Assembly: GCF_009866525.1 (NCBI RefSeq)
Contig: NZ_CM020866.1
Coordinates: 436,260 to 500,259 of the forward strand
DNA: 64,000 bases
Source of the DNA: Spiroplasma poulsonii
GTDB lineage: Bacteria > Bacillota_I > Bacilli_A > Mycoplasmatales > Mycoplasmataceae
Direction: 5' to 3'
The notes beneath the pieces are model-generated. The model was not told the DNA's origin. It saw nothing but the letters and a program-made list of their open reading frames with translations, and did no database searches. Shown one piece after another: positions 1-64,000 of this stretch. A program made the position numbers and the translations under genes. Each line of letters begins with the position of its first letter. Positions within the stretch are counted from its first letter, which is position 1.

Positions 1-8
1 TTTTATGC

Positions 9-14
9 TATAAT
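9..14 (+). promoter_or_regulatory. -10 box (TGCTATAAT) of first gene
   Basis: TATAAT preceded by TG with one base between, an extended -10 pattern. The start codon at 62 follows a GAGGTG ribosome binding site at 51-56. The -35 region lies outside the window. Confidence 0.6.
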
Positions 15-61
15 GTATATAGTAAAGTATGGGTAGAAGATAGGGTAAATGAGGTGTAGTA

Positions 62-1144
62 ATGAATAATGGCTTTTATATCTTACCAAATGAAGAAGGA
101 TATTTAGTGAAGTCACATGATACCAATAGTGAAATAGCGTTATTTAGAAGTCGCCGTGATGCTGAAGTGTTTATTAGTACACTAACGTTGTCACCATTAA
201 TTTCACCTGCAAATAATTATTCAGCAGTATCAGCAATCCCACAATATTCGACACCACCACAACAACAAGTTATTACTCCGTATCCTGCGGCTAGTGGTGC
301 TTCGCCACAAGTCTTTTTTATTCAACAACCAGCGCCAGCGCCATATCCGTATTATCCAATGATGCCGCCAATGCCACCAATGGGAATGAACACAGGAATG
401 TATCACGGCATATATCCTAACCATTGATCGCAAAATGGCTGTGGTGGTGGATGCACTTGTGGCCATGGGGGTTATTATGAACATTCAGAAGAAGATTACC
501 ATCGAAAAGATTCTACAGAAAAAAAGTATCAGGGCAGTAAAAGGGATGATGATTTAAGAAAGAATGCTGATGAAGATAATGATCGCCAACAAAGCGGTCG
601 TGTTTTTAATGCTGAAAATGTGGCTGTTTCAAATGTTACTGATATTAAATCAGAACCTCTACAAACAGCCCAAGTTGAACCAATAGCACCTGTTACTGTA
701 CAAGAACAATATAATAGTACACAACCAATTGGTACAAATGAATTGCCTTTAGAACAACAAGGAGCAGAGAGTGACCCATTAGGATCACAAGGATTTGGAC
801 AACAAGGAACATCTGGTGAGCAACAACAAAATCAAGCGGGAGCAGGAATGCCAGATTACTACGAACAAGCTTTTGTTGCAAACCCAGTTTATGTTAACCA
901 AGATGTATCACAACCGCAAGCGACAACGAAACCAACTGATTTAAATGATGATGATTTCTTTAGTTTTATTAATGATAATGATTTTAATCATAATTCAGAA
1001 ATGTCAAAGAAAGAAACAAAACGTTTAGCAAAAGAAGAATTAAAAGCGGCAAAATTGCAAGCAAAGTTAGAAAAACAAAGTCGTAAAAAATCAAATCGTG
1101 AAAATGTTAACGATATTGAAGACTTAAATCCGATTGTAAAATAA
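62..1144 (+). CDS. Pro/Gln-rich hypothetical protein, DUF2188-like N-terminus
   Basis: A 360-aa protein when the TGA at 425-427 is read as Trp; both halves are in one frame. Residues about 1-40 (FYILPNEEGYLVKSHD...) resemble the small DUF2188-type fold, by eye only. Residues about 55-125 are rich in Pro, Gln, Tyr and Met. A Cys/Gly/His patch (CGGGCTCGHGG) follows, then a long acidic Gln-rich disordered stretch and a basic Lys-rich tail. There is no signal peptide or membrane segment. The GAGGTG site at 51-56 supports the ATG start. A strong hairpin ends the unit, so it is probably monocistronic. Function unknown. Confidence 0.75.
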
Positions 1145-1188
1145 AAAGTAATTTAAATATTTTTGCAATGTTTCTTTTAACTAAGAAA

Positions 1189-1224
1189 ATATTAATAAAA
1201 ACCTTTCTAGGTTTTTATTAATAT
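1189..1224 (+). terminator. bidirectional hairpin terminator
   Basis: A perfect 15-bp inverted repeat (1189-1203 / 1210-1224) with a 6-base loop. The flanks (about 1168-1188 and 1225-1242) extend the pairing imperfectly. It lies just after the 360-aa gene. From here to the tRNA promoter I see nothing else. Confidence 0.75.
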
Positions 1225-1373
1225 CTAAAGTTAGGAGAAACATTTTTATATGGTTAAAAATTATATTAATTATTATTTAATTTAATTGTTTTTTACTGAT
1301 AGTTACTATAAATAATTAGATTAGGGTTCTAAAAATTATTTTCTTATTTTTTTAAAATATTTTGGGTTTATAG

Positions 1374-1403
1374 TTGTTTTTTAAATAAAATTAATGTTAT
1401 AAT
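1374..1403 (+). promoter_or_regulatory. promoter of tRNA-Ile/tRNA-Ala unit
   Basis: TTGTTT (1374-1379) and TATAAT (1398-1403) with an 18-base spacer, 13 bases before the first tRNA. It probably drives both tRNAs to the hairpin near 1650. Confidence 0.65.
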
Positions 1404-1415
1404 GATTTAGGTTTT

Positions 1416-1492
<77 letters not shown>

Positions 1493-1508
1493 TTTTTTAT
1501 CTAATTTT

Positions 1509-1584
1509 GGGCCCGTAGCTCAGCTGGGAGAGCACCTGCCTTGCACGCAGGGGGTCGACGGTTCGATCCCGTTCGGGTCCACCA
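1509..1584 (+). tRNA. tRNA-Ala (TGC)
   Basis: A 76-nt cloverleaf. The acceptor stem GGGCCCG pairs with CGGGTCC (one G-U), the anticodon TGC is at 1542-1544, and CCA is encoded. It is co-transcribed with the upstream tRNA-Ile. Confidence 0.97.
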
Positions 1585-1623
1585 TTTCAAATATATTTAA
1601 TTTAAACAGTAAACAATAAACAA

Positions 1624-1655
1624 AACATATCAAATTCCCATTGGTATGTTTTTTT
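1624..1655 (+). terminator. terminator of tRNA unit
   Basis: AACATATCAA pairs with TTGGTATGTT (one G-U) around a 7-base loop and is followed by a T tract. Confidence 0.85.
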
Positions 1656-1783
1656 AATTGTTTAGAAAAGATAATTGGTTAAGAAAATAGAATGCAATAA
1701 AAAAGCGATGATTATTAAAATTATTTTATTTATCATCAAATATAAATCCAAAGTTATTGCTTTAATTAATCTTGTTTTTTTGG

Positions 1784-1789
1784 TATAAT
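1784..1789 (+). promoter_or_regulatory. -10 box of the 309-aa gene
   Basis: TATAAT about 40 bases before the ATG at 1831. A second TATAAT-like string follows at once, so the exact start of transcription is unclear. Confidence 0.5.
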
Positions 1790-1830
1790 ATATATAATGT
1801 AGAAATAAAAAATATAATCAGGGGTGAAGT

Positions 1831-2760
1831 ATGTCAATTTTTGATAAAAATGAAAATGAAAGATATGCGTATTTTTTAACAAATTTTAAAGAAATTTTAT
1901 CTGATTGGTCAGTGATGGTCAATGACCAATTTATTAAAACATCGTTAGATAATTCGTCAACTAAATTATTTGGAATGAATGTTGATAAAGCAATTATTTT
2001 TTTTAATATTAATTTAGAAGTAAATAATACTTTACAAGAATTAGGAATTATAAAAGAAAGTTATAGTATTGATTTGATTAATGACTTGGAATTAGATTTA
2101 AATAAAAAATCAGTTCAAAAAAAAGATCAAAAAAATTATGATGTAATTTATAATCAAATTGATACCTTTTTTGTTGAAGATTCAGAACTATTAAAGTTTT
2201 GTGAGTATAGTTTAAATGTTGTTAATTTATCAACAGAAACAGATGGACCAACTATTAATGCTTTAAATAATTATAAGTCAATTGCTTTTAATAGTTTCCC
2301 AACTAAAATTTATGAATTGTTAGATTGATTTGGCATTGATGTTGTTGAGACAATTAGTAACAGTTGCAAGGTTAAACGTTTTGGTGTAAAAGAAAATCAT
2401 TTTGGTAGTAACAGAAAGTTAAGACGAAAACCGGGGTTTACATCAAAGCGCTCATTTGATAATGATAATGATGATGAAGAAAAAATTAATAAGGAATCAA
2501 TCTTTACGGAGTATTTTGCTAATAATGGTGATATTAATGCTAAGTTAACAGTATTAAATAAATTATTGCCGTTGTTAGAAGAAAAACGCACAGACATCAA
2601 AGAATTTAATCCTAAGTTAGAATATGATATTTTTAGTTTCTTACAACATACAAAATATCGTAATTCATTAACATACCAAGAAGATCCTGATGCAGAAAAA
2701 CGTTTAGACAAGGTTTTTAAGAAAGCTGTCTTATGTTTGTACTTATTAGATATTGGTTAA
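1831..2760 (+). CDS. conserved-looking hypothetical protein (309 aa)
   Basis: Open for 309 codons with TGA at 2326 read as Trp. A GGGGTG site at 1821-1826 supports the start. The protein is hydrophilic and Asn/Asp/Lys-rich, with no signal peptide, membrane segment or motif I recognise. An acidic run (DNDNDDEE) lies near residue 213, and the last 60 residues look helical. It is upstream of rplI-dnaB but separated by its own terminator, so it is probably transcribed alone. Function unknown. Confidence 0.75.
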
Positions 2761-2786
2761 AAACGAATAGTATCATTCGTTTTTTA
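2761..2786 (+). terminator. rho-independent terminator
   Basis: AAACGAAT pairs with ATTCGTTT around a 6-base loop, followed by a T run. It starts directly after the stop codon at 2758-2760. Confidence 0.85.
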
Positions 2787-2861
2787 TTATCCTTCTTAAA
2801 ATGATAAAAGAAGTATTTTTTTAAGATAGTTTTCCTATATAATTGATAATAGGTGATTATG

Positions 2862-3311
2862 ATGAAAGTTATTTTAATTAAAGATGTTAAGGGCAAAGGC
2901 AAAATTAATGATGTGATTGAAGTTTCAGATGGTTATGCGAAAAATTATTTAATTAAAGAAGGAATTGGGATTCCAACAACCCCAGCTAATTTAGCAAAAC
3001 TCAATGTTGTTCTATCCGAACAAGCAGCCCAAGCAGTAGCAAATAAAGCGACATTAGAAGAACTAAAGACAGCTTTAGAACAATTAACCTTAAATTTTAA
3101 ATTAAAAGTTCATGATAATAAAACTTTTGGTTCAATTTCATTAACCCAAATTGAATATCGTTTGGCAAAAGAATTTAATTTAAAAGTTGATAAAAAGAAA
3201 TTTCTTGATAATAATAATTTAACAAGTTTTGGGTTGCACTATTTAAAAATTAAATTAGCCCCTAATTTAATTGCAACTTTGAAGGTGATGATTGATAAAA
3301 AGGAGAGTTAG
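2862..3311 (+). CDS. rplI: 50S ribosomal protein L9
   Basis: A 149-aa protein of normal L9 length. The N-terminus MKVILIKDVKGKGK is the L9 RNA-binding signature, and a long helix links to the C-terminal domain as in the family. Two ATG codons (2859, 2862) lie behind AGGTGA (2851-2856); I chose 2862 because L9 normally starts MKV. The stop is 3 bases before dnaB, the usual rplI-dnaB pairing. Confidence 0.95.
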   Translation: MKVILIKDVKGKGKINDVIEVSDGYAKNYLIKEGIGIPTTPANLAKLNVVLSEQAAQAVANKATLEELKTALEQLTLNFKLKVHDNKTFGSISLTQIEYRLAKEFNLKVDKKKFLDNNNLTSFGLHYLKIKLAPNLIATLKVMIDKKES

Positions 3312-3314
3312 GTA

Positions 3315-4688
3315 ATGGATAACTTAAGTAAAAAAGAGTTAAATAAGATTAATGTTATTAATGATGCGGAAAAAAATGTTTTAGCAATTATTGCTCATTC
3401 AATTGCTGCTGCAGAAGAAGTGTTTTCAATTTTAACAGAAGAAGATTTTACCGTAATGAATTATAAAGTTATCTTTAAAGCCTTACAAGAACAGTTTTTG
3501 GCAAAAGTAGCCATTAACATTACGACATTAAGTAATTATATGTTAAAAAATAATATGTTAAATAAAATTGGGGGAATTGAATTTTTAACAGATTTATTTC
3601 AATCATATACAACTGATGCAAATTTAACAGAGTATTTAGATATTATTATTAAAAACACCACTTCACGCCGTTTAAAAGCGGTGCTTGAAAATATCCATCG
3701 TGAAATTGAAACTCATCAGCCAATTGATGAAGTTGTTAGCAAAGCCGAAAAAGAGATTTTGGATGTTAAAAAAGAACGAAAAGGAAATTTATTTAAAACA
3801 TCATTTGATGAAGTTGACAAAGTTTTACAAAAAATTGAATTGTTAGAAAATTCTGGTGAAATGTTAACAGGTAGTCCAAGTGGTTTTCGTGATTTAGACC
3901 GAATGACATCAGGTTTTCAAAAAGGGGATTTTATTATTCTAGCAGCACGACCATCAATGGGGAAAACGGCATTAGCTCTAAATTTTGCTGTTAAATCTGC
4001 AGCACAATCAAAAAAAGCTGTTGCGATTTTTTCAGTTGAAATGCCCGCAGAACAATTGATTCAACGGATGATTGGGAGTTATTCAACAGTGGATTCAGCA
4101 AAAGTTCGTACTGGAAAAGGTTTACAAACTCGTGATTGAGAAAATATTACAAAGGCTGCGGACTTTTTAAAACAAACCAAGTTATTTATTGATGATACAC
4201 CAGGATTAAAAGTTATTGAATTACAATCAAAACTTCGAAAACTGTGTCGTGAAAATGAAGTTGGATTAGTTGTTATTGATTATTTACAATTATTGAGTAC
4301 GGGAATGCATTTTAGTGATTCTCGTCAACAAGAGGTTTCAACTATTTCGCGCCAATTAAAAGCTTTAGCGCGGGAATTAGAAGTACCAATTATTTGTTTA
4401 TCTCAGCTATCACGGTCAGTTGAAAAACGAGAAGATAAACGTCCAATTATGTCAGACTTACGTGATTCAGGGGCAATTGAACAAGATGCTGATATTATCA
4501 TGTTTTTATTTCGTGAAGACTATTATGCAACCCATGATCCAAATAACTTAGATGCTCCATTGGAAACTGAAAAAGCACAGTTAATTTTATCGAAGCATCG
4601 GAATGGTCCAACTGGTAGTGTCGAATTATTATTTGTAAAAAAACATGGTTCATTTGCTGATTATGGTTTGCAAAATGTTAAAATTTAG
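3315..4688 (+). CDS. dnaB: replicative DNA helicase DnaB
   Basis: A 457-aa hexameric replication-fork helicase (called DnaC in Bacillus). The N-terminal DnaB domain spans about residues 10-110. The RecA-like C-terminal domain has Walker A RPSMGKTA near residue 215, Walker B VVIDYLQLL and the SQLSRSVE(K)R motif. TGA at 4137 is Trp. The start follows rplI by 3 bases with AGGAGAG upstream, so the two are translated from one transcript. Confidence 0.97.
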
Positions 4689-4755
4689 GTTAACATTTTA
4701 GTTAGTAGCAGAGATGCAATTATATTAAATAAACGCTTAGGAAAAGAGGTCTAAA

Positions 4756-5970
4756 ATGCGTAAATTATTATCACTTTTTACAGCAACAACTTTAATTACA
4801 ACATCAACAACGTCACTTGTTGCTTGTAATACAACACCGCAAGGAAATCCGGTGCCTGTTTTTGTATATAATGGGAATCAAAAATTTAGTTATGCGCCGA
4901 CTGTAACTGGAAAATCAGTTAATGGAATCGATAACGCTGCTGAATCAGGGAAAGATGAAACGGGAGCTCCTTATGAATATAGTTTACAAGGGGGAAGAAT
5001 GGGATTAATTAGTAATGTCGTTGTTCCATTTTTAACTGGAATAAATTTAACAAAAGACAATAGTAAGACAACTGGAAAAGGAGCAAATTGAACACCAGAA
5101 CAAATTGCTGCCGGATTAAAAGAACAAAAAGATAATATTATTGCAAATGCAAAAATTGATGGAACTGATCCTTTTGATAATGCAAAAAAAATTAATCAAA
5201 AAACCTTATGAGAAGAATTTTTTACTAATTATTCAACTAGTTATGATTCATATTATACCCAAGTTAGTTTAACGGCAAATGAAAACCCAACTGTTGTTGA
5301 TCCTAATAATCAAAATTTAGTAACAATGAGTGGTAATGCAGAAAAAACATCAAATAAAGATTGAGTGAAAGAACATACGTGAGGTAGTAAAAAAGGACCT
5401 TATACACCACCATCATTAAAAACTTTATCGTCAGTTGCGACAATTTTAGATTGATTAAATGATCCAAATAACAATTATAATAAAGGATTTGACCAGATTA
5501 ATGAGAACCGTGGTTATCAATCAGCTCGTTATTTTGCGATAACAATTCCAAATGTAACAATTCGGTTTGAATTCCAAGGCGAACATAAACGTTTTACTTT
5601 TTCAGCAACAATTGATAAATTAGTTGCTTACGCTAATTACTTGGTTTATAAAAATCCAAATAGTAGTACGGATAAACCAACATATGCTCATCAATGGTTT
5701 TTTCTTAGTTATGGTTTTTATGATTTTAGTAAATTAACAAATGATGATTATCATGACTATAATTTTAAGATTCCAGTTCCTAATATCGATCCAAGTTTTA
5801 GTATTGCATTAGGATATGTTAAAAAAGGTGACAAAGATGGAATTTTAACAGCTGATGAAGATAAAAAAGTTGATAAAAATGGACAATTTCCATCGTTATC
5901 ACCAGATTATGCTTTTCCTGATTTAAAATGAAAAATTAATGTTGATTCAATGACAGATCAATACAAGTAA
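4756..5970 (+). CDS. lipoprotein, function unknown
   Basis: 404 aa with several TGA(Trp) codons. The first 24 residues are a lipoprotein signal: a basic start (MRKLLSLF), a hydrophobic core and lipobox LVAC with Cys24, so the protein is probably lipid-anchored outside the membrane. The rest is hydrophilic, rich in Asn, Asp, Thr and Tyr. I see no known domain. An AAGAGG site lies at 4743-4748. The stop overlaps the ATG of rlmH (TAATG), suggesting coupled translation with that gene before it was broken. Confidence 0.85.
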
Positions 5971-6001
5971 TGGATATTAAAATTTTAACAGTTGGTTCAT
6001 T

Positions 6002-7068
6002 AGACTTCTTGCATTACTTGTTAAAAAATTGCAAATATTTGTAAAAAAGATACTAATAGAAAAATATAATTTTAATCAATTATGTTTTTTATTTAAAAAT
6101 TTAATATTTTTCCACAACGAAAAATTAATTTATTATTTAAATTATTTAATTTTAAATAAATATTTTATGTTAAATATAATAATTGTAAATTATAAATTGA
6201 GGCAATTAAATTAAATCTTAAACCAAATCTTTTTCTTCGATTACGATATTTTTCTGTAATAATTTTAAATTTTTTAAGAATAGCAAAAATATTTTCAATA
6301 ATAATTCTCATTTTTGAAACTAGTCTATTATATTGCTTTTGTTCTTTGTTTAAAGGGTTTTTCTTTGTTTTCTTTGTAGATATTAGAACATTATTGTGAT
6401 TTTTTTGTATTCCTTGATAACCACTATCAACTATTAATTTGGTATTTTTTAAAATTGGGATTTTTGATTCTTTAAATAAAGCATAATCATGTTTTTTTCC
6501 GAGCGAAAAACTTGTTGCAATAATTTTTTTGGTTTCTTGTTCGATAATTACTTGTGTTTTGATCGTGTGTTTTTTCTTTTTACCAGAATAAGATTGTTTT
6601 TGTCTTTTTTTGGGCGTTGGATTGGAGTTTCGGTAGCATCAATAATAATAGTTTTATCATTAAAATAATCATTTATTAGTGCTTTTTTACCAGCAAGTTG
6701 TTGAAAATCAGAGTTTTTAATTAAAATATCTTCAATTCACTTAATATTACGATAACAATTAGCCTCACTAATATCAAAACTTTTACCAAGATGAAAATAA
6801 GTCTGATATTCTCGTCAATATAATAAAGTCATCAATAATCTATTTTCTAATGATAATTTATTAGTTTTACTACCTTTTTTAAATTTTTCTATTTCAGCAA
6901 CTTTTAAAATATCTAACATTTTATTAAAAGTGGATTTTTTTATTCCTGTTAATCTTAACCATTCTCTATCATTAAGAGTATTAAATTTATTATTGTTCAT
7001 ATTTTTATGTCCTCATAAATTATATTTTATAATAATATTTTAATAAAAAAGGGTATCGCAAGAAGTCT
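6002..7068 (-). mobile_element. IS5-like element, copy 1
   Basis: A 1067-bp element in minus orientation. The ends are AGACTTCTTGC... inverted repeats (11 bp exact, about 14 of 16 overall). It is flanked by ATT duplications at 5999-6001 and 7069-7071. It interrupts rlmH after codon 10. Confidence 0.93.
6165..7000 (-). CDS. IS5-like transposase (orfA/orfB, -1 frameshift)
   Basis: orfA (7000 down to 6548) and orfB overlap. A run of seven A followed by G offers an A-AAA-AAA -1 slip that yields one protein of about 278 aa. A DDE triad is visible: IIIDATETP (Asp about 121), LIVDSGYQG and IIIENIF. TGA is Trp. This copy has Ser where the others read KKGGKTNK (KKGSKTNK). All expected parts are present, so it may be active. 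Confidence 0.88.
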
Positions 7069-7517
7069 ATTAGATAAAAGTTTCTTAATATCGGGTTGTG
7101 CTTTGTTTTTAGAGCGAATTAAACATTATGCTAAAATCGAAATCATTGAAATAAAAGAAATTGTCAATAAAAATGAACAAGTAGCAGTTAATGAACAAAC
7201 AGTATTAGTAATAAAAAAAGCTTTAGATTATCCCGATTATTATAAAGTATTATTAGCTCTGGATGGTAAATCATTAACAAGTGAAAAAATTGCTGCTTTA
7301 ATAGCAGATGTTAAGGATTTTAAAAAAGCAAAATTAATGTTTATTATTGGTGGTAGTCATGGTTTTAATTTAACAATCAATCCAAGGACAGGTTGCTTTT
7401 CAATTAAGCTTTGGAGCAATAACATTACCGCATCAATTATGTCGATTAATTTTACTAGAACAAATTTATCGGGGATTTAAAATTATTAATAATGAAGTTT
7501 ATCACAAATAAATTAAC

Positions 7518-7547
7518 AGTATAAAAGAGTTTTTTATACTTTTTTTA
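7518..7547 (+). terminator. terminator after rlmH
   Basis: AGTATAAAA (7518-7526) pairs with TTTTATACT (7532-7540), followed by a T run. It also overlaps the 3' end of the convergent gene. Confidence 0.7.
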
Positions 7548-7811
7548 TTTTTTTGATCTTTTTTTTGATTGAGCTGCTTGTGTCATCATTTCAATTTTTC
7601 GTTTTCGGGCTAATTCAGAAAGTCCAGTTGTGTTTTTTCTAATAATAGTTGGCGATAATATGGATTATTTTTTTTCGCTAATTTAACAATTTTAACACAA
7701 TCAGCAACAGTCATATTATTAACATCAATATAATTAGGGTCATTAGTTTTAAAAGCTTGTTTTCTTAACTGGTTATTCTTTTTTTGGGCATTTAATAAAA
7801 TTTTATACATT

Positions 7812-8878
7812 AGACTTCTTGCGATACCCTTTTTTATTAAAATATTATTATAAAATATAATTTATGAGGACATAAAAATATGAACAATAATAAATTTAAT
7901 ACTGTTAATGATAGAGAATGGTTAAGATTAACAGGAATAAAAAAATCCACTTTTAATAAAATGTTAGATATTTTAAAAGTTGCTGAAATAGAAAAATTTA
8001 AAAAAGGTGGTAAAACTAATAAATTATCATTAGAAAATAGATTATTGATGACTTTATTATATTGACGAGAATATCAGACTTATTTTAATCTTGGTAAAAG
8101 TTTTGATATTAGTGAGGCTAATTGTTATCGTAATATTAAGTGAATTGAAGATATTTTAATTAAAAACTCTGATTTTCAACAACTTGCTGGTAAAAAAGCA
8201 CTAATAAATGATTATTTTAATGATAAAACTATTATTATTGATGCTACCGAAACTCCAATCCAACGCCCAAAAAAAGACAAAAACAATCTTATTCTGGTAA
8301 AAAGAAAAAACACACGATCAAAACACAAGTAATTATCGAACAAGAAACCAAAAAAATTATTGCAACAAGTTTTTCGCTCGGAAAAAAACATGATTATGCT
8401 TTATTTAAAGAATCAAAAATCCCAATTTTAAAAAATACCAAATTAATAGTTGATAGTGGTTATCAAGGAATACAAAAAAATCACAATAATGTTCTAATAC
8501 CTACAAAGAAAACAAAGAAAAATCCTTTAAACAAAGAACAAAAGCAATATAATAGACTAGTTTCAAAAATGAGAATTATTATTGAAAATATTTTTGCTAT
8601 TCTTAAAAAATTTAAAATTATTACAGAAAAATATCGTAATCGAAGAAAAAGATTTGGTTTAAGATTTAATTTAATTGCCTCAATTTATAATTTACAATTA
8701 TTATATTTAACATAAAATATTTATTTAAAATTAAATAATTTAAATAATAAATTAATTTTTCGTTGTGGAAAAATATTAAATTTTTAAATAAAAAACATAA
8801 TTAATTAAAATTATATTTTTCTATTAGTATCTTTTTTACAAATATTTGCAATTTTTTAACAAGTAATGCAAGAAGTCT
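7812..8878 (+). mobile_element. IS5-like element, copy 2
   Basis: 1067 bp, plus orientation, same inverted ends as copy 1, with ATT duplications at 7809-7811 and 8879-8881. It lies 743 bp from copy 1 in opposite orientation, so recombination between them could invert the rlmH remnant. Confidence 0.93.
7880..8715 (+). CDS. IS5-like transposase (orfA/orfB, -1 frameshift)
   Basis: orfA is 7880-8332; orfB is read in the -1 frame to 8715. The slip site is seven A at 8269-8275 followed by G. The DDE residues seen in copy 1 are all present. It differs from other copies by NTVNDREW for NTLNDREW and YFNLGKSF for YFHLGKSF. Confidence 0.88.
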
Positions 8879-9261
8879 ATTGGATTATTTTTATCAATTA
8901 TTTTTTTCTTATCAAGTTTTGGTTTTTTCTTTGTTTTACGGTATACTTCATGGGCTCGTGATGTTTTACGTGCTAAATTATCAAGCTCAATTTTAACTAC
9001 TTGTGCTTTAAACTCTTGGATTTTTTCATAACTTAAATCATGTTCAACAATTTTTGACTTTTTTCATATGATAGTTTTATCATTCTTTTTGTTTGCCATT
9101 TTTCTCCCCACCCTTTGTTACTTTTATACAATAATAATTATAACGAGATTAAAAAAATATATAAAAGATAAGATAATATTTTTCTGTTACTGACGATTAT
9201 GAATGTGATAATAATTGCTAATTTTATCCCCTTTAAAATATTATTTTTTTTAAAAAAGTAC

Positions 9262-9290
9262 TTGCATTATTGGATGTTATCCAATAAAAT
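9262..9290 (+). promoter_or_regulatory. S10 operon promoter with palindromic operator-like site
   Basis: TTGCAT (9262-9267), a 17-base spacer, then TAAAAT (9285-9290). A perfect inverted repeat, TTATTGGAT / ATCCAATAA with 3 bases between (9267-9287), fills the spacer and overlaps both boxes, where a bound protein would block polymerase. A leader of roughly 100 bases follows, holding a smaller TGTAAA/TTTACA repeat (9355-9368). The 9100-9261 stretch holds only the divergent promoter. Confidence 0.55.
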
Positions 9291-9400
9291 AAATTAGTAT
9301 GTATATTTTGTGGAAACATCTTTTGTGGTCTATCTTTGATACACTGATAGGCGTTGTAAATGTTTACACAAAAAATATAAATAAATTAGGAGGAAAAGTA

Positions 9401-9709
9401 ATGGCTCAAACTAAAATGAGAATAAAATTAAAGGGTTATGATCACCGTGTGGTTGATCAATCAATTCAAAAAATCATTGAAGCAGCCCAAGCCGCAGGAG
9501 TAAAAGTTAAAGGACCAATTCCTTTACCAACTGATCGTGAAATCATTACTATTTTACGTGCAACTCATAAATACAAAGATTCAAGAGAACAATTTGAAAT
9601 GAGAACACATAAAAGAATTATTGATATCATTAATCCTGATGGTCCAAAAGTAATTGATACTCTAAAACGTGTTCAATTACCAAGTGGTGTTGAAATTGAA
9701 ATGAAATAA
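9401..9709 (+). CDS. rpsJ: 30S ribosomal protein S10
   Basis: 102 aa, normal length; first gene of the S10-spc-alpha cluster. S10 sits in the 30S head and, in other bacteria, also joins antitermination complexes with NusB. Family signatures are clear: [21 protein letters not shown] and [17 protein letters not shown] sits 7 bases before the ATG. The frame is open upstream to 9299, but the strong site and family length fix the start at 9401. Confidence 0.98.
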
Positions 9710-9773
9710 ATAACCGTTCTTAAATTTAATTTATCAGCAAGATATACATGACGTATTTTCAAGGAGGAAAGAA

Positions 9774-10544
9774 ATGAAAGGAATCTTAGGACGCAAAATT
9801 GGTATGACACAAGTTTTTGCTACCGATGGTAGACTAATACCAGTTACAGTAGTTGAAGTACAACCTAATGTTGTTTTACAAGTGTTAAGTAAAGAAAAAA
9901 ATGGTTATCAAGCGCTTCAATTAGCTGTCGAAGATAAAAGAATTAACTTGGTTTCAAAACCAGACCAAGGACAATTTAAAAAAGCGAATACAACACCTAA
10001 GCGCTTCGTTAAAGAAATCAGAAACATGGATGGCTATAATTCTGGCGATATTATTAAAGCTGATATCTTTACTGCTGGGGAATTCGTTGATGTAACCGGA
10101 ACTTCAAAAGGGAAAGGATTTACAGGGTCAATTAAACGACACAACTATTCGCGTGGACCAATGGGTCATGGATCAGGATATCACCGTGGAGTTGGGTCAA
10201 TGGGACCAATTGCTCCAAACCGCATTTTAAAATCAAAAAAAATGCCGGGGCATATGGGAGCTGAAAAAGTAACAATTCAAAATTTAGAAGTAGTTGCAAT
10301 TGACACTGTAAAAAACGCCTTGTTAGTAAAAGGTTCAATTCCGGGACCAAACAAACAGTTTGTAGTTATTAAAGAAACAATTAAAGGTTTAAACCCAAAG
10401 ACACCAACAGAACTAATTAAAAGAACTGTTGAATCAAAAACACCAGAACCCGAAATTAAAACAGAAAAACCAGTTGAGGTAGTTGCTGAAACACCAGTTG
10501 AAGCAGCACCAGCAACCGATGCACCAGCATCAGTTGAAGAATAG
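9774..10544 (+). CDS. rplC: 50S ribosomal protein L3, with C-terminal extension
   Basis: 256 aa against about 210 usual. The core has [15 protein letters not shown] and the loop that reaches the peptidyl-transferase centre ([20 protein letters not shown]). From about residue 205 it adds roughly 45 residues rich in Pro, Glu, Ala and Val, which look disordered and acidic. AAGGAGG precedes the ATG. Confidence 0.97.
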
Positions 10545-10566
10545 TTTTTTAGAAAGGAATTTTAAA

Positions 10567-11193
10567 ATGAAATTACAAGTACTTGATGCGAAGGGAAGTA
10601 GCATTAAAGAAATTAGTGTAAATAAGACAATTTGAGGGATTGAACCACACCAACAAGCAATGTTTGATGCTGTTGTTGCGCAACAATCGGCAATGCGTCA
10701 AGGTACACACAAAACTAAAACAAGAACTGAAGTATCTGGTGGGGGAAGAAAACCTTGAAGACAAAAAGGTACTGGTCGTGCTCGCCAGGGTTCAATTAGA
10801 GCACCACAATGAAAAGGGGGAGGCATCGTATTTGGTCCAACTCCAGAAAAAAATTACTTAAAACATGTTAATAAAAAAGTAAGAAGATTAGCAATTAAAT
10901 CAGCATTATCATTAAAAACACAAGACAAAAATTTAGTGATAATTGATCAATTTGGAATTGAACAACCTTCAACAAAGGCAATGGTTGGGGTTTTAAATAA
11001 TTTAAAAGTTAATAATGAAAAATTATTAATCATTACAACCGATGGTGATGAAGTTAACTTTAAATCATCACGTAATATTGAAAAAGTAAATATAATTACA
11101 TCTGCTGGAATTAATATTTATGATTTACTAAATGCTGAGAAACTATTAATAACAGAACAAGCGGTTAAAGCAATTGAGGAGGTGTACGCATAA
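10567..11193 (+). CDS. rplD: 50S ribosomal protein L4
   Basis: 208 aa with TGA as Trp in the conserved loop ([19 protein letters not shown]), which lines the peptide exit tunnel. In other bacteria L4 also represses its own operon; no leader structure known for that is evident here. The stop overlaps the L23 start (TAATG). Confidence 0.97.
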
Positions 11194-11480
11194 TGCATAT
11201 TACAAATGTCATTAAAAAACCAATTTTATCAGAAAAAACATATCGTAATATGGCTGATGGGGTTTACACTTTTGAAGTGGCACGTACTGCTAATAAAGTT
11301 CAAATTAAAAAAGCTTTTGAAAAAATCTTTGAAGTAAAGGTTGATAAAGTTAATGTTATTAATTATGACCCAAAAGAAAAGAAAATGGGAAAATTTGTTG
11401 GAGAAACAACGTATACAAAACGTGCAATCATTAAATTAAAACCAGGAGAAAAATTAGATTTATTAGGAGAAGATAAATAA
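11193..11480 (+). CDS. rplW: 50S ribosomal protein L23
   Basis: 95 aa. Motifs [11 protein letters not shown] and [20 protein letters not shown] match L23, which sits at the tunnel exit and docks SRP and trigger factor. It overlaps rplD by one base, so translation is coupled, with GAGGAGG inside the end of rplD. Confidence 0.97.
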
Positions 11481-11536
11481 TTCCAGGATACAACTATCTG
11501 GGACTGTTTATTGGCGAAATAGGAGGATAAATAAAA

Positions 11537-12373
11537 ATGCCAATTAAGAGTTTTAAACCAGTTACACCGAGTCGTCGTAATATGACAACATTAGATTATT
11601 CCGTTCTAACAACTGATCGTCCGGAAAAATCATTAATTGAAACTCGGAAAAGACATGCTGGTCGTAATAACCAAGGGGTTATTACCACAAGACATAAAGG
11701 TGCCGGTCATAAAGTTAAATATCGAATTATTGACTTTAAGCGAAATAAGGATGATGTTGTTGGTAAAATTGCCACAATTGAATATGATCCAAATCGTAAT
11801 GCCTTTATTTCTTTAGTTAATTATGTTGATGGTGAAAAAAGATATATTTTAGCACCAAAAACAATTAAAGTTGGAAGGCAAATTATTAGTGGGGAAAAAA
11901 ATGATATTAAAGTTGGAAACTGTATGAAATTAAAAAACATTCCAGAAGGGACAGTACTTCATAATTTAGAATTACGTCCTGGTAAAGGTGGACAATTAGC
12001 GCGTTCAGCGGGTTCATCAGTTCAATTACTAGGGAAAGATGAAGATGGTAAATATGTTACAATTCGACTAACTTCTGGTGAAGTTCGTAAGGTTCTAGCT
12101 GAATGTCGTGCAACTATCGGAGAAGTTGGAAATGAAGATTATGGCTTAGTAAATTGAGGAAAAGCAGGACGTAACCGTTGACGCGGAATTCGGCCAACTG
12201 TTCGTGGGTCAGTTATGAACCCAAATGATCACCCGCATGGTGGGGGAGAAGGAAAAGCTCCTGTTGGGCGTAAAGCACCAATGACACCATGAGGTAAAAA
12301 AGCATTAGGAGTAAAAACTCGTAATAAGAAAAAAGCTTCAACTAAACTAATTGTTAGAAGACGCACTAAATAA
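11537..12373 (+). CDS. rplB: 50S ribosomal protein L2
   Basis: 278 aa, usual length. Signatures: [16 protein letters not shown], the RNA-binding core ([17 protein letters not shown]) and the C-terminal [15 protein letters not shown] stretch that carries the conserved histidine near the peptidyl-transferase centre. Several Trp are TGA. AGGAGG lies upstream. Confidence 0.98.
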
Positions 12374-12459
12374 TCTTACTAATTAGCAGTCAAATATGAC
12401 GAATAGTAGTTGAAAGTAAAGATTGAAATTAGAGAGATTATTTAAAAGGAGGTACAACA

Positions 12460-12735
12460 ATGTCACGAAGTCTAAAAAAAGGACCATTTGTTGATAAACA
12501 TTTACAAAAAAAAGTTGAAGCATTAAATGCAATAAATAAAAAAGAAGTTGTTAAGACTTGATCAAGAAGAAGCGTTATTTTCCCTGAATTTATTGGTCAT
12601 ACCTTTGCTGTACATAACGGAAAAGAACATATTCCGGTTTATGTTACTGAAGATATGGTTGGTCATAAATTAGGAGAATTCTCACCAACGAGAAAATTTG
12701 GTGGCCATGGCGATGATAAGAAAAAGAAAAAATAA
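12460..12735 (+). CDS. rpsS: 30S ribosomal protein S19
   Basis: 91 aa. It begins [15 protein letters not shown] and contains [22 protein letters not shown] and [11 protein letters not shown], all S19 signatures; the Trp is TGA. It binds 16S rRNA in the head next to S13. AAGGAGG precedes the ATG. The Lys-rich tail is short. Confidence 0.98.
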
Positions 12736-12763
12736 TTAAATTCAGAAAGTGAGTATTATATAA

Positions 12764-13102
12764 ATGAATGTAAGAGCAAACTTAAGAAGTATTCGAATAT
12801 CGCCACGAAAAGTTAGATTGGTTATCGATTTAATTCGAAATAAAAAAGTGGGAGACGCAATAGTTATTCTTAACAACACAAACAAAAAATCATCAGTACC
12901 AGTTCAAAAATTAGTAAAGTCAGCAGTGGCAAACGCTGTTAACAATAATGGCTTGGATGCTGATCGCTTATTTATTAAAGAAATCTTCGTTAACGAAGGA
13001 CCAACATTAAAACGATTCCGTCCTCGTGCCCACGGACGCGTATATGAAATTTTAAAGAGAACAAGTCACATCACAGTTACTGTTAGTGATGGGCAGCAAT
13101 AA
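12764..13102 (+). CDS. rplV: 50S ribosomal protein L22
   Basis: 112 aa. The [20 protein letters not shown] stretch is the L22 tunnel hairpin signature, and the N-terminus ([18 protein letters not shown]) is typical. AGAAAGTGAG upstream is the likely ribosome site. It sits between rpsS and rpsC as in most bacteria. Confidence 0.97.
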
Positions 13103-13121
13103 GAAAGGAAGATAACAAGAT

Positions 13122-13880
13122 ATGGGTCAAAAAGTTAGTCCAACGGGATTACGTGTTGGAGTTATTAAAACATGAGATTCAAGATGATATGCTGAAAAGC
13201 AAGATTATGTGAATTGATTGTATCAAGATATCAAAATTAGAAAAGCTCTAATGAAAAAATTAAAAGGAGCTAGTGTTTCTAAAATTGAAATTGAGCGAAC
13301 AAAAAAAGAAATTGTTATCTTTATTAGAACTGCTCGTGTTGGTGTTGTCTTAGGGCAAGAAGGAAAAAACATCGTCGAATTAGTAAAACTAGTAAGAGTT
13401 ACAATTGGTGATCGTAAAATGGAAGTAAAAATTAATGTTGTTGAAATTAAAAACCCTGATACTGATGCACAATTAGTTGCAAATACAATTGCAGAACAAA
13501 TTGTTAATCGTGCATCATTCAGAACTGTGCAAAAGTTAGCAATTAAAAAAGCAATGAAAGCTGGTGCACAAGGAATTAAAACTGCTGTATCAGGACGTTT
13601 AGGTGGCGTTGATATGGCTCGTACCGAAGGATATACCGAAGGAACAGTACCATTAGCCACTTTACGTAGTGATATTGATTATGCTTTGGCTGAAGCTTTG
13701 ACAACTTATGGTCAAATCGGTGTTAAGGTTTGAATTTGTAAAGGTGAAATCTTAAGTAAAGATCTAGTCACAACTAGCGATGAAAAACCAAAGTTTGAAC
13801 GAAGAGATTATGATCGTTCGAACAATAATCGTCGTGAATATCCACCAAAATCACGTTCTGCTCCTAAGGAGGCAAAATAA
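13122..13880 (+). CDS. rpsC: 30S ribosomal protein S3
   Basis: 252 aa with TGA(Trp) codons. [18 protein letters not shown] is the family start; a KH domain (about residues 40-110) and the C-terminal S3 domain ([15 protein letters not shown]) follow. It lines the mRNA entry channel. The last 30 residues are basic and low-complexity. AAGGAGGC near its end is the ribosome site for rplP, whose ATG overlaps the stop. Confidence 0.97.
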
Positions 13881-14293
13881 TGTTATTACCAAAAAGAACG
13901 AAATATCGTCGTCCACATCGGATTAAATACGAAGGAAAAGCAAAAGGGAATACTAAAGTTGATTTTGGAGAATTTGGATTACAGTCACTAGATGGAGCAT
14001 GAATTACAAACCGTCAAATCGAAGCAGCGCGGATTGCTATGACACGTTATATGAAACGTTGAGGAAAAGTTTGAATTAGAATTTTTCCCCATATGGCAAA
14101 AACTAAAAAACCATTAGAAGTACGGATGGGATCAGGGAAAGGTTCACCAGAAGAGTGAGTAGCAGTAGTTAAAACGGGAACTGTTATGTTTGAAGTAACA
14201 GGAGTTTCAGAAGAAACAGCCCGTGAAGCGTTACGTTTAGCAATGCATAAATTACCAGTGAGATGTAAGATTATAAAAAAAGGAGAAGAGTAA
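13880..14293 (+). CDS. rplP: 50S ribosomal protein L16
   Basis: 137 aa, normal length. [14 protein letters not shown] and [17 protein letters not shown] are L16 signatures; Trp are TGA. L16 contacts tRNA in the A site. The ATG overlaps the rpsC stop. Confidence 0.97.
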
Positions 14294-14294
14294 G

Positions 14295-15167
14295 ATGAAT
14301 GATTTAAACAAAAAATCAGTTGAAGAGTTAAAAAGACTGGAAGAAGAATCACGCGCTGAATTATTTGCTTTAAGATTTCAATCAGCAATGGGGAACTTAG
14401 AAAAACCACATCGCATTGGGGAATTGAAAAAACAAATTGCTCGCATTTTAACAATCTTATCTTCTCGTAAAAAAGCTGGTGAAAACACAGCAATTAATGT
14501 CAAAATTAATTTAAGTGAAACATACGCTAAAATTGAAAAAGAATCACAAGAATTTGCAAAGCAACGCAAAGCCAAAATTGATCAAATTCTGGCAGAACAA
14601 GAAGGTCCCGAAGACAATATGACAAGTTTAATGGATTTACCATTAACTGATGCGATGGAAATGACTGCGGAAGGGCCAAATCTTGAACCAGTTGCTAAAG
14701 CAGATGACAAAAAACCAGCAGTGGTAAAAGCAGCAACAACAAAAGAAGTTTCAGCAGCCCCCGCGAAAAAACCAGCAGCACCGTTGCAAGAAAGCAAACC
14801 AGCTGCACCAACAACAAGTAGCAAATCAACAGTAACCGTTAAATCAGTTACTTCGGCAAAAGCAGAAATCGAAATGCCAAAAGTAACAAAAAAATCAGCG
14901 GGAACTAATACTGCAAAAAAAGATGTTGAACTTAATGCAAAAGAAAAATTAGCAGCAATGAAAAGTTCAATTTCAATCGGAACAAAAAAAGGTCGCTGAA
15001 CAGGTGTTAAAATCAATTTAGATTTAAAAACAAAAGATCCAAAAGCATCAGAGTATACTTATGGAACAAATTGAAAAGAAAATCGTGATAAAATTTTAAC
15101 TGCCGGAAAAACAACAAAAAAAGCCGATGATAAAACAACTACCAAGAAAGGGACAGGGAAAAAATAA
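14295..15167 (+). CDS. rpmC: 50S ribosomal protein L29 with very long C-terminal extension
   Basis: 290 aa against about 65 for ordinary L29. Residues 1-65 are a normal L29 two-helix domain ([23 protein letters not shown], then RRIG-type [15 protein letters not shown]). The remaining 225 residues are Lys/Ala/Thr/Pro-rich and partly repetitive, then end in a more ordered stretch with Trp and Tyr around residues 235-262. TGA at 14997 and 15072 are Trp, so it is one protein. The start is 2 bases after rplP, and the stop overlaps rpsQ. L29 sits near the tunnel exit; long L29 forms are known in some Mycoplasma. The role of the extension is unknown. Confidence 0.93.
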
Positions 15168-15424
15168 TGGAAAGAAATAGTCGAAAAGTGCTACAAGGCC
15201 GTGTTATTTCGGATCGAAGCAATAAAACAATTACTGTTTTAGTTGAAACATACAAAAACCACCCATTATATAAAAAACGTTTTAAGTATTCAAAAAAATA
15301 TTTAGCTCACGACGAACATGAACAAGCACATACTGGGGATAAGGTAAGTATTATGGAAACACGTCCCTTATCAAAAACTAAACACTTTCGTTTAATTGAA
15401 GTTATTGAAAAAGCAATTGGTTAA
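15167..15424 (+). CDS. rpsQ: 30S ribosomal protein S17
   Basis: 85 aa OB-fold protein. [35 protein letters not shown] and [20 protein letters not shown] are S17 signatures. It binds 16S rRNA early in assembly. The ATG overlaps the end of rpmC (TAATGG). Confidence 0.97.
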
Positions 15425-15443
15425 TTAAGAAGAGGAAAAATAA

Positions 15444-15812
15444 ATGATCCAACAAGAAACAAGATTAAGAGTTGCCGATAACTCTGGAGCAAAAGAAGTG
15501 TTAGTAATTAAAAACTTAGGTGGTTCATGACGTAAGTTTACTAATATTGGGGATATTGTTGTATGTACCATTAAAAAAGCCACTCCCGGTGGGATTGTTA
15601 AAAAAGGGCAAGTTGTTAAAGCAGTTATTGTTCGCACAAAACGCGGATTAAAAAGAACCGATGGAACACAAATTCAATTTTCAGAAAATGCAGTAGTTTT
15701 AATTAAAGAAGATAAGACGCCACGGGGAACACGTATTTTTGGTCCAATTGCCCGTGAAGTTAGGGATGCTGGATTTGGAAAAATTGCATCATTAGCGCCA
15801 GAAGTATTATAG
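15444..15812 (+). CDS. rplN: 50S ribosomal protein L14
   Basis: 122 aa, exact family length. [18 protein letters not shown] and the RVFG-type ending [13 protein letters not shown] are diagnostic. L14 lies at the subunit interface where RsfS binds. GAGGAAA precedes the ATG. Confidence 0.98.
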
Positions 15813-15823
15813 GAGGCTAAGTT

Positions 15824-16144
15824 ATGAGTAAAGTTAAATTTAAAAAAGGTGACTTAGTCAAAGTTGTAACGGGAAAACACAAGGGAACTGAAGGACCAAT
15901 CATCCGTGTTTTACGTGAAAAAAGTCGTGTTGTCATTGAAGGAATTACTAATATTAAACATGTTAAACCGTCACAAGACAACACCGAAGGAGGAATTCAA
16001 CAAGTTCCTGCTTCAATTCATATTTCAAATGTTGCATTAATTGATCCAAAGAACAAAAAAGAAATTACTAAAATTAGCTATCAAGTTGCTGATAATGGTA
16101 AAAAAGTTCGCATTGCTCGTAAGTCAAAAGCGCATTTAGCGTAA
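15824..16144 (+). CDS. rplX: 50S ribosomal protein L24
   Basis: 106 aa. The KOW motif (FKKGDLVKVVTGKHKGTEG) at residues 4-25 and VIEGITNIKHVKPS identify L24, an early assembly protein. GGAGG overlaps the end of rplN. Confidence 0.97.
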   Translation: MSKVKFKKGDLVKVVTGKHKGTEGPIIRVLREKSRVVIEGITNIKHVKPSQDNTEGGIQQVPASIHISNVALIDPKNKKEITKISYQVADNGKKVRIARKSKAHLA

Positions 16145-16165
16145 AGAAAGGAATAATTATTAATA

Positions 16166-16708
16166 ATGAATGTTAGTTTAGAAAAAAAATATAAAGATGT
16201 AATTGTTAAAGAATTATTCAAAGAGCAAGGTTATCAGTCAATTATGCAAGTTCCTGCTGTTAAAAAAATTGTTGTTAACATGGGAGCTGGTGATGCAGCA
16301 CAAAATAGTAAAGTAATCGAAGATATTACAAATGAATTAGCGTTAATTACAGGATTACATCCAGTTGTTACCAAAGCAAAAGGTTCAATTGCGGCCTTCA
16401 AATTACGAGAAGGAATGCCAATTGGAGCAAAAGTTACTTTACGTGGTAAAAAGATGTATCAGTTTTTAGATAAACTAATTAACATTGCTTTACCACGAGT
16501 AAGAGATTTCCGTGGGGTTAGTCTCGACGCTTTTGATGGGTGCGGGAATTACACGCTAGGAATCAAAGAACAAATTATTTTTCCCGAAATTGACTATGAT
16601 AAAGTTAAAAAAATTCGTGGAATGGATATCACAATTGTCACAAGTGCAAGTAATAATGGCAATGCTCACGCCTTATTAGGTAAAATGGGAATGCCATTTA
16701 AAAAATAG
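16166..16708 (+). CDS. rplE: 50S ribosomal protein L5
   Basis: 180 aa. [33 protein letters not shown] and FPEIDYDKV are L5 signatures. It binds 5S rRNA in the central protuberance. Normal length and no anomaly. Confidence 0.98.
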
Positions 16709-16720
16709 GAGGAAAGAAAT

Positions 16721-16906
16721 ATGGCCAAAAAATCATTAAAAGTTAAACAACAACGCCATCCAAAATTCAAGGTAAGAGGTTATACTCGCTGTGGAAACTG
16801 TGGACGACCTCATACTGTGTTACGTAAATTTAATTTATGTCGTTTATGCTTTAGAAATTTAGCATACAAAGGACAAATTCCTGGGGTTAGAAAAGCTTCA
16901 TGATAG
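16721..16906 (+). CDS. rpsZ: 30S ribosomal protein S14, zinc type
   Basis: 61 aa. Four cysteines form the zinc ribbon (CGNCGRPH...CRLC), so this is the short C+ form. TGA at 16901-16903 encodes the conserved final Trp (KASW) and TAG at 16904 ends it. AGGAGG is 7 bases upstream. Confidence 0.98.
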
Positions 16907-16925
16907 AAAGAGAGACTAATTAATT

Positions 16926-17315
16926 ATGATGATTGATACAATTGCTGATATGTTAACAAGAATTCGAAATGCTAACCAACGTTTACACAAAAGTGTGATC
17001 ATTCCTTCAAGTAAAATGAAAGTAAGAATTGCTGAGATTTTGAAAGAAGAAGGTTATGTTGAAGATTTTAAAATATCAGGAGATGTGAAAAAAGAATTAA
17101 GTTTAACTTTGAAGTACAAAGGAAAAACAAAAGTTATTTCAGGATTAAAAAGAATCTCAAAACCAGGATTAAGAGTTTATGTAACGGTTGAAAAAGTACC
17201 TCAAGTTTTAAATGGGATGGGAATTGCAATTATTTCAACAAGCCAAGGAATTATGACAGATAAAGCAGCAAAACATGCTCACTTAGGTGGGGAAGTTATT
17301 GCTTATGTTTGATAG
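16926..17315 (+). CDS. rpsH: 30S ribosomal protein S8
   Basis: 129 aa. [12 protein letters not shown] and the C-terminal [11 protein letters not shown]...GGEVIAYVW are family motifs; the final Trp is TGA and TAG follows. Two ATG codons (16926, 16929) are possible. S8 binds the central domain of 16S rRNA and in other bacteria represses the spc operon. Confidence 0.97.
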
Positions 17316-17339
17316 CAAACTTTAAAGGAGAACAGAAAA

Positions 17340-17879
17340 ATGTCTCGTATTGGTAATAGAGAGTTAAAAATTCCAACAGGTGTTGAAGTAACAATTCAAC
17401 CAAACAATGTTATTGTCAAAAGCACAAAAGGACAATTAGAACAAGCAATCCCAAGTGTTATTACCGTTAACGCAAAAGATGGCATTGTGACAACAGAAAG
17501 AGCAAATGACGTGAAACATAGTAAGCAATTACACGGAACAATCAATTCTTTAATTCAAGGAATGTTGGAAGGTGTTAGCAAAGGTTTCAAAAAAGAATTA
17601 GAAATTAATGGGGTTGGTTATCGTGCTGCTTTAGCAGGTGATAAATTAACCTTAAACTTAGGATATTCCCATCCAGTTGAGTATCATATTCCAAAAGGAA
17701 TTACCATTACCCTTCCCAAACCAACACAAATTGTTGTGGAAGGAATTTCAAAACAATTAGTTGGGGAAGTAGCAGCTAACATTAGAAATTATCGTAAACC
17801 TGAACCTTACAAAGGAAAAGGGGTTAAATACAAAGATGAACATATTATTCGTAAAGAAGGGAAATCTGCTGGTAAATAG
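17340..17879 (+). CDS. rplF: 50S ribosomal protein L6
   Basis: 179 aa with the two L6 repeats. [17 protein letters not shown] at the start and [14 protein letters not shown] at the end are diagnostic. AAAGGAGAAC precedes the ATG. Confidence 0.98.
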
Positions 17880-17900
17880 CAGAAGAGAGGAAGAACAACA

Positions 17901-18266
17901 ATGGCAAATTTACAAAGTCAAAGTCGAAGCGCAAAACGTAAAAAAAGACATTTTCGTGTTCGTGCAAAAATCAATGGTACTTCTGCAATTCCCCGTTTGA
18001 ATGTGTTCAAGTCGAATGGGCATTTCTATGCCCAATTAATTGATGATGTTAAGCAAACAACAATTGTTGTTGCCTCAACATTAAAAATGGCAGATTTAAA
18101 AACAACAAGTAATGTTGGGGCGGCAGAAAAAGTCGGAACTGATATTGCAAAAAAAGCACTTGATAAAAAAGTTACAACAGTAGTATTTGATCGTGGTGGG
18201 TACTTATACCATGGAAAAGTAAAAGCATTTGCAGAAGCTGCGCGTAAAGCAGGATTAAAATTTTAA
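17901..18266 (+). CDS. rplR: 50S ribosomal protein L18
   Basis: 121 aa. [32 protein letters not shown] and [22 protein letters not shown] match L18, which binds 5S rRNA with L5. The start follows AGAGAGGAAG. Confidence 0.97.
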
Positions 18267-18284
18267 AAGGAGCAATAAGAAAAT

Positions 18285-18905
18285 ATGGCAGAGAATAAAA
18301 CAGATTTAACACCAAATACTGGTGGACCATCAACACCATCACAACCACCAAAAGGTGATTTTTCACGAAACAATCCCCGTCAACCATATCAACGTTCAGA
18401 ACGAAACTTTGATCGTCGTGGTGAGGATAATATGTTTGAAGAAAAAGTAGTAACAATTCGTCGTGTGACAAAAGTTACAAAAGGAGGACGTCACTTCCGT
18501 TTTGCGGCAGTTGTCGTTATTGGTGATAAAAAAGGTCGTGTTGGGTTTGGAACTGGAAAAGCAAATGAAGTTCCTGATGCAATTAAAAAAGCAATTAAAG
18601 AAGCAAAAAAACAATTAGTAAAAGTGCCTTTAGTTGGAACAACAGTTCCCCATCAAATTATTGGTCATTTTGGAGCCGGTGAGGTTTTAATTAAACCAGC
18701 GTGCAAGGGAACCGGAGTTATTGCCGGGGGGCCAGCGCGAGCAGTAATTGAGCTAGCGGGCTTAGCAGATGTTTATACAAAATCATTAGGATCAAATACG
18801 CCAATCAATATGATTAGAGCAACATTAGATGGTTTACGCAATTTACGAACAGTTGAGAAAATTGCGAAATTACGTGGTAAAACCCCAGAAGAATTACAAG
18901 GATAA
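18285..18905 (+). CDS. rpsE: 30S ribosomal protein S5
   Basis: 206 aa. The double-stranded RNA-binding domain ([19 protein letters not shown]) follows a longer than usual N-terminal leader of about 45 residues that is Pro/Asn/Arg-rich. The C-terminal domain has [11 protein letters not shown]-type [15 protein letters not shown]. It is followed by rplO with 12 bases between; rpmD (L30), normal here in many bacteria, is absent. Confidence 0.97.
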
Positions 18906-18917
18906 GAGGTAAGGAAG

Positions 18918-19355
18918 ATGAAATTAAACGAATTACAATACACCGAAGGGGCTCGTCATAGTAAAAAACGTTTAGGACGAGGAACTTCTTCTGGTCTTGG
19001 AAAAACTTCGGGGAAAGGTCATAAGGGGCAAAATGCTCGTACTGGGGGTGGCGTTCGTTCTGGTTTTGAAGGGGGACAAACGCCAATCTTTCGCCGCTTA
19101 CCAAAAGTTGGGTTTACTAATATTTCAACAAAAACTTATGTGTTATTAAACTTAAGTGATTTAGAAAAACTTAGTTTAAATGACGTTAACCATCAAACAT
19201 TAGTTGCAAAAAAAGTGCTAAAAAATGAGAAAGAATTAATTAAAATCTTAGGGAATGGTACAATATATAAGAGTGTTAATGTTAAAGTTAACAAAATTTC
19301 ACAAACTGCAAAAGCAGCAATTGAAAAAGCCGGAGGAAAAGTGGAGGTAATATAG
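18918..19355 (+). CDS. rplO: 50S ribosomal protein L15
   Basis: 145 aa. [21 protein letters not shown] and the [20 protein letters not shown] box are L15 signatures. Its TAG stop overlaps the GTG of secY. Confidence 0.98.
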
Positions 19356-20782
19356 TGAAAACTAAAACAAAAAAAAGAAAAACAACCCGCAAAAATGGTG
19401 ATATTGATATTGTTAAATCATCAAATTTCTTTGTTAAAAATAAAGATTTGATGAAACGAATTGGTTTTACCTTATTAGTTTTAGTTTTAATCCGCTTGGG
19501 AAGTTATTTAACAGTCCCAGGTGTTACAATTTCACAGAACTTCCAAGATCTATCAAACAATGACCAGTTCTTTAGTTTGATTTCGATGTTGGGAGGAGGA
19601 ACATTAGGGAAGTTTTCTATTTTAGCGTTAGGAGTTTCACCATATATTACTGCTTCAATTATTGTGCAGTTATTATCAACTGACGTTATTCCCCCACTAT
19701 CGCGCTGAGCGAAGAGTGGGGAACGCGGTCGAAAAAAATTAGATCGTTTAACAAAATGATTAACAATTCCGTTTGCAATTATGCAAGGAATTGCAACAAT
19801 TTTTACAATGGCAAATCAAGGAATTATTTCGCCAAAATGAGATTCATCTGATTTTGGAACTGGAAGTCCAATTTTCTATTATCTGTTAGTACCAACGGCT
19901 TTAATTGCTGGAACAATGTTAATGTTATGATTAGCAGATCAAATGACAATTAAAGGAATCGGAAATGGGGTTTCGTTAATTATTTTTGCTGGAATTGTTG
20001 AGCAATTACCAAACAATTTACAAACAACATTTAAGTTTTGAATTTCAGGACAAGAGGATATTAACTTATTGTTTGATGGAATTTTAAAATTCTTAGTTTA
20101 TGTTGTAATGTTTTTATTGGTAGTGTTGTTTGTTGTAATGTTAAATGAATCAGAACGTAAATTACCAATTCAACAAACCGGAAGTGGGTTAGCGTCAGGT
20201 GATGAAAATAATCATCCCTTCCTACCCTTAAAAATTAATTCCGCGGGAGTTATTCCAGTAATTTTTGCTTCAGCATTAATTTCAGCGCCAATTACTGTCG
20301 CTCAAATTATTAGCGTTAGCAATCCAGCTAATGGCTTTGTCCAATTTACGAATAATTATTTATCGTTTAGTACTTGGCCAGGAATTATTATTTATGCTGT
20401 GTTAACAATTTTATTTACGTTCTTATATTCACAAGTTCAAATGAATCCAGAAAAGATTGCGGAAAACTTTCAAAAGGCCGGAACTTTTATTCCAGGGGTC
20501 CGTCCCGGAAAAGAAACCGAAAAATACATTAAAGGAACAATTAACCGTTTAAGTATTTTAGGATCAGTCTTTTTAGCAGCAATTGCGATTTTACCATATG
20601 TAATTAGTAAGTTAACATCATTACCAAGTGCATTAGCAATTGGAGGAACAGGATTAATTATTATGGTGTCAGTTGCGTTAGAAACAATGCGTCAAGTTAA
20701 AGGTCGTATTACTCAACAAGCTTTTATTGACAAAAAGTCACAGAAATTAGAAGATGAAACAAAAGATTCATACTTATGATAG
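19355..20782 (+). CDS. secY: protein translocase subunit SecY
   Basis: 475 aa, the channel of the Sec translocon. It starts with GTG overlapping the rplO stop and preceded by GGAGG. The N-terminal 25 residues are very basic. The plug/TM2 region (LGGGTLGKFSILALGVSPYI), a Ser/Glu/Arg cytosolic stretch and further TM helices up to about residue 455 are visible. Many Trp are TGA, including one just before the TAG stop (SYLW). Confidence 0.97.
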
Positions 20783-20800
20783 AAAGCCAGAGGACAAACA

Positions 20801-21439
20801 ATGCGAAACATTATTTTGTTAGGAGCGCCAGGTAGTGGGAAAGGAACCCAATCTGAGCATTTAGTCAAACAATTTGGCTTTACGCATCTTTCAACCGGAA
20901 ATATTATTCGTGATAATATTAACCAGAAAACACCGTCAGGATTGTTGTGTCAACAATATTCTGAACAAGGAAAGTTAGTTCCTGATGATCTTATGATTGA
21001 AATGGTTGAACAACATTTACAAACAATCAGTGGTGATTTAATTTGAGATGGTTTTCCGCGGACAATTACGCAAGCAGCAAAATTAGACCAGTTACTACAA
21101 AAGTTGAATAGTAAAATTGATCATACTTTATATTTTGAAATTGATGAAAGAAAATTATTTGATCGGATTGTTGGACGGTTAACTTGTCCAACTTGTGGAC
21201 GTACGTATCATCGCACAGCGTTTCCACCAAAAGTCGAATGAGTTTGTGATGATGATCAAACACCATTGGTGCAACGAAAAGATGATAGTGAAGAAAAAAT
21301 TAAAATTAGGTTAGCAACTTATCAAAATGATACAGTACCCTTAGTGCAGTATTATTTAAATCAGCAAGTACTAACCGTTATTGATGCTGATATGGAAGGA
21401 TATGCTGTATGGGACCAAATTATGGCAGTTCTAAAATAA
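20801..21439 (+). CDS. adk: adenylate kinase
   Basis: 212 aa; interconverts AMP + ATP and 2 ADP. P-loop GAPGSGKGTQ (residues 8-17), the AMP-site DGFPRT with TGA as the preceding Trp, and a zinc-type LID (LTCPTCGRTYH, then a third Cys in WVCDDD). Only three clear cysteines are seen, with Asp likely as the fourth ligand, as in some adk. Confidence 0.96.
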
Positions 21440-21463
21440 CGGGGATTGGAGGTAATAGATAAA

Positions 21464-21682
21464 ATGGCCAAAACTGATTTATTAGAGGTACAAGGAACAA
21501 TTTTAGAAGTATTACCAAATACAATGTTTAAGGTGAAACTAGAAAATGGGGCAGTTATTTTAGCTCACGTTTCGGGTAAAATCCGGATGAATTACATTCG
21601 CATTTTACCTGGGGATGCAGTAGTTGTCGAAATGTCACCTTATGACTTAGAACGTGGGCGAATTATTTTTAGACATAAATAA
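21464..21682 (+). CDS. infA: translation initiation factor IF-1
   Basis: 72 aa S1/OB-fold protein. [34 protein letters not shown] and [13 protein letters not shown] are IF-1 signatures. I start at the ATG at 21464, not an upstream in-frame alternative start at 21446, because IF-1 begins MAK. GGAGGT lies at about 21448-21453. Confidence 0.97.
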
Positions 21683-21724
21683 AAAAGAATAACAAAAATA
21701 AAATTTGGTAAAGGAGAATACACG

Positions 21725-21838
21725 ATGAAAGTAAGATCATCAGTTAAAAAAATCTGCGACAAATGTCGTGTAATTAGAAGAAAAGGGCGTGTGATGATAA
21801 TTTGTTCACAACCAAAACATAAACAACGACAAGGTTAA
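21725..21838 (+). CDS. rpmJ: 50S ribosomal protein L36
   Basis: 37 aa. [20 protein letters not shown] with C-x2-C, a later Cys and His ([12 protein letters not shown]) is the zinc-binding form of L36. GGAGAA precedes the ATG. Confidence 0.98.
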
Positions 21839-21859
21839 GAAAGGACGGGAAGAAGATAG

Positions 21860-22225
21860 ATGGCACGTATTGGCGGAGTGGATATTCCAAATGATAAGCG
21901 CGTTGTAATTGCATTAACTTACATTTATGGAATTGGAAAACCACAATCACAAAAAATTTTAAAAGAAGCAAAAATATCAGAAGATATTCGAGTAAAAGAT
22001 TTATCAGAAGATGAATTAACAACAATTAGGAATGAAATTGCAAAACTAAAAACCGAAGGTGACTTACGGCGTGAAGTTGCTTTAAACATTAAACGATTAA
22101 TGGAAATTGGGAGTTATCGTGGGATGCGTCACCGTAAAAGTTTACCAGCGCGCGGACAATCTTCAAAGCAAAACGCTCGTACGGTTAAAGGACCGCGTAA
22201 AACGGTTGCTAATAAGAAAAAATAA
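21860..22225 (+). CDS. rpsM: 30S ribosomal protein S13
   Basis: 121 aa. [26 protein letters not shown] and [15 protein letters not shown] are family motifs. S13 bridges to the large subunit and the P-site tRNA. Confidence 0.98.
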
Positions 22226-22243
22226 TAGATAAGGAGAAGAATT

Positions 22244-22633
22244 ATGGCTGTTAAGAAGACAACGAATAAGAAAAAAGTTAAGAAAAATGTCCTAAAGGGA
22301 ATTGCACATATTCATTCAACTTTCAATAATACAATCGTTACCATTTCCGATGAAGCGGGTAATGTAATTTCATGATCATCAGCAGGGGCAATGGGTTTTA
22401 AAGGAAGTAAAAAATCAACCCCATATGCAGCACAAATGGTTGCTGAAGCTGCTGGGAAAGCAAGTCAAGAACACGGAATGAATAGTGTTCAAGTTGAAGT
22501 AAAAGGACCAGGTCCGGGGCGAGATGCTGCAGTCCGTAGTATTAAAGCAATTGGATTAGAAATTACTTCAATTAAAGATGTAACGCCAATTCCTCATAAT
22601 GGGGCACGACCACCAAAAAGACCAAGAGGATAG
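22244..22633 (+). CDS. rpsK: 30S ribosomal protein S11
   Basis: 129 aa. [37 protein letters not shown] (first Trp is TGA) and [13 protein letters not shown] identify S11, part of the platform near the E site. Confidence 0.98.
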
Positions 22634-22648
22634 GAGAAGGATCAGGCG

Positions 22649-23602
22649 ATGAAACAATTTATTAGACCAGAATTTAAATTACAAGCAGAAGATAAAGCAA
22701 ATAATTATGGAAAGTTTTTAGTGGAACCTTTAGAACGAGGGTTTGGGGTAACATTGGGGAATGCTTTACGCCGAACATTGTTATCAGCAACACCAGGGGC
22801 TGCTGTTTTTGCAGTTCGTATTAAAGGGGCTTCACACGAATTTACTGCTATTCCCGGGGTTGTTGAACATGTTACAAAAATAATTTTAAATATTAAAAAT
22901 TTAGTATTGAAAATTAACCAAGATATTATTCCTGATGGTGAATCAGTTATCTTGAAGGTAGTTTCTTCAAAAGAAGGAGAAGTTTACGCGAAAGATTTAG
23001 TGGTGCCAACGGGAGTTGAAATTATTAATGGAACCTTATTATTAGCAACAATTGCTAAAGGTGGGGAATTAGAACTAGAATTACACGCTCGTAATTCGCG
23101 TGGTTATAAATCATTTACAGATAACAAGAAAGAAAAAAAATATGCTGATTTAATCGTGATTGATTCAAATTATTGTCGAATTCAACGAGTAGCATATAAT
23201 GTTGAACCAACAAAAGTTGGGAAAAATGCGGACTTAGAAAAATTGGAGTTAGAAATTCAAACTGATAGTTCAATTACACCAGTTAATGCTGTTGCAATGG
23301 CGGCAAAAGTTATTACTGAACACTTAGAGTTCTTCGTTAATTTAAACGAAGCAATTAAATTAACCCAAATTATTTCATCAGAAACTGAAACAGAAGAAGA
23401 TGAATTAGATCGTAGTATTGATGAATTAGAATTTACCCAACGTTCACAAAACTGTTTAAAACGAGCAAAAATTGATACGTTACGGGACTTAGTTTCAAAA
23501 ACAGAAGATGAAATTCAAGATATTCGAAACTTAGGAAAAAAATCACTAACAGAAATCAAGGACAAAGTGGACCAATTAGGTTTACACTTTCGTCGCGATT
23601 AG
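22649..23602 (+). CDS. rpoA: RNA polymerase alpha subunit
   Basis: 317 aa. The N-terminal dimerisation domain contains [23 protein letters not shown]-type sequence; the C-terminal domain (about residues 250-317) has the helix-hairpin-helix DNA-binding part ([15 protein letters not shown]). Standard position between rpsK and rplQ. Confidence 0.98.
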
Positions 23603-23620
23603 GAAAGGAGGAATGTTATC

Positions 23621-23980
23621 ATGTCATATCAACAAAAAAGAGGAAAAAATACAGCTTGACGAAATGGCTTAATGCGTAATTTAGCAACAGAATTAATTAT
23701 TAATGAACGTTTAGAAATTACTGAAACCCGAGCAAAAGAACTACGTCGTCATGTTGATAAATTAATTACCTTAGGGAAACGACAAGATTTACATGCTCGT
23801 CGTCGTGCTGCTAGTTTTTTACGCGATATTGATGCGAATGAAAAAGAAACAGCATTACAAAAATTATTTAATGGTGTTGCAAAAAAATATCAAAATCGTA
23901 ATGGGGGTTATACTCGCATTTTAAAATTAGATAATCGTAAAGGGGACAATGCTCCAATGGTGATTATTGAATTAGTATAA
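23621..23980 (+). CDS. rplQ: 50S ribosomal protein L17
   Basis: 119 aa. It starts at 23621 ([21 protein letters not shown], Trp as TGA) behind AAGGAGG, and ends with the [14 protein letters not shown] motif. Last gene of the alpha cluster; a terminator follows. Confidence 0.97.
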
Positions 23981-23983
23981 AGG

Positions 23984-24013
23984 AAAACTAACAGGATAGT
24001 TAGTTTTTTTCTT
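23984..24013 (+). terminator. terminator of ribosomal cluster
   Basis: AAAACTAAC pairs with GTTAGTTTT around AGGATA, followed by a T run. It directly follows rplQ and precedes a TACAAT box (24021-24026) likely to serve map. Confidence 0.88.
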
Positions 24014-24049
24014 TTTATGATACAATAAAAAAAGAAATGGAGTCAAAAC

Positions 24050-24793
24050 ATGATTACAATTAAAACTGAGCAAGAAATTGAATATATGCGGAAAGCTGGT
24101 GTTGTTTTAAAACAAATTCATCAAGAATTACGAGCAATGATTAAACCGGGCGTAACAGGAATAATGCTTAATCATCGCGCAGAAGAAATTATTGCCGCAA
24201 ATGATTGTCAACCCAATTTTAAAGGATTATATGGTTTTCCTGCATCAATTTGTGTTTCTTTAAATACTGTCTTAGTGCATGGGATTCCTAATGATGTTCC
24301 ATTCCAAGTGGGTGATCTTGTTTCAATTGATGCAGGATGTGCTTATAAGGGCTATAATAGTGATGGTGCTTTTACTATTATTGTTGATTCTGATCAAAAT
24401 CCAGAGCATGTTAAGTTACTAACTGTTACAGAAACAGCGTTAACAAAAGCAATGGCAATTTTAAAACCAGGCGTTCGGATTGGTGATATTGGTGCTGTAA
24501 TCCAAACATATGTTGAAGGGGAAGGCTTTTACTTACCAACTGAATTTACTGGTCACGGAATTGGGCACAGTTTACATGAAGACCCAATGATTCCGAATGT
24601 TGGAAGTGCGGGAACGGGGCTGCGGTTGCAAGCAGGGATAACAATTTGTATTGAACCAATGGTCCAAATTGGAACTAAAGCGATTAAAATGTTAGATGAT
24701 GGGTGAACACCTGTTTCGGCATTAGGATTAGCGAGTGCCCACTTTGAGCATACGATATTAATTACTGAAACCGGTTATGAGGTTTTAACATAA
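24050..24793 (+). CDS. map: methionine aminopeptidase
   Basis: 247 aa type I enzyme that removes the initiator Met. Metal ligands of the pita-bread fold are visible: Asp in SIDAGCAYKGYNSD, His in FTGHGIGHSLHE and Glu in IEPM and the C-terminal FEHTI. In many Firmicutes map lies between adk and infA; here it follows the cluster with its own promoter. Confidence 0.96.
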
Positions 24794-24888
24794 CGGTTTT
24801 TATAATTTTTAAATTTGAAATTGAAAAATATTCTAATATCGTGTATCATAAATAAAAAGGGCTTGATAATTTATTATAGGAGGAGATA

Positions 24889-25071
24889 ATGATGAGATTC
24901 AAAGAAAGAAATTGAACTTGAAAGATTAATATTTTTGGTAAGCATATTAAAGCGGGAACAGGAAAATATGACCCGTTTGATTATGGCCGTGTAAAACGAA
25001 TGGCGCGCGAAGAAGCAAAACAACAACGATTAGAAGCAAAACAAAATCGTAATAATAATTATAATTTTTAA
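24889..25071 (+). CDS. small basic protein, function unknown
   Basis: 60 aa. TGA codons give Trp near the start (RNWTWKINIFGK). A GKYDPFDYGRVKRMAREEAK stretch and an Asn/Gln-rich tail follow; it is strongly basic and looks helical. AGGAGGAG before the ATG and a strong terminator after it support a real small gene. A second ATG (24892) directly follows the first. Confidence 0.7.
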
Positions 25072-25103
25072 AACCATACTTAGAATTAAGTATGGTTTTT
25101 GTT
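25070..25103 (+). terminator. bidirectional terminator
   Basis: A 12-bp arm (AAACCATACTTA with TAAGTATGGTTT) and a T run. It serves the 60-aa gene and possibly the convergent gene. Confidence 0.85.
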
Positions 25104-25117
25104 TTTTATGTTGGAAA

Positions 25118-25599
25118 TTATTTTATAGGTGGTAAGTGATAAGAATTAGCAATTTTTTTATAAATCATTGTTTGACAATCTTCATCGGTATAACCATTAA
25201 ACCGAAAAACACCAACAAAGTGATAACCAATGCCTTTTTCTTTTTCATTTAATTTTGCAAAAGTGACAAATTCAGTTTGCTGTTGGCTTTGTTGTTCACC
25301 AAGTTTTTTTCGTTTACTAAGCGGTTTGGTGCTATCAAATTGATAAAGATATGTTCCATCAGGAGCAATGTAATTGGCATAACCCTTTTCAATTTCCCCA
25401 GCAAGGCGATGGGTGGTGGGATATTTACTAGTCACACTTGTTGGTGATCATTAATAGTATAACCACTTTTCAATGTTGAAAGATGATTTTCATCGGTAAA
25501 AAGGGCACTTAAAACATCAAAGATGGTACGAAAGATAATATCATCGGTTGTTTTAATTTCTCTTTGTTGTAAAATTTTTTGTAATGTTTCATTTGGCAT
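25118..25599 (-). pseudogene. hypothetical protein, frameshifted
   Basis: Starts at 25599 (MPNETLQKILQQ). About 55 codons run to ...NDHQQVW at 25434-25436, after which the plausible continuation (SKYPTTHRLAGEIEKGYANY ... YHFVGVFRFNGY) is in another frame, consistent with one missing base. The restored protein would be about 160 aa. Its C-terminal half has regular alternating hydrophobic residues but no motif I can name. It could instead be two short genes; a frameshift is more likely because the downstream part lacks a ribosome site. Confidence 0.6.
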
Positions 25600-25727
25600 T
25601 TTAAAACCTCTATTTTCAAAGCATTTAAGTTCAATGATTTTCTTTTCTAGTGTAATATAATAATTATACTAAAAAATAAATTAAAATGTTATAATTATTA
25701 CAAGTATAAATAGGGGGGGATACTAGT

Positions 25728-26699
25728 ATGTTTTTATCATTTCTTATTGTAACACAGAATAACCCCGTCAAACTAATGAAAACATTAATGTCAATTAAAG
25801 AGCAAACCAATGGTGATTATGAAATTGTTTTAGTTGATGATACTGGTTTTCAACCTAAATCACCAACATTAGAGGTTATGAGTGAGCATTTTTATAATGT
25901 TGGTAAAAAAATGCAAGTCGTTACCAATTTACGAAGTCAAGGTTTTTCTTATGGTCTTAATAGTGCTATTTGTGTTGCACGTGGGGATTATTTTATGATT
26001 GTTGATGAAGGTGAAGTTATTCATAAAACAGCTGTTGCTGTGCTAAAAGAAAATGTTACAAAACACCAAGTTGAGCATAAAAAAATTGATATTGTTGAAT
26101 TTCGGTTACATTATCCGCATTCAAAAGGAAATAGTGAGATTCGTAATAAAGCTAATGTTTTATTATCTCCAAAAACAGATAAGGAAGTGTTAGCTTACAC
26201 CCATTCTTTGGTTTTTACTAAAATTTTTCGTCGTAAATTAGTATTGCAAAAAAATATTATGTTACTTAATTATCGCCGGACTGATGCCTTCTTCATTTAT
26301 AATATCTTAGCATATGCCAACGGTTTTTTAGCAATTGAAGATATTTTAGCTGATTATGAATTAGGGCGTGTCAATTATAGCGTTTTTGATTTACTAAAAC
26401 AATGAATTTATATTTTTAATTTATATCGTGATTTAAATTTATATCGTGAGTATCAAGAAGAATTAGAATATGCCTTTATTCGTTTTTGTCTTGTGACATT
26501 TTTACGTCTGGTACGGTTGCAAAACAATAAAGCCTTATCTATTAAAGCGATTCATAGCACCGAAAATAAATTAGAACGACGATATAAAAGTTTTCTTAAA
26601 AATAAATACATTAAAGATATTCAAGAACCAAAGTTTAAAGTAATTGTTAGTGATATTAAAGGATTTATTAAAAATTGAAAACTAGAAAATGCTAAATAA
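25728..26699 (+). CDS. glycosyltransferase family 2
   Basis: 323 aa with TGA(Trp). The first 110 residues form a GT-A fold: start LSFLIVTQNNPVKLMKTLMS, then YEIVLVDDTG and an acidic metal motif in DYFMIVDEGEVI, in place of the usual DxD. It probably transfers a sugar from a nucleotide donor to a lipid or surface glycan, as an inference from the family. There is no membrane segment. GGGGGGAT precedes the ATG. A cysteine-poor, Lys-rich C-terminal half is undefined. Confidence 0.8.
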
Positions 26700-26705
26700 G
26701 ATTTT

Positions 26706-27467
26706 ATGACAGAATTAAATGATAAAACTAAGCATTCGATGCAAAACAACGATACGGAGGATACGACAATAGCAACAACAACGGAAGGCGAAGATTATAA
26801 CTTGCACCAATTAGCGCGACCAGCACGCATTATTTTCGTGCGTTTTCTTGATATTATTTTAGCTAGTTTAATTCCATTAATTTTAACTTTGACAATGAAT
26901 TACTGAGATTCTCAGCGTACTGTTTGAGTACCAATTGTTGTGATTGGCATAACATTTTTGTTGTTCTTTTGTTATTTTGTCCTTTTACCATATTTTTGAG
27001 ATGGTAAAACGATTGGTAAGTTTTTATTTCAAATTAAATTAGTTAACACAGAACAAAAATTAAAATTAGGAGTTATTTTTACGCGAGAATTATTTATTAT
27101 ATTTTTGCCGTGGTTTATTGTATTATTAACAAATTTAAGTTTAAATTTAATTTTTCATGTTAATTTAGGTGATTTATTTCGAACAACTAACAAAAATCCC
27201 GTGGCAATTATTGTGATTCGAATTGTAACAACAACTTATTTTTTATGATATTTAGGGTTAATTTTTGCGGTTGTTTTAAATCCAAATCATCAAATTTTAT
27301 TTGATCGTCATTTTAATTTATTTAATGCTAGAACAAAACCAATTGTTAAAAAACAAAAAAAGGCGTCAAAAAAACCAATAACAAGAGAGCATCAACATAT
27401 TCATTTACAAAAAGATCAACCGGGGAATATTTCTGATGAAATTTTAAAAGAAATTGATGAATTATAA
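26706..27467 (+). CDS. RDD-family membrane protein
   Basis: 253 aa. After a hydrophilic 40-residue start, FVRFLDIILASLIPL opens the first membrane helix, and DGKTIGKFLFQIKLV is the RDD-family signature between helices. About four to five membrane segments are seen, and a Lys/His-rich cytosolic tail ends it. TGA is Trp at several sites. It starts 6 bases after the glycosyltransferase gene, so they are probably co-transcribed. Specific role unknown. Confidence 0.8.
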
Positions 27468-27505
27468 GGTAAAATGTAATTGTTTGAAAAGAAAGGCAGA
27501 ATCAC

Positions 27506-29695
27506 ATGGGAAATGAATTTATTGAACATTTAAATCCAAATCAACGAGAGGCTGTCTTAGCAATTAATGGTCCTGTTCGAATTATTGCTGGCGCTGGTAG
27601 TGGAAAAACACGAGTAATTATTAATAAGATTGCTTATTTAATTAAATACGCTGATTTACAACCATGACGAATTTGTGCGGTGACTTTTACGAATAAAGCA
27701 GCGAATGAAATGAAAGAACGGATTGTTGACTTAATTGGTGTTAATGGCAAACGTTGTATGATTTCAACTTATCATGCTTTGTGTGTACGCATCTTACGCG
27801 AAGATGTTGTTGCGCTAAATTATGAGCGTAATTTTAATATTATTGATATGGCTGATCAAGATAGTATTTTACGTAATATTTATAAAACATTTAATGCTAA
27901 GTATGATGCCCAAGAAAGCCGGATGGTAAAGAATTATATTAGTAATCAAAAGAATGATTTTATTAGTCCGGCCAGTGCAAAGGATAATGCAATTGGGGAT
28001 GAAAAACGTTGAGCGGAAGTGTATGGACATTATGAGACACGGTTAAAAGAATTAAATAGTCTTGATTTTAACGATTTAATCTTGCTAACATATAAGTTAT
28101 TTAAACACCATCCAGAAGTTTTAGAAAAATGACAAAATCGTTTTGATTATTTTTTAGTTGATGAATTTCAAGATACAAATGAAATTCAATTTGATATTAT
28201 TAAATGATTAGTTGGTGACGCACATAATATTATGGTTGTTGGGGATCCTGATCAAACAATTTATTCATGACGGGGAGCAAAAGTTAGGTTAATTTTAAAT
28301 CTTGAGCAATATTTTCCGGGAACAGAAACAATTATTCTGAATGAAAATTATCGATCAAGTCAAAGTATTTTGTCATTAGCTAATAATTTAATTGCAAATA
28401 ATAAAGACCGAATTGAAAAGGATTTATTTACAAACCAAACATTAGGACAGTTACCAATTTTATATCATGCTGTAAATAGTGCTGATGAAAGTGACTTTGT
28501 GGCACGAAAAGTTAAGGAATTGATTAAACAAGAAAGTTATGATTATAAAGATGTTTTAATTTTATATCGGGCAAATTACTTATCGCGTGATTTAGAAGTT
28601 GCTTTAGCAGACTATGGAATTTCTTATCGTATTTTTGGAGCGTTCAAATTTTATGAACGAAAGGAAATTAAAGATGCGCTTGCCTTTTTAAAAATAATTA
28701 TGAATAATGACCAGTTAGCAGTGGAACGAGTATTATTATTAACGCCAAAAATTGGTTCAAAAGCATTTGAACAAATTATCACAGTTTTAAAAGAACGAGA
28801 ATTAACTTTTACGGCATTGTTAGAACATCATTTTGATTTATTACCAACAAGTTTACAACATAATCTAGCTGCTTTACGCACAGCAATGTTAGCTGCTTTA
28901 ACAGAATTACCAAAAACAGCAACAATTGAAAATCTGGTAATATTATTGTTAAATAAAACAGGATATCAACAACGTTTGCGTGATAATTTTGAAGAAGAAC
29001 GTGAAGAAAATATTTTAGAATTAATTAACTCAATAAAAAAATTTGACCAGCAAAATGATAATCTAACTGGAGTTGAATTATTAAGTGAATACTTACAATT
29101 AGTTTCATTACAAACCGATAGTGATAGTGATAATTTAACTGATAATACTGTTTCTTTAATGACAATTCATAATGCGAAAGGATTAGAAAAAAAGATTGTT
29201 TTTATTGTTGGTTTAAATGAAGGAATTTTTCCATCAAGTCAGGCAATTAAAATAGGCCATGATCAAATTGAAGAGGAACGACGAACATTATATGTTGCGA
29301 TTACAAGAGCACAAGAAATGTTATTTTTAAGTCATCCAGAAGGTTATTCATATATTACCGGAAACGAACGTTTTCCTTCGCGCTTTATTAAAGAATTAGA
29401 TAGTGATTTTCATCAAAAGGTTAATAGTGAATTAATATTTAGTAAACCAAAACCTTTTTCAAACCATGATGGGATGAAGTCAAGTGGTGAAACAACAGTT
29501 TTTCATTTGAACAAAAATGTTGAACCATCTTTTAAACCTAACTTATGAAAAGTAAATGATACTGTTAGTCATGATTTGTTTGGCATTGGGGTGGTTGTAA
29601 AAATTATTGCTCAAAATGTACAAATTGTTTTTCCAGACCCGTACAAAGTTAAAATCATTTCAGCAGATAGTCAGGCAATTAAGAAAGTAGAATAA
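27506..29695 (+). CDS. pcrA: ATP-dependent DNA helicase PcrA/UvrD
   Basis: 729 aa superfamily 1 helicase, 3'-5', for repair and replication restart. Motifs in order: LNPNQREAV, Walker [21 protein letters not shown], Walker [30 protein letters not shown] and TIHNAKGLE. Several Trp are TGA; the frame is continuous. Length matches PcrA. A GAAAGG site precedes the ATG. Confidence 0.97.
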
Positions 29696-29710
29696 GGGAG
29701 GTTGAACTAG

Positions 29711-30619
29711 ATGAAAATTAAAAATTATAAAGAATTAGCAAAAATTGCTGGTTGTGGTGTTGGCACAATTTCGCGCTATTTTAGTGGCGGTTCAATTAGT
29801 GATGATATGCGAGAGCGGATTAACGCAATTTTACAACAAAATGATTTTTTATTTAAAAAGAATCAGGTGCAAACAAATGTTACATTATTAATTTTTGATA
29901 AAACATCAAAATGGACTTGCCAAATTATTCAATTTTTAGCAAATAAATTAGCCAATGAAAATATTATGATTAATATCGTGTTAATTAATGAAGATGAAAA
30001 CCTCTTTGACTTAAAGCTACAAGCCTTACAACAACAATGAAATATGAAAATAATTATTTTTACTAGTTATTATGAAGAAGTTTCAAAACTATTAAAAAAA
30101 TATGAAAATAATATCAATGTTCTTCTGTTTGGACAACAAAATAACAAGTTCCAAGCATTATATTTTAACTTTGAAAAAATAATGTACCAATTAGTAACAA
30201 AAATTGCTTCGCAAACAAAAGCAATCTTGTATTTATCATTAGGAACAGAGTGAAAAACATTATATCGAGGATATTTTAAGGCTAGTAATGATTTAAACTT
30301 ATTGACAAATTATCTTGTTTTAACTGGTGATGATTATGAAACTGATGTAACATTATTGACAAATACGATAATTGACAAACATATTGAAACAGTAATTTGT
30401 GTTGATGAAGAAAGTTATTTTCTTGTTAAAAGTATTAAAAAATTAGATTGCAAAATTATTAATGTTATTTTTGAACCCAATTTAGTGACTAATTATTTGA
30501 TATCAAATCAAGCAATTAAAATTAATTTTAATTGAATTATTGAACAGATAATGATATTTCTAAATTCAAGAACAATTTCTGATGAACAACAAGAAATTCC
30601 CGTTGAAATTATTGGTTAA
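29711..30619 (+). CDS. LacI-type transcriptional regulator
   Basis: 302 aa. The first 30 residues are a LacI helix-turn-helix (YKELAKIAGCGVGTISRYFSGG); the rest is a periplasmic-binding-protein-like domain with alternating beta/alpha pattern, less typical. It ends 85 bases before ptsH, so it may regulate sugar or PTS genes; that is inference from position. Confidence 0.8.
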
Positions 30620-30667
30620 AAAGGTAAAATTGTTGAATGATAATATAGTTATTTTTATTTTTTTTGA

Positions 30668-30673
30668 TATAAT
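30668..30673 (+). promoter_or_regulatory. -10 box of ptsH
   Basis: TATAAT 31 bases before the ATG of ptsH, which has a strong AAGGAGGA site. No clear -35 is visible. Confidence 0.6.
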
Positions 30674-30703
30674 AAGTGAGTATATTTTAAAGGAGGAAAT
30701 TTA

Positions 30704-30967
30704 ATGGCATCATTTAAAGCTGTTATCGCTGATCCTGTTGGGATGCATGCTCGCCCAGCTGCATTAATTGTAGGAGAAGCAGGAAAGTACCAGTCAGATA
30801 TTACTATTTTCTCAGGAGGAAAAACTGGTAATCTGAAATCAATTATGACTATTATTGCGTTAGGAATTCACCAAGGTGCAAAAGTGGAAATTGTTGCATC
30901 AGGTGCTGACGAAGAATCTGCAATTGCAGGAATCGAAAAAGTAATGAAAGACAACAAGGTTATTTAG
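30704..30967 (+). CDS. ptsH: phosphocarrier protein HPr
   Basis: 87 aa. His15 in DPVGMHARPAA accepts phosphate from EI and passes it to sugar permeases. The KSIM motif at Ser46 is the regulatory site of HPr kinase in Gram-positives. AAGGAGGA gives strong translation. It is monocistronic between its own promoter and a long terminator. Confidence 0.98.
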   Translation: MASFKAVIADPVGMHARPAALIVGEAGKYQSDITIFSGGKTGNLKSIMTIIALGIHQGAKVEIVASGADEESAIAGIEKVMKDNKVI

Positions 30968-30991
30968 ATTGGATTTTTATTGAATATACAA

Positions 30992-31038
30992 AATAATAAT
31001 AAATACTACAATTTTGTAGTATTTATTATTATTTTTGA
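30992..31038 (+). terminator. terminator after ptsH
   Basis: A 20-bp perfect inverted repeat (30992-31011 / 31014-31033) with a very short loop, followed by T-rich sequence. Confidence 0.85.
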
Positions 31039-31095
31039 TAGTAATCGGTTTCTTATCATTTTATTAAAAATTATTATATTTTAGAGGTGTATGTA

Positions 31096-32052
31096 ATGGT
31101 AATTTTTGCAATTGAAACAAGTTGTGATGAAACTAGTGTTGCGATTTATAAAAATAGAAAAATTTTAGCAAATGTTATTTCGTCCCAAATTAATGAACAC
31201 ACAAAATGTGGTGGTGTTGTTCCGGAGCTTGCGTCCCGTTTGCATTTAAAAAATTTTCCATATGTTTTATTAGAAGCTTTACAAACAGCAAAAATAAAAA
31301 TCACAGATTTACAATACATTGCTTACACAGAAAAACCAGGTTTAATTGGTGCGTTACATATTGGTAAAATAATTGCTGAAACTTTAGCCAGCTATTTAGC
31401 AATTCCAATTCTGCCATTAAATCATTTATATGGTCATATTTACGCTAGTGCAATTGATAATAATTTTTTATTTCCCTTGTTAGCGGTTCTTGTTAGCGGT
31501 GGCCATACCCAACTAATATTAATGAAAAAAAATTTAGATTTTGAAATTTTAGGTTTAACATTAGATGATGCAGTTGGTGAATGTTATGATAAAGTTGCAC
31601 GCATGCTAGAACTAGGATATCCTGGCGGGCCAATCATTGATAAAATAGCAGGAACTGGGACACCAACCGCTTATCATTTACCATTGCCTTTGAATGACCA
31701 AAGTTATAATTTTTCTTTTAGTGGTTTAAAATCAGCGGCAGCTAATTTAATTGCAAAAGAACACGGTAAGGAAAATCTTAACCTCCCTAATTTTTGTGCC
31801 ACCTTTCAGAAAACTTGTGTTGATATTATTATGCGAAAAACAAAGTTGGCAATTAAAAATTTTCAACCAAAGATGGTTACGTTAGTTGGCGGCGTTTCTG
31901 CCAATAGTGCATTGCGGACAGCAATATTAGATCTAGCAACATCAAATTTAAAAGTAATTATTCCAAAATTAGAATATTGTACTGATAATGCTGCAATGAT
32001 TGCCCGCTTGGCGGCACAAGAATTAATGGAAAATAGAATAAAAGGAGATTAG
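31096..32052 (+). CDS. tsaD: tRNA threonylcarbamoyladenosine transferase TsaD
   Basis: 318 aa, makes the t6A37 modification of ANN-decoding tRNAs. It begins MVIFAIETSCDETSVAIY; metal ligands lie in NHLYGHIYA and the nucleotide site in VSGGHTQLILM and GGVSANSALR. I use the ATG at 31096 behind GAGGTG rather than the GTG at 31087. Confidence 0.96.
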   Translation: MVIFAIETSCDETSVAIYKNRKILANVISSQINEHTKCGGVVPELASRLHLKNFPYVLLEALQTAKIKITDLQYIAYTEKPGLIGALHIGKIIAETLASYLAIPILPLNHLYGHIYASAIDNNFLFPLLAVLVSGGHTQLILMKKNLDFEILGLTLDDAVGECYDKVARMLELGYPGGPIIDKIAGTGTPTAYHLPLPLNDQSYNFSFSGLKSAAANLIAKEHGKENLNLPNFCATFQKTCVDIIMRKTKLAIKNFQPKMVTLVGGVSANSALRTAILDLATSNLKVIIPKLEYCTDNAAMIARLAAQELMENRIKGD

Positions 32053-32057
32053 ATACA

Positions 32058-32885
32058 ATGGCATCGTTTTTATCAAAATTAGAGACATTTGATTCAAAGA
32101 ATTTTACCAAAAAGGAAAATGAAATAATTAAATATATTAAAGAAAATATGAAAGAAGTAACAACAATGAATATTGAAATTTTAGCACAACGAGTTAATAC
32201 TGGTTATAGTGCAATTTATGGTTTGTTACGAAAAGTGCAAATTAAAGGTTATCGTGATTTTATTATTGCAATTGTTGCTGAACAAGAACGATTAGAAACT
32301 AATAATTTAAATTTAGATGCAACAGATAATATCTTTTTATATTATCAAGATATTTTACAACGTAACAATCAAATTTTTCATAGTGATAAATTGTTAGAAA
32401 CAGTGACACTACTAAAAAAAGCAAAAGCAATTTATTTAGTTGGTGTTGGTAATACCGGTTTAGCAGTAAAAGAGTTAGCTAATCGTTTATTTAGTTTTGG
32501 TTTTGCTTGTAGTAATTTAGTTGAAGATGAAAATAATACTATTATGCGGGCAAGTTTAATGCAACCAGATGATTTACTAATTTGTATGAGTTTAGAGGGA
32601 AAAACACAAGCTGTTGTTGCGGCTGCAAAAGAAGCAAAAAACAATGGTGCAAATGTTGTTGCCGTTACTTCAAAATATAATTCTGATTTATCAAAATATG
32701 CTGATGTTAACCATATTGTTGTTTCATCATCATTATATGAAAAAAGTGAAATTTTTATTTCAGTGCTATTACCATTAATATATTGAAACGATAATTTAAT
32801 TCAGGTGTTATTATCAATGGATAAAGATCGCCAATATTTAGAAAATAAGGTTAAAAGTAATAAAATTTTAAAAAAGTATCGTTAA
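32058..32885 (+). CDS. RpiR/MurR-family transcriptional regulator
   Basis: 275 aa. The N-terminal helix-turn-helix is residues about 20-75 (MNIEILAQRVNTGYSAIYGLLRK); the SIS sugar-phosphate domain follows (AIYLVGVGNTGLAVKELANRL). Such proteins sense sugar phosphates. It starts 5 bases after tsaD with AAGGAGAT, probably in the same transcript. TGA is Trp. The regulated genes are not evident. Confidence 0.85.
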
Positions 32886-32963
32886 ATTGCAAGGAACTAA
32901 TGTTTCTTTTTGTTTTTTATAGTACAATATAAATTAAACATAGAATATTAAGAGGAGATTACA

Positions 32964-33674
32964 ATGACACCACATATTAATGCCAAAAAAGAAGATATTG
33001 CTAAGACAGTTTTGATGCCCGGTGATCCATTACGAGCTAAATTTATTGCGGAAACTTTTTTAGAAAATGTAAAATTAGTAAATGAAATTAGAAATATGTA
33101 TATGTATACGGGGACTTATCAGAATAAACCAATTACAATTGCTGGAAGCGGAATGGGTTGTCCAAGTATTGGGATTTATTCGTATGAATTATTTAAATTT
33201 TATGATGTTGATAATATTATTCGGATTGGTTCAGCTGGAAGTTATGATGCAGCATTAAAAGTTTATGATATTGTTAATGTAATGGGAGCTTATGGCGAAA
33301 ATAATTTTGCTGAAATTGTTGCTGGAGTTAATGATAAAGTTCTTCAAGCTTCACAAGATATTTTTGAAACAATTGAAGAAGTTGCTCAAGCAGCTAAGAT
33401 TAAGACCTATCCTGGCATTGTCCATTCTTCTGATGTTTTTTATCGTAAAAATGCAGATGATTGAAAGAAGATTAAAGCTGAATATAATGCGGTTTGTGTT
33501 GAAATGGAATCATTTGCTTTGTTTGCTAATGCGTTAGCATTAAATAAAAAAGCAGCAACATTATTAACGATTTCAGATTCGTTTATTTCAGGTGAAGTTA
33601 CCTCTGCTACTGAACGCCAAAATAATTTTCACCAGATGGTTGAATTAGCATTACAAAGTGCAATTAAATTATAA
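32964..33674 (+). CDS. deoD: purine nucleoside phosphorylase, DeoD type
   Basis: 236 aa. It cleaves purine nucleosides with phosphate. Signatures: TPHINAKKEDIAKTVLMPGDPLRAK, IRIGSAGSYD and the active-site VEMESFALFANA. TGA at 33460-33462 is Trp. GAGGAG precedes the ATG. With hpt and guaA it is part of purine salvage in a cell that probably cannot make purines. Confidence 0.95.
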
Positions 33675-33694
33675 AAACAAAAAGGAGATAAATA

Positions 33695-35061
33695 ATGACG
33701 ACAGTTTTACAATTATATCAAGATCAGATTCAAAATCAAAGTGAAATTACGATTTTAGGATGAGTGCGTTCAAATCGTAGTAGTGGAAAATTAGGGTTTC
33801 TAGTTGTTAATGATGGAACTATTTTTGACAATTTTCAAATTGTTTATAAGGCGGAACAATTAACTAATTTTTTAGAACTTAGTGGCGTACGTGTTTCATC
33901 GGCAGTAAAAGTTACCGGAAAGTTTTGTTTAACGCCAACTGCAAAGCAACAATTTGAAATTCAAGCAAGTAACATTGAAATTCTTGACCAAGCAAGTGAA
34001 GATTACCCGTTACAAAAAAAAAACACACTTATGAATATTTACGTGAAATTGCACATTTACGAGCAAAAACTAATACTTTTAATGCAATTTTTCGAATTCG
34101 TAGCAGCAGTGCTTTTGCAATTCACGAATTCTTTAACAAAAATAATTTTATTTATGTTCATACTCCAATTATTACAGGGAATGATGCTGAAGGAGCTGGT
34201 GAATCATTTGTTGTTACAACAAGAACCGATGATCATTATGCCGAAGATTTCTTTGGCAAAAAAGCTAGTTTAACCGTTTCTGGCCAACTTCATGCTGAAG
34301 GGTTTGCGCAAGCCTTTCGTCAAGTTTATACTTTTGGCCCAACCTTTCGGGCAGAAAATTCTAACACAACAAAACATGCTGCCGAATTTTGAATGATTGA
34401 ACCAGAAGTTGCGTTTATTGATTTAACCGAGAATATGGACTTAATTGAAACAATGGTGAAATATATTATTAATTATTTATTCAATAATAATCATCGTGAA
34501 CTTGCGTTCTTAAATGATAATGGTGATGATCAGTTACTAACAAGATTACAAAATGTTGTTGATAATCAATTTGTGCGACTTTCATATACCGAAGCAATTA
34601 CAATTTTACAAACAGCAGTAAAGAATGGTCATAAATTTGATAATGCTGATATTTTTTGGGGAATGGATTTACAAACTGAACATGAAAGATATTTATGTGA
34701 ACAAGAAACTAAGAAACCAACGTTTTTATTTAACTATCCAAAAGAGATTAAAGCTTTTTATATGAAAGTTAATGATGATAATAAAACAGTCGCTGCTTGT
34801 GATTTACTGGTGCCAGGAATTGGAGAATTAGTAGGAGGAAGTGTTCGGGAAAATAGTTATGATAAGATTATTGCTCGTTGTCACGAATTAAAAATTCCAA
34901 CAACAGATTTACAATGGTACTTAGATTTACGAAAATATGGTTATTATAAAAGTGCTGGGTTTGGACTTGGATTTGAACGTTTGGTAATGTATGTGACCGG
35001 AGCGTTGAATATTCGTGATGTGATTCCTTTCCCGCGTACTCCACGTAATTTATTATTTTAA
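33695..35061 (+). CDS. asnS: asparaginyl-tRNA synthetase, frame broken at a poly-A run
   Basis: Restored length about 455 aa. The N-terminal OB anticodon-binding domain ([18 protein letters not shown]) is intact to ...EDYPLQKK near 34015. Then ten A (34014-34023) leave the frame one base short: eleven A would continue into [16 protein letters not shown] and the rest of the class II core (FRAEN motif 2, [13 protein letters not shown] motif 3), which is open to 35061. AsnRS is normally essential here, so either polymerase slippage at A10 rescues expression or the base count is a sequencing error. Confidence 0.9.
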
Positions 35062-35182
35062 TCTGATGCATACAAAAATTTTATTTAACAATAAAATTTT
35101 TTTCTGCTATAATTTTTGCATTGCATAGATAAAGAAATATATTATTTAACTTAGTTATTTTTTATATGAAAGGAATATATAA

Positions 35183-35500
35183 ATGAACGAAGTTATTAAG
35201 CAATTACGGATTTATAAAGGTTTGACCCAGCGTGAATTAGCAAAGATATCTGGCTTACAACAATCAACAATTTGTCGAATTGAAAAAGATTGTTCAAAAA
35301 CTAGTTGAAATAAAATTTTAAAATTACTAGTTGCATTAAAATTAGATGTTAAAAAATTTATTGATAAACTGTCGACATATAATGAAAGTAAAGTATATGA
35401 ATTTTTATCCTTAATTATTGATAATCCCAAAATTCGTAAAGAACTTGATCAAAGCCCACGAGTATTAGCATTAAAGGTTTTACGAATTTTTACTAATTAA
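35183..35500 (+). CDS. Xre-family helix-turn-helix protein
   Basis: 105 aa. Residues about 5-58 form a Cro/C1-type DNA-binding domain (LRIYKGLTQRELAKISGLQQSTICRIEK). The remaining 45 residues are helical and undefined. AAGGAATA lies upstream. A weak hairpin AAGACC/GGTCTT (35561-35577) follows at some distance. Target unknown. Confidence 0.82.
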
Positions 35501-35612
35501 TTTAAAATAGTTAAATAATATTGTTTTACCGTGCAGTTGAATTAACTATGAAGAAAAAAGAAGACCATAAGGGTCTTTTATGTTTTTCTGTTTTGTTTTT
35601 GTAAATTAGTGA

Positions 35613-35618
35613 TATAAT
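35613..35618 (+). promoter_or_regulatory. -10 box of zinc-ribbon gene pair
   Basis: TATAAT 29 bases before the ATG at 35647. No strong ribosome site is seen between them, so the leader is short. Confidence 0.45.
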
Positions 35619-35646
35619 AATAAAGAATAGCTATTAATGTCGTAGA

Positions 35647-36150
35647 ATGAGGAATAATAGAGTGAATTGGGATTATTATTTTATTTTTGATGGAAATGGA
35701 ACAACACAAACATTGCGTTGCATTTGCAAAACAGCTGCTGATGCAAAGGAAGCTTTGGAAGATTGTTATTTAGATAATAAATATAATACTGATATTGTTA
35801 AGCAAATTTCATTTTGTTTAATCTTTACCTTTGATAATACAACGGATAATTATGAATTGAATAAACGGGCAACAGAAGAATTTATTAAAGAATTATCGGT
35901 TTGTCAACAATGTAATCGGGTAAAAAGTAAATTAGATCGTAATCAACTTTGTTCAGAATGTGAAAGCGAATTAGCAGGAATTGAAACCTTTCAATGTGAC
36001 TTGTGTAAAAAACATCGTCTTGTTCGTGATGATTTTAACCGTGAATTATTCGGAAAATTATTAGTTAATAATAAAGAATATCTTATTTGTTTTAAATGTG
36101 CAGCGCAAAATTATCCGCTTCCAAGACAACAAGAAAGGATGGAAACATAG
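35647..36150 (+). CDS. zinc-ribbon protein A of a tandem pair
   Basis: 167 aa. An N-terminal domain of about 85 residues (WDYYFIFDGNGTTQTLRC...) has no known relative I can name. It is followed by two cysteine pairs (CQQC, CSEC) and two more (CDLC, CFKC), a likely double zinc ribbon. The start at 35647 lacks a strong ribosome site and could lie further in. The stop overlaps the GTG of the next gene, which has the same architecture. Unknown role; nucleic-acid binding is plausible only. Confidence 0.65.
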   Translation: MRNNRVNWDYYFIFDGNGTTQTLRCICKTAADAKEALEDCYLDNKYNTDIVKQISFCLIFTFDNTTDNYELNKRATEEFIKELSVCQQCNRVKSKLDRNQLCSECESELAGIETFQCDLCKKHRLVRDDFNRELFGKLLVNNKEYLICFKCAAQNYPLPRQQERMET

Positions 36151-36626
36151 TGAATGAGACAAAAAATTTGTATATAGTGTTTTACACTGAAAATGCACTT
36201 TATCCAGATCAAGCTAAAGTTGCTAAAATTTTTACAAATCAAATAGAAGCTAACAAATATTTACTAACAAAAGTAACTTTAAATGGCAAGAAAGTTTCAA
36301 AAGATAATAAATGAATTTTAAAAGTTTATGTTTATGTTGGTTCAAATGATCGTTATGAATATTCAAAATGAAAAACAGGGCAGTTTAAAAATGACATTGG
36401 TAATTGTATTCATTGTCATGAATATTTTTTACGAGAAAATAATGTTAATATGTGTGAAAAGTGTTTGGGTCAAGTCAAACAAGGACTGAAGGAATGTGAA
36501 GTTTGTCATAATTTCTTTAATCCTGTTGGAATTAAATTTGTTTCAAATGGGGATGTTTTTCCATCGTTAGCTTGTCCTGATTGTTCTAAAACATTAATTA
36601 AAAATTTGCAAATTACAATTAAATAA
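36150..36626 (+). CDS. zinc-ribbon protein B of a tandem pair
   Basis: 158 aa from a GTG overlapping the previous stop, with AAAGGATGG upstream. N-terminal domain LYIVFYTENALYPDQAKV with two TGA(Trp) codons, then CIHC, CEKC, CEVC and CPDC pairs at roughly the spacing of the upstream gene. The two look like a tandem duplication that diverged. Base composition is like the neighbours. The 36627-36860 stretch holds no gene I can support. Confidence 0.7.
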
Positions 36627-36860
36627 TGAGAGGTATTTTAAAACCAAGAGATATTGTTATGACTGATTATTTTGATAAATTTTAATTAGTCACATCAGAG
36701 GTTTATGATTGATCTTAATAAATAATATAGCTTGGAAATACAGTTGAATTTTATTAAAAAAGGAACTATAAAAGTAATATCAATTAAAAAATAACATCGT
36801 AACAAAAATATTATAAAATATTAAGTAAAAATTAATTAATTTAATATCGGAGGTTTTTGT

Positions 36861-37535
36861 ATGTTTAAATGAAATAATAAAATTTTATTTTATGTTCGCT
36901 TAGGAGTTTTGTTATTAGTATTATCTTTTTTAATTGTTGATTTAGTTTTCACAATTATTGCTCCATTACCACAATTTAGTGCGTTAGGTTATGCAGAACG
37001 AGTATCAAATTATTATGCTTTTTTTACAACGCAAACAAATTATATTGTTGCAATGTATTTCTTTGTTTACTTATTTGAAAGTAAGTTTGCAAATCGTAGC
37101 CCGAGTTATTTAATAAAATTAGCAGTTACGAAATATATTACAATTACAATGCTAGTTTTTTGGTTAGGAATTTTTACCAATACCCAAGATGCTAACCAAT
37201 ATGATGCTTATTCATGAATATCAACAATTGTGTTACATTTAGTGATCCCAGTTAGTATAATTATTAGTTATATTTTAACATCAGGGAATTTTCAATATAA
37301 TCTTAAAAAACATCATAAATTAACATTATGATTAATTTTAATTTACCCAGTTTTGTATTTTATTATTATTTTAATTCGGGGAACATTACGTTATTTAGAC
37401 CATAGACCATCAAATACATGATATCCATATTTTTTCCTAAATGTTTATCAAGAATGAGGATGATTAATTTTAATCTTTTCTTTCATTTGCATTTTGGCAT
37501 TATTTGTTGGTTTACAATATTTATATATTTTTTAA
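36861..37535 (+). CDS. Pr6Pr-like six-helix membrane protein, possibly frameshifted near the end
   Basis: 224 aa with about six membrane segments; SNYYAFFTTQTNYIVA and the conserved Asp/Tyr/Trp/His stretch (DAYSWISTIVLHLVIP) resemble the Pr6Pr family. AGGAGG-like TCGGAGG precedes the ATG. It stops at TAA 37533-37535 right after the last helix. In the -1 frame an open tail of about 48 residues (NKLYRKYHGETLNKRVNEK...) continues to 37681, as if one T had been lost from TTTTTT at about 37528-37533. Whether the tail belongs is unproven. Confidence 0.7.
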
Positions 37536-38835
37536 ATAACAAATTATATCGTAAATATCATGGTGAAACATTGAATAAACGTGTTAATGAAAAAGTATTC
37601 GGAATTAAAGAAGAAAGTGTAACATTACAAAACAAAGATGTTTTCATACCACAAACATTATTAAATATTTTTTATCACTAAAATGGGTTTTAAAAAATAT
37701 TTTTATTTTGAACTAATATATTTAATTTTTTAACAAATTATCGTATTTCTTTTTTATTATTAAAGTTTATTAGTTTTGGTAGGGTGGTTGGGTTGTATAG
37801 AATAGAAGGAATATTAAATTATATATGCAAAAGTTGTTAGTGTTATTGGGTACAATAACAATTGTTGGAAGCGGAATCATAAATCTGACCGCAAATAGTA
37901 ATTTGATAGCAAACAAAGAAGGAATTATTAACAAGAATTTATCAGTTTTACAAAGTCCTGAATCTGAAACGGATGAAGTTGATTGAGATCAAGTTAATAA
38001 ATACTTTAAAGATTTAAATAAAAACTCTTCGAATAAAACTTCACGTGAAAAAGAGATGTTTAAATCAGTTAGTGAATTTGGTAAAAAAAGTGTAAAAAAA
38101 TATCAAAAAATGGGAGGACAACTATTTACGAATTTATTTGATATTATGATAAATGATTTTCGAACTGAATTTCCAGATTTTAAAAATTTGTATGACAAAA
38201 AAATCCAAAAAAATGAAGGAACTATGGCTTTTAGTTCAAATTCAGGGTTAAATTTTAATAATGATATTAATGTTGCATATAGTATCAGCAAAGATAAACA
38301 AGCTGCATTAGAATATTGAGATAAACTAAATGATATAAATTTAGGGTTTAAAACAGCAACTACTATTTTCGCAATTGCAGCCGCTGGTTTTTGAGCAGCG
38401 GCCTGATTTTTTGGGATTAGTGTACCGTGAACCATTGCGGCTACTGTTGTTGCGGCATCACTGGGTGTTACAACGGCGGGAATATCGTATTATTTAAATA
38501 TAAATAATGAGTACCAGAATAATCTTATTAAAAGTATTCGTGTTACTTTATCAATTAGAACATTAGCGCATAGTTTTTGAGATATTGTTTTTCCAATTTT
38601 AACCGCAAATGTCACTGTTGTTAGTGGAACATCGCTAATAATACCAGCTGTTACTGCTGTTTTAGCGACTACTTCTGCTTTTTTTGCTTGAATTTTAAGA
38701 ACGAGTATCTTTTTAGAAGCTGAAAATAATGAGAAAAATAAGTTAAAGTTAGAAGAAGAAAAATTAAACCCAAAAATAAATTTCAAAAAAATAGGAGCTA
38801 TGAGTACAGGGGGTACAACTGATCATTTTAATATT

Positions 38836-39911
38836 AGACTTCTTGCGATACCCTTTTTTATTAAAATATTATTATAAAATATAATTTATGAGGACATAAA
38901 AATATGAACAATAATAAATTTAATACTCTTAATGATAGAGAATGGTTAAGATTAACAGGAATAAAAAAATCCACTTTTAATAAAATGTTAGATATTTTAA
39001 AAGTTGCTGAAATAGAAAAATTTAAAAAAGGTGGTAAAACTAATAAATTATCATTAGAAAATAGATTATTGATGACTTTATTATATTGACGAGAATATCA
39101 GACTTATTTTCATCTTGGTAAAAGTTTTGATATTAGTGAGGCTAATTGTTATCGTAATATTAAGTGAATTGAAGATATTTTAATTAAAAACTCTGATTTT
39201 CAACAACTTGCTGGTAAAAAAGCACTAATAAATGATTATTTTAATGATAAAACTATTATTATTGATGCTACCGAAACTCCAATCCAACGCCCAAAAAAAG
39301 ACAAAAACAATCTTATTCTGGTAAAAAGAAAAAACACACGATCAAAACACAAGTAATTATCGAACAAGAAACCAAAAAAATTATTGCAACAAGTTTTTCG
39401 CTCGGAAAAAAACATGATTATGCTTTATTTAAAGAATCAAAAATCCCAATTTTAAAAAATACCAAATTAATAGTTGATAGTGGTTATCAAGGAATACAAA
39501 AAAATCACAATAATGTTCTAATACCTACAAAGAAAACAAAGAAAACAAAGAAAAACCCTTTAAACAAAGAACAAAAGCAATATAATAGACTAGTTTCAAA
39601 AATGAGAATTATTATTGAAAATATTTTTGCTATTCTTAAAAAATTTAAAATTATTACAGAAAAATATCGTAATCGAAGAAAAAGATTTGGTTTAAGATTT
39701 AATTTAATTGCCTCAATTTATAATTTACAATTATTATATTTAACATAAAATATTTATTTAAAATTAAATAATTTAAATAATAAATTAATTTTTCGTTGTG
39801 GAAAAATATTAAATTTTTAAATAAAAAACATAATTAATTAAAATTATATTTTTCTATTAGTATCTTTTTTACAAATATTTACAATTTTTTAACAAGTAAT
39901 GCAAGAAGTCT
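38836..39911 (+). mobile_element. IS5-like element, copy 3
   Basis: 1076 bp, plus orientation, with ATT duplications at 38833-38835 and 39912-39914. It is 9 bp longer than the others because an AAAACAAAG unit is repeated in the KKTKKNPL region, adding three codons in frame. Confidence 0.93.
38904..39748 (+). CDS. IS5-like transposase (orfA/orfB, -1 frameshift)
   Basis: Same layout as copy 2, with the A7-G slip site retained and all DDE motifs present. orfB has three extra residues (Lys-Thr-Lys type repeat) before the final Glu domain, in a Lys-rich linker that probably tolerates length change. Confidence 0.86.
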
Positions 39912-40407
39912 ATTAAGTTATTTAAATGAACTGATTATGCAACTTCATGAGAAGAGTTTCTGAAATATTATGATTATATTAATTTAAATAATTCAGTTGT
40001 TGCGGCTGGTGGTCAAGGAGCAACTATTCAGCGAAAAATATTAAAGTATCAACAAAATTAATTGGTTCTTCAAAAATTGATAAGAATAATTGATCTAGTC
40101 GGCAACCCATTTACCTTAAACAAGAACTAATAAATTATGAATATAGATTTATTGTCGCTCATCAAACATCACGAATTGATATGTATTTATATCGTAGTGG
40201 CAAAGAAATTCATGCTCTTTTATGCATTATAACACAAAGTGTGAATGCTATTTATCGAGTATGAAATTTGTTGAAAGTTTCATCATTTGATGTTACAAAT
40301 AAAGATTTTTATGAGCCAAATGACATAAATGATTGATGAAAAAATATAATTAAAGGAATACTAGGATAAAATTAGAAATTTAATATTATTAAATATTTAT
40401 TAAAATT

Positions 40408-40437
40408 AAAACTTTGCTTTATAAAGCAAAGTTTTTT
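40408..40437 (+). terminator. terminator after broken membrane-protein gene
   Basis: AAAACTTTGCTTTAT folds on ATAAAGCAAAGTTTT and is followed by a T run. Confidence 0.85.
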
Positions 40438-40440
40438 TAT

Positions 40441-40554
40441 TTAAATAATTTAGTTGCTGAGGTTGGAAGACAAGGGAAAACAATTAAACGAAAAAATATT
40501 AAATTACCAACTATTTTTGTTCAATTTTTATTAATTGAAAAAGTGTTAAGTTAA
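40441..40554 (+). pseudogene. remnant related to the upstream broken gene
   Basis: Reads LNNLVAEVGRQGKTIKRKNIK in one frame, closely like the INLNNSVVAAGGQGATIQRK stretch at about 39985-40045. It has no start or ribosome site and ends quickly. This looks like the leftover of a second, tandem copy of the same family. The rest of 40555-40646 holds only the rpsP leader. Confidence 0.55.
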
Positions 40555-40646
40555 AAAAATTGACTCTTTTTTTATTTAAGGTATGATATATAGGATGTTA
40601 AGTTTCATAGTTTAACAGGAAAAGAGAATTAGAAAGGAAAAAATTG

Positions 40647-40934
40647 ATGGTAAAATTACGTTTAAAAAGAACAGGTAAAAAGAAAGCGGCTTTTTATCGG
40701 ATTGTTGCAACAGATGCTCGTGTCAAACGTGATGGAGAATATATTGAATTAATTGGAACATATAATCCTTTAAATGGTGATGTAAAAATTGATCAAGATA
40801 TTGCTTATAAATGATTATCAACAGGAGCGCAACCAACCGATACAGTTCGTAATTTATTAAGTAAAGAAGGTTTAATGACTAAGTTACATAATGAAAGACA
40901 AGTTTCAAAACCCAAAAAAAGCACAAAAAAATAG
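40647..40934 (+). CDS. rpsP: 30S ribosomal protein S16
   Basis: 95 aa. [20 protein letters not shown] and the [20 protein letters not shown] box are S16 signatures. AGAAAGG precedes the ATG. It begins an rpsP-khpA-rimM-trmD-rplS operon with tight spacing, the usual order in Firmicutes. Confidence 0.97.
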
Positions 40935-40964
40935 CTGTTGTTTAAAGTTACAACAATAAACAAT

Positions 40965-41216
40965 ATGTATATTACAGAACTTAAAAATTTAATTGAACCG
41001 TTAATTTCTCAAGACAATAACGAATTATATTATGAGATTCGACAATTGCCAGAAACAAAAACATGTGAAATTAATTTATTAGTAATGTGTAGTGAAGAAG
41101 TTTTTGGGTATGTTGTTGGTAAATCAGGTTTAATTGCTAATAGTTTACGAACATTATTAAATATTAGAGGGCAATTTGATCAACATAAAGTTAATATTAA
41201 ATTTGAGGTTTTTTAA
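40965..41216 (+). CDS. khpA: KH-domain RNA-binding protein KhpA
   Basis: 83 aa from the ATG at 40965; an in-frame TTG at 40938 is the alternative start and neither has a strong ribosome site. A single KH fold with the GYVVGKSGLIAN GxxG-type loop. KhpA pairs with KhpB (Jag) in other Firmicutes, affecting division and RNA stability. Position between rpsP and rimM agrees. Confidence 0.88.
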   Translation: MYITELKNLIEPLISQDNNELYYEIRQLPETKTCEINLLVMCSEEVFGYVVGKSGLIANSLRTLLNIRGQFDQHKVNIKFEVF

Positions 41217-41708
41217 ATGAAAGATTTATTAAAAATTTTTAAGATTAATAAACCGCATGCAATTAAGGGGGAAGTTAAGGCAACTTTATTAATTAACATT
41301 AAGGATGTAGAACAGTTAGTTAATAAGGTAATGTTTCTTCAGTTGCCGCTGCTTTATCAACCAGTAACATTAATTAAAATTACACTTACTAATCATAGTT
41401 ATATTCTTAAATTTAAAGAATTTAATAATATTAATGAAGTGTTAGCTTTTAAAGAATGTTATTTGTTATGCCAAAAGGCGGATTTGGAATTAGCAACAGT
41501 TATTAGTCAAGAGGATTTAACTAATTTTAAAGTTTTTTATCAGGATGTTGTAATTGGAACATTATCACATCAATTTGAAACAAAAGCACATGTTGTTTTT
41601 GAAATTCAAAAAACTGATCAAACAAAGATGATGATTCCATATATTGATGAATATGTTGAACAAATTGATTTGATTCAGCAAAAAGTAATTTTAAAAAAGG
41701 TGATTTAA
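41217..41708 (+). CDS. rimM: 16S rRNA processing protein RimM
   Basis: 163 aa; helps mature the 30S head near S19. FKINKPHAIKGEVKA is the RimM start motif and the second half is the PRC barrel (DVVIGTL, MIPYIDEYV). It starts on the base after khpA stops and abuts trmD. Confidence 0.94.
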   Translation: MKDLLKIFKINKPHAIKGEVKATLLINIKDVEQLVNKVMFLQLPLLYQPVTLIKITLTNHSYILKFKEFNNINEVLAFKECYLLCQKADLELATVISQEDLTNFKVFYQDVVIGTLSHQFETKAHVVFEIQKTDQTKMMIPYIDEYVEQIDLIQQKVILKKVI

Positions 41709-42434
41709 ATGAAACAGTTTACAGTATTGACTTTGTTCCCGGAAATGTTTAATAATTTTTTAACAACATCAATTATTGAAAAAGCTTTAGCAAAGAAACT
41801 AATTGCAATTAATATTGTCAATCTTCGGGATTATAGTGTTGGTAAACATCACCAAGTTGATGATTATCAATATGGCGGTGGTGAAGGAATGGTCCTAATG
41901 ATTGAACCATTAGTTAAAGCCATTAAAGCGCACCAAACTAAAAATAGTATTACTATTTTATTATCACCTCAGGGAAAACAATATCGTCAACAGCAAGCTC
42001 AACAGTTGGCAAAACAAGAGCAGGATTTAATCTTGATTTGTGGTCATTATGAGGGTTTTGATGAAAGAATTTTACATTATGTTGATTATGAATTATCAAT
42101 TGGAGATTATGTTTTAACTGGTGGTGAATTAGCAAGTATGATTGTGATTGATAGTGTTGCAAGACTATGCAGTGATGTTATTAATGCACAGTCACATCTC
42201 AATGATTCTTTTACAAACAATCTCTTAGATTATCCCGTTTATACAAATCCAGTTGCATATGATGGACATCTTGTGCCTGAGGTTTTGTTAAGCGGTCATC
42301 ATCAAAACATTGCACAGTGACGAGAATATGAGGCATTAAAAAAAACTTGATTAAAACGACCAGATTTATTATTAAAAATGACTTTAACACCACAACAAGA
42401 AATTTTATTAACAAAAATTAAAAATGAAAAATAA
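41709..42434 (+). CDS. trmD: tRNA (guanine-N1)-methyltransferase TrmD
   Basis: 241 aa SPOUT enzyme making m1G37. Motifs: FTVLTLFPEMF, YGGGEGMVLMIEP, ICGHYEGFDERI and the knot SIGDYVLTGGELA. Trp are TGA near the C-terminus. AAAAAGGTGATTTAA lies upstream within rimM. Confidence 0.97.
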
Positions 42435-42469
42435 AATAGGTTTATTAACCATAGAAAGGAAGAACAGCT

Positions 42470-42826
42470 ATGAATATGCGTTTAACAGAAGAAATTACAA
42501 AGGATCAACTTCGTGCTGATTTACCTGAGTTTTCTTCAGGAGATACTATCAAGGTTCACTATAAAATTCAGGAAGGAAATAAATTTAGAATCCAAGTTTT
42601 TGAAGGAGTAGTAATTAAGTTACAAGGTAGTGTCATTACTAAATCAGTTACAATTCGTAAAATTAGTAATGGTGCTGGGGTTGAAAGAAATTTTCCACTA
42701 CATTCACCTTTAATTGATAAAATTGAAGTTGTAAAATATGGGCGTGTTCGTCGTGCTCGTATTTACTATATGCGAAATCGTGTTGGTAAAGCTGCACGGA
42801 TTAAGGAAATCATTAAAACTAAATAA
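42470..42826 (+). CDS. rplS: 50S ribosomal protein L19
   Basis: 118 aa. [26 protein letters not shown] and [20 protein letters not shown] are L19 signatures. GAAAGGAAG precedes the ATG; a hairpin follows, closing the operon. Confidence 0.97.
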
Positions 42827-42828
42827 AT

Positions 42829-42855
42829 TAAAAAGGCTGTTAAAGTCTTTTTAAT
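42829..42855 (+). terminator. terminator after rplS
   Basis: TTAAAAAGGCT pairs with AGTCTTTTTAA (one G-U) around GTTAA; the 3' arm supplies the T run. Confidence 0.7.
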
Positions 42856-42891
42856 TTCTACTAAATTATAAAACAAGGAGGAAACACAATT

Positions 42892-43740
42892 ATGTGTGAC
42901 AAGACAATTGCAATCCCAAGTGAATTTATTAAAAATAATAAAAGAGTTGATAAACTAGCAGCAACAGCAGATGTTATTATTGAAGTTGTTGATGCAAGAG
43001 TTGCGTACTCTGGTGCTAACCTTTTAAATTATGCAAAATTAGAACATGTAAAAAGAATAATCCTTTTTTCAAATACACAAAAAGCTGATGTGGAACAAAC
43101 AAAAAAATGAATGAAATATTATTATGGGCAAGGAATTTACTGTCAAATGTTATTAAGTCCTGACCAGCAAAGCGAAGAACAATATCAACAGTGTTTAAAA
43201 GGGTTTCATGCCTTTTTAAAAGATTATGTTGATAAAAAAATATTAATTATTAGTTTACCGCATAGTAATAAAGAAATTTTATTAGCAAAACTATTTAACA
43301 ATAGTGAAAGCTTTGAAAAAGCAAAATTAGCATTATTTGGTCGTGAGAAAGTTCATCGTTATAATAATGTTGAATTCATTGACACAGCACCGATTACCGG
43401 TGTTAATTTCAAAACACCTAATGTTTATTGAAATACCCAAATTTTAGGAATTTTTAATATTGAAGAAAACACAGAAGTTGTGGCCATTAAAGCCTTTAAA
43501 TTATTATTAACAAAATATCAAGCAAAATTAGAAACAGCATATAGTGTTAATGTTCAATTAAAATCTTCGGTTGATGAACTTGTGAAAGAATTTATTAAAT
43601 TAAAGTCAGCTAATGTTTCATTGCCAGAAGGCGAAACAACCGATAATTTATTACTTTGTGCTGATTTTTTAGCAGATCTTCAAAATGGGAAAAAAATCCC
43701 AGCAATTTCGTTAGAATGAGTTGAGGACTATTTTAAATAA
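42892..43740 (+). CDS. degenerate RbgA-like (YlqF) paralogue
   Basis: 282 aa. The N-terminus VDKLAATADVIIEVVDARVAYSGANLL matches the start of RbgA. The expected NKxD motif is SNTQKAD and the P-loop position reads ISLPHSNKEILLAKL, so no functional GTP site is visible. Sits just upstream of a complete rbgA with similar length, so it looks like a duplicate that has lost catalysis. TGA is Trp. GGAGGAA precedes the ATG. A role as a partner of RbgA or in ribosome assembly is only inference. Confidence 0.75.
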
Positions 43741-43781
43741 TAATTATATAAAGGAAAACATTAAGAAGGGAGAAAAAGAAG

Positions 43782-44660
43782 ATGTCAACGAACATTCATT
43801 GATTTCCTGGCCATATGGCAAAGGCGATTAAGCAAATTGATGAACAAAGTAAATTAATTGATTTGATTATTGAAATTGTTGATAGTCGGATTCCTTTTTC
43901 TTCTGCCAATCCTTTAATTGATAAATTACGAGGTTCAAAGCCAAAACTAATTATTTTAAATAAAAAAGATTTGGCAGATCCAATCGTAAGCAAAGCATGA
44001 CTTAATTATTATGAACAACAACAAATTACTGTCTTACCATTAGATAGTAAACATACTAAAATTAATAAAATTATTGTTGAGAAAATTTATGCTGTTTTAA
44101 GTTCTAAAATTACTCGGGATAAAGCACGAGGTATTAAAACGCCAAAGTTAAAAGTATTAGTAACGGGAATTCCTAATGTTGGTAAATCAACTTTTATTAA
44201 TGCTTTGGTAAACCGTAATTCAGCACGAGTTGGTAATAAACCTGGTGTAACAAAGGGCCAACAATGATTAAAATTAAATGAACAAATTGATTTAATTGAT
44301 ACCCCCGGGATTTTATGACCAAAAATTGAACAGCACCAAGTGGCTCTTAATTTAGCATTTACCCGGGCAATTAAAGAAGATATTTTACCAAAAGAAGATG
44401 TTTGTTTAGCAGCTATTAAATGAATGTATCAACATTACTTTTCATTATTAGCAAAACAATATCATTTATTACCAATTGATCAGTTTGATGTGACCAATGA
44501 AGTTGAATTATTTCATTTATTATTAAGAATGCAACAAAATTGTTTTCACAAAGTTGATGAAGACAATGTCATAAATATTGTAACTGACTTTTTAAATAAA
44601 TTATGAAATAATGAATTTGGATTAGTTTCATTTGAGTTTCCGCCACAAAAGGAAATGTAA
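43782..44660 (+). CDS. rbgA: ribosome biogenesis GTPase RbgA
   Basis: 292 aa circularly permuted GTPase for late 50S assembly. Order: NIHWFPGHMAKAI, G4 LNKKDL, then G1 GIPNVGKST and G3 DTPGI. The C-terminal ANTAR-like helical domain follows. GGAGAAA precedes the ATG. The frame is open with TGA as Trp throughout. Confidence 0.96.
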
Positions 44661-44663
44661 ATT

Positions 44664-45287
44664 ATGAATAGTTTTGAACAAAAAATTTTAGCATCATATT
44701 CATCCACGACAATAATGGCAGGAAAAGATGAAGCAGGACGAGGTTGTTTAGAGGGTCCATTAGTTGTTGGTGCTGTTATTTTACCAAAGGATTACTTTAA
44801 TCCAGCAATTAAAGATAGTAAAAAGTTAACGGTAAAACAACGAACAATGTTAGAAACAGAAATTATGAATGTTGCCATCAGTTATGCAATTGAAACAATG
44901 TCAGTGACAATGGTTGAAACACTTAATCCAAAACAAGCAAGTATTGTTGGGATGCAAAATGCAATTGATAAGTTAACAGTTAAACCAGATTTAATTTTAA
45001 CTGATGCTGAAAAATTAGCGCCATCTTATCATTATCAAGCAATTATTGATGGTGATAATCTTTCACAATCAATTGCGGCAGCTTCAATTTTAGCAAAAGT
45101 AACACGGGATAATCTAATGTTAGAATATGATCAAACATATCCGCAATATGATTTTAAAAATAATAAAGGTTATGGGACTAAAAAACATTTATCTGCTTTA
45201 CAAAAATATGGAATAACAGCAATTCATCGGAAAAGTTATCGACCGGTTCGTGATCTTATTTTAAAAAATAATGTTACTGATAAATAA
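44664..45287 (+). CDS. rnhB: ribonuclease HII
   Basis: 207 aa; cuts RNA in RNA-DNA hybrids and misincorporated ribonucleotides. Metal-binding acidic residues lie in GKDEAGRGCLEGPLVVGAV and LILTDAEKL. It starts 3 bases after rbgA; the rbgA-rnhB-dprA order is common in Firmicutes. Confidence 0.96.
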   Translation: MNSFEQKILASYSSTTIMAGKDEAGRGCLEGPLVVGAVILPKDYFNPAIKDSKKLTVKQRTMLETEIMNVAISYAIETMSVTMVETLNPKQASIVGMQNAIDKLTVKPDLILTDAEKLAPSYHYQAIIDGDNLSQSIAAASILAKVTRDNLMLEYDQTYPQYDFKNNKGYGTKKHLSALQKYGITAIHRKSYRPVRDLILKNNVTDK

Positions 45288-45365
45288 AAATTAAAAAAGT
45301 AAAATTCTTCGTGTTATATTCTTTATGTTAATAAGATACTTATTTATTAATAGAAAGGAAGCAAG

Positions 45366-46103
45366 ATGCGTTGAGTTCTACTTTTTTTTGCATTAAAATA
45401 TGAAGGGGATTGACTTAAAATTTATCAAGCGTTAGAGACAAAAGAAAAAATTGCTTATGAAGATTTAATTGATATTGAAACAAAAATTACTTGTCAGTAT
45501 GTCACAATTATTGATCAAGATTATCCAAAGGCTCTTTGCAATATTTACCGACCACCTTTTGTGTTATTTTATGATGGTGATTTAACGATAGTTAATAATA
45601 AATGCCATAAATTAGCAATTTGTGGTACAACAAAACCAGATGAAACAGGATTATTGATTACTAAAATGTTAACAAAAAAAATTATTAGACGAAAATTAAT
45701 TTTAATTGTAATGCTAGAAAAAGGAATTAATCAATGTGTTATTGAAAATCTTGGGTTCGGTAATGGTGTTCTAATAGTTAAAAAATGACAAGATTATGCG
45801 CACATTTGCAAAAAATATCCAGATGTTAAATTTCAAATTGTTATTTCTGAATCATATGATGGAAATTTAAAGAAAACAAAATATGAACTTTATCGAATTA
45901 TGTCTGGTCTAATGGACGGTGTTATTATTGTTCAATCAACACCTGATGATGATACGCATCGGCTTGTTACGTTAGCAAATCATGATGGCAAAGAAGTCTT
46001 TTGCTTTCCCGAACGAGTTACAATTGCTAATAAGAACAATATTTTTATTAAAAATGGTTCACAACTAATCGAAAGTGTTAATGATATTTTTTGTAAGTTA
46101 TAA
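45366..46103 (+). CDS. DprA/Smf-like protein, divergent
   Basis: 245 aa. MRWVLLFFALKYEGDW then QDYPKALCNIYRPPFVLFYDG resembles the SMF start (YP..L..I.dpP.vLfy.G). The Rossmann core is degenerate: the usual VGSR is replaced by ICGTTKP. The ending (LMDGVIIVQSTPDDDTHRLVTLANHDGKEVFCFPE) corresponds to the DprA AlDQgReV-type end. AAAGGAAG lies upstream. DprA loads RecA on single strands; activity here is doubtful because of the divergence. Confidence 0.78.
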
Positions 46104-46192
46104 TGTTTTGCTATATTTATTAAAATATTTTTAGAATTAAAGATAAAAATTAATTATAAATGAATTGGACAACATATAATTTTAAAATTACC

Positions 46193-46221
46193 TTGCATTA
46201 CTAGCAATAATAAGTTATAGT
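46193..46221 (+). promoter_or_regulatory. promoter of the hpt-guaA riboswitch transcript
   Basis: TTGCAT (46193-46198), 17 bases, TATAGT (46216-46221). It places transcription start near 46228, about 16 bases before the aptamer. The -35 is identical to that of the S10 promoter. Confidence 0.65.
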
Positions 46222-46243
46222 TGTTGTGTGATAAAAATAAAAT

Positions 46244-46410
46244 GCTTATATATGTTAGTGTTATGGACTAACGTTTCTACATCTTACCGTTATTAAGATA
46301 CTATAGGTCATGAAGATTCTTTTGTTTTATTTTCTTGATTTAACAAAAATAATTTGCATAACCTATTTATAATTAACTATAATAGTTTATGCTTTTATTT
46401 TTTTTATTTT
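46244..46410 (+). promoter_or_regulatory. purine (guanine-type) riboswitch with terminator switch
   Basis: Aptamer: P1 GCTTATA (46244-46250) / TATAGGT (46302-46308); P2 GTTAGT/ACTAAC with L2 GTTATGG; J2/3 GTTTCTAC; P3 ATCTTA/TAAGAT with L3 CCGTTAT; J3/1 AC with cytosine at 46301, the position that selects guanine. Platform: terminator arms 46356-46367 / 46381-46392 (11 of 12 pair) and a T tract (46393-46410). ATAGGT at 46303-46308 (P1) is complementary to ACCTAT at 46361-46366 (terminator arm), so ligand binding should free the terminator and switch hpt-guaA off. 2'-deoxyguanosine-type variants are not excluded. Confidence 0.88.
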
Positions 46411-46431
46411 TGTAAAGGAGAATTATTAATT

Positions 46432-46956
46432 GTGCAAATGGAAAAACTAGAATTATACCTTTCTGAAGCTAAGATTCAAGAAGGAATCAAAACTTATGCG
46501 GAAAAAATTAATACCTTATATGCGGGAAAAAAATTATATTGTATTGGTTTAATGAACGGGGCCCTCTTTTTTATGGGTGATTTATTAAAACAACTTAAAA
46601 ATTATATTGTTGTTGATACAATGAGTGTTTCAAGTTATGAAAAAACAAATTCTACCAACAATATTACAATTCATAAAGATATTTCAAAAGATATTACCGG
46701 GCAAGATGTTTTGTTAATTGAAGACTTAATTGATACTGGGCAAACATTATCGGTTGTGATTGAAAAATTACAAGCAAAAAAACCAAATAGTTTGCGAGTG
46801 GTTTGTTTAGCAGATAAAATTGAAATGCATCCTGACTTTAAATATGATTATGATGCTTTATTTAATTTCCCAAATGAATTTGTGGTTGGTTATGGGTTTG
46901 ACTATGATGATCAATATCGTCAGTTACCCGATGTATATATATTTAGAGGTGAATAA
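46432..46956 (+). CDS. hpt: hypoxanthine phosphoribosyltransferase
   Basis: 174 aa; turns hypoxanthine/guanine plus PRPP into IMP/GMP. PRPP motif LLIEDLIDTGQTL and the flap (VDTMSVSSYEKT) are clear. GTG at 46432 lies 11 bases after AAAGGAG (46414-46420) and is my start; the ATG at 46438 is the alternative. The stop abuts guaA with the pattern TAA-ATG. Confidence 0.94.
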   Translation: MQMEKLELYLSEAKIQEGIKTYAEKINTLYAGKKLYCIGLMNGALFFMGDLLKQLKNYIVVDTMSVSSYEKTNSTNNITIHKDISKDITGQDVLLIEDLIDTGQTLSVVIEKLQAKKPNSLRVVCLADKIEMHPDFKYDYDALFNFPNEFVVGYGFDYDDQYRQLPDVYIFRGE

Positions 46957-48495
46957 ATGAAAACAGAAAATAAAATTATTATCTTAGATTTTGGATCACA
47001 ATATACGCAACTAATTGCTCGTCGTATTCGTGACTTAGAAGTATATTGTGAAGTGTGACCATACAATACACCGTTAGAAAAAATTAAAACAACCCCAATG
47101 AAAGGAATTATTTTATCCGGTGGTCCTGCTTCAGTTTATGCAGAGGATGCTTTTTTAATTGATTCAGAGTTACTTCAATTAGATTTACCAATTTTAGGAA
47201 TTTGTTATGGAATGCAGTTAATTAGTCATTTATCTGGTGGAAAAGTGCAACGAGCAGCGAAACAAGAATTTGGTTTTTCAGAATTAGTTATTGATGATCA
47301 CCACGATTTATTTGCTAATGTTCCAGTTAAATCACAAGTCTGGATGAGTCATGCTGATCACATTGAAGTTATGCCAAAAGATTTTGTTCAAATTGCGCAT
47401 AGTGCAAATTCAATTAGTGCAATTAGACATACAACGAAAAAAATTTATGGGTTACAATTTCATTCTGAAGTAACACATACTTTAATTGGTGAACAATTAT
47501 TAAAAAATTTTGTTTTTAAAATTTGCCAATGTGAAGCAGATTGAAAAATTTCAGAATTTATTACTATGTCAACAAGGGAAATTAAAACTAAAGTTGGTAG
47601 TCACAATGTTGTTTTAGCATTATCGGGGGGAGTTGATTCTAGTGTTTGTGCAGTCTTATTGCATCAAGCAATTGGTCAACAGCTAACTTGTATTTTTGTT
47701 GATACGGGGTTATTGCGTCAAGATAGTGGTTGACATGATTTACAAAAATTTCAAAAACAATTTGGTTTAAGCATTCTAAAAATTGATGCTAAAGAAAGAT
47801 TTTTAACAGCATTAAAAGGAGTTACTAATCCAGAACAAAAACGAAAAATTATTGGAAACTTATTTATTGAAATTTTTAATGAAGAAGCACAAAAAATTAA
47901 AAATGTTAAATGATTGGGGCAAGGAACGATTTATCCTGATGTGATTGAATCAGTATCAGTAAAAGGGCCTTCAGCAACAATTAAATCGCATCATAATGTG
48001 GGGGGATTGCCAAAAGATTTACCCTTTCAATTAATTGAACCATTACGCGAGTTATTTAAAGATGAAGTTCGTAAGACTGGTGAAGCGTTAGGAATTGATC
48101 ATCAATTTGTTTACAAGCATCCTTTTCCAGGACCAGGTTTAGCAGTTCGAATTATTGGTGAGATTACATCCGAAAAAGTAACATTACTACAAGCAGCTGA
48201 TCAAATTTTCATTGATGAGTTATATAATTTTGACTTATATGATCAAGTTGCTCAAGCTTTTGTTGTTTTATTGCCCGTTCAATCAGTTGGGGTAATGGGT
48301 GATGTTCGGACATATGGTTATACTGCTGTTATTCGTAGTGTTGATACAACTGATTTTATGACAGCGAATTGAAGTCGGTTACCGTTTGAACTATTAGATA
48401 AAGTTTCATCACGGATTGTTAGTGAGGTTCGTGGTATTAATCGTGTGACTTATGATATTACTTCAAAACCACCCGGCACAATTGAGTGAGAGTAG
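46957..48495 (+). CDS. guaA: GMP synthase (glutamine-hydrolysing)
   Basis: 512 aa; makes GMP from XMP. Glutaminase: [10 protein letters not shown], nucleophile in GICYGMQL, and FHSEV. ATPase: P-loop-like [11 protein letters not shown]-terminal dimerisation part ends PPGTIEWE with TGA as Trp. Co-transcribed with hpt under the riboswitch. Complete and in frame. Confidence 0.97.
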
Positions 48496-48662
48496 CAACC
48501 ATAACAGTGTTTAATAAAATAAAAAAAGGGAGAATTAATCTCACTGCGCTTGATTGTTTTCATAACTGTTAGGGCAAAAAAGATTGAAAGTAGAAAAATA
48601 GGGAATTTCTTCATATAATTGGTTTATTTTGAAAAAAGCTTTATGAAGGATATTACAAGGAC

Positions 48663-48714
48663 GGAATAAAGTAAGTGTTTACTGGATTTTACCAGCAAAC
48701 ACTTACTTTATTCC
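48663..48714. repeat. long perfect hairpin after guaA
   Basis: An 18-bp perfect inverted repeat (48663-48680 / 48697-48714) whose 16-base loop has a nested CTGG/CCAG pair, so the whole folds into a 24-bp interrupted stem. There is no T run on the plus strand, so it is not a typical terminator. It sits in the 300-base space between guaA and a small ORF that holds no other gene. Confidence 0.8.
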
Positions 48715-48799
48715 AACTATTACAAGACAATTAAGAAGAAGATATTTACAAATCATTTTAAAAATGATATTATTTATGTTAAGAATGTTGAGGTATAAA

Positions 48800-48931
48800 A
48801 TGCAAATTAAGATGCTACAAGAATTAAAAATTTTTTTACAAAAAAATAAGTTAATTCTTTTTGATATCTTTAATATTCTACAAATTAACAATATAATGAA
48901 AATTAATAATGCAAAATTTACTAGTTGATAA
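48800..48931 (+). CDS. possible small protein (43 aa)
   Basis: MQIKMLQELKIFLQKNKLILF..., ending NNAKFTSW with TGA read as Trp, then TAA. GAGG is 6 bases upstream and a terminator hairpin overlaps the end. Amphipathic or coiled-coil-like. Very AT-rich DNA makes short ORFs cheap, so this may be a small RNA or nothing. Confidence 0.35.
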
Positions 48932-48952
48932 TGTTTATAAACTAGTTTTTTT
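48920..48952 (+). terminator. terminator before uraA
   Basis: ACTAGTT (48920-48926) pairs with AACTAGT (48940-48946), with T run after it. Confidence 0.65.
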
Positions 48953-48981
48953 ATGCAATTTTAAGAATGAAAGGAGAAAAA

Positions 48982-49066
48982 ATGGAAAAAGAACAAATTA
49001 CGAGCATCGATAATAATGTTAAATTATTATTAGCTCCCCATGAACGCCCAAAAACTTTTTTACAAT
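48982..49066 (+). pseudogene. uraA: uraA 5' fragment
   Basis: ATG with AAGGAGAA upstream; 28 codons (ending HERPKTFLQ) plus T. It continues across the insertions at 59691 (WSILSLQHVFAMFG), where the codon TGA=Trp is restored if one AAT repeat is removed. This is the start of a uracil permease of the NCS2 family. Confidence 0.9.
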
Positions 49067-49553
49067 AGACTTCTTGCGATACCCTTTTTTATTAAAAATA
49101 TTATTATAAAATATAATTTATGAGGACATAAAAATATGAACAATAATAAATTTAATACTCTTAATGATAGAGAATGGTTAAGATTAACAGGAATAAAAAA
49201 ATCCACTTTTAATAAAATGTTAGATATTTTAAAAGTTGCTGAAATAGAAAAATTTAAAAAAGGTGGTAAAACTAATAAATTATCATTAGAAAATAGATTA
49301 TTGATGACTTTATTATATTGACGAGAATATCAGACTTATTTTCATCTTGGTAAAAGTTTTGATATTAGTGAGGCTAATTGTTATCGTAATATTAAGTGAA
49401 TTGAAGATATTTTAATTAAAAACTCTGATTTTCAACAACTTGCTGGTAAAAAAGCACTAATAAATGATTATTTTAATGATAAAACTATTATTATTGATGC
49501 TACCGAAACTCCAATCCAACGCCCAAAAAAAGACAAAAACAATCTTATTCTGG
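49067..49553 (+). mobile_element. IS5-like copy 4, left part
   Basis: Left end of a plus-oriented IS5-like element in uraA, with AAT duplication 49064-49066 (partner 59688-59690). It is cut at TGG 49551-49553 by the SpV1-like element; the right part begins at 59107. Left plus right make 1068 bp, one A more than the standard length because of an extra A near 49098. Confidence 0.93.
49136..49553 (+). pseudogene. IS5-like transposase 5' fragment
   Basis: orfA up to NNLILV-type codons, with TGA as Trp and the A7 slip site kept. The reading frame runs into viral sequence and ends there, so no complete transposase is made from this copy. Confidence 0.85.
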
Positions 49554-49610
49554 TGTATACTGTAAAACTAAACCATAAAAAGTTAAAAGTATTATAACAA
49601 ATTAAAAATA

Positions 49611-49670
49611 AAATACAATAAAAAAGTAAAAAGTAGTATAAAAACTATTTTTTACTTTTTTATTGTATTT
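49611..49670. terminator. bidirectional 27-bp hairpin terminator in element
   Basis: Arms 49611-49637 and 49644-49670 differ at one G-U pair around a 6-base loop. T-rich on both strands. It closes the S1-domain gene on the minus strand and faces the left end of the element. Confidence 0.8.
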
Positions 49671-49677
49671 TACTAAT

Positions 49678-50031
49678 TTATTCATTTTCATTTATTTTAT
49701 TAATATTTTCAATATTGTCTGTTTTATTTTGTTTTTTATTTAAGTTTTGGAATGCTGTTTTTATTTCCTGAATTTCTTTATCATCATTTTTTAATAATTC
49801 AGGGTGACAATTTTTATAACTTAATTTAAGATGTTTTCTAACTATATTAAAATCAAGCACATCAACTTCAATTTCATCACCAATATCAAAAAAATCTTTA
49901 ATATCTTTAACAAAATAATCTGAAACTTCACTAATATGGATTAAACCATCAGCTCTTTCTGCTCTACAAAAAGCACCATAGGGAGTAATATTTGTTATTT
50001 TTACAATAATTTTGTTATTTTTATCATACAT
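49678..50031 (-). CDS. S1-domain RNA-binding protein within the viral element
   Basis: 117 aa. Residues 1-72 are an S1/OB fold (IVKITNITPYGAFCRAE, GLIHISEVSDYFV, GDEIEVDVLDF); the tail is acidic and Lys/Asn-rich. It resembles the YugI/CvfD general-stress type. A GGAGAA site precedes the ATG. It lies between the left element end and IS3-type copy A, in viral orientation, so it is either carried by the virus or captured from the host. I know of no such gene in SpV1. Confidence 0.78.
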   Translation of the reverse strand: MYDKNNKIIVKITNITPYGAFCRAERADGLIHISEVSDYFVKDIKDFFDIGDEIEVDVLDFNIVRKHLKLSYKNCHPELLKNDDKEIQEIKTAFQNLNKKQNKTDNIENINKINENE

Positions 50032-50060
50032 ATATTTTTTCTCCTTTACTAAAATCTAAT

Positions 50061-51275
50061 TGGAATGGCAAGGGTTTTTTGGACAAATTTTATGTAGAGT
50101 AAAGATTTTTATATTCAATTGGTGTTAAATAATTTAATTTGCTGTGAATTCGTACATTATTGTATCAATTAACATAGTCAAATAATTCTAATTTAAATTG
50201 TTCAATATTTTTAAATTTTCTGTTTTTAATTAATTCTGTTTTTAAAATTTTATAGTTTGATTCAGAAACAGCATTATCATAAGGACAGCCTGGTTTACTA
50301 TAAGATTTTGCAACATTGTTTTTAGCTAAAAGATTGTAAATGATATTGTTATTAAATTCGCTGCCTTGATCAGTATGAAATATTTTAATATTATCTAAAG
50401 AAAAACTAAGCTTTTTAAAAGTATTTTCAACTAATTTGGCATCTTTATGAGAACTAACATCATAACCAATAACTTCACGATTAAATAAATCAATTAGAAA
50501 GCACACATAATATCATTTGCTATTGATAGCAACTTGTGTTAAATCACTGACAACAACTTCATGTAGTTTATAATTATTAAATTCTTGATTTAACAAATTA
50601 TGATATTTGTATATAGCGTTTTTGTTACTTTGATGTTTATATTTAAGTTTTGTATAATTGGAAATTAAGTTATATCTTTGCATTATTTTACTAATTTTTA
50701 TTCGTGATAATAAAATATTTTGTTGTGCTAACATAACTTTAATTTTTCTTGTGCCATAATTTTTACGACTTTTTAAGAAAATACTGATAACAGCATTATC
50801 AATAGTATGGTTTGATTTAGGATTATTTGATTTCAATTGATAATAAAACGTTGATCTAGGAACTTTTAGTGTTTTGCATAAATTAGTAATTGCATATTTT
50901 TCTTTGTTGTTTTTAATAATTACTATTTTTTGCCTATTATCAGTGTGGCTTGCTTTAAAATATCATTTTCCATTCGTAATTGTTTAATTTCTTTTCTTAG
51001 ATGAATTAGTTCATTTTCTTCTGGGCTTCGATTATCTTTTGCTTTAAATGAACCAGAATTATTGAATTCATAAATTCATTTTCAAACTGTTGATTTACCG
51101 ACCTGATAGTCACTGGACAATTGTTTTGCTGTTTTACCTGTTTTATAAAGACTAACAATTTGTTGTTTAAATTCATCGGTATAATGATTCTTTGCCATAA
51201 TTACACCTCCATTTATTAATTTAATTATAATCCTTACTCCACATTATTGTTGTCCAATTTATCTTAACCCATCCA
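50061..51275 (-). mobile_element. IS3-type element, copy A
   Basis: 1215 bp, minus orientation. The ends TGGAATGGCAAGGG... and TGGATGGGTTAAG... are imperfect inverted repeats of about 39 bp. AAT duplications at 50058-50060 and 51276-51278. Identical in length to copy B once its IS5-like insert is removed. Confidence 0.88.
50090..51198 (-). CDS. IS3-type (IS150-like) transposase orfA/orfB
   Basis: orfA (51198-50923) is a 91-aa helix-turn-helix protein with a leucine-zipper end; orfB continues in the -1 frame from GGCAAAAAATAG, a typical A-AAA-AAT slip site. The rve core has Asp in VVVSDLTQV, Asp in FHTDQGSEF and Glu in [11 protein letters not shown]. All conserved parts are present; TGA is Trp. 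Confidence 0.87.
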
Positions 51276-51362
51276 AATTATATTATTAAAATGATGAAAA
51301 TAATTTGTTAAACACAAAAATAATTAATAAATTTTATTATTTTTATTATATACATTAACTAA

Positions 51363-51537
51363 TTAATGAACAAATATTTTTTTAAAATATTGTTTTGATG
51401 TAAAATTTTCTAAACAAGGTCTTATTGTAGTATTTAATATATTTAAAACATTTTTTAATCTACTACGAATATTAATCAAAGGTTCATTTGATCCAAATCA
51501 TCGCCTTATATCTCTATTTATTCGTTCAACTAATGCT
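51363..51537 (-). pseudogene. transposase-like C-terminal fragment
   Basis: 57 codons reading ALVERINRDIRRWFGSNEPL and onward to TAA 51363-51365, with TGA as Trp. ERxNRxIRRW is the usual end of an integrase-core transposase. It is cut at its 5' side by IS3-type copy B. It is the best candidate for the transposase of the SpV1-like element itself. Family uncertain. Confidence 0.55.
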
Positions 51538-51630
51538 TGGATGGGTTAAGATAAATTGGACAACAATAATGTGGAGTAAGGATTATAATTAAATTAATAA
51601 ATGGAGGTGTAATTATGGCAAAGAATCATT

Positions 51631-52697
51631 AGACTTCTTGCGATACCCTTTTTTATTAAAATATTATTATAAAATATAATTTATGAGGACATAAAAATAT
51701 GAACAATAATAAATTTAATACTCTTAATGATAGAGAATGGTTAAGATTAACAGGAATAAAAAAATCCACTTTTAATAAAATGTTAGATATTTTAAAAGTT
51801 GCTGAAATAGAAAAATTTAAAAAAGGTGGTAAAACTAATAAATTATCATTAGAAAATAGATTATTGATGACTTTATTATATTGACGAGAATATCAGACTT
51901 ATTTTCATCTTGGTAAAAGTTTTGATATTAGTGAGGCTAATTGTTATCGTAATATTAAGTGAATTGAAGATATTTTAATTAAAAACTCTGATTTTCAACA
52001 ACTTGCTGGTAAAAAAGCACTAATAAATGATTATTTTAATGATAAAACTATTATTATTGATGCTACCGAAACTCCAATCCAACGCCCAAAAAAAGACAAA
52101 AACAATCTTATTCTGGTAAAAAGAAAAAACACACGATCAAAACACAAGTAATTATCGAACAAGAAACCAAAAAAATTATTGCAACAAGTTTTTCGCTCGG
52201 AAAAAAACATGATTATGCTTTATTTAAAGAATCAAAAATCCCAATTTTAAAAAATACCAAATTAATAGTTGATAGTGGTTATCAAGGAATACAAAAAAAT
52301 CACAATAATGTTCTAATACCTACAAAGAAAACAAAGAAAAACCCTTTAAACAAAGAACAAAAGCAATATAATAGACTAGTTTCAAAAATGAGAATTATTA
52401 TTGAAAATATTTTTGCTATTCTTAAAAAATTTAAAATTATTACAGAAAAATATCGTAATCGAAGAAAAAGATTTGGTTTAAGATTTAATTTAATTGCCTC
52501 AATTTATAATTTACAATTATTATATTTAACATAAAATATTTATTTAAAATTAAATAATTTAAATAATAAATTAATTTTTCGTTGTGGAAAAATATTAAAT
52601 TTTTAAATAAAAAACATAATTAATTAAAATTATATTTTTCTATTAGTATCTTTTTTACAAATATTTGCAATTTTTTAACAAGTAATGCAAGAAGTCT
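51631..52697 (+). mobile_element. IS5-like element, copy 5
   Basis: 1067 bp, plus orientation, ATT duplications at 51628-51630 and 52698-52700. Inserted in orfA of IS3-type copy B. Confidence 0.93.
51699..52534 (+). CDS. IS5-like transposase (orfA/orfB, -1 frameshift)
   Basis: Layout as in copy 2 with A7-G slip site kept and complete DDE motifs. Sequence agrees with the commonest version (HLGKSF, KKGGKTNK), so this copy is close to the consensus and may be active. Confidence 0.87.
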
Positions 52698-53780
52698 ATT
52701 ATACCGATGAATTTAAACAACAAATTGTTAGTCTTTATAAAACAGGTAAAACAGCAAAACAATTGTCCAGTGACTATCAGGTCGGTAAATCAACAGTTTG
52801 AAAATGAATTTATGAATTCAATAATTCTGGTTCATTTAAAGCAAAAGATAATCGAAGCCCAGAAGAAAATGAACTAATTCATCTAAGAAAAGAAATTAAA
52901 CAATTACGAATGGAAAATGATATTTTAAAGCAAGCCACACTGATAATAGGCAAAAAATAGTAATTATTAAAAACAACAAAGAAAAATATGCAATTACTAA
53001 TTTATGCAAAACACTAAAAGTTCCTAGATCAACGTTTTATTATCAATTGAAATCAAATAATCCTAAATCAAACCATACTATTGATAATGCTGTTATCAGT
53101 ATTTTCTTAAAAAGTCGTAAAAATTATGGCACAAGAAAAATTAAAGTTATGTTAGCACAACAAAATATTTTATTATCACGAATAAAAATTAGTAAAATAA
53201 TGCAAAGATATAACTTAATTTCCAATTATACAAAACTTAAATATAAACATCAAAGTAACAAAAACGCTATATACAAATATCATAATTTGTTAAATCAAGA
53301 ATTTAATAATTATAAACTACATGAAGTTGTTGTCAGTGATTTAACACAAGTTGCTATCAATAGCAAATGATATTATGTGTGCTTTCTAATTGATTTATTT
53401 AATCGTGAAGTTATTGGTTATGATGTTAGTTCTCATAAAGATGCCAAATTAGTTGAAAATACTTTTAAAAAGCTTAGTTTTTCTTTAGATAATATTAAAA
53501 TATTTCATACTGATCAAGGCAGCGAATTTAATAACAATATCATTTACAATCTTTTAGCTAAAAACAATGTTGCAAAATCTTATAGTAAACCAGGCTGTCC
53601 TTATGATAATGCTGTTTCTGAATCAACCTATAAAATTTTAAAAACAGAATTAATTAAAAACAGAAAATTTAAAAATATTGAACAATTTAAATTAGAATTA
53701 TTTGACTATGTTAATTGATACAATAATGTACGAATTCACAGCAAATTAAATTATTTAACACCAATTGAATATAAAAATCT

Positions 53781-55049
53781 TTACTCTACATAAAATTTGT
53801 CCAAAAAACCCTTGCCATTCCAAAAAACAATTTTACCAGTATTGGGAGTATTACCTCGATAATAATTATAAGTTTCAGCACTAAAATTAAAAGTATCTTC
53901 TTTTTCTTTTATGAAAGAAAATAAAAAACCTAAATCATCAGTATACCGATAACTATTTGCATTATTACCATCCCAATATTGTTTAAAATGTGTTAATTCT
54001 AAACTACCTGCAACAATATTTTTATTTTCATCAATTGTTAAAATCATCCGATAAATTGATTTTCTAGTTAAAATAACATCAGGTTTTCAATCTAATTTTT
54101 CCATATTATTAATAATTTTAAAATCAAATATTATTCTTTGACTACCTAAATTTGAGTCATCATAATCAGGATTACCACCTTGCTGAACTCTAATATTTTC
54201 TTGCACAATAGCATTAATATATTTTAATAAAAAAGAACGAATATTTTGATATTCATCATCAGTTCAAAAAATTGGATTGTCATTAATATCTATTTTTGGC
54301 GTTTCAGGTTCATTTAAACCATCTCAACAATAATATGATTTAAAAAGATATCATACACCATTAATAATATGATAAGGTACTCCACTATTATCTCAAATTA
54401 ATTTATTTGAAAAATTAAATTTTATAATAGAAAAATTATCATTTTGTTTCTTTTTTACAATTCCAATATATCATTTATTATCTGGATTCCTATTTAATTT
54501 ATCTAATGGGATTAACTTTCAATTTTGAAATTTTAAATTAACTTGTTGTAAATTATCAACACTTTTTTCTAATTTATTAATAACTTCAACAGTATTAAAA
54601 TACTTAGCAAATGAATAAAAGAAATTAGTTAATTCTTTTAAAAATTGTTTCTTATCCACATCATAAAATTTATCAATATTATATTGTTTAGCATAAGTAT
54701 CTCAATTTTTATATAAATCCATAAACTCATCACTAGGCTTATCAAATGAAATCCCAGTTGAATAACTATCCTTTAAAAAGTCTAAATATCATTTATCATT
54801 ATAAGTTAATGTTTGTAATGTTTTTAAAGTTGGGTTAATAAAATAATTTGTTTCTGACCAGTTTTCAAAAAAACTACTGCGTAAAAACATTGTATTAATA
54901 AAATCAGTTTCATTCATTCCCGTTGTTTGTTGATTAACAGTATAATTCTGCTGATTTAAGGGTTTAAATGCTGTTAAAGTAATAAATGGAATAATTAAAC
55001 CTAAAATACCTAAAATAGATATCGCAAATAAAGATAATGACTTACGCAT
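53781..55049 (-). pseudogene. SpV1 large surface/adsorption-type protein, 3' truncated
   Basis: Starts MRKSLSLFAISILGILGLIIPF, a signal or membrane anchor, overlapping the end of the 100-aa gene. Open for 422 codons with TGA as Trp, then the frame enters the IS3-type end at 53822 and stops at 53781. It corresponds by position to ORF1, the last gene of the SpV1 structural block, whose product may be the pIII-like minor coat protein. The C-terminal part, which in pIII anchors the protein, is missing. Confidence 0.78.
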
Positions 55050-55344
55050 TATTCTTTACCACCTTATCTTTTTTATTTTCTTTTATTAATTTAATAATTT
55101 GATTAAATAAATAACCATAAAAATAATGAATTACTAAAATATATCATAATATATCAAATCATAAACCATAAATTATATAACCATTTATACCAGCATATTT
55201 CTCTTTTAATTCATCAATAGTTGAAACTGTATCTAATACACATATAAGGGTTAACAAAAAACTTATAACAAGATACAAAATTAAATCAACCCAAGAAATA
55301 AATAAACCATTTTCTTTTTGTTTCTTTTCATTTTTATTATCCAT
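55042..55344 (-). CDS. SpV1-like membrane protein (100 aa)
   Basis: MDNKNEKKQKENGLFISW then two or three membrane helices (LILYLVISFLLTLICVL and WFDILWYILVIHYFYGYL) and a Lys-rich tail. TGA is Trp. GAGTTGAATTT upstream is a weak site. It overlaps the next gene start by a few bases. Probably an assembly or channel protein; function unknown. Confidence 0.72.
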
Positions 55345-55355
55345 AAATTCAACTC

Positions 55356-55592
55356 CTAACTATATAATGTTTTTGAAACAATAAAACCTAAAATATATAA
55401 ACTTGATATTGTAAGCATTAACGGATGACTAAACAAAATTGCCATTTTACCAAATAAAGAAAGTAAAAAAGTATCTGAGTTATATAAATCCATAATGATA
55501 TTTTTTGCTGATGTTAATTGATTTATAATCACCGTAATAAAACCAGTACCAAAAATAGCGATTGCCGCAACCAATAAAACTAATCTAATCAT
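55356..55592 (-). CDS. SpV1-like membrane protein (78 aa)
   Basis: Two hydrophobic segments ([19 protein letters not shown], and [13 protein letters not shown]), no motif. The ATG overlaps the previous stop by one base (TAATG), so translation is coupled. Confidence 0.72.
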
Positions 55593-55990
55593 TATTTATT
55601 CACTCTCCGATATCCTTGTTCTCTTGTTTTTGCTTGTTTTGCTAAACTTGATAATTGTTGTTTATTACGATTAATTTTAAACTGTTTACGCTCTTTAAAA
55701 TGTTTTTGCATACCTTGTTTAGTATCTGATACTCCACGAGCAGTCGTAGAATAAATATTTGATACCCCCGTTTGTACTGTTGAACCTAATTCGTTATATT
55801 GGGTTCTTGTTCCGTGAATAGCATAAATCGATAACTTAACAACCATAAAAAAGATAATAAAATAAGCAATTGTTGTATTTGTCATTGGCAATTTAGTATT
55901 TCAAATTACATCAAAAATAAACAAAAATACATCAAAAATAAAACTAAAAATTTTATCTCAATTACTACTTTCTGATAATAAATTAATCAT
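55592..55990 (-). CDS. SpV1-like membrane protein (132 aa)
   Basis: Starts within the end of the Zot-like gene (GATGATTAA). A hydrophobic N-terminal half with two segments, then a basic Gln/Lys-rich tail ([21 protein letters not shown]) likely in the cytoplasm and able to bind DNA. Function unknown; in filamentous phages such proteins act in assembly. Confidence 0.73.
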
Positions 55991-56996
55991 CTTTACCACT
56001 TCCTTTTTCTTTTTTAGGTTTTAAATTCTTTTTCAAAATATCAATATCAAACAATGTTAAACGCTCTTTAACACTTAATTTAGTAATTTCTGACCAATAA
56101 TATTCTTTTTTATTAACTATTTCATCATTTTTTAAATCACGAACAAACTTTAATCATTGACTATCATATTTCTGTGCAAATTCTAACGTAATAATTATCT
56201 TAAAAAACCCGATTCCTAAACCAACATCAGATTTATGTTTTGCTCGTTTACCTTCTGCTGTTCGTTCTACTGATTTTGTCTTTCAAATTTCATAATCCGT
56301 AATATCTTGAAAAATACCAATTCGCATAATAAAGAAACGATTAAAAAAATTAAATCCTTTTTTAACAATAGGTTTTTTCAATGAAATTGGAATAATAATA
56401 CCACTTGCTAATTGCCGAATATTGTTCCAAATCATACCCTCACGCTGAGCAGTAAACAAAGCACGATTACCAAAATGTCTTGCTAAAACAATTCACGGAA
56501 TCTTACCACTATGAACTTTTTTCTCATCGTGGGGACTAGTTCCATCAATATATAAATAACTTTCATCAAATAAAATAACACTATCATCAGGAGGAACCGG
56601 TTTTGTTCTATCTGTAAAATCTAAATTTTTAAATGTTAAAACCTTAACTTTATCATCTTCTAACGGATAATTAATATAAATCTTATCTGTTAATAATTTC
56701 ATAGTTTGTGATAAATAAGTTAAAAGTAAAGTTTTACCCGTTCCTAACTTACCAATAATTACCGATAACGGATTATCTCAAACAAAATTAACTAACCGAA
56801 AAGCATTCAACTGATAAAATATGTTTTTTCATACTCATCAAACAAAATAAACACATTGTAAAGCAAATAATAATCAAAATATTAAACCAGTATAATTTAA
56901 TGAAATTATCCAAAGTAATAAATCAATTAAACTAAACAAAATCATTGAACCACTAATATAACAATAATTTTTTAAGAAAAATATGAACTTTTTCAT
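55983..56996 (-). CDS. Zot-like assembly ATPase of SpV1-type virus
   Basis: 337 aa. Two membrane helices at residues about 10-50, then Walker A VIIGKLGTGKTLLLT and Walker B SVILFDESYLY. It is the counterpart of gene I (pI/Zot) in filamentous phages, which extrudes the ssDNA through the membrane. GGAGGT precedes the ATG. Several Trp are TGA. Confidence 0.86.
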
Positions 56997-57015
56997 TTTA
57001 CCTCCAATAGTTATT

Positions 57016-57021
57016 TATAAT
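57016..57021 (+). promoter_or_regulatory. possible -10 box for the plus-strand ORF in the element
   Basis: TATAAT 15 bases before the ATG at 57037, which would give a leader of under ten bases. No ribosome site is seen, so translation would be near-leaderless. Confidence 0.35.
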
Positions 57022-57029
57022 TAAACTAG

Positions 57030-57337
57030 TATTATTATGGTTTTCTCTCCCCACAAATCAAAAAAGAAAGTGATAAAAATTAAGAAAATTTTAAAAATAA
57101 TTTCAATATTATTGCCTATTATTGGAATTATAAACTTTTTAATCAATCCTATCGAGAAATTAATTACTACAATTAATTTTGTAAAATGAATATTTAAAAA
57201 TATTAGTCAAATAAATGCAAAAGAAATATTTTTTACAACATTATTTATATTAATAATTATTGCATTCATAATAAAAATATATATTATATTCAAAAAAAGA
57301 TTTTAAAATTTTGTGGGGAGAGAAAACCATAATAATA
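57030..57337. repeat. 28-bp inverted repeats flanking a small segment in the element
   Basis: Arms 57030-57057 and 57310-57337 are exact inverted copies, 252 bases apart. The start codon and first seven codons (MVFSPHK) of the plus-strand ORF lie in the left arm; the same start exists on the minus strand from the right arm. The interval contains the only gene on the opposite strand within the viral gene row. Confidence 0.85.
57037..57306 (+). CDS. small membrane protein, opposite strand to viral genes
   Basis: 89 aa. Starts MVFSPHKSKKKVIKIKKILK, then two hydrophobic segments separated by about 30 residues (IISILLPIIGIINFLI; FFTTLFILIIIAFIIKIYIIF). The gene fills a 352-bp gap between two minus-strand genes. 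A TATAAT lies upstream but no ribosome site. Membrane role inferred; could be host-membrane or immunity-like, unproven. Confidence 0.45.
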
Positions 57338-57348
57338 ACAAAATTTAA

Positions 57349-57552
57349 TTATTTAAAACAACTAACTATTTTAAAAACCATTCACAATAAAAACCACGTT
57401 AAAAATAAAATTACAATTCAAATACCAATCATAAGAGTTAAATATTCATTTTGTGTTAAATTTCAAGTTGTAATACTTTCAACGTTAAATTTGTCAATAA
57501 ACAAAAATATATGAATAAAAAACTCTTTTAATTTTTCTCAATCATTTTGCAT
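57349..57552 (-). CDS. SpV1-like small membrane protein (67 aa)
   Basis: MQNDWEKLKEFFIHIFLF then one strong membrane segment (MIGIWIVILFLTWFLLWMVF) with TGA codons giving several Trp. Start overlaps the end of the preceding gene. Function unknown. Confidence 0.68.
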
Positions 57553-57554
57553 TT

Positions 57555-57704
57555 TTAAAAACTCCACATTTTTTGAATAAGTTTAAAAAATATTCCAAAA
57601 AATAAAACAATAAATAATACAAAAGATATAACATATAAAAATTCAGGGGCATTTGAACCAATAATATAACTAACAAATTGAACTCAATAGTCATATAAAC
57701 TCAT
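57555..57704 (-). CDS. SpV1-like small membrane protein (49 aa)
   Basis: MSLYDYWVQFVSYIIGSN followed by one membrane helix (LYVISFVLFIVLFFGIFF) and a short Lys end. ATG lies next to the previous stop (TAA-ATG). Function unknown. Confidence 0.7.
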
Positions 57705-58139
57705 TTAATTTAAACTTTCTAGGTCTTTAATTAATTGTTGTTCTTTTTCATCACTTCAATTTGTTAAATTATTGTTAGTCGTTTTTACTTTTTTAGGTTC
57801 ATTTTGAAATAAAGCTTTTTTCATTTGTGTAAAATAATTTTGTTTATATTGATTGTATAAATTTATTAATTCTGTTCCAGTTAAATACTTTCATACATGA
57901 CGTTTTAAATTTTCATCATATTTTACAATAGGATAAGAATTATCATAAATCAAACCGATTGCTACTTGTTCTGAGTGTTTTTCACTCGGATAAATAAACT
58001 TATTACTCAATCAAAAACAAATATGGCGATTATGATTAGGTAAATTTATAAAACTTGCTTTTTCTGTTTCAAAAACTATCAATTCTTTACGAATAAAATA
58101 ATTTTCTACATTTTGATTTTTCTTAACAAAATTACTCAA
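57705..58139 (-). CDS. SpV1-like cytoplasmic protein (144 aa)
   Basis: Starts TTG at 58139 behind AAGGAG (on this strand at about 58152-58147). Soluble, with several Trp from TGA, no membrane helix. Sequence [25 protein letters not shown] and a basic/Gln-rich end. It could be the ssDNA-binding or replication-linked protein of the virus; unproven. Confidence 0.68.
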
Positions 58140-58160
58140 TTTTATCAACTCCTTAATAAA

Positions 58161-58249
58161 CATTGTTTCTAATTAACAATGTTATAAATATTGTTAAATA
58201 TTGCTTATCTATTGTTAAATAAACACTGTTAATAAACATTGTTAAATAT
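58161..58249. repeat. cluster of ATTGTT/AACAAT repeats in the viral element
   Basis: About six related motifs in 90 bp (CATTGTT, AACAATGTT, ATTGTTAAAT three times, CACTGTTAA), on both strands, in the gap before the 144-aa gene. Pattern like iterons or an operator array. A GGCACACT/AGTGTGCC inverted pair lies next to it (58266-58273 / 58341-58348). Confidence 0.6.
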
Positions 58250-58381
58250 AAAAATGATAAAAATTGGCACACTGAAAAATACTATTAAGTTTAAAATAAT
58301 AGTTATATAAAATAATAAATTAATAAAATATAAATAAACTAGTGTGCCTTAACTAATACAAATAATTAGTTATAATAAATA

Positions 58382-58630
58382 TTAAAATCCTTTAACCATA
58401 ACACGGAAAAAGTTTAAAATCTTAATGATAACAAAAATACCAAATGGAATTAAAATAATTCACGCATCACCTAAAAAGGTCATTAATTGTGGTAATACAG
58501 CATAAATTGCTTCTTTAACTTTCATCATTGCTTGTCCTAATCCACTTCAAATAGAACCCATTCCATCTGAAATAGTAGGCGTATCTGCTGCTAAAAAATT
58601 AACCGCTGTTGTTAAATACATACCTAACAT
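58382..58630 (-). CDS. SpV1 major coat protein
   Basis: 82 aa. A short N-terminal region, then an amphipathic helix and one membrane helix (WIILIPFGIFVIIKI) ending with a basic tail (FFRVMVKGF), the form of a filamentous-phage pVIII coat protein. Starts MLGMYLTTAVNFLAAD; TGA is Trp. Coupled to the 49-aa gene before it (TAATG). Confidence 0.8.
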
Positions 58631-58779
58631 TATTTTTTATCCTCCTTACTTTCAATTTCTTTTTTATCTTTTTTCTTTCCTCGAATTTGACGAATTTTTT
58701 GATAAATCGATAAACCAATTCAAGCAAAAATACCTAATATAATAACAACACTAAATATTGTCGTTAATCAACCGGGCAT
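58630..58779 (-). CDS. SpV1-like small membrane protein (49 aa)
   Basis: [22 protein letters not shown] gives a single helix after TGA=Trp, then a Lys/Glu-rich tail. AAGGAGA precedes the ATG. Next to the coat gene, so perhaps a minor coat protein. Confidence 0.72.
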
Positions 58780-58866
58780 AATATATCTCCTTTCAATAAA
58801 TTAAAAAATTGAAATTTGCAAACTCGCTCCGCTCGTTGTCGCTTTGCTCCATTAAAAAACATTATT

Positions 58867-58908
58867 GAATAAATTATCCGCTAATAAATTACGCGGAATA
58901 ATTTATTC
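58867..58908 (-). terminator. hairpin in viral gene row
   Basis: GAATAAATTATCCGC pairs with GCGGAATAATTTATTC (one bulge) around a 10-base loop; T-rich on the minus-strand side. Probably ends the transcript of the 36-aa gene before the coat genes; it may also be part of the viral replication origin. Confidence 0.6.
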
Positions 58909-58910
58909 TT

Positions 58911-59021
58911 TTACTTTTTAATTTCAATATCTTTTGCAATCTTATTGACAGTATTAATAACATTATCTTTACCGTACTTTTTCACTAACGACCGCAAAAT
59001 CAAATATTGCTTTGTTTGCAT
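58911..59021 (-). CDS. SpV1-like small protein (36 aa)
   Basis: MQTKQYLILRSLVKKYGKDN and on to DIEIKK. AAGGAGTTG precedes the ATG. Basic, helical, no membrane segment. First gene of the minus-strand viral row; role unknown. Confidence 0.6.
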   Translation of the reverse strand: MQTKQYLILRSLVKKYGKDNVINTVNKIAKDIEIKK

Positions 59022-59047
59022 AATTTCAACTCCTTAAAACTAACTTA

Positions 59048-59079
59048 AAAAAGTTAACTAAATTGATAGTTAACTTTTT
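59048..59079. repeat. 13-bp hairpin near right end of the viral element
   Basis: AAAAAGTTAACTA / TAGTTAACTTTTT with a 6-base loop. Its outer bases are part of the shared inverted end sequence (the left end also has AAAAAGTTAA). Confidence 0.6.
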
Positions 59080-59106
59080 ATGGTTTGGCATTTACAATTT
59101 ACATGG

Positions 59107-59524
59107 TAAAAAGAAAAAACACACGATCAAAACACAAGTAATTATCGAACAAGAAACCAAAAAAATTATTGCAACAAGTTTTTCGCTCGGAAAAAAACAT
59201 GATTATGCTTTATTTAAAGAATCAAAAATCCCAATTTTAAAAAATACCAAATTAATAGTTGATAGTGGTTATCAAGGAATACAAAAAAATCACAATAATG
59301 TTCTAATACCTACAAAGAAAACAAAGAAAAACCCTTTAAACAAAGAACAAAAGCAATATAATAGACTAGTTTCAAAAATGAGAATTATTATTGAAAATAT
59401 TTTTGCTATTCTTAAAAAATTTAAAATTATTACAGAAAAATATCGTAATCGAAGAAAAAGATTTGGTTTAAGATTTAATTTAATTGCCTCAATTTATAAT
59501 TTACAATTATTATATTTAACATAA
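59107..59524 (+). pseudogene. IS5-like transposase 3' fragment
   Basis: orfB-frame remainder with LIVDSGYQG and the Glu motif (IIIENIF). No start; it lacks the first Asp, so not functional. Confidence 0.85.
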
Positions 59525-59687
59525 AATATTTATTTAAAATTAAATAATTTAAATAATAAATTAATTTTTCGTTGTGGAAAAATATTAAATTTTTAAATAA
59601 AAAACATAATTAATTAAAATTATATTTTTCTATTAGTATCTTTTTTACAAATATTTGCAATTTTTTAACAAGTAATGCAAGAAGTCT
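59107..59687 (+). mobile_element. IS5-like copy 4, right part
   Basis: Right part of the uraA-borne IS, continuing from 49553 after the viral element and its TGG duplication. Ends GCAAGAAGTCT at 59687 with AAT duplication 59688-59690. Confidence 0.93.
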
Positions 59688-61111
59688 AATGATCAATTTT
59701 ATCCTTGCAACATGTTTTTGCAATGTTTGGTTCCACAGTGTTAGTGCCGTTGATTATTAATCAAACAGCTGGTGTTGAAGTTATGAATATTTCAATGGCT
59801 TTATTTTGCTCGGGTGTTGGAACATTAATTTACATTGCCATTACGGCAGCAAAAGTGCCAATGTATTTAGGAAGTTCATTTGCCTATATTGGAGCAATGG
59901 GGGTTTGTTATCCTTTGTATGGAAATGCTATTTTTATTGCCGTAATGATGGTTGGAGTTATTTATATTACATTTGGAGTTTTAGTATATTTTATTGGTAA
60001 TAAATTTTTAGAACGACTATTGCCAGCAGTTATTGTTGGACCATTAATTATTATTATTGGAATGTCAGTTGCTCCGAGTGCTATTAATAATACTGGATTT
60101 AATCCAGCAGCTTGAAAAGAAAGTTATTCACATTGAATTGGAATTGGGATTGCAGTTTTTACTTTTTTGGTAACGGCAATTATTGCTTTAAAATGTAAGG
60201 GATTTGCAAAAGTAGTACTAGTTATTATTGGGGTTATAATGGGTTATTTATTATGTGTTATTTTGCATTTTGCAATTGGAACTCAATATCATATTTTAGA
60301 CACTTCAAAAATTAGTGACCCAAGTCAATGACAGTGATATCCTTCTTTTAAAAAAATTTGAGATTTAAAAGCAAGTAATATTGTCCCAGCAATTTTAGCA
60401 ATTAGTCCCTTGGCAATTATTGCCATTGCTGAACATATTGGTGATCATATTAGTATGGGACAAATGACAGGTAAGAATTTTGTTAAAGATCCTGGAATGC
60501 ATCGAACATTAGTTGCAGATGGGGTTTCAATTATTTTTGATGGCTTAATAGGAGGTCCTGCAAACACAACTTATGGTGAAAATGCCTCGGTTGTTGGAAT
60601 GACAAGAATTGCTTCAGTGTGAGTAACGGGATTCGCTGCCCTGTTTGCGATCGTGTTATCTTTTATTGCCCCGGTTAACCAGTTGGTTCAAATGCTACCA
60701 GGTCCAGTTATGTATGGGTGGTATTAGTATGATTATGTTTGGTTTAATTGCAACAAATGGAATTCGTGTTTTAATTAATAATCGGATTGATTATACCAAT
60801 ATGAAAAATGTCTTTGTAACAGCAATTATGTTAGTCTTAGGATTGGGGGGAGCAATTTTTAACTTTAATATTGGTAGTGGTAATTTACAATTTACGGGAG
60901 TTGCTTTAGCTGCTTTTGTTGGAATTTTCTTAAACTTACTTCTACCAGATCATCAAAATAATGGTTTTATATGGTGAGAAAAAATCAAGCTAATTATTAA
61001 AAAGAAAAAAGACCGCCCAAAAAAGTAAAAGATAAAAATGAACAAAAAGAAGAAGTAAGTCAAAACCAAAAAAATAATAAAAATAAGAAACCTAATAACG
61101 AAGATGATTAA
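59688..61111 (+). pseudogene. uraA: uraA 3' part, with two extra frameshifts
   Basis: Uracil permease, NCS2 family, with about 12 helices (LQHVFAMFGSTVLVPLI, then EHIGDHISMGQ, and GGPANTTYGENAS). One G too many at 60716-60718 (ATGTATGGGTGG) shifts the frame; one A too few in CCCAAAAAAG (about 61010-61017) shifts it again before the acidic/Lys end (NEDD-stop 61109-61111). With the IS and viral insert upstream, the gene cannot make a full transporter. Confidence 0.9.
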
Positions 61112-61119
61112 ATTATAAT

Positions 61120-62186
61120 AGACTTCTTGCATTACTTGTTAAAAAATTGCAAATATTTGTAAAAAAGATACTAATAGAAAAATATAATTTTAATTAATTA
61201 TGTTTTTTATTTAAAAATTTAATATTTTTCCACAACGAAAAATTAATTTATTATTTAAATTATTTAATTTTAAATAAATATTTTATGTTAAATATAATAA
61301 TTGTAAATTATAAATTGAGGCAATTAAATTAAATCTTAAACCAAATCTTTTTCTTCGATTACGATATTTTTCTGTAATAATTTTAAATTTTTTAAGAATA
61401 GCAAAAATATTTTCAATAATAATTCTCATTTTTGAAACTAGTCTATTATATTGCTTTTGTTCTTTGTTTAAAGGGTTTTTCTTTGTTTTCTTTGTAGGTA
61501 TTAGAACATTATTGTGATTTTTTTGTATTCCTTGATAACCACTATCAACTATTAATTTGGTATTTTTTAAAATTGGGATTTTTGATTCTTTAAATAAAGC
61601 ATAATCATGTTTTTTTCCGAGCGAAAAACTTGTTGCAATAATTTTTTTGGTTTCTTGTTCGATAATTACTTGTGTTTTGATCGTGTGTTTTTTCTTTTTA
61701 CCAGAATAAGATTGTTTTTGTCTTTTTTTGGGCGTTGGATTGGAGTTTCGGTAGCATCAATAATAATAGTTTTATCATTAAAATAATCATTTATTAGTGC
61801 TTTTTTACCAGCAAGTTGTTGAAAATCAGAGTTTTTAATTAAAATATCTTCAATTCACTTAATATTACGATAACAATTAGCCTCACTAATATCAAAACTT
61901 TTACCAAGATGAAAATAAGTCTGATATTCTCGTCAATATAATAAAGTCATCAATAATCTATTTTCTAATGATAATTTATTAGTTTTACCACCTTTTTTAA
62001 ATTTTTCTATTTCAGCAACTTTTAAAATATCTAACATTTTATTAAAAGTGAATTTTTTTATTCCTGTTAATCTTAACCATTCTCTATCATTAAGAGTATT
62101 AAATTTATTATTGTTCATATTTTTATGTCCTCATAAATTATATTTTATAATAATATTTTAATAAAAAAGGGTATCGCAAGAAGTCT
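61120..62186 (-). mobile_element. IS5-like element, copy 6
   Basis: 1067 bp, minus orientation, with AAT duplications at 61117-61119 and 62187-62189, just after the uraA stop. Confidence 0.93.
61283..62118 (-). CDS. IS5-like transposase (orfA/orfB, -1 frameshift)
   Basis: Same layout, A7-G slip site kept, DDE motifs complete. Visible substitution KKFTFNK for KKSTFNK in orfA. Confidence 0.87.
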
Positions 62187-62194
62187 AATAAAAG

Positions 62195-62222
62195 AAAAAA
62201 AGCAATAAATATTGCTTTTTTT
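62195..62222. terminator. bidirectional terminator
   Basis: AAAAAAAGCAAT pairs with ATTGCTTTTTTT around a 4-base loop; usable from both strands (uraA on plus, protease on minus). Confidence 0.8.
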
Positions 62223-62251
62223 AATATATTTTTTGAATATTAATGTGTAGG

Positions 62252-63078
62252 TTAATTATTTTTAATAATATTTTGAATTCAATCACTAAAAGCTCCAACA
62301 GCAGTAAAAACAGTTGGTAATGGTGTTGTTCAATCATAAACACCGTGGCTAACAATTCCTTCTGTTACTCATTGGTTATTAATTTTTTGAATTACAGGAC
62401 CACCACTATCACCAAGGGCAGAGCTTATTCTTTTGCCAGTAATTGTTTCACCTAAAAAATCATAATTTTGATCAAAATCAGAAATTTGGTATTTTGGGTC
62501 TTTCGCAATTGCGGGGTCTTGAATTGGCATTAATGCTTTTTTCATATGTGTTGGTCAAATTGGTTGTCCTTGTGAATCAAGACCACTAATTCCAAAACCA
62601 GTTACAATTGCATTTTGTCCTGCTTGGGGGATTTGTGATTTATTTGCAACTTGAATTGGTGTAATATCAGTAACGGGATGATCTAATTTAACTAGAACAA
62701 TATCTTTTTCATATCATAATGACTGCCACCATAGACAAAATATTGGTTAGCATATACCGTTTCTGGTTGATAAGGTGTTACTTTATCATAAAGGCCAAAT
62801 GTAACTTGCATTGGTAACTGTGCAAATTGAAAATCACTAGCAACATGCGCTGCTGTTAAAAGTCAATTTGGAGAAATTAAAACACCACCACCAATTCCGG
62901 TGGTTGTAATTGGTGCGCCCTTATTACTTATAAGACCATATTATGGAAATTCACCATTTTTAACATCAACACCATTGGTAACTTCAACATTATTATTTTT
63001 ATTATTGATAACGATTGTACTAATTGTACTTGTGCTAGCCATTGCTAGACTAGTAAAAAGAACCAGTATTTTTTTCAT
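62252..63078 (-). pseudogene. trypsin-like secreted serine protease, broken
   Basis: Signal peptide (MKKILVLFTSLAMAST) and a chymotrypsin-fold protein of about 275 aa. The catalytic triad is visible: His in TAAHVAS, Asp in EKDIVLVKL, Ser in ALGDSGGPV. A TAA stop interrupts codon 45 (after GEFP), and a one-base loss near HYD/YEK (about 62720) shifts the frame. Both must be repaired for function. Trp are TGA, so it is native to this code. Confidence 0.85.
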
Positions 63079-63338
63079 AGTTACATCTTCTTTCTTAAAT
63101 TATTGGTTCTGAGATGAGGGTGGTTAATTCTCACTTATTTTATAACCGGCTTCATTATATCCTTAATAATCTGCAAAAAAATTGCTTTAACTTTTTTTAT
63201 TGTAAAAATTATTTCCCTAATTTTGTTATTTATCAATGATTTTAAAAAATTTAGTTGCAAATAGTTAACTTTTATAGAATAATTAATAAGGAATAATTCA
63301 GTTTGTTATTAGGTTAAATTTTAAGGAAGTGAAAATCA

Positions 63339-64000
63339 GTGCTATTTTTGAAAAAACTGGAGGCGTTTGGATTTAAGTCATTTGCTGACCCATTAACTGT
63401 CAATTTTGATCATGAAATGATTGGAATTGTTGGACCTAATGGGAGTGGAAAATCAAATATTAATGATGCAATTCGTTGATGTTTAGGTGAACAATCAATT
63501 AAATCACTGCGTGGAAATAATAGTGAAGATGTTATCTTTAATGGTTCTGAAACAAAATCAGCTTTAAATATGGCAGAAGTAAAATTAACTTTTGATAATA
63601 CAAAACGAATTTTTGCAATGGATTATGATGAGATTGAAATTGTTCGTCGTGTTTTTCGAGGAACAGGAGAAAATGAATATTTTATTAACAAACAACGGGT
63701 ATGTTTAAAAGATGTGCAAGATTTTGCGATGGATAGTGGTTTAACAAAATCATCATTAGCTATTATTTCACAAGGCAATATTAATGTTTTTGCAGAAGCA
63801 AAACCATTAGATCGTCGTACTTTATTTGAAGAAGCGGCGGGGGTTTTAAAATACAAACGACGAAAATTAGAATCATTAAAAAAATTAGAACGTTCAAATG
63901 AAAATTTAGCTCGTCTAAAAGATATTTTAAATGAAATTGAACGAAAGTTACCAAGTTTAAAATGTCAAAGTGAAAAAGCTTTAAAATATACTACCTTAAA
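63339..64000 (+). CDS. smc: chromosome segregation protein SMC, N-terminal part
   Basis: Starts with GTG (LFLKKLEAFGFKSFADP) and AAGGAAGTGA upstream. Walker A GIVGPNGSGKSNI and the FEEAAGVLKYKRRK helix that leads into the coiled coil are present. 220 codons are inside the window; it runs off the right edge in frame. TGA is Trp. The 63079-63338 stretch holds only leader sequence (possible TTGCAA -35 at 63254). Confidence 0.96.

Follow-up and report, generated by a model that had tools for sequence, protein, structure and literature searches.

The leader of the hpt-guaA genes of Spiroplasma poulsonii is very probably a cis-acting, transcription-terminating guanine riboswitch of the OFF type. 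It lies within the 64-kb stretch of genomic DNA analysed here (the window), and an Rfam scan of the entire window identified a purine aptamer at 46226-46323 of the forward strand as its sole riboswitch. Using cmscan, this segment matched the full length of the Rfam Purine model (RF00167) with a score of 55.3 bits and an E value of 9.5e-7, compared with a gathering score of 37 bits. Such a covariance search had been proposed along with the original prediction of a guanine-type switch, and its outcome bears the prediction out. Because the score is above the Rfam threshold, any Rfam-based annotation would name the element, and the hpt-guaA switch is an ordinary member of a well-studied riboswitch class. 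The elements of the leader and the genes that follow are listed below.

46193-46221 (+), promoter TTGCAT-17-TATAGT, with the -35 element at 46193-46198 and the -10 element at 46216-46221
46244-46308 (+), guanine-type purine aptamer, from the RF00167 match and ortholog covariation
46244-46250/46302-46308 (+), P1, seven pairs, two of which are G-U
46254-46259/46267-46272 (+), P2, from the RF00167 alignment read onto the sequence
46260-46266 (+), L2
46273-46280 (+), J2/3
46281-46286/46294-46299 (+), P3, from the RF00167 alignment in the same way
46287-46293 (+), L3
46251, 46274, 46278 and 46301 (+), core letters U22, U47, U51 and C74, respectively, from the model alignment
46303-46312 (+), antiterminator 5' strand, overlapping the P1 3' strand
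46357-46366 (+), antiterminator 3' strand, within the terminator 5' arm
46356-46411 (+), intrinsic terminator, with stem segments 46356-46361/46387-46392 and 46363-46367/46381-46385
46393-46411 (+), U-tract of the terminator
46414-46420 (+), ribosome-binding site AAAGGAG of hpt, read from the sequence
46432-46956 (+), hpt, hypoxanthine phosphoribosyltransferase (TIGR01203, 159 bits, cut-off 150)
46957-48495 (+), guaA, glutamine-hydrolysing GMP synthase of 512 amino acids (NF000848, 783.5 bits, cut-off 400)

Purine aptamers are present in all 14 genomes of the genus that were searched, including the host, with one to four per genome. Across the order, a sample of 298 genomes contained 58 with such an aptamer. 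The arrangement of an aptamer followed by hpt-guaA occurs in 11 of the 14. The aptamer parts of the host copy are complete, as had been claimed, with all core letters and kissing pairs kept, and the specificity cytosine falls at 46301 in the model alignment. The loop-loop pairs G37-C61 and G38-C60 correspond to 46265-46288 and 46266-46287. These pairs can form in all 11 orthologs, and G38-C60 is replaced by A-U in two of the genomes. Across the orthologs, 96.1% of the aptamer pair cells are standard, and the covariation score exceeds that of every shuffle. P1 is AU-rich. The leader as a whole (46244-46410) folds with a z score of -3.5, and none of 200 shuffles was equally stable.

The letters U22 (46251), U51 (46278) and C74 (46301) form the set of guanine sensors, which supports the predicted guanine type. 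The adenine class carries U at position 74 (PMC8872408) and was rejected, as 46301 is a C. Guanine-II and xanthine-II variants are distinguished by insertions in J2/3 (and J3/1) (PMC9295807); the junctions in the RF00167 alignment contain no insertion, so these variants do not apply. The 2'-deoxyguanosine classes have a C at the U51 position (PMC8872408) and were rejected on the U at 46278. That the aptamer nevertheless senses 2'-deoxyguanosine (or guanosine) instead of guanine, like the variants of Mesoplasma florum, is extremely unlikely. M. florum is a related mollicute of the same bacterial order, and its 2'-deoxyguanosine switch has the same layout of P1, antiterminator and terminator (PMC12268651), but U22 is also retained in the Spiroplasma aptamer, and the genes downstream serve base salvage and not ribonucleotide reduction. 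Guanine thus remains the predicted ligand. In genera of the family outside Spiroplasma, U at position 74, the letter of adenine sensors, was seen by eye in purine aptamers at L038, L040 and similar loci.

The promoter that had been described upstream of the aptamer is present, and the same promoter is found in all 11 orthologous leaders, as TTGCAW-N17-TATAKT ending 19-31 nucleotides before P1. Its -35 element is a weak match to the consensus, and the promoter scan does not list it. Downstream, hpt starts at GTG 46432 or ATG 46438, and the ATG of guaA follows directly after the hpt stop codon; both genes were translated with TGA as tryptophan. The identification of hpt and guaA agrees with the expectation that the leader would control this pair.

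The switch was predicted to work through mutually exclusive helices, in which ATAGGT of the P1 3' strand pairs either with the P1 5' strand or with ACCTAT in the terminator arm. The segment at 46303-46308 is indeed fully complementary to 46361-46366, and the alternative helix extends further than had been noted, with 9 of 10 pairs formed between 46303-46312 and 46357-46366. For the segment from U75 on, the pairing with the terminator arm is better than in 97.4% of dinucleotide shuffles. The automated terminator scan made no call here, probably due to the small number of G-C pairs in the stem and the long loop, and the terminator was revealed by folding and ortholog comparison. Over the 11 orthologs, 98.2% of its pair cells are standard, and two pairs show changes on both sides.

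Forced-structure energies of the growing transcript put the antiterminator about 5 kcal/mol ahead of the P1 state between 46366 and about 46390; these values are rough and take no account of Mg2+, of the contact between the loops or of kinetics. Once the terminator hairpin is complete (at about 46395), P1 plus terminator and the antiterminator are nearly equal in energy. If the P1 5' strand is blocked instead, the gap over the same stretch is 1-2 kcal/mol, again in favor of the antiterminator, with values used for the leader of the window only. The predicted competition between P1, antiterminator and terminator is consistent with these pairing and folding tests.

Eleven of the 14 genomes keep the promoter, the aptamer and the terminator; seven of them have a clear antiterminator, and in the other four it is weak. 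Column-by-column counting of pairs in the 11 leaders gave no compensatory change in the antiterminator. In the hpt leaders of G001, G013, G003 and G006, the P1 3' strand can again pair with the terminator arm, with different letters. There, the duplexes between the diverged P1 strands and the terminator arms of the same leaders reach -6.8 kcal/mol in G001/G013 and -4.7 kcal/mol in G003/G006, and 4-6% of shuffles were equally good. Within the genus, leaders of permease and lipoprotein genes show such pairing too. In G002, G005, G007 and G012 the antiterminator is weak, with duplex energies of -5.9 to -3.2 kcal/mol, which shuffles equal. An exclusive-helix platform is therefore supported for the host copy and in most, but not all, species of the genus.

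The events, as modeled, follow the order expected of a terminator switch turned off by guanine. On binding of guanine, P1 would close and hold 46302-46308, the hairpin at 46356-46392 would form, and RNA polymerase would halt in the U-tract before hpt-guaA. When guanine is absent, 46303-46312 would be released from P1 and pair with 46357-46366; this antiterminator would block the terminator, and hpt and guaA would be transcribed as one unit. The ligand, the sign of control, the kinetics and the co-transcription of the two genes are predicted here from sequence and structure.

The host genome (G000) contains four purine aptamers. The other three precede guaB, which encodes an IMP dehydrogenase (TIGR01302), a gene for a Bmp-domain lipoprotein, and a gene of the Xan_ur_permease family, which adjoins a purine nucleoside phosphorylase gene. 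Three of the four aptamers stand before purine genes, and the remaining one stands before a gene for a Bmp-domain transporter lipoprotein. Relative to the aptamers of G009 and G010, that of the guaB leader (L057, G000:C1:1938245-1938343) carries an additional A at J3/1. The platform of G004, G005 and G012 includes 24 bases that G000, G009 and G010 lack. The guaB leaders contain a hairpin, built from the P1 3' strand, that competes with P1; in G000, G009 and G010 it is directly followed by a U-rich stretch. The terminator scan gave no convincing match in the guaB leaders, so that control of guaB could have either sign. In the permease leader (L055, G000:C1:286274-286374), the L3 sequence ACCACTGTAATA of G010 reads GTAAATGTAACA, which removes the kissing CC, and the sequence upstream bears no relation to that in the relatives. 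The adjoining purine nucleoside phosphorylase gene is split in two frames, and this permease operon seems to be decaying.

These lesions within the same genome raise the question of whether the hpt-guaA aptamer is real but part of a switch that is leaky or no longer working in the symbiont, so that hpt-guaA would be expressed regardless of guanine. The loss of the L3 CC in the permease aptamer, the extra A in J3/1 of guaB and the weak antiterminators of four orthologs point in this direction, but the hpt-guaA copy keeps its core letters, kissing pairs, promoter, antiterminator and terminator, which makes a defective switch very unlikely. A working OFF switch before hpt-guaA is the reading we retain. 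More speculatively, and with the balance tilted against it, as many as four independent riboswitches may make up a guanine regulon in Spiroplasma (for hpt-guaA, guaB, the base permease with the phosphorylase, and the Bmp-type lipoprotein), and this regulon would be decaying piecemeal in the symbiont lineage. The guaB platform would have lost the 24-base segment, and perhaps its response would be lost or inverted; the upstream region and the kissing loop would be gone from the permease switch, and the hpt-guaA switch would remain intact.

The salvage-only purine economy that had been suggested for the host is supported as far as the searches reach. Searches of the host genome for purF and purH gave no match, with the same searches positive in 14 and 13, respectively, of 14 control genomes. 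Both purA and guaB are present, indicating that IMP, AMP and GMP are interconvertible, and a phosphoribosyltransferase that scores below the xpt cut-off was also found. Judged by gene content, purine salvage with interconversion fits the host, and in such an economy it would make sense to repress hpt and guaA, together with uptake, at high guanine supply.

The switch shares the three-way junction, the kissing loops and the U22/U47/U51/C74 core with the xpt-type guanine riboswitch of Bacillus subtilis (RF00167), in which the P1 3' strand is likewise part of the antiterminator, and the same guanine-OFF logic is expected of the Spiroplasma switch. It differs in that P1 and terminator are very AU-rich and in that it precedes hpt-guaA, in a mollicute that reads TGA as tryptophan. 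In Staphylococcus aureus, guaA is also under a guanine riboswitch, as part of the xpt-pbuX-guaB-guaA operon (PMC2858708), where one switch serves four genes, whereas the host genome has four separate switches (hpt-guaA, guaB, permease and lipoprotein). For the platform, the closest known parallel is the 2'-dG-I riboswitch of M. florum, for which the same competition between P1, antiterminator and terminator has been probed (PMC12268651); it has a C at the U51 position and a ribonucleotide reductase gene, in contrast to the U51 kept in Spiroplasma. A literature search found no paper joining "purine riboswitch" with Spiroplasma; the broader literature joining "riboswitch" with Spiroplasma, which includes an M. 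florum study (PMC7745072), was judged mostly by title and abstract. The arrangement suggests that RNA controls, at more than one step, how purines enter GMP in an insect-associated mollicute that depends on salvage. The sensitivity of S. aureus to a guanine mimic stemmed from the placement of guaA under a guanine riboswitch (PMC2858708), and Spiroplasma could therefore be a simple test system.

In G005, G007 and G012, guaA is followed by a permease gene that appears uracil-permease-like by inspection. This gene is split in the window (48982-49065 and 59690-60340), where two sites 10.6 kb apart match residues 1-28 and 29-245, respectively, of the protein fragment from G005, with transposase genes and plectrovirus-like DNA between the halves. 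DNA of the window matches plectroviruses of Spiroplasma citri and S. kunkelii at about 87%, and an IS5-family transposase in the window is a 99.9% match to an S. poulsonii plasmid copy. These matches place the DNA in a Spiroplasma of the citri group, with S. poulsonii as the probable species. Downstream of guaA, at 48663-48714, there is an inverted repeat of at least 18 bases (GGAATAAAGTAAGTGTTT), which is possibly a transcription terminator or the remnant of a small mobile element.
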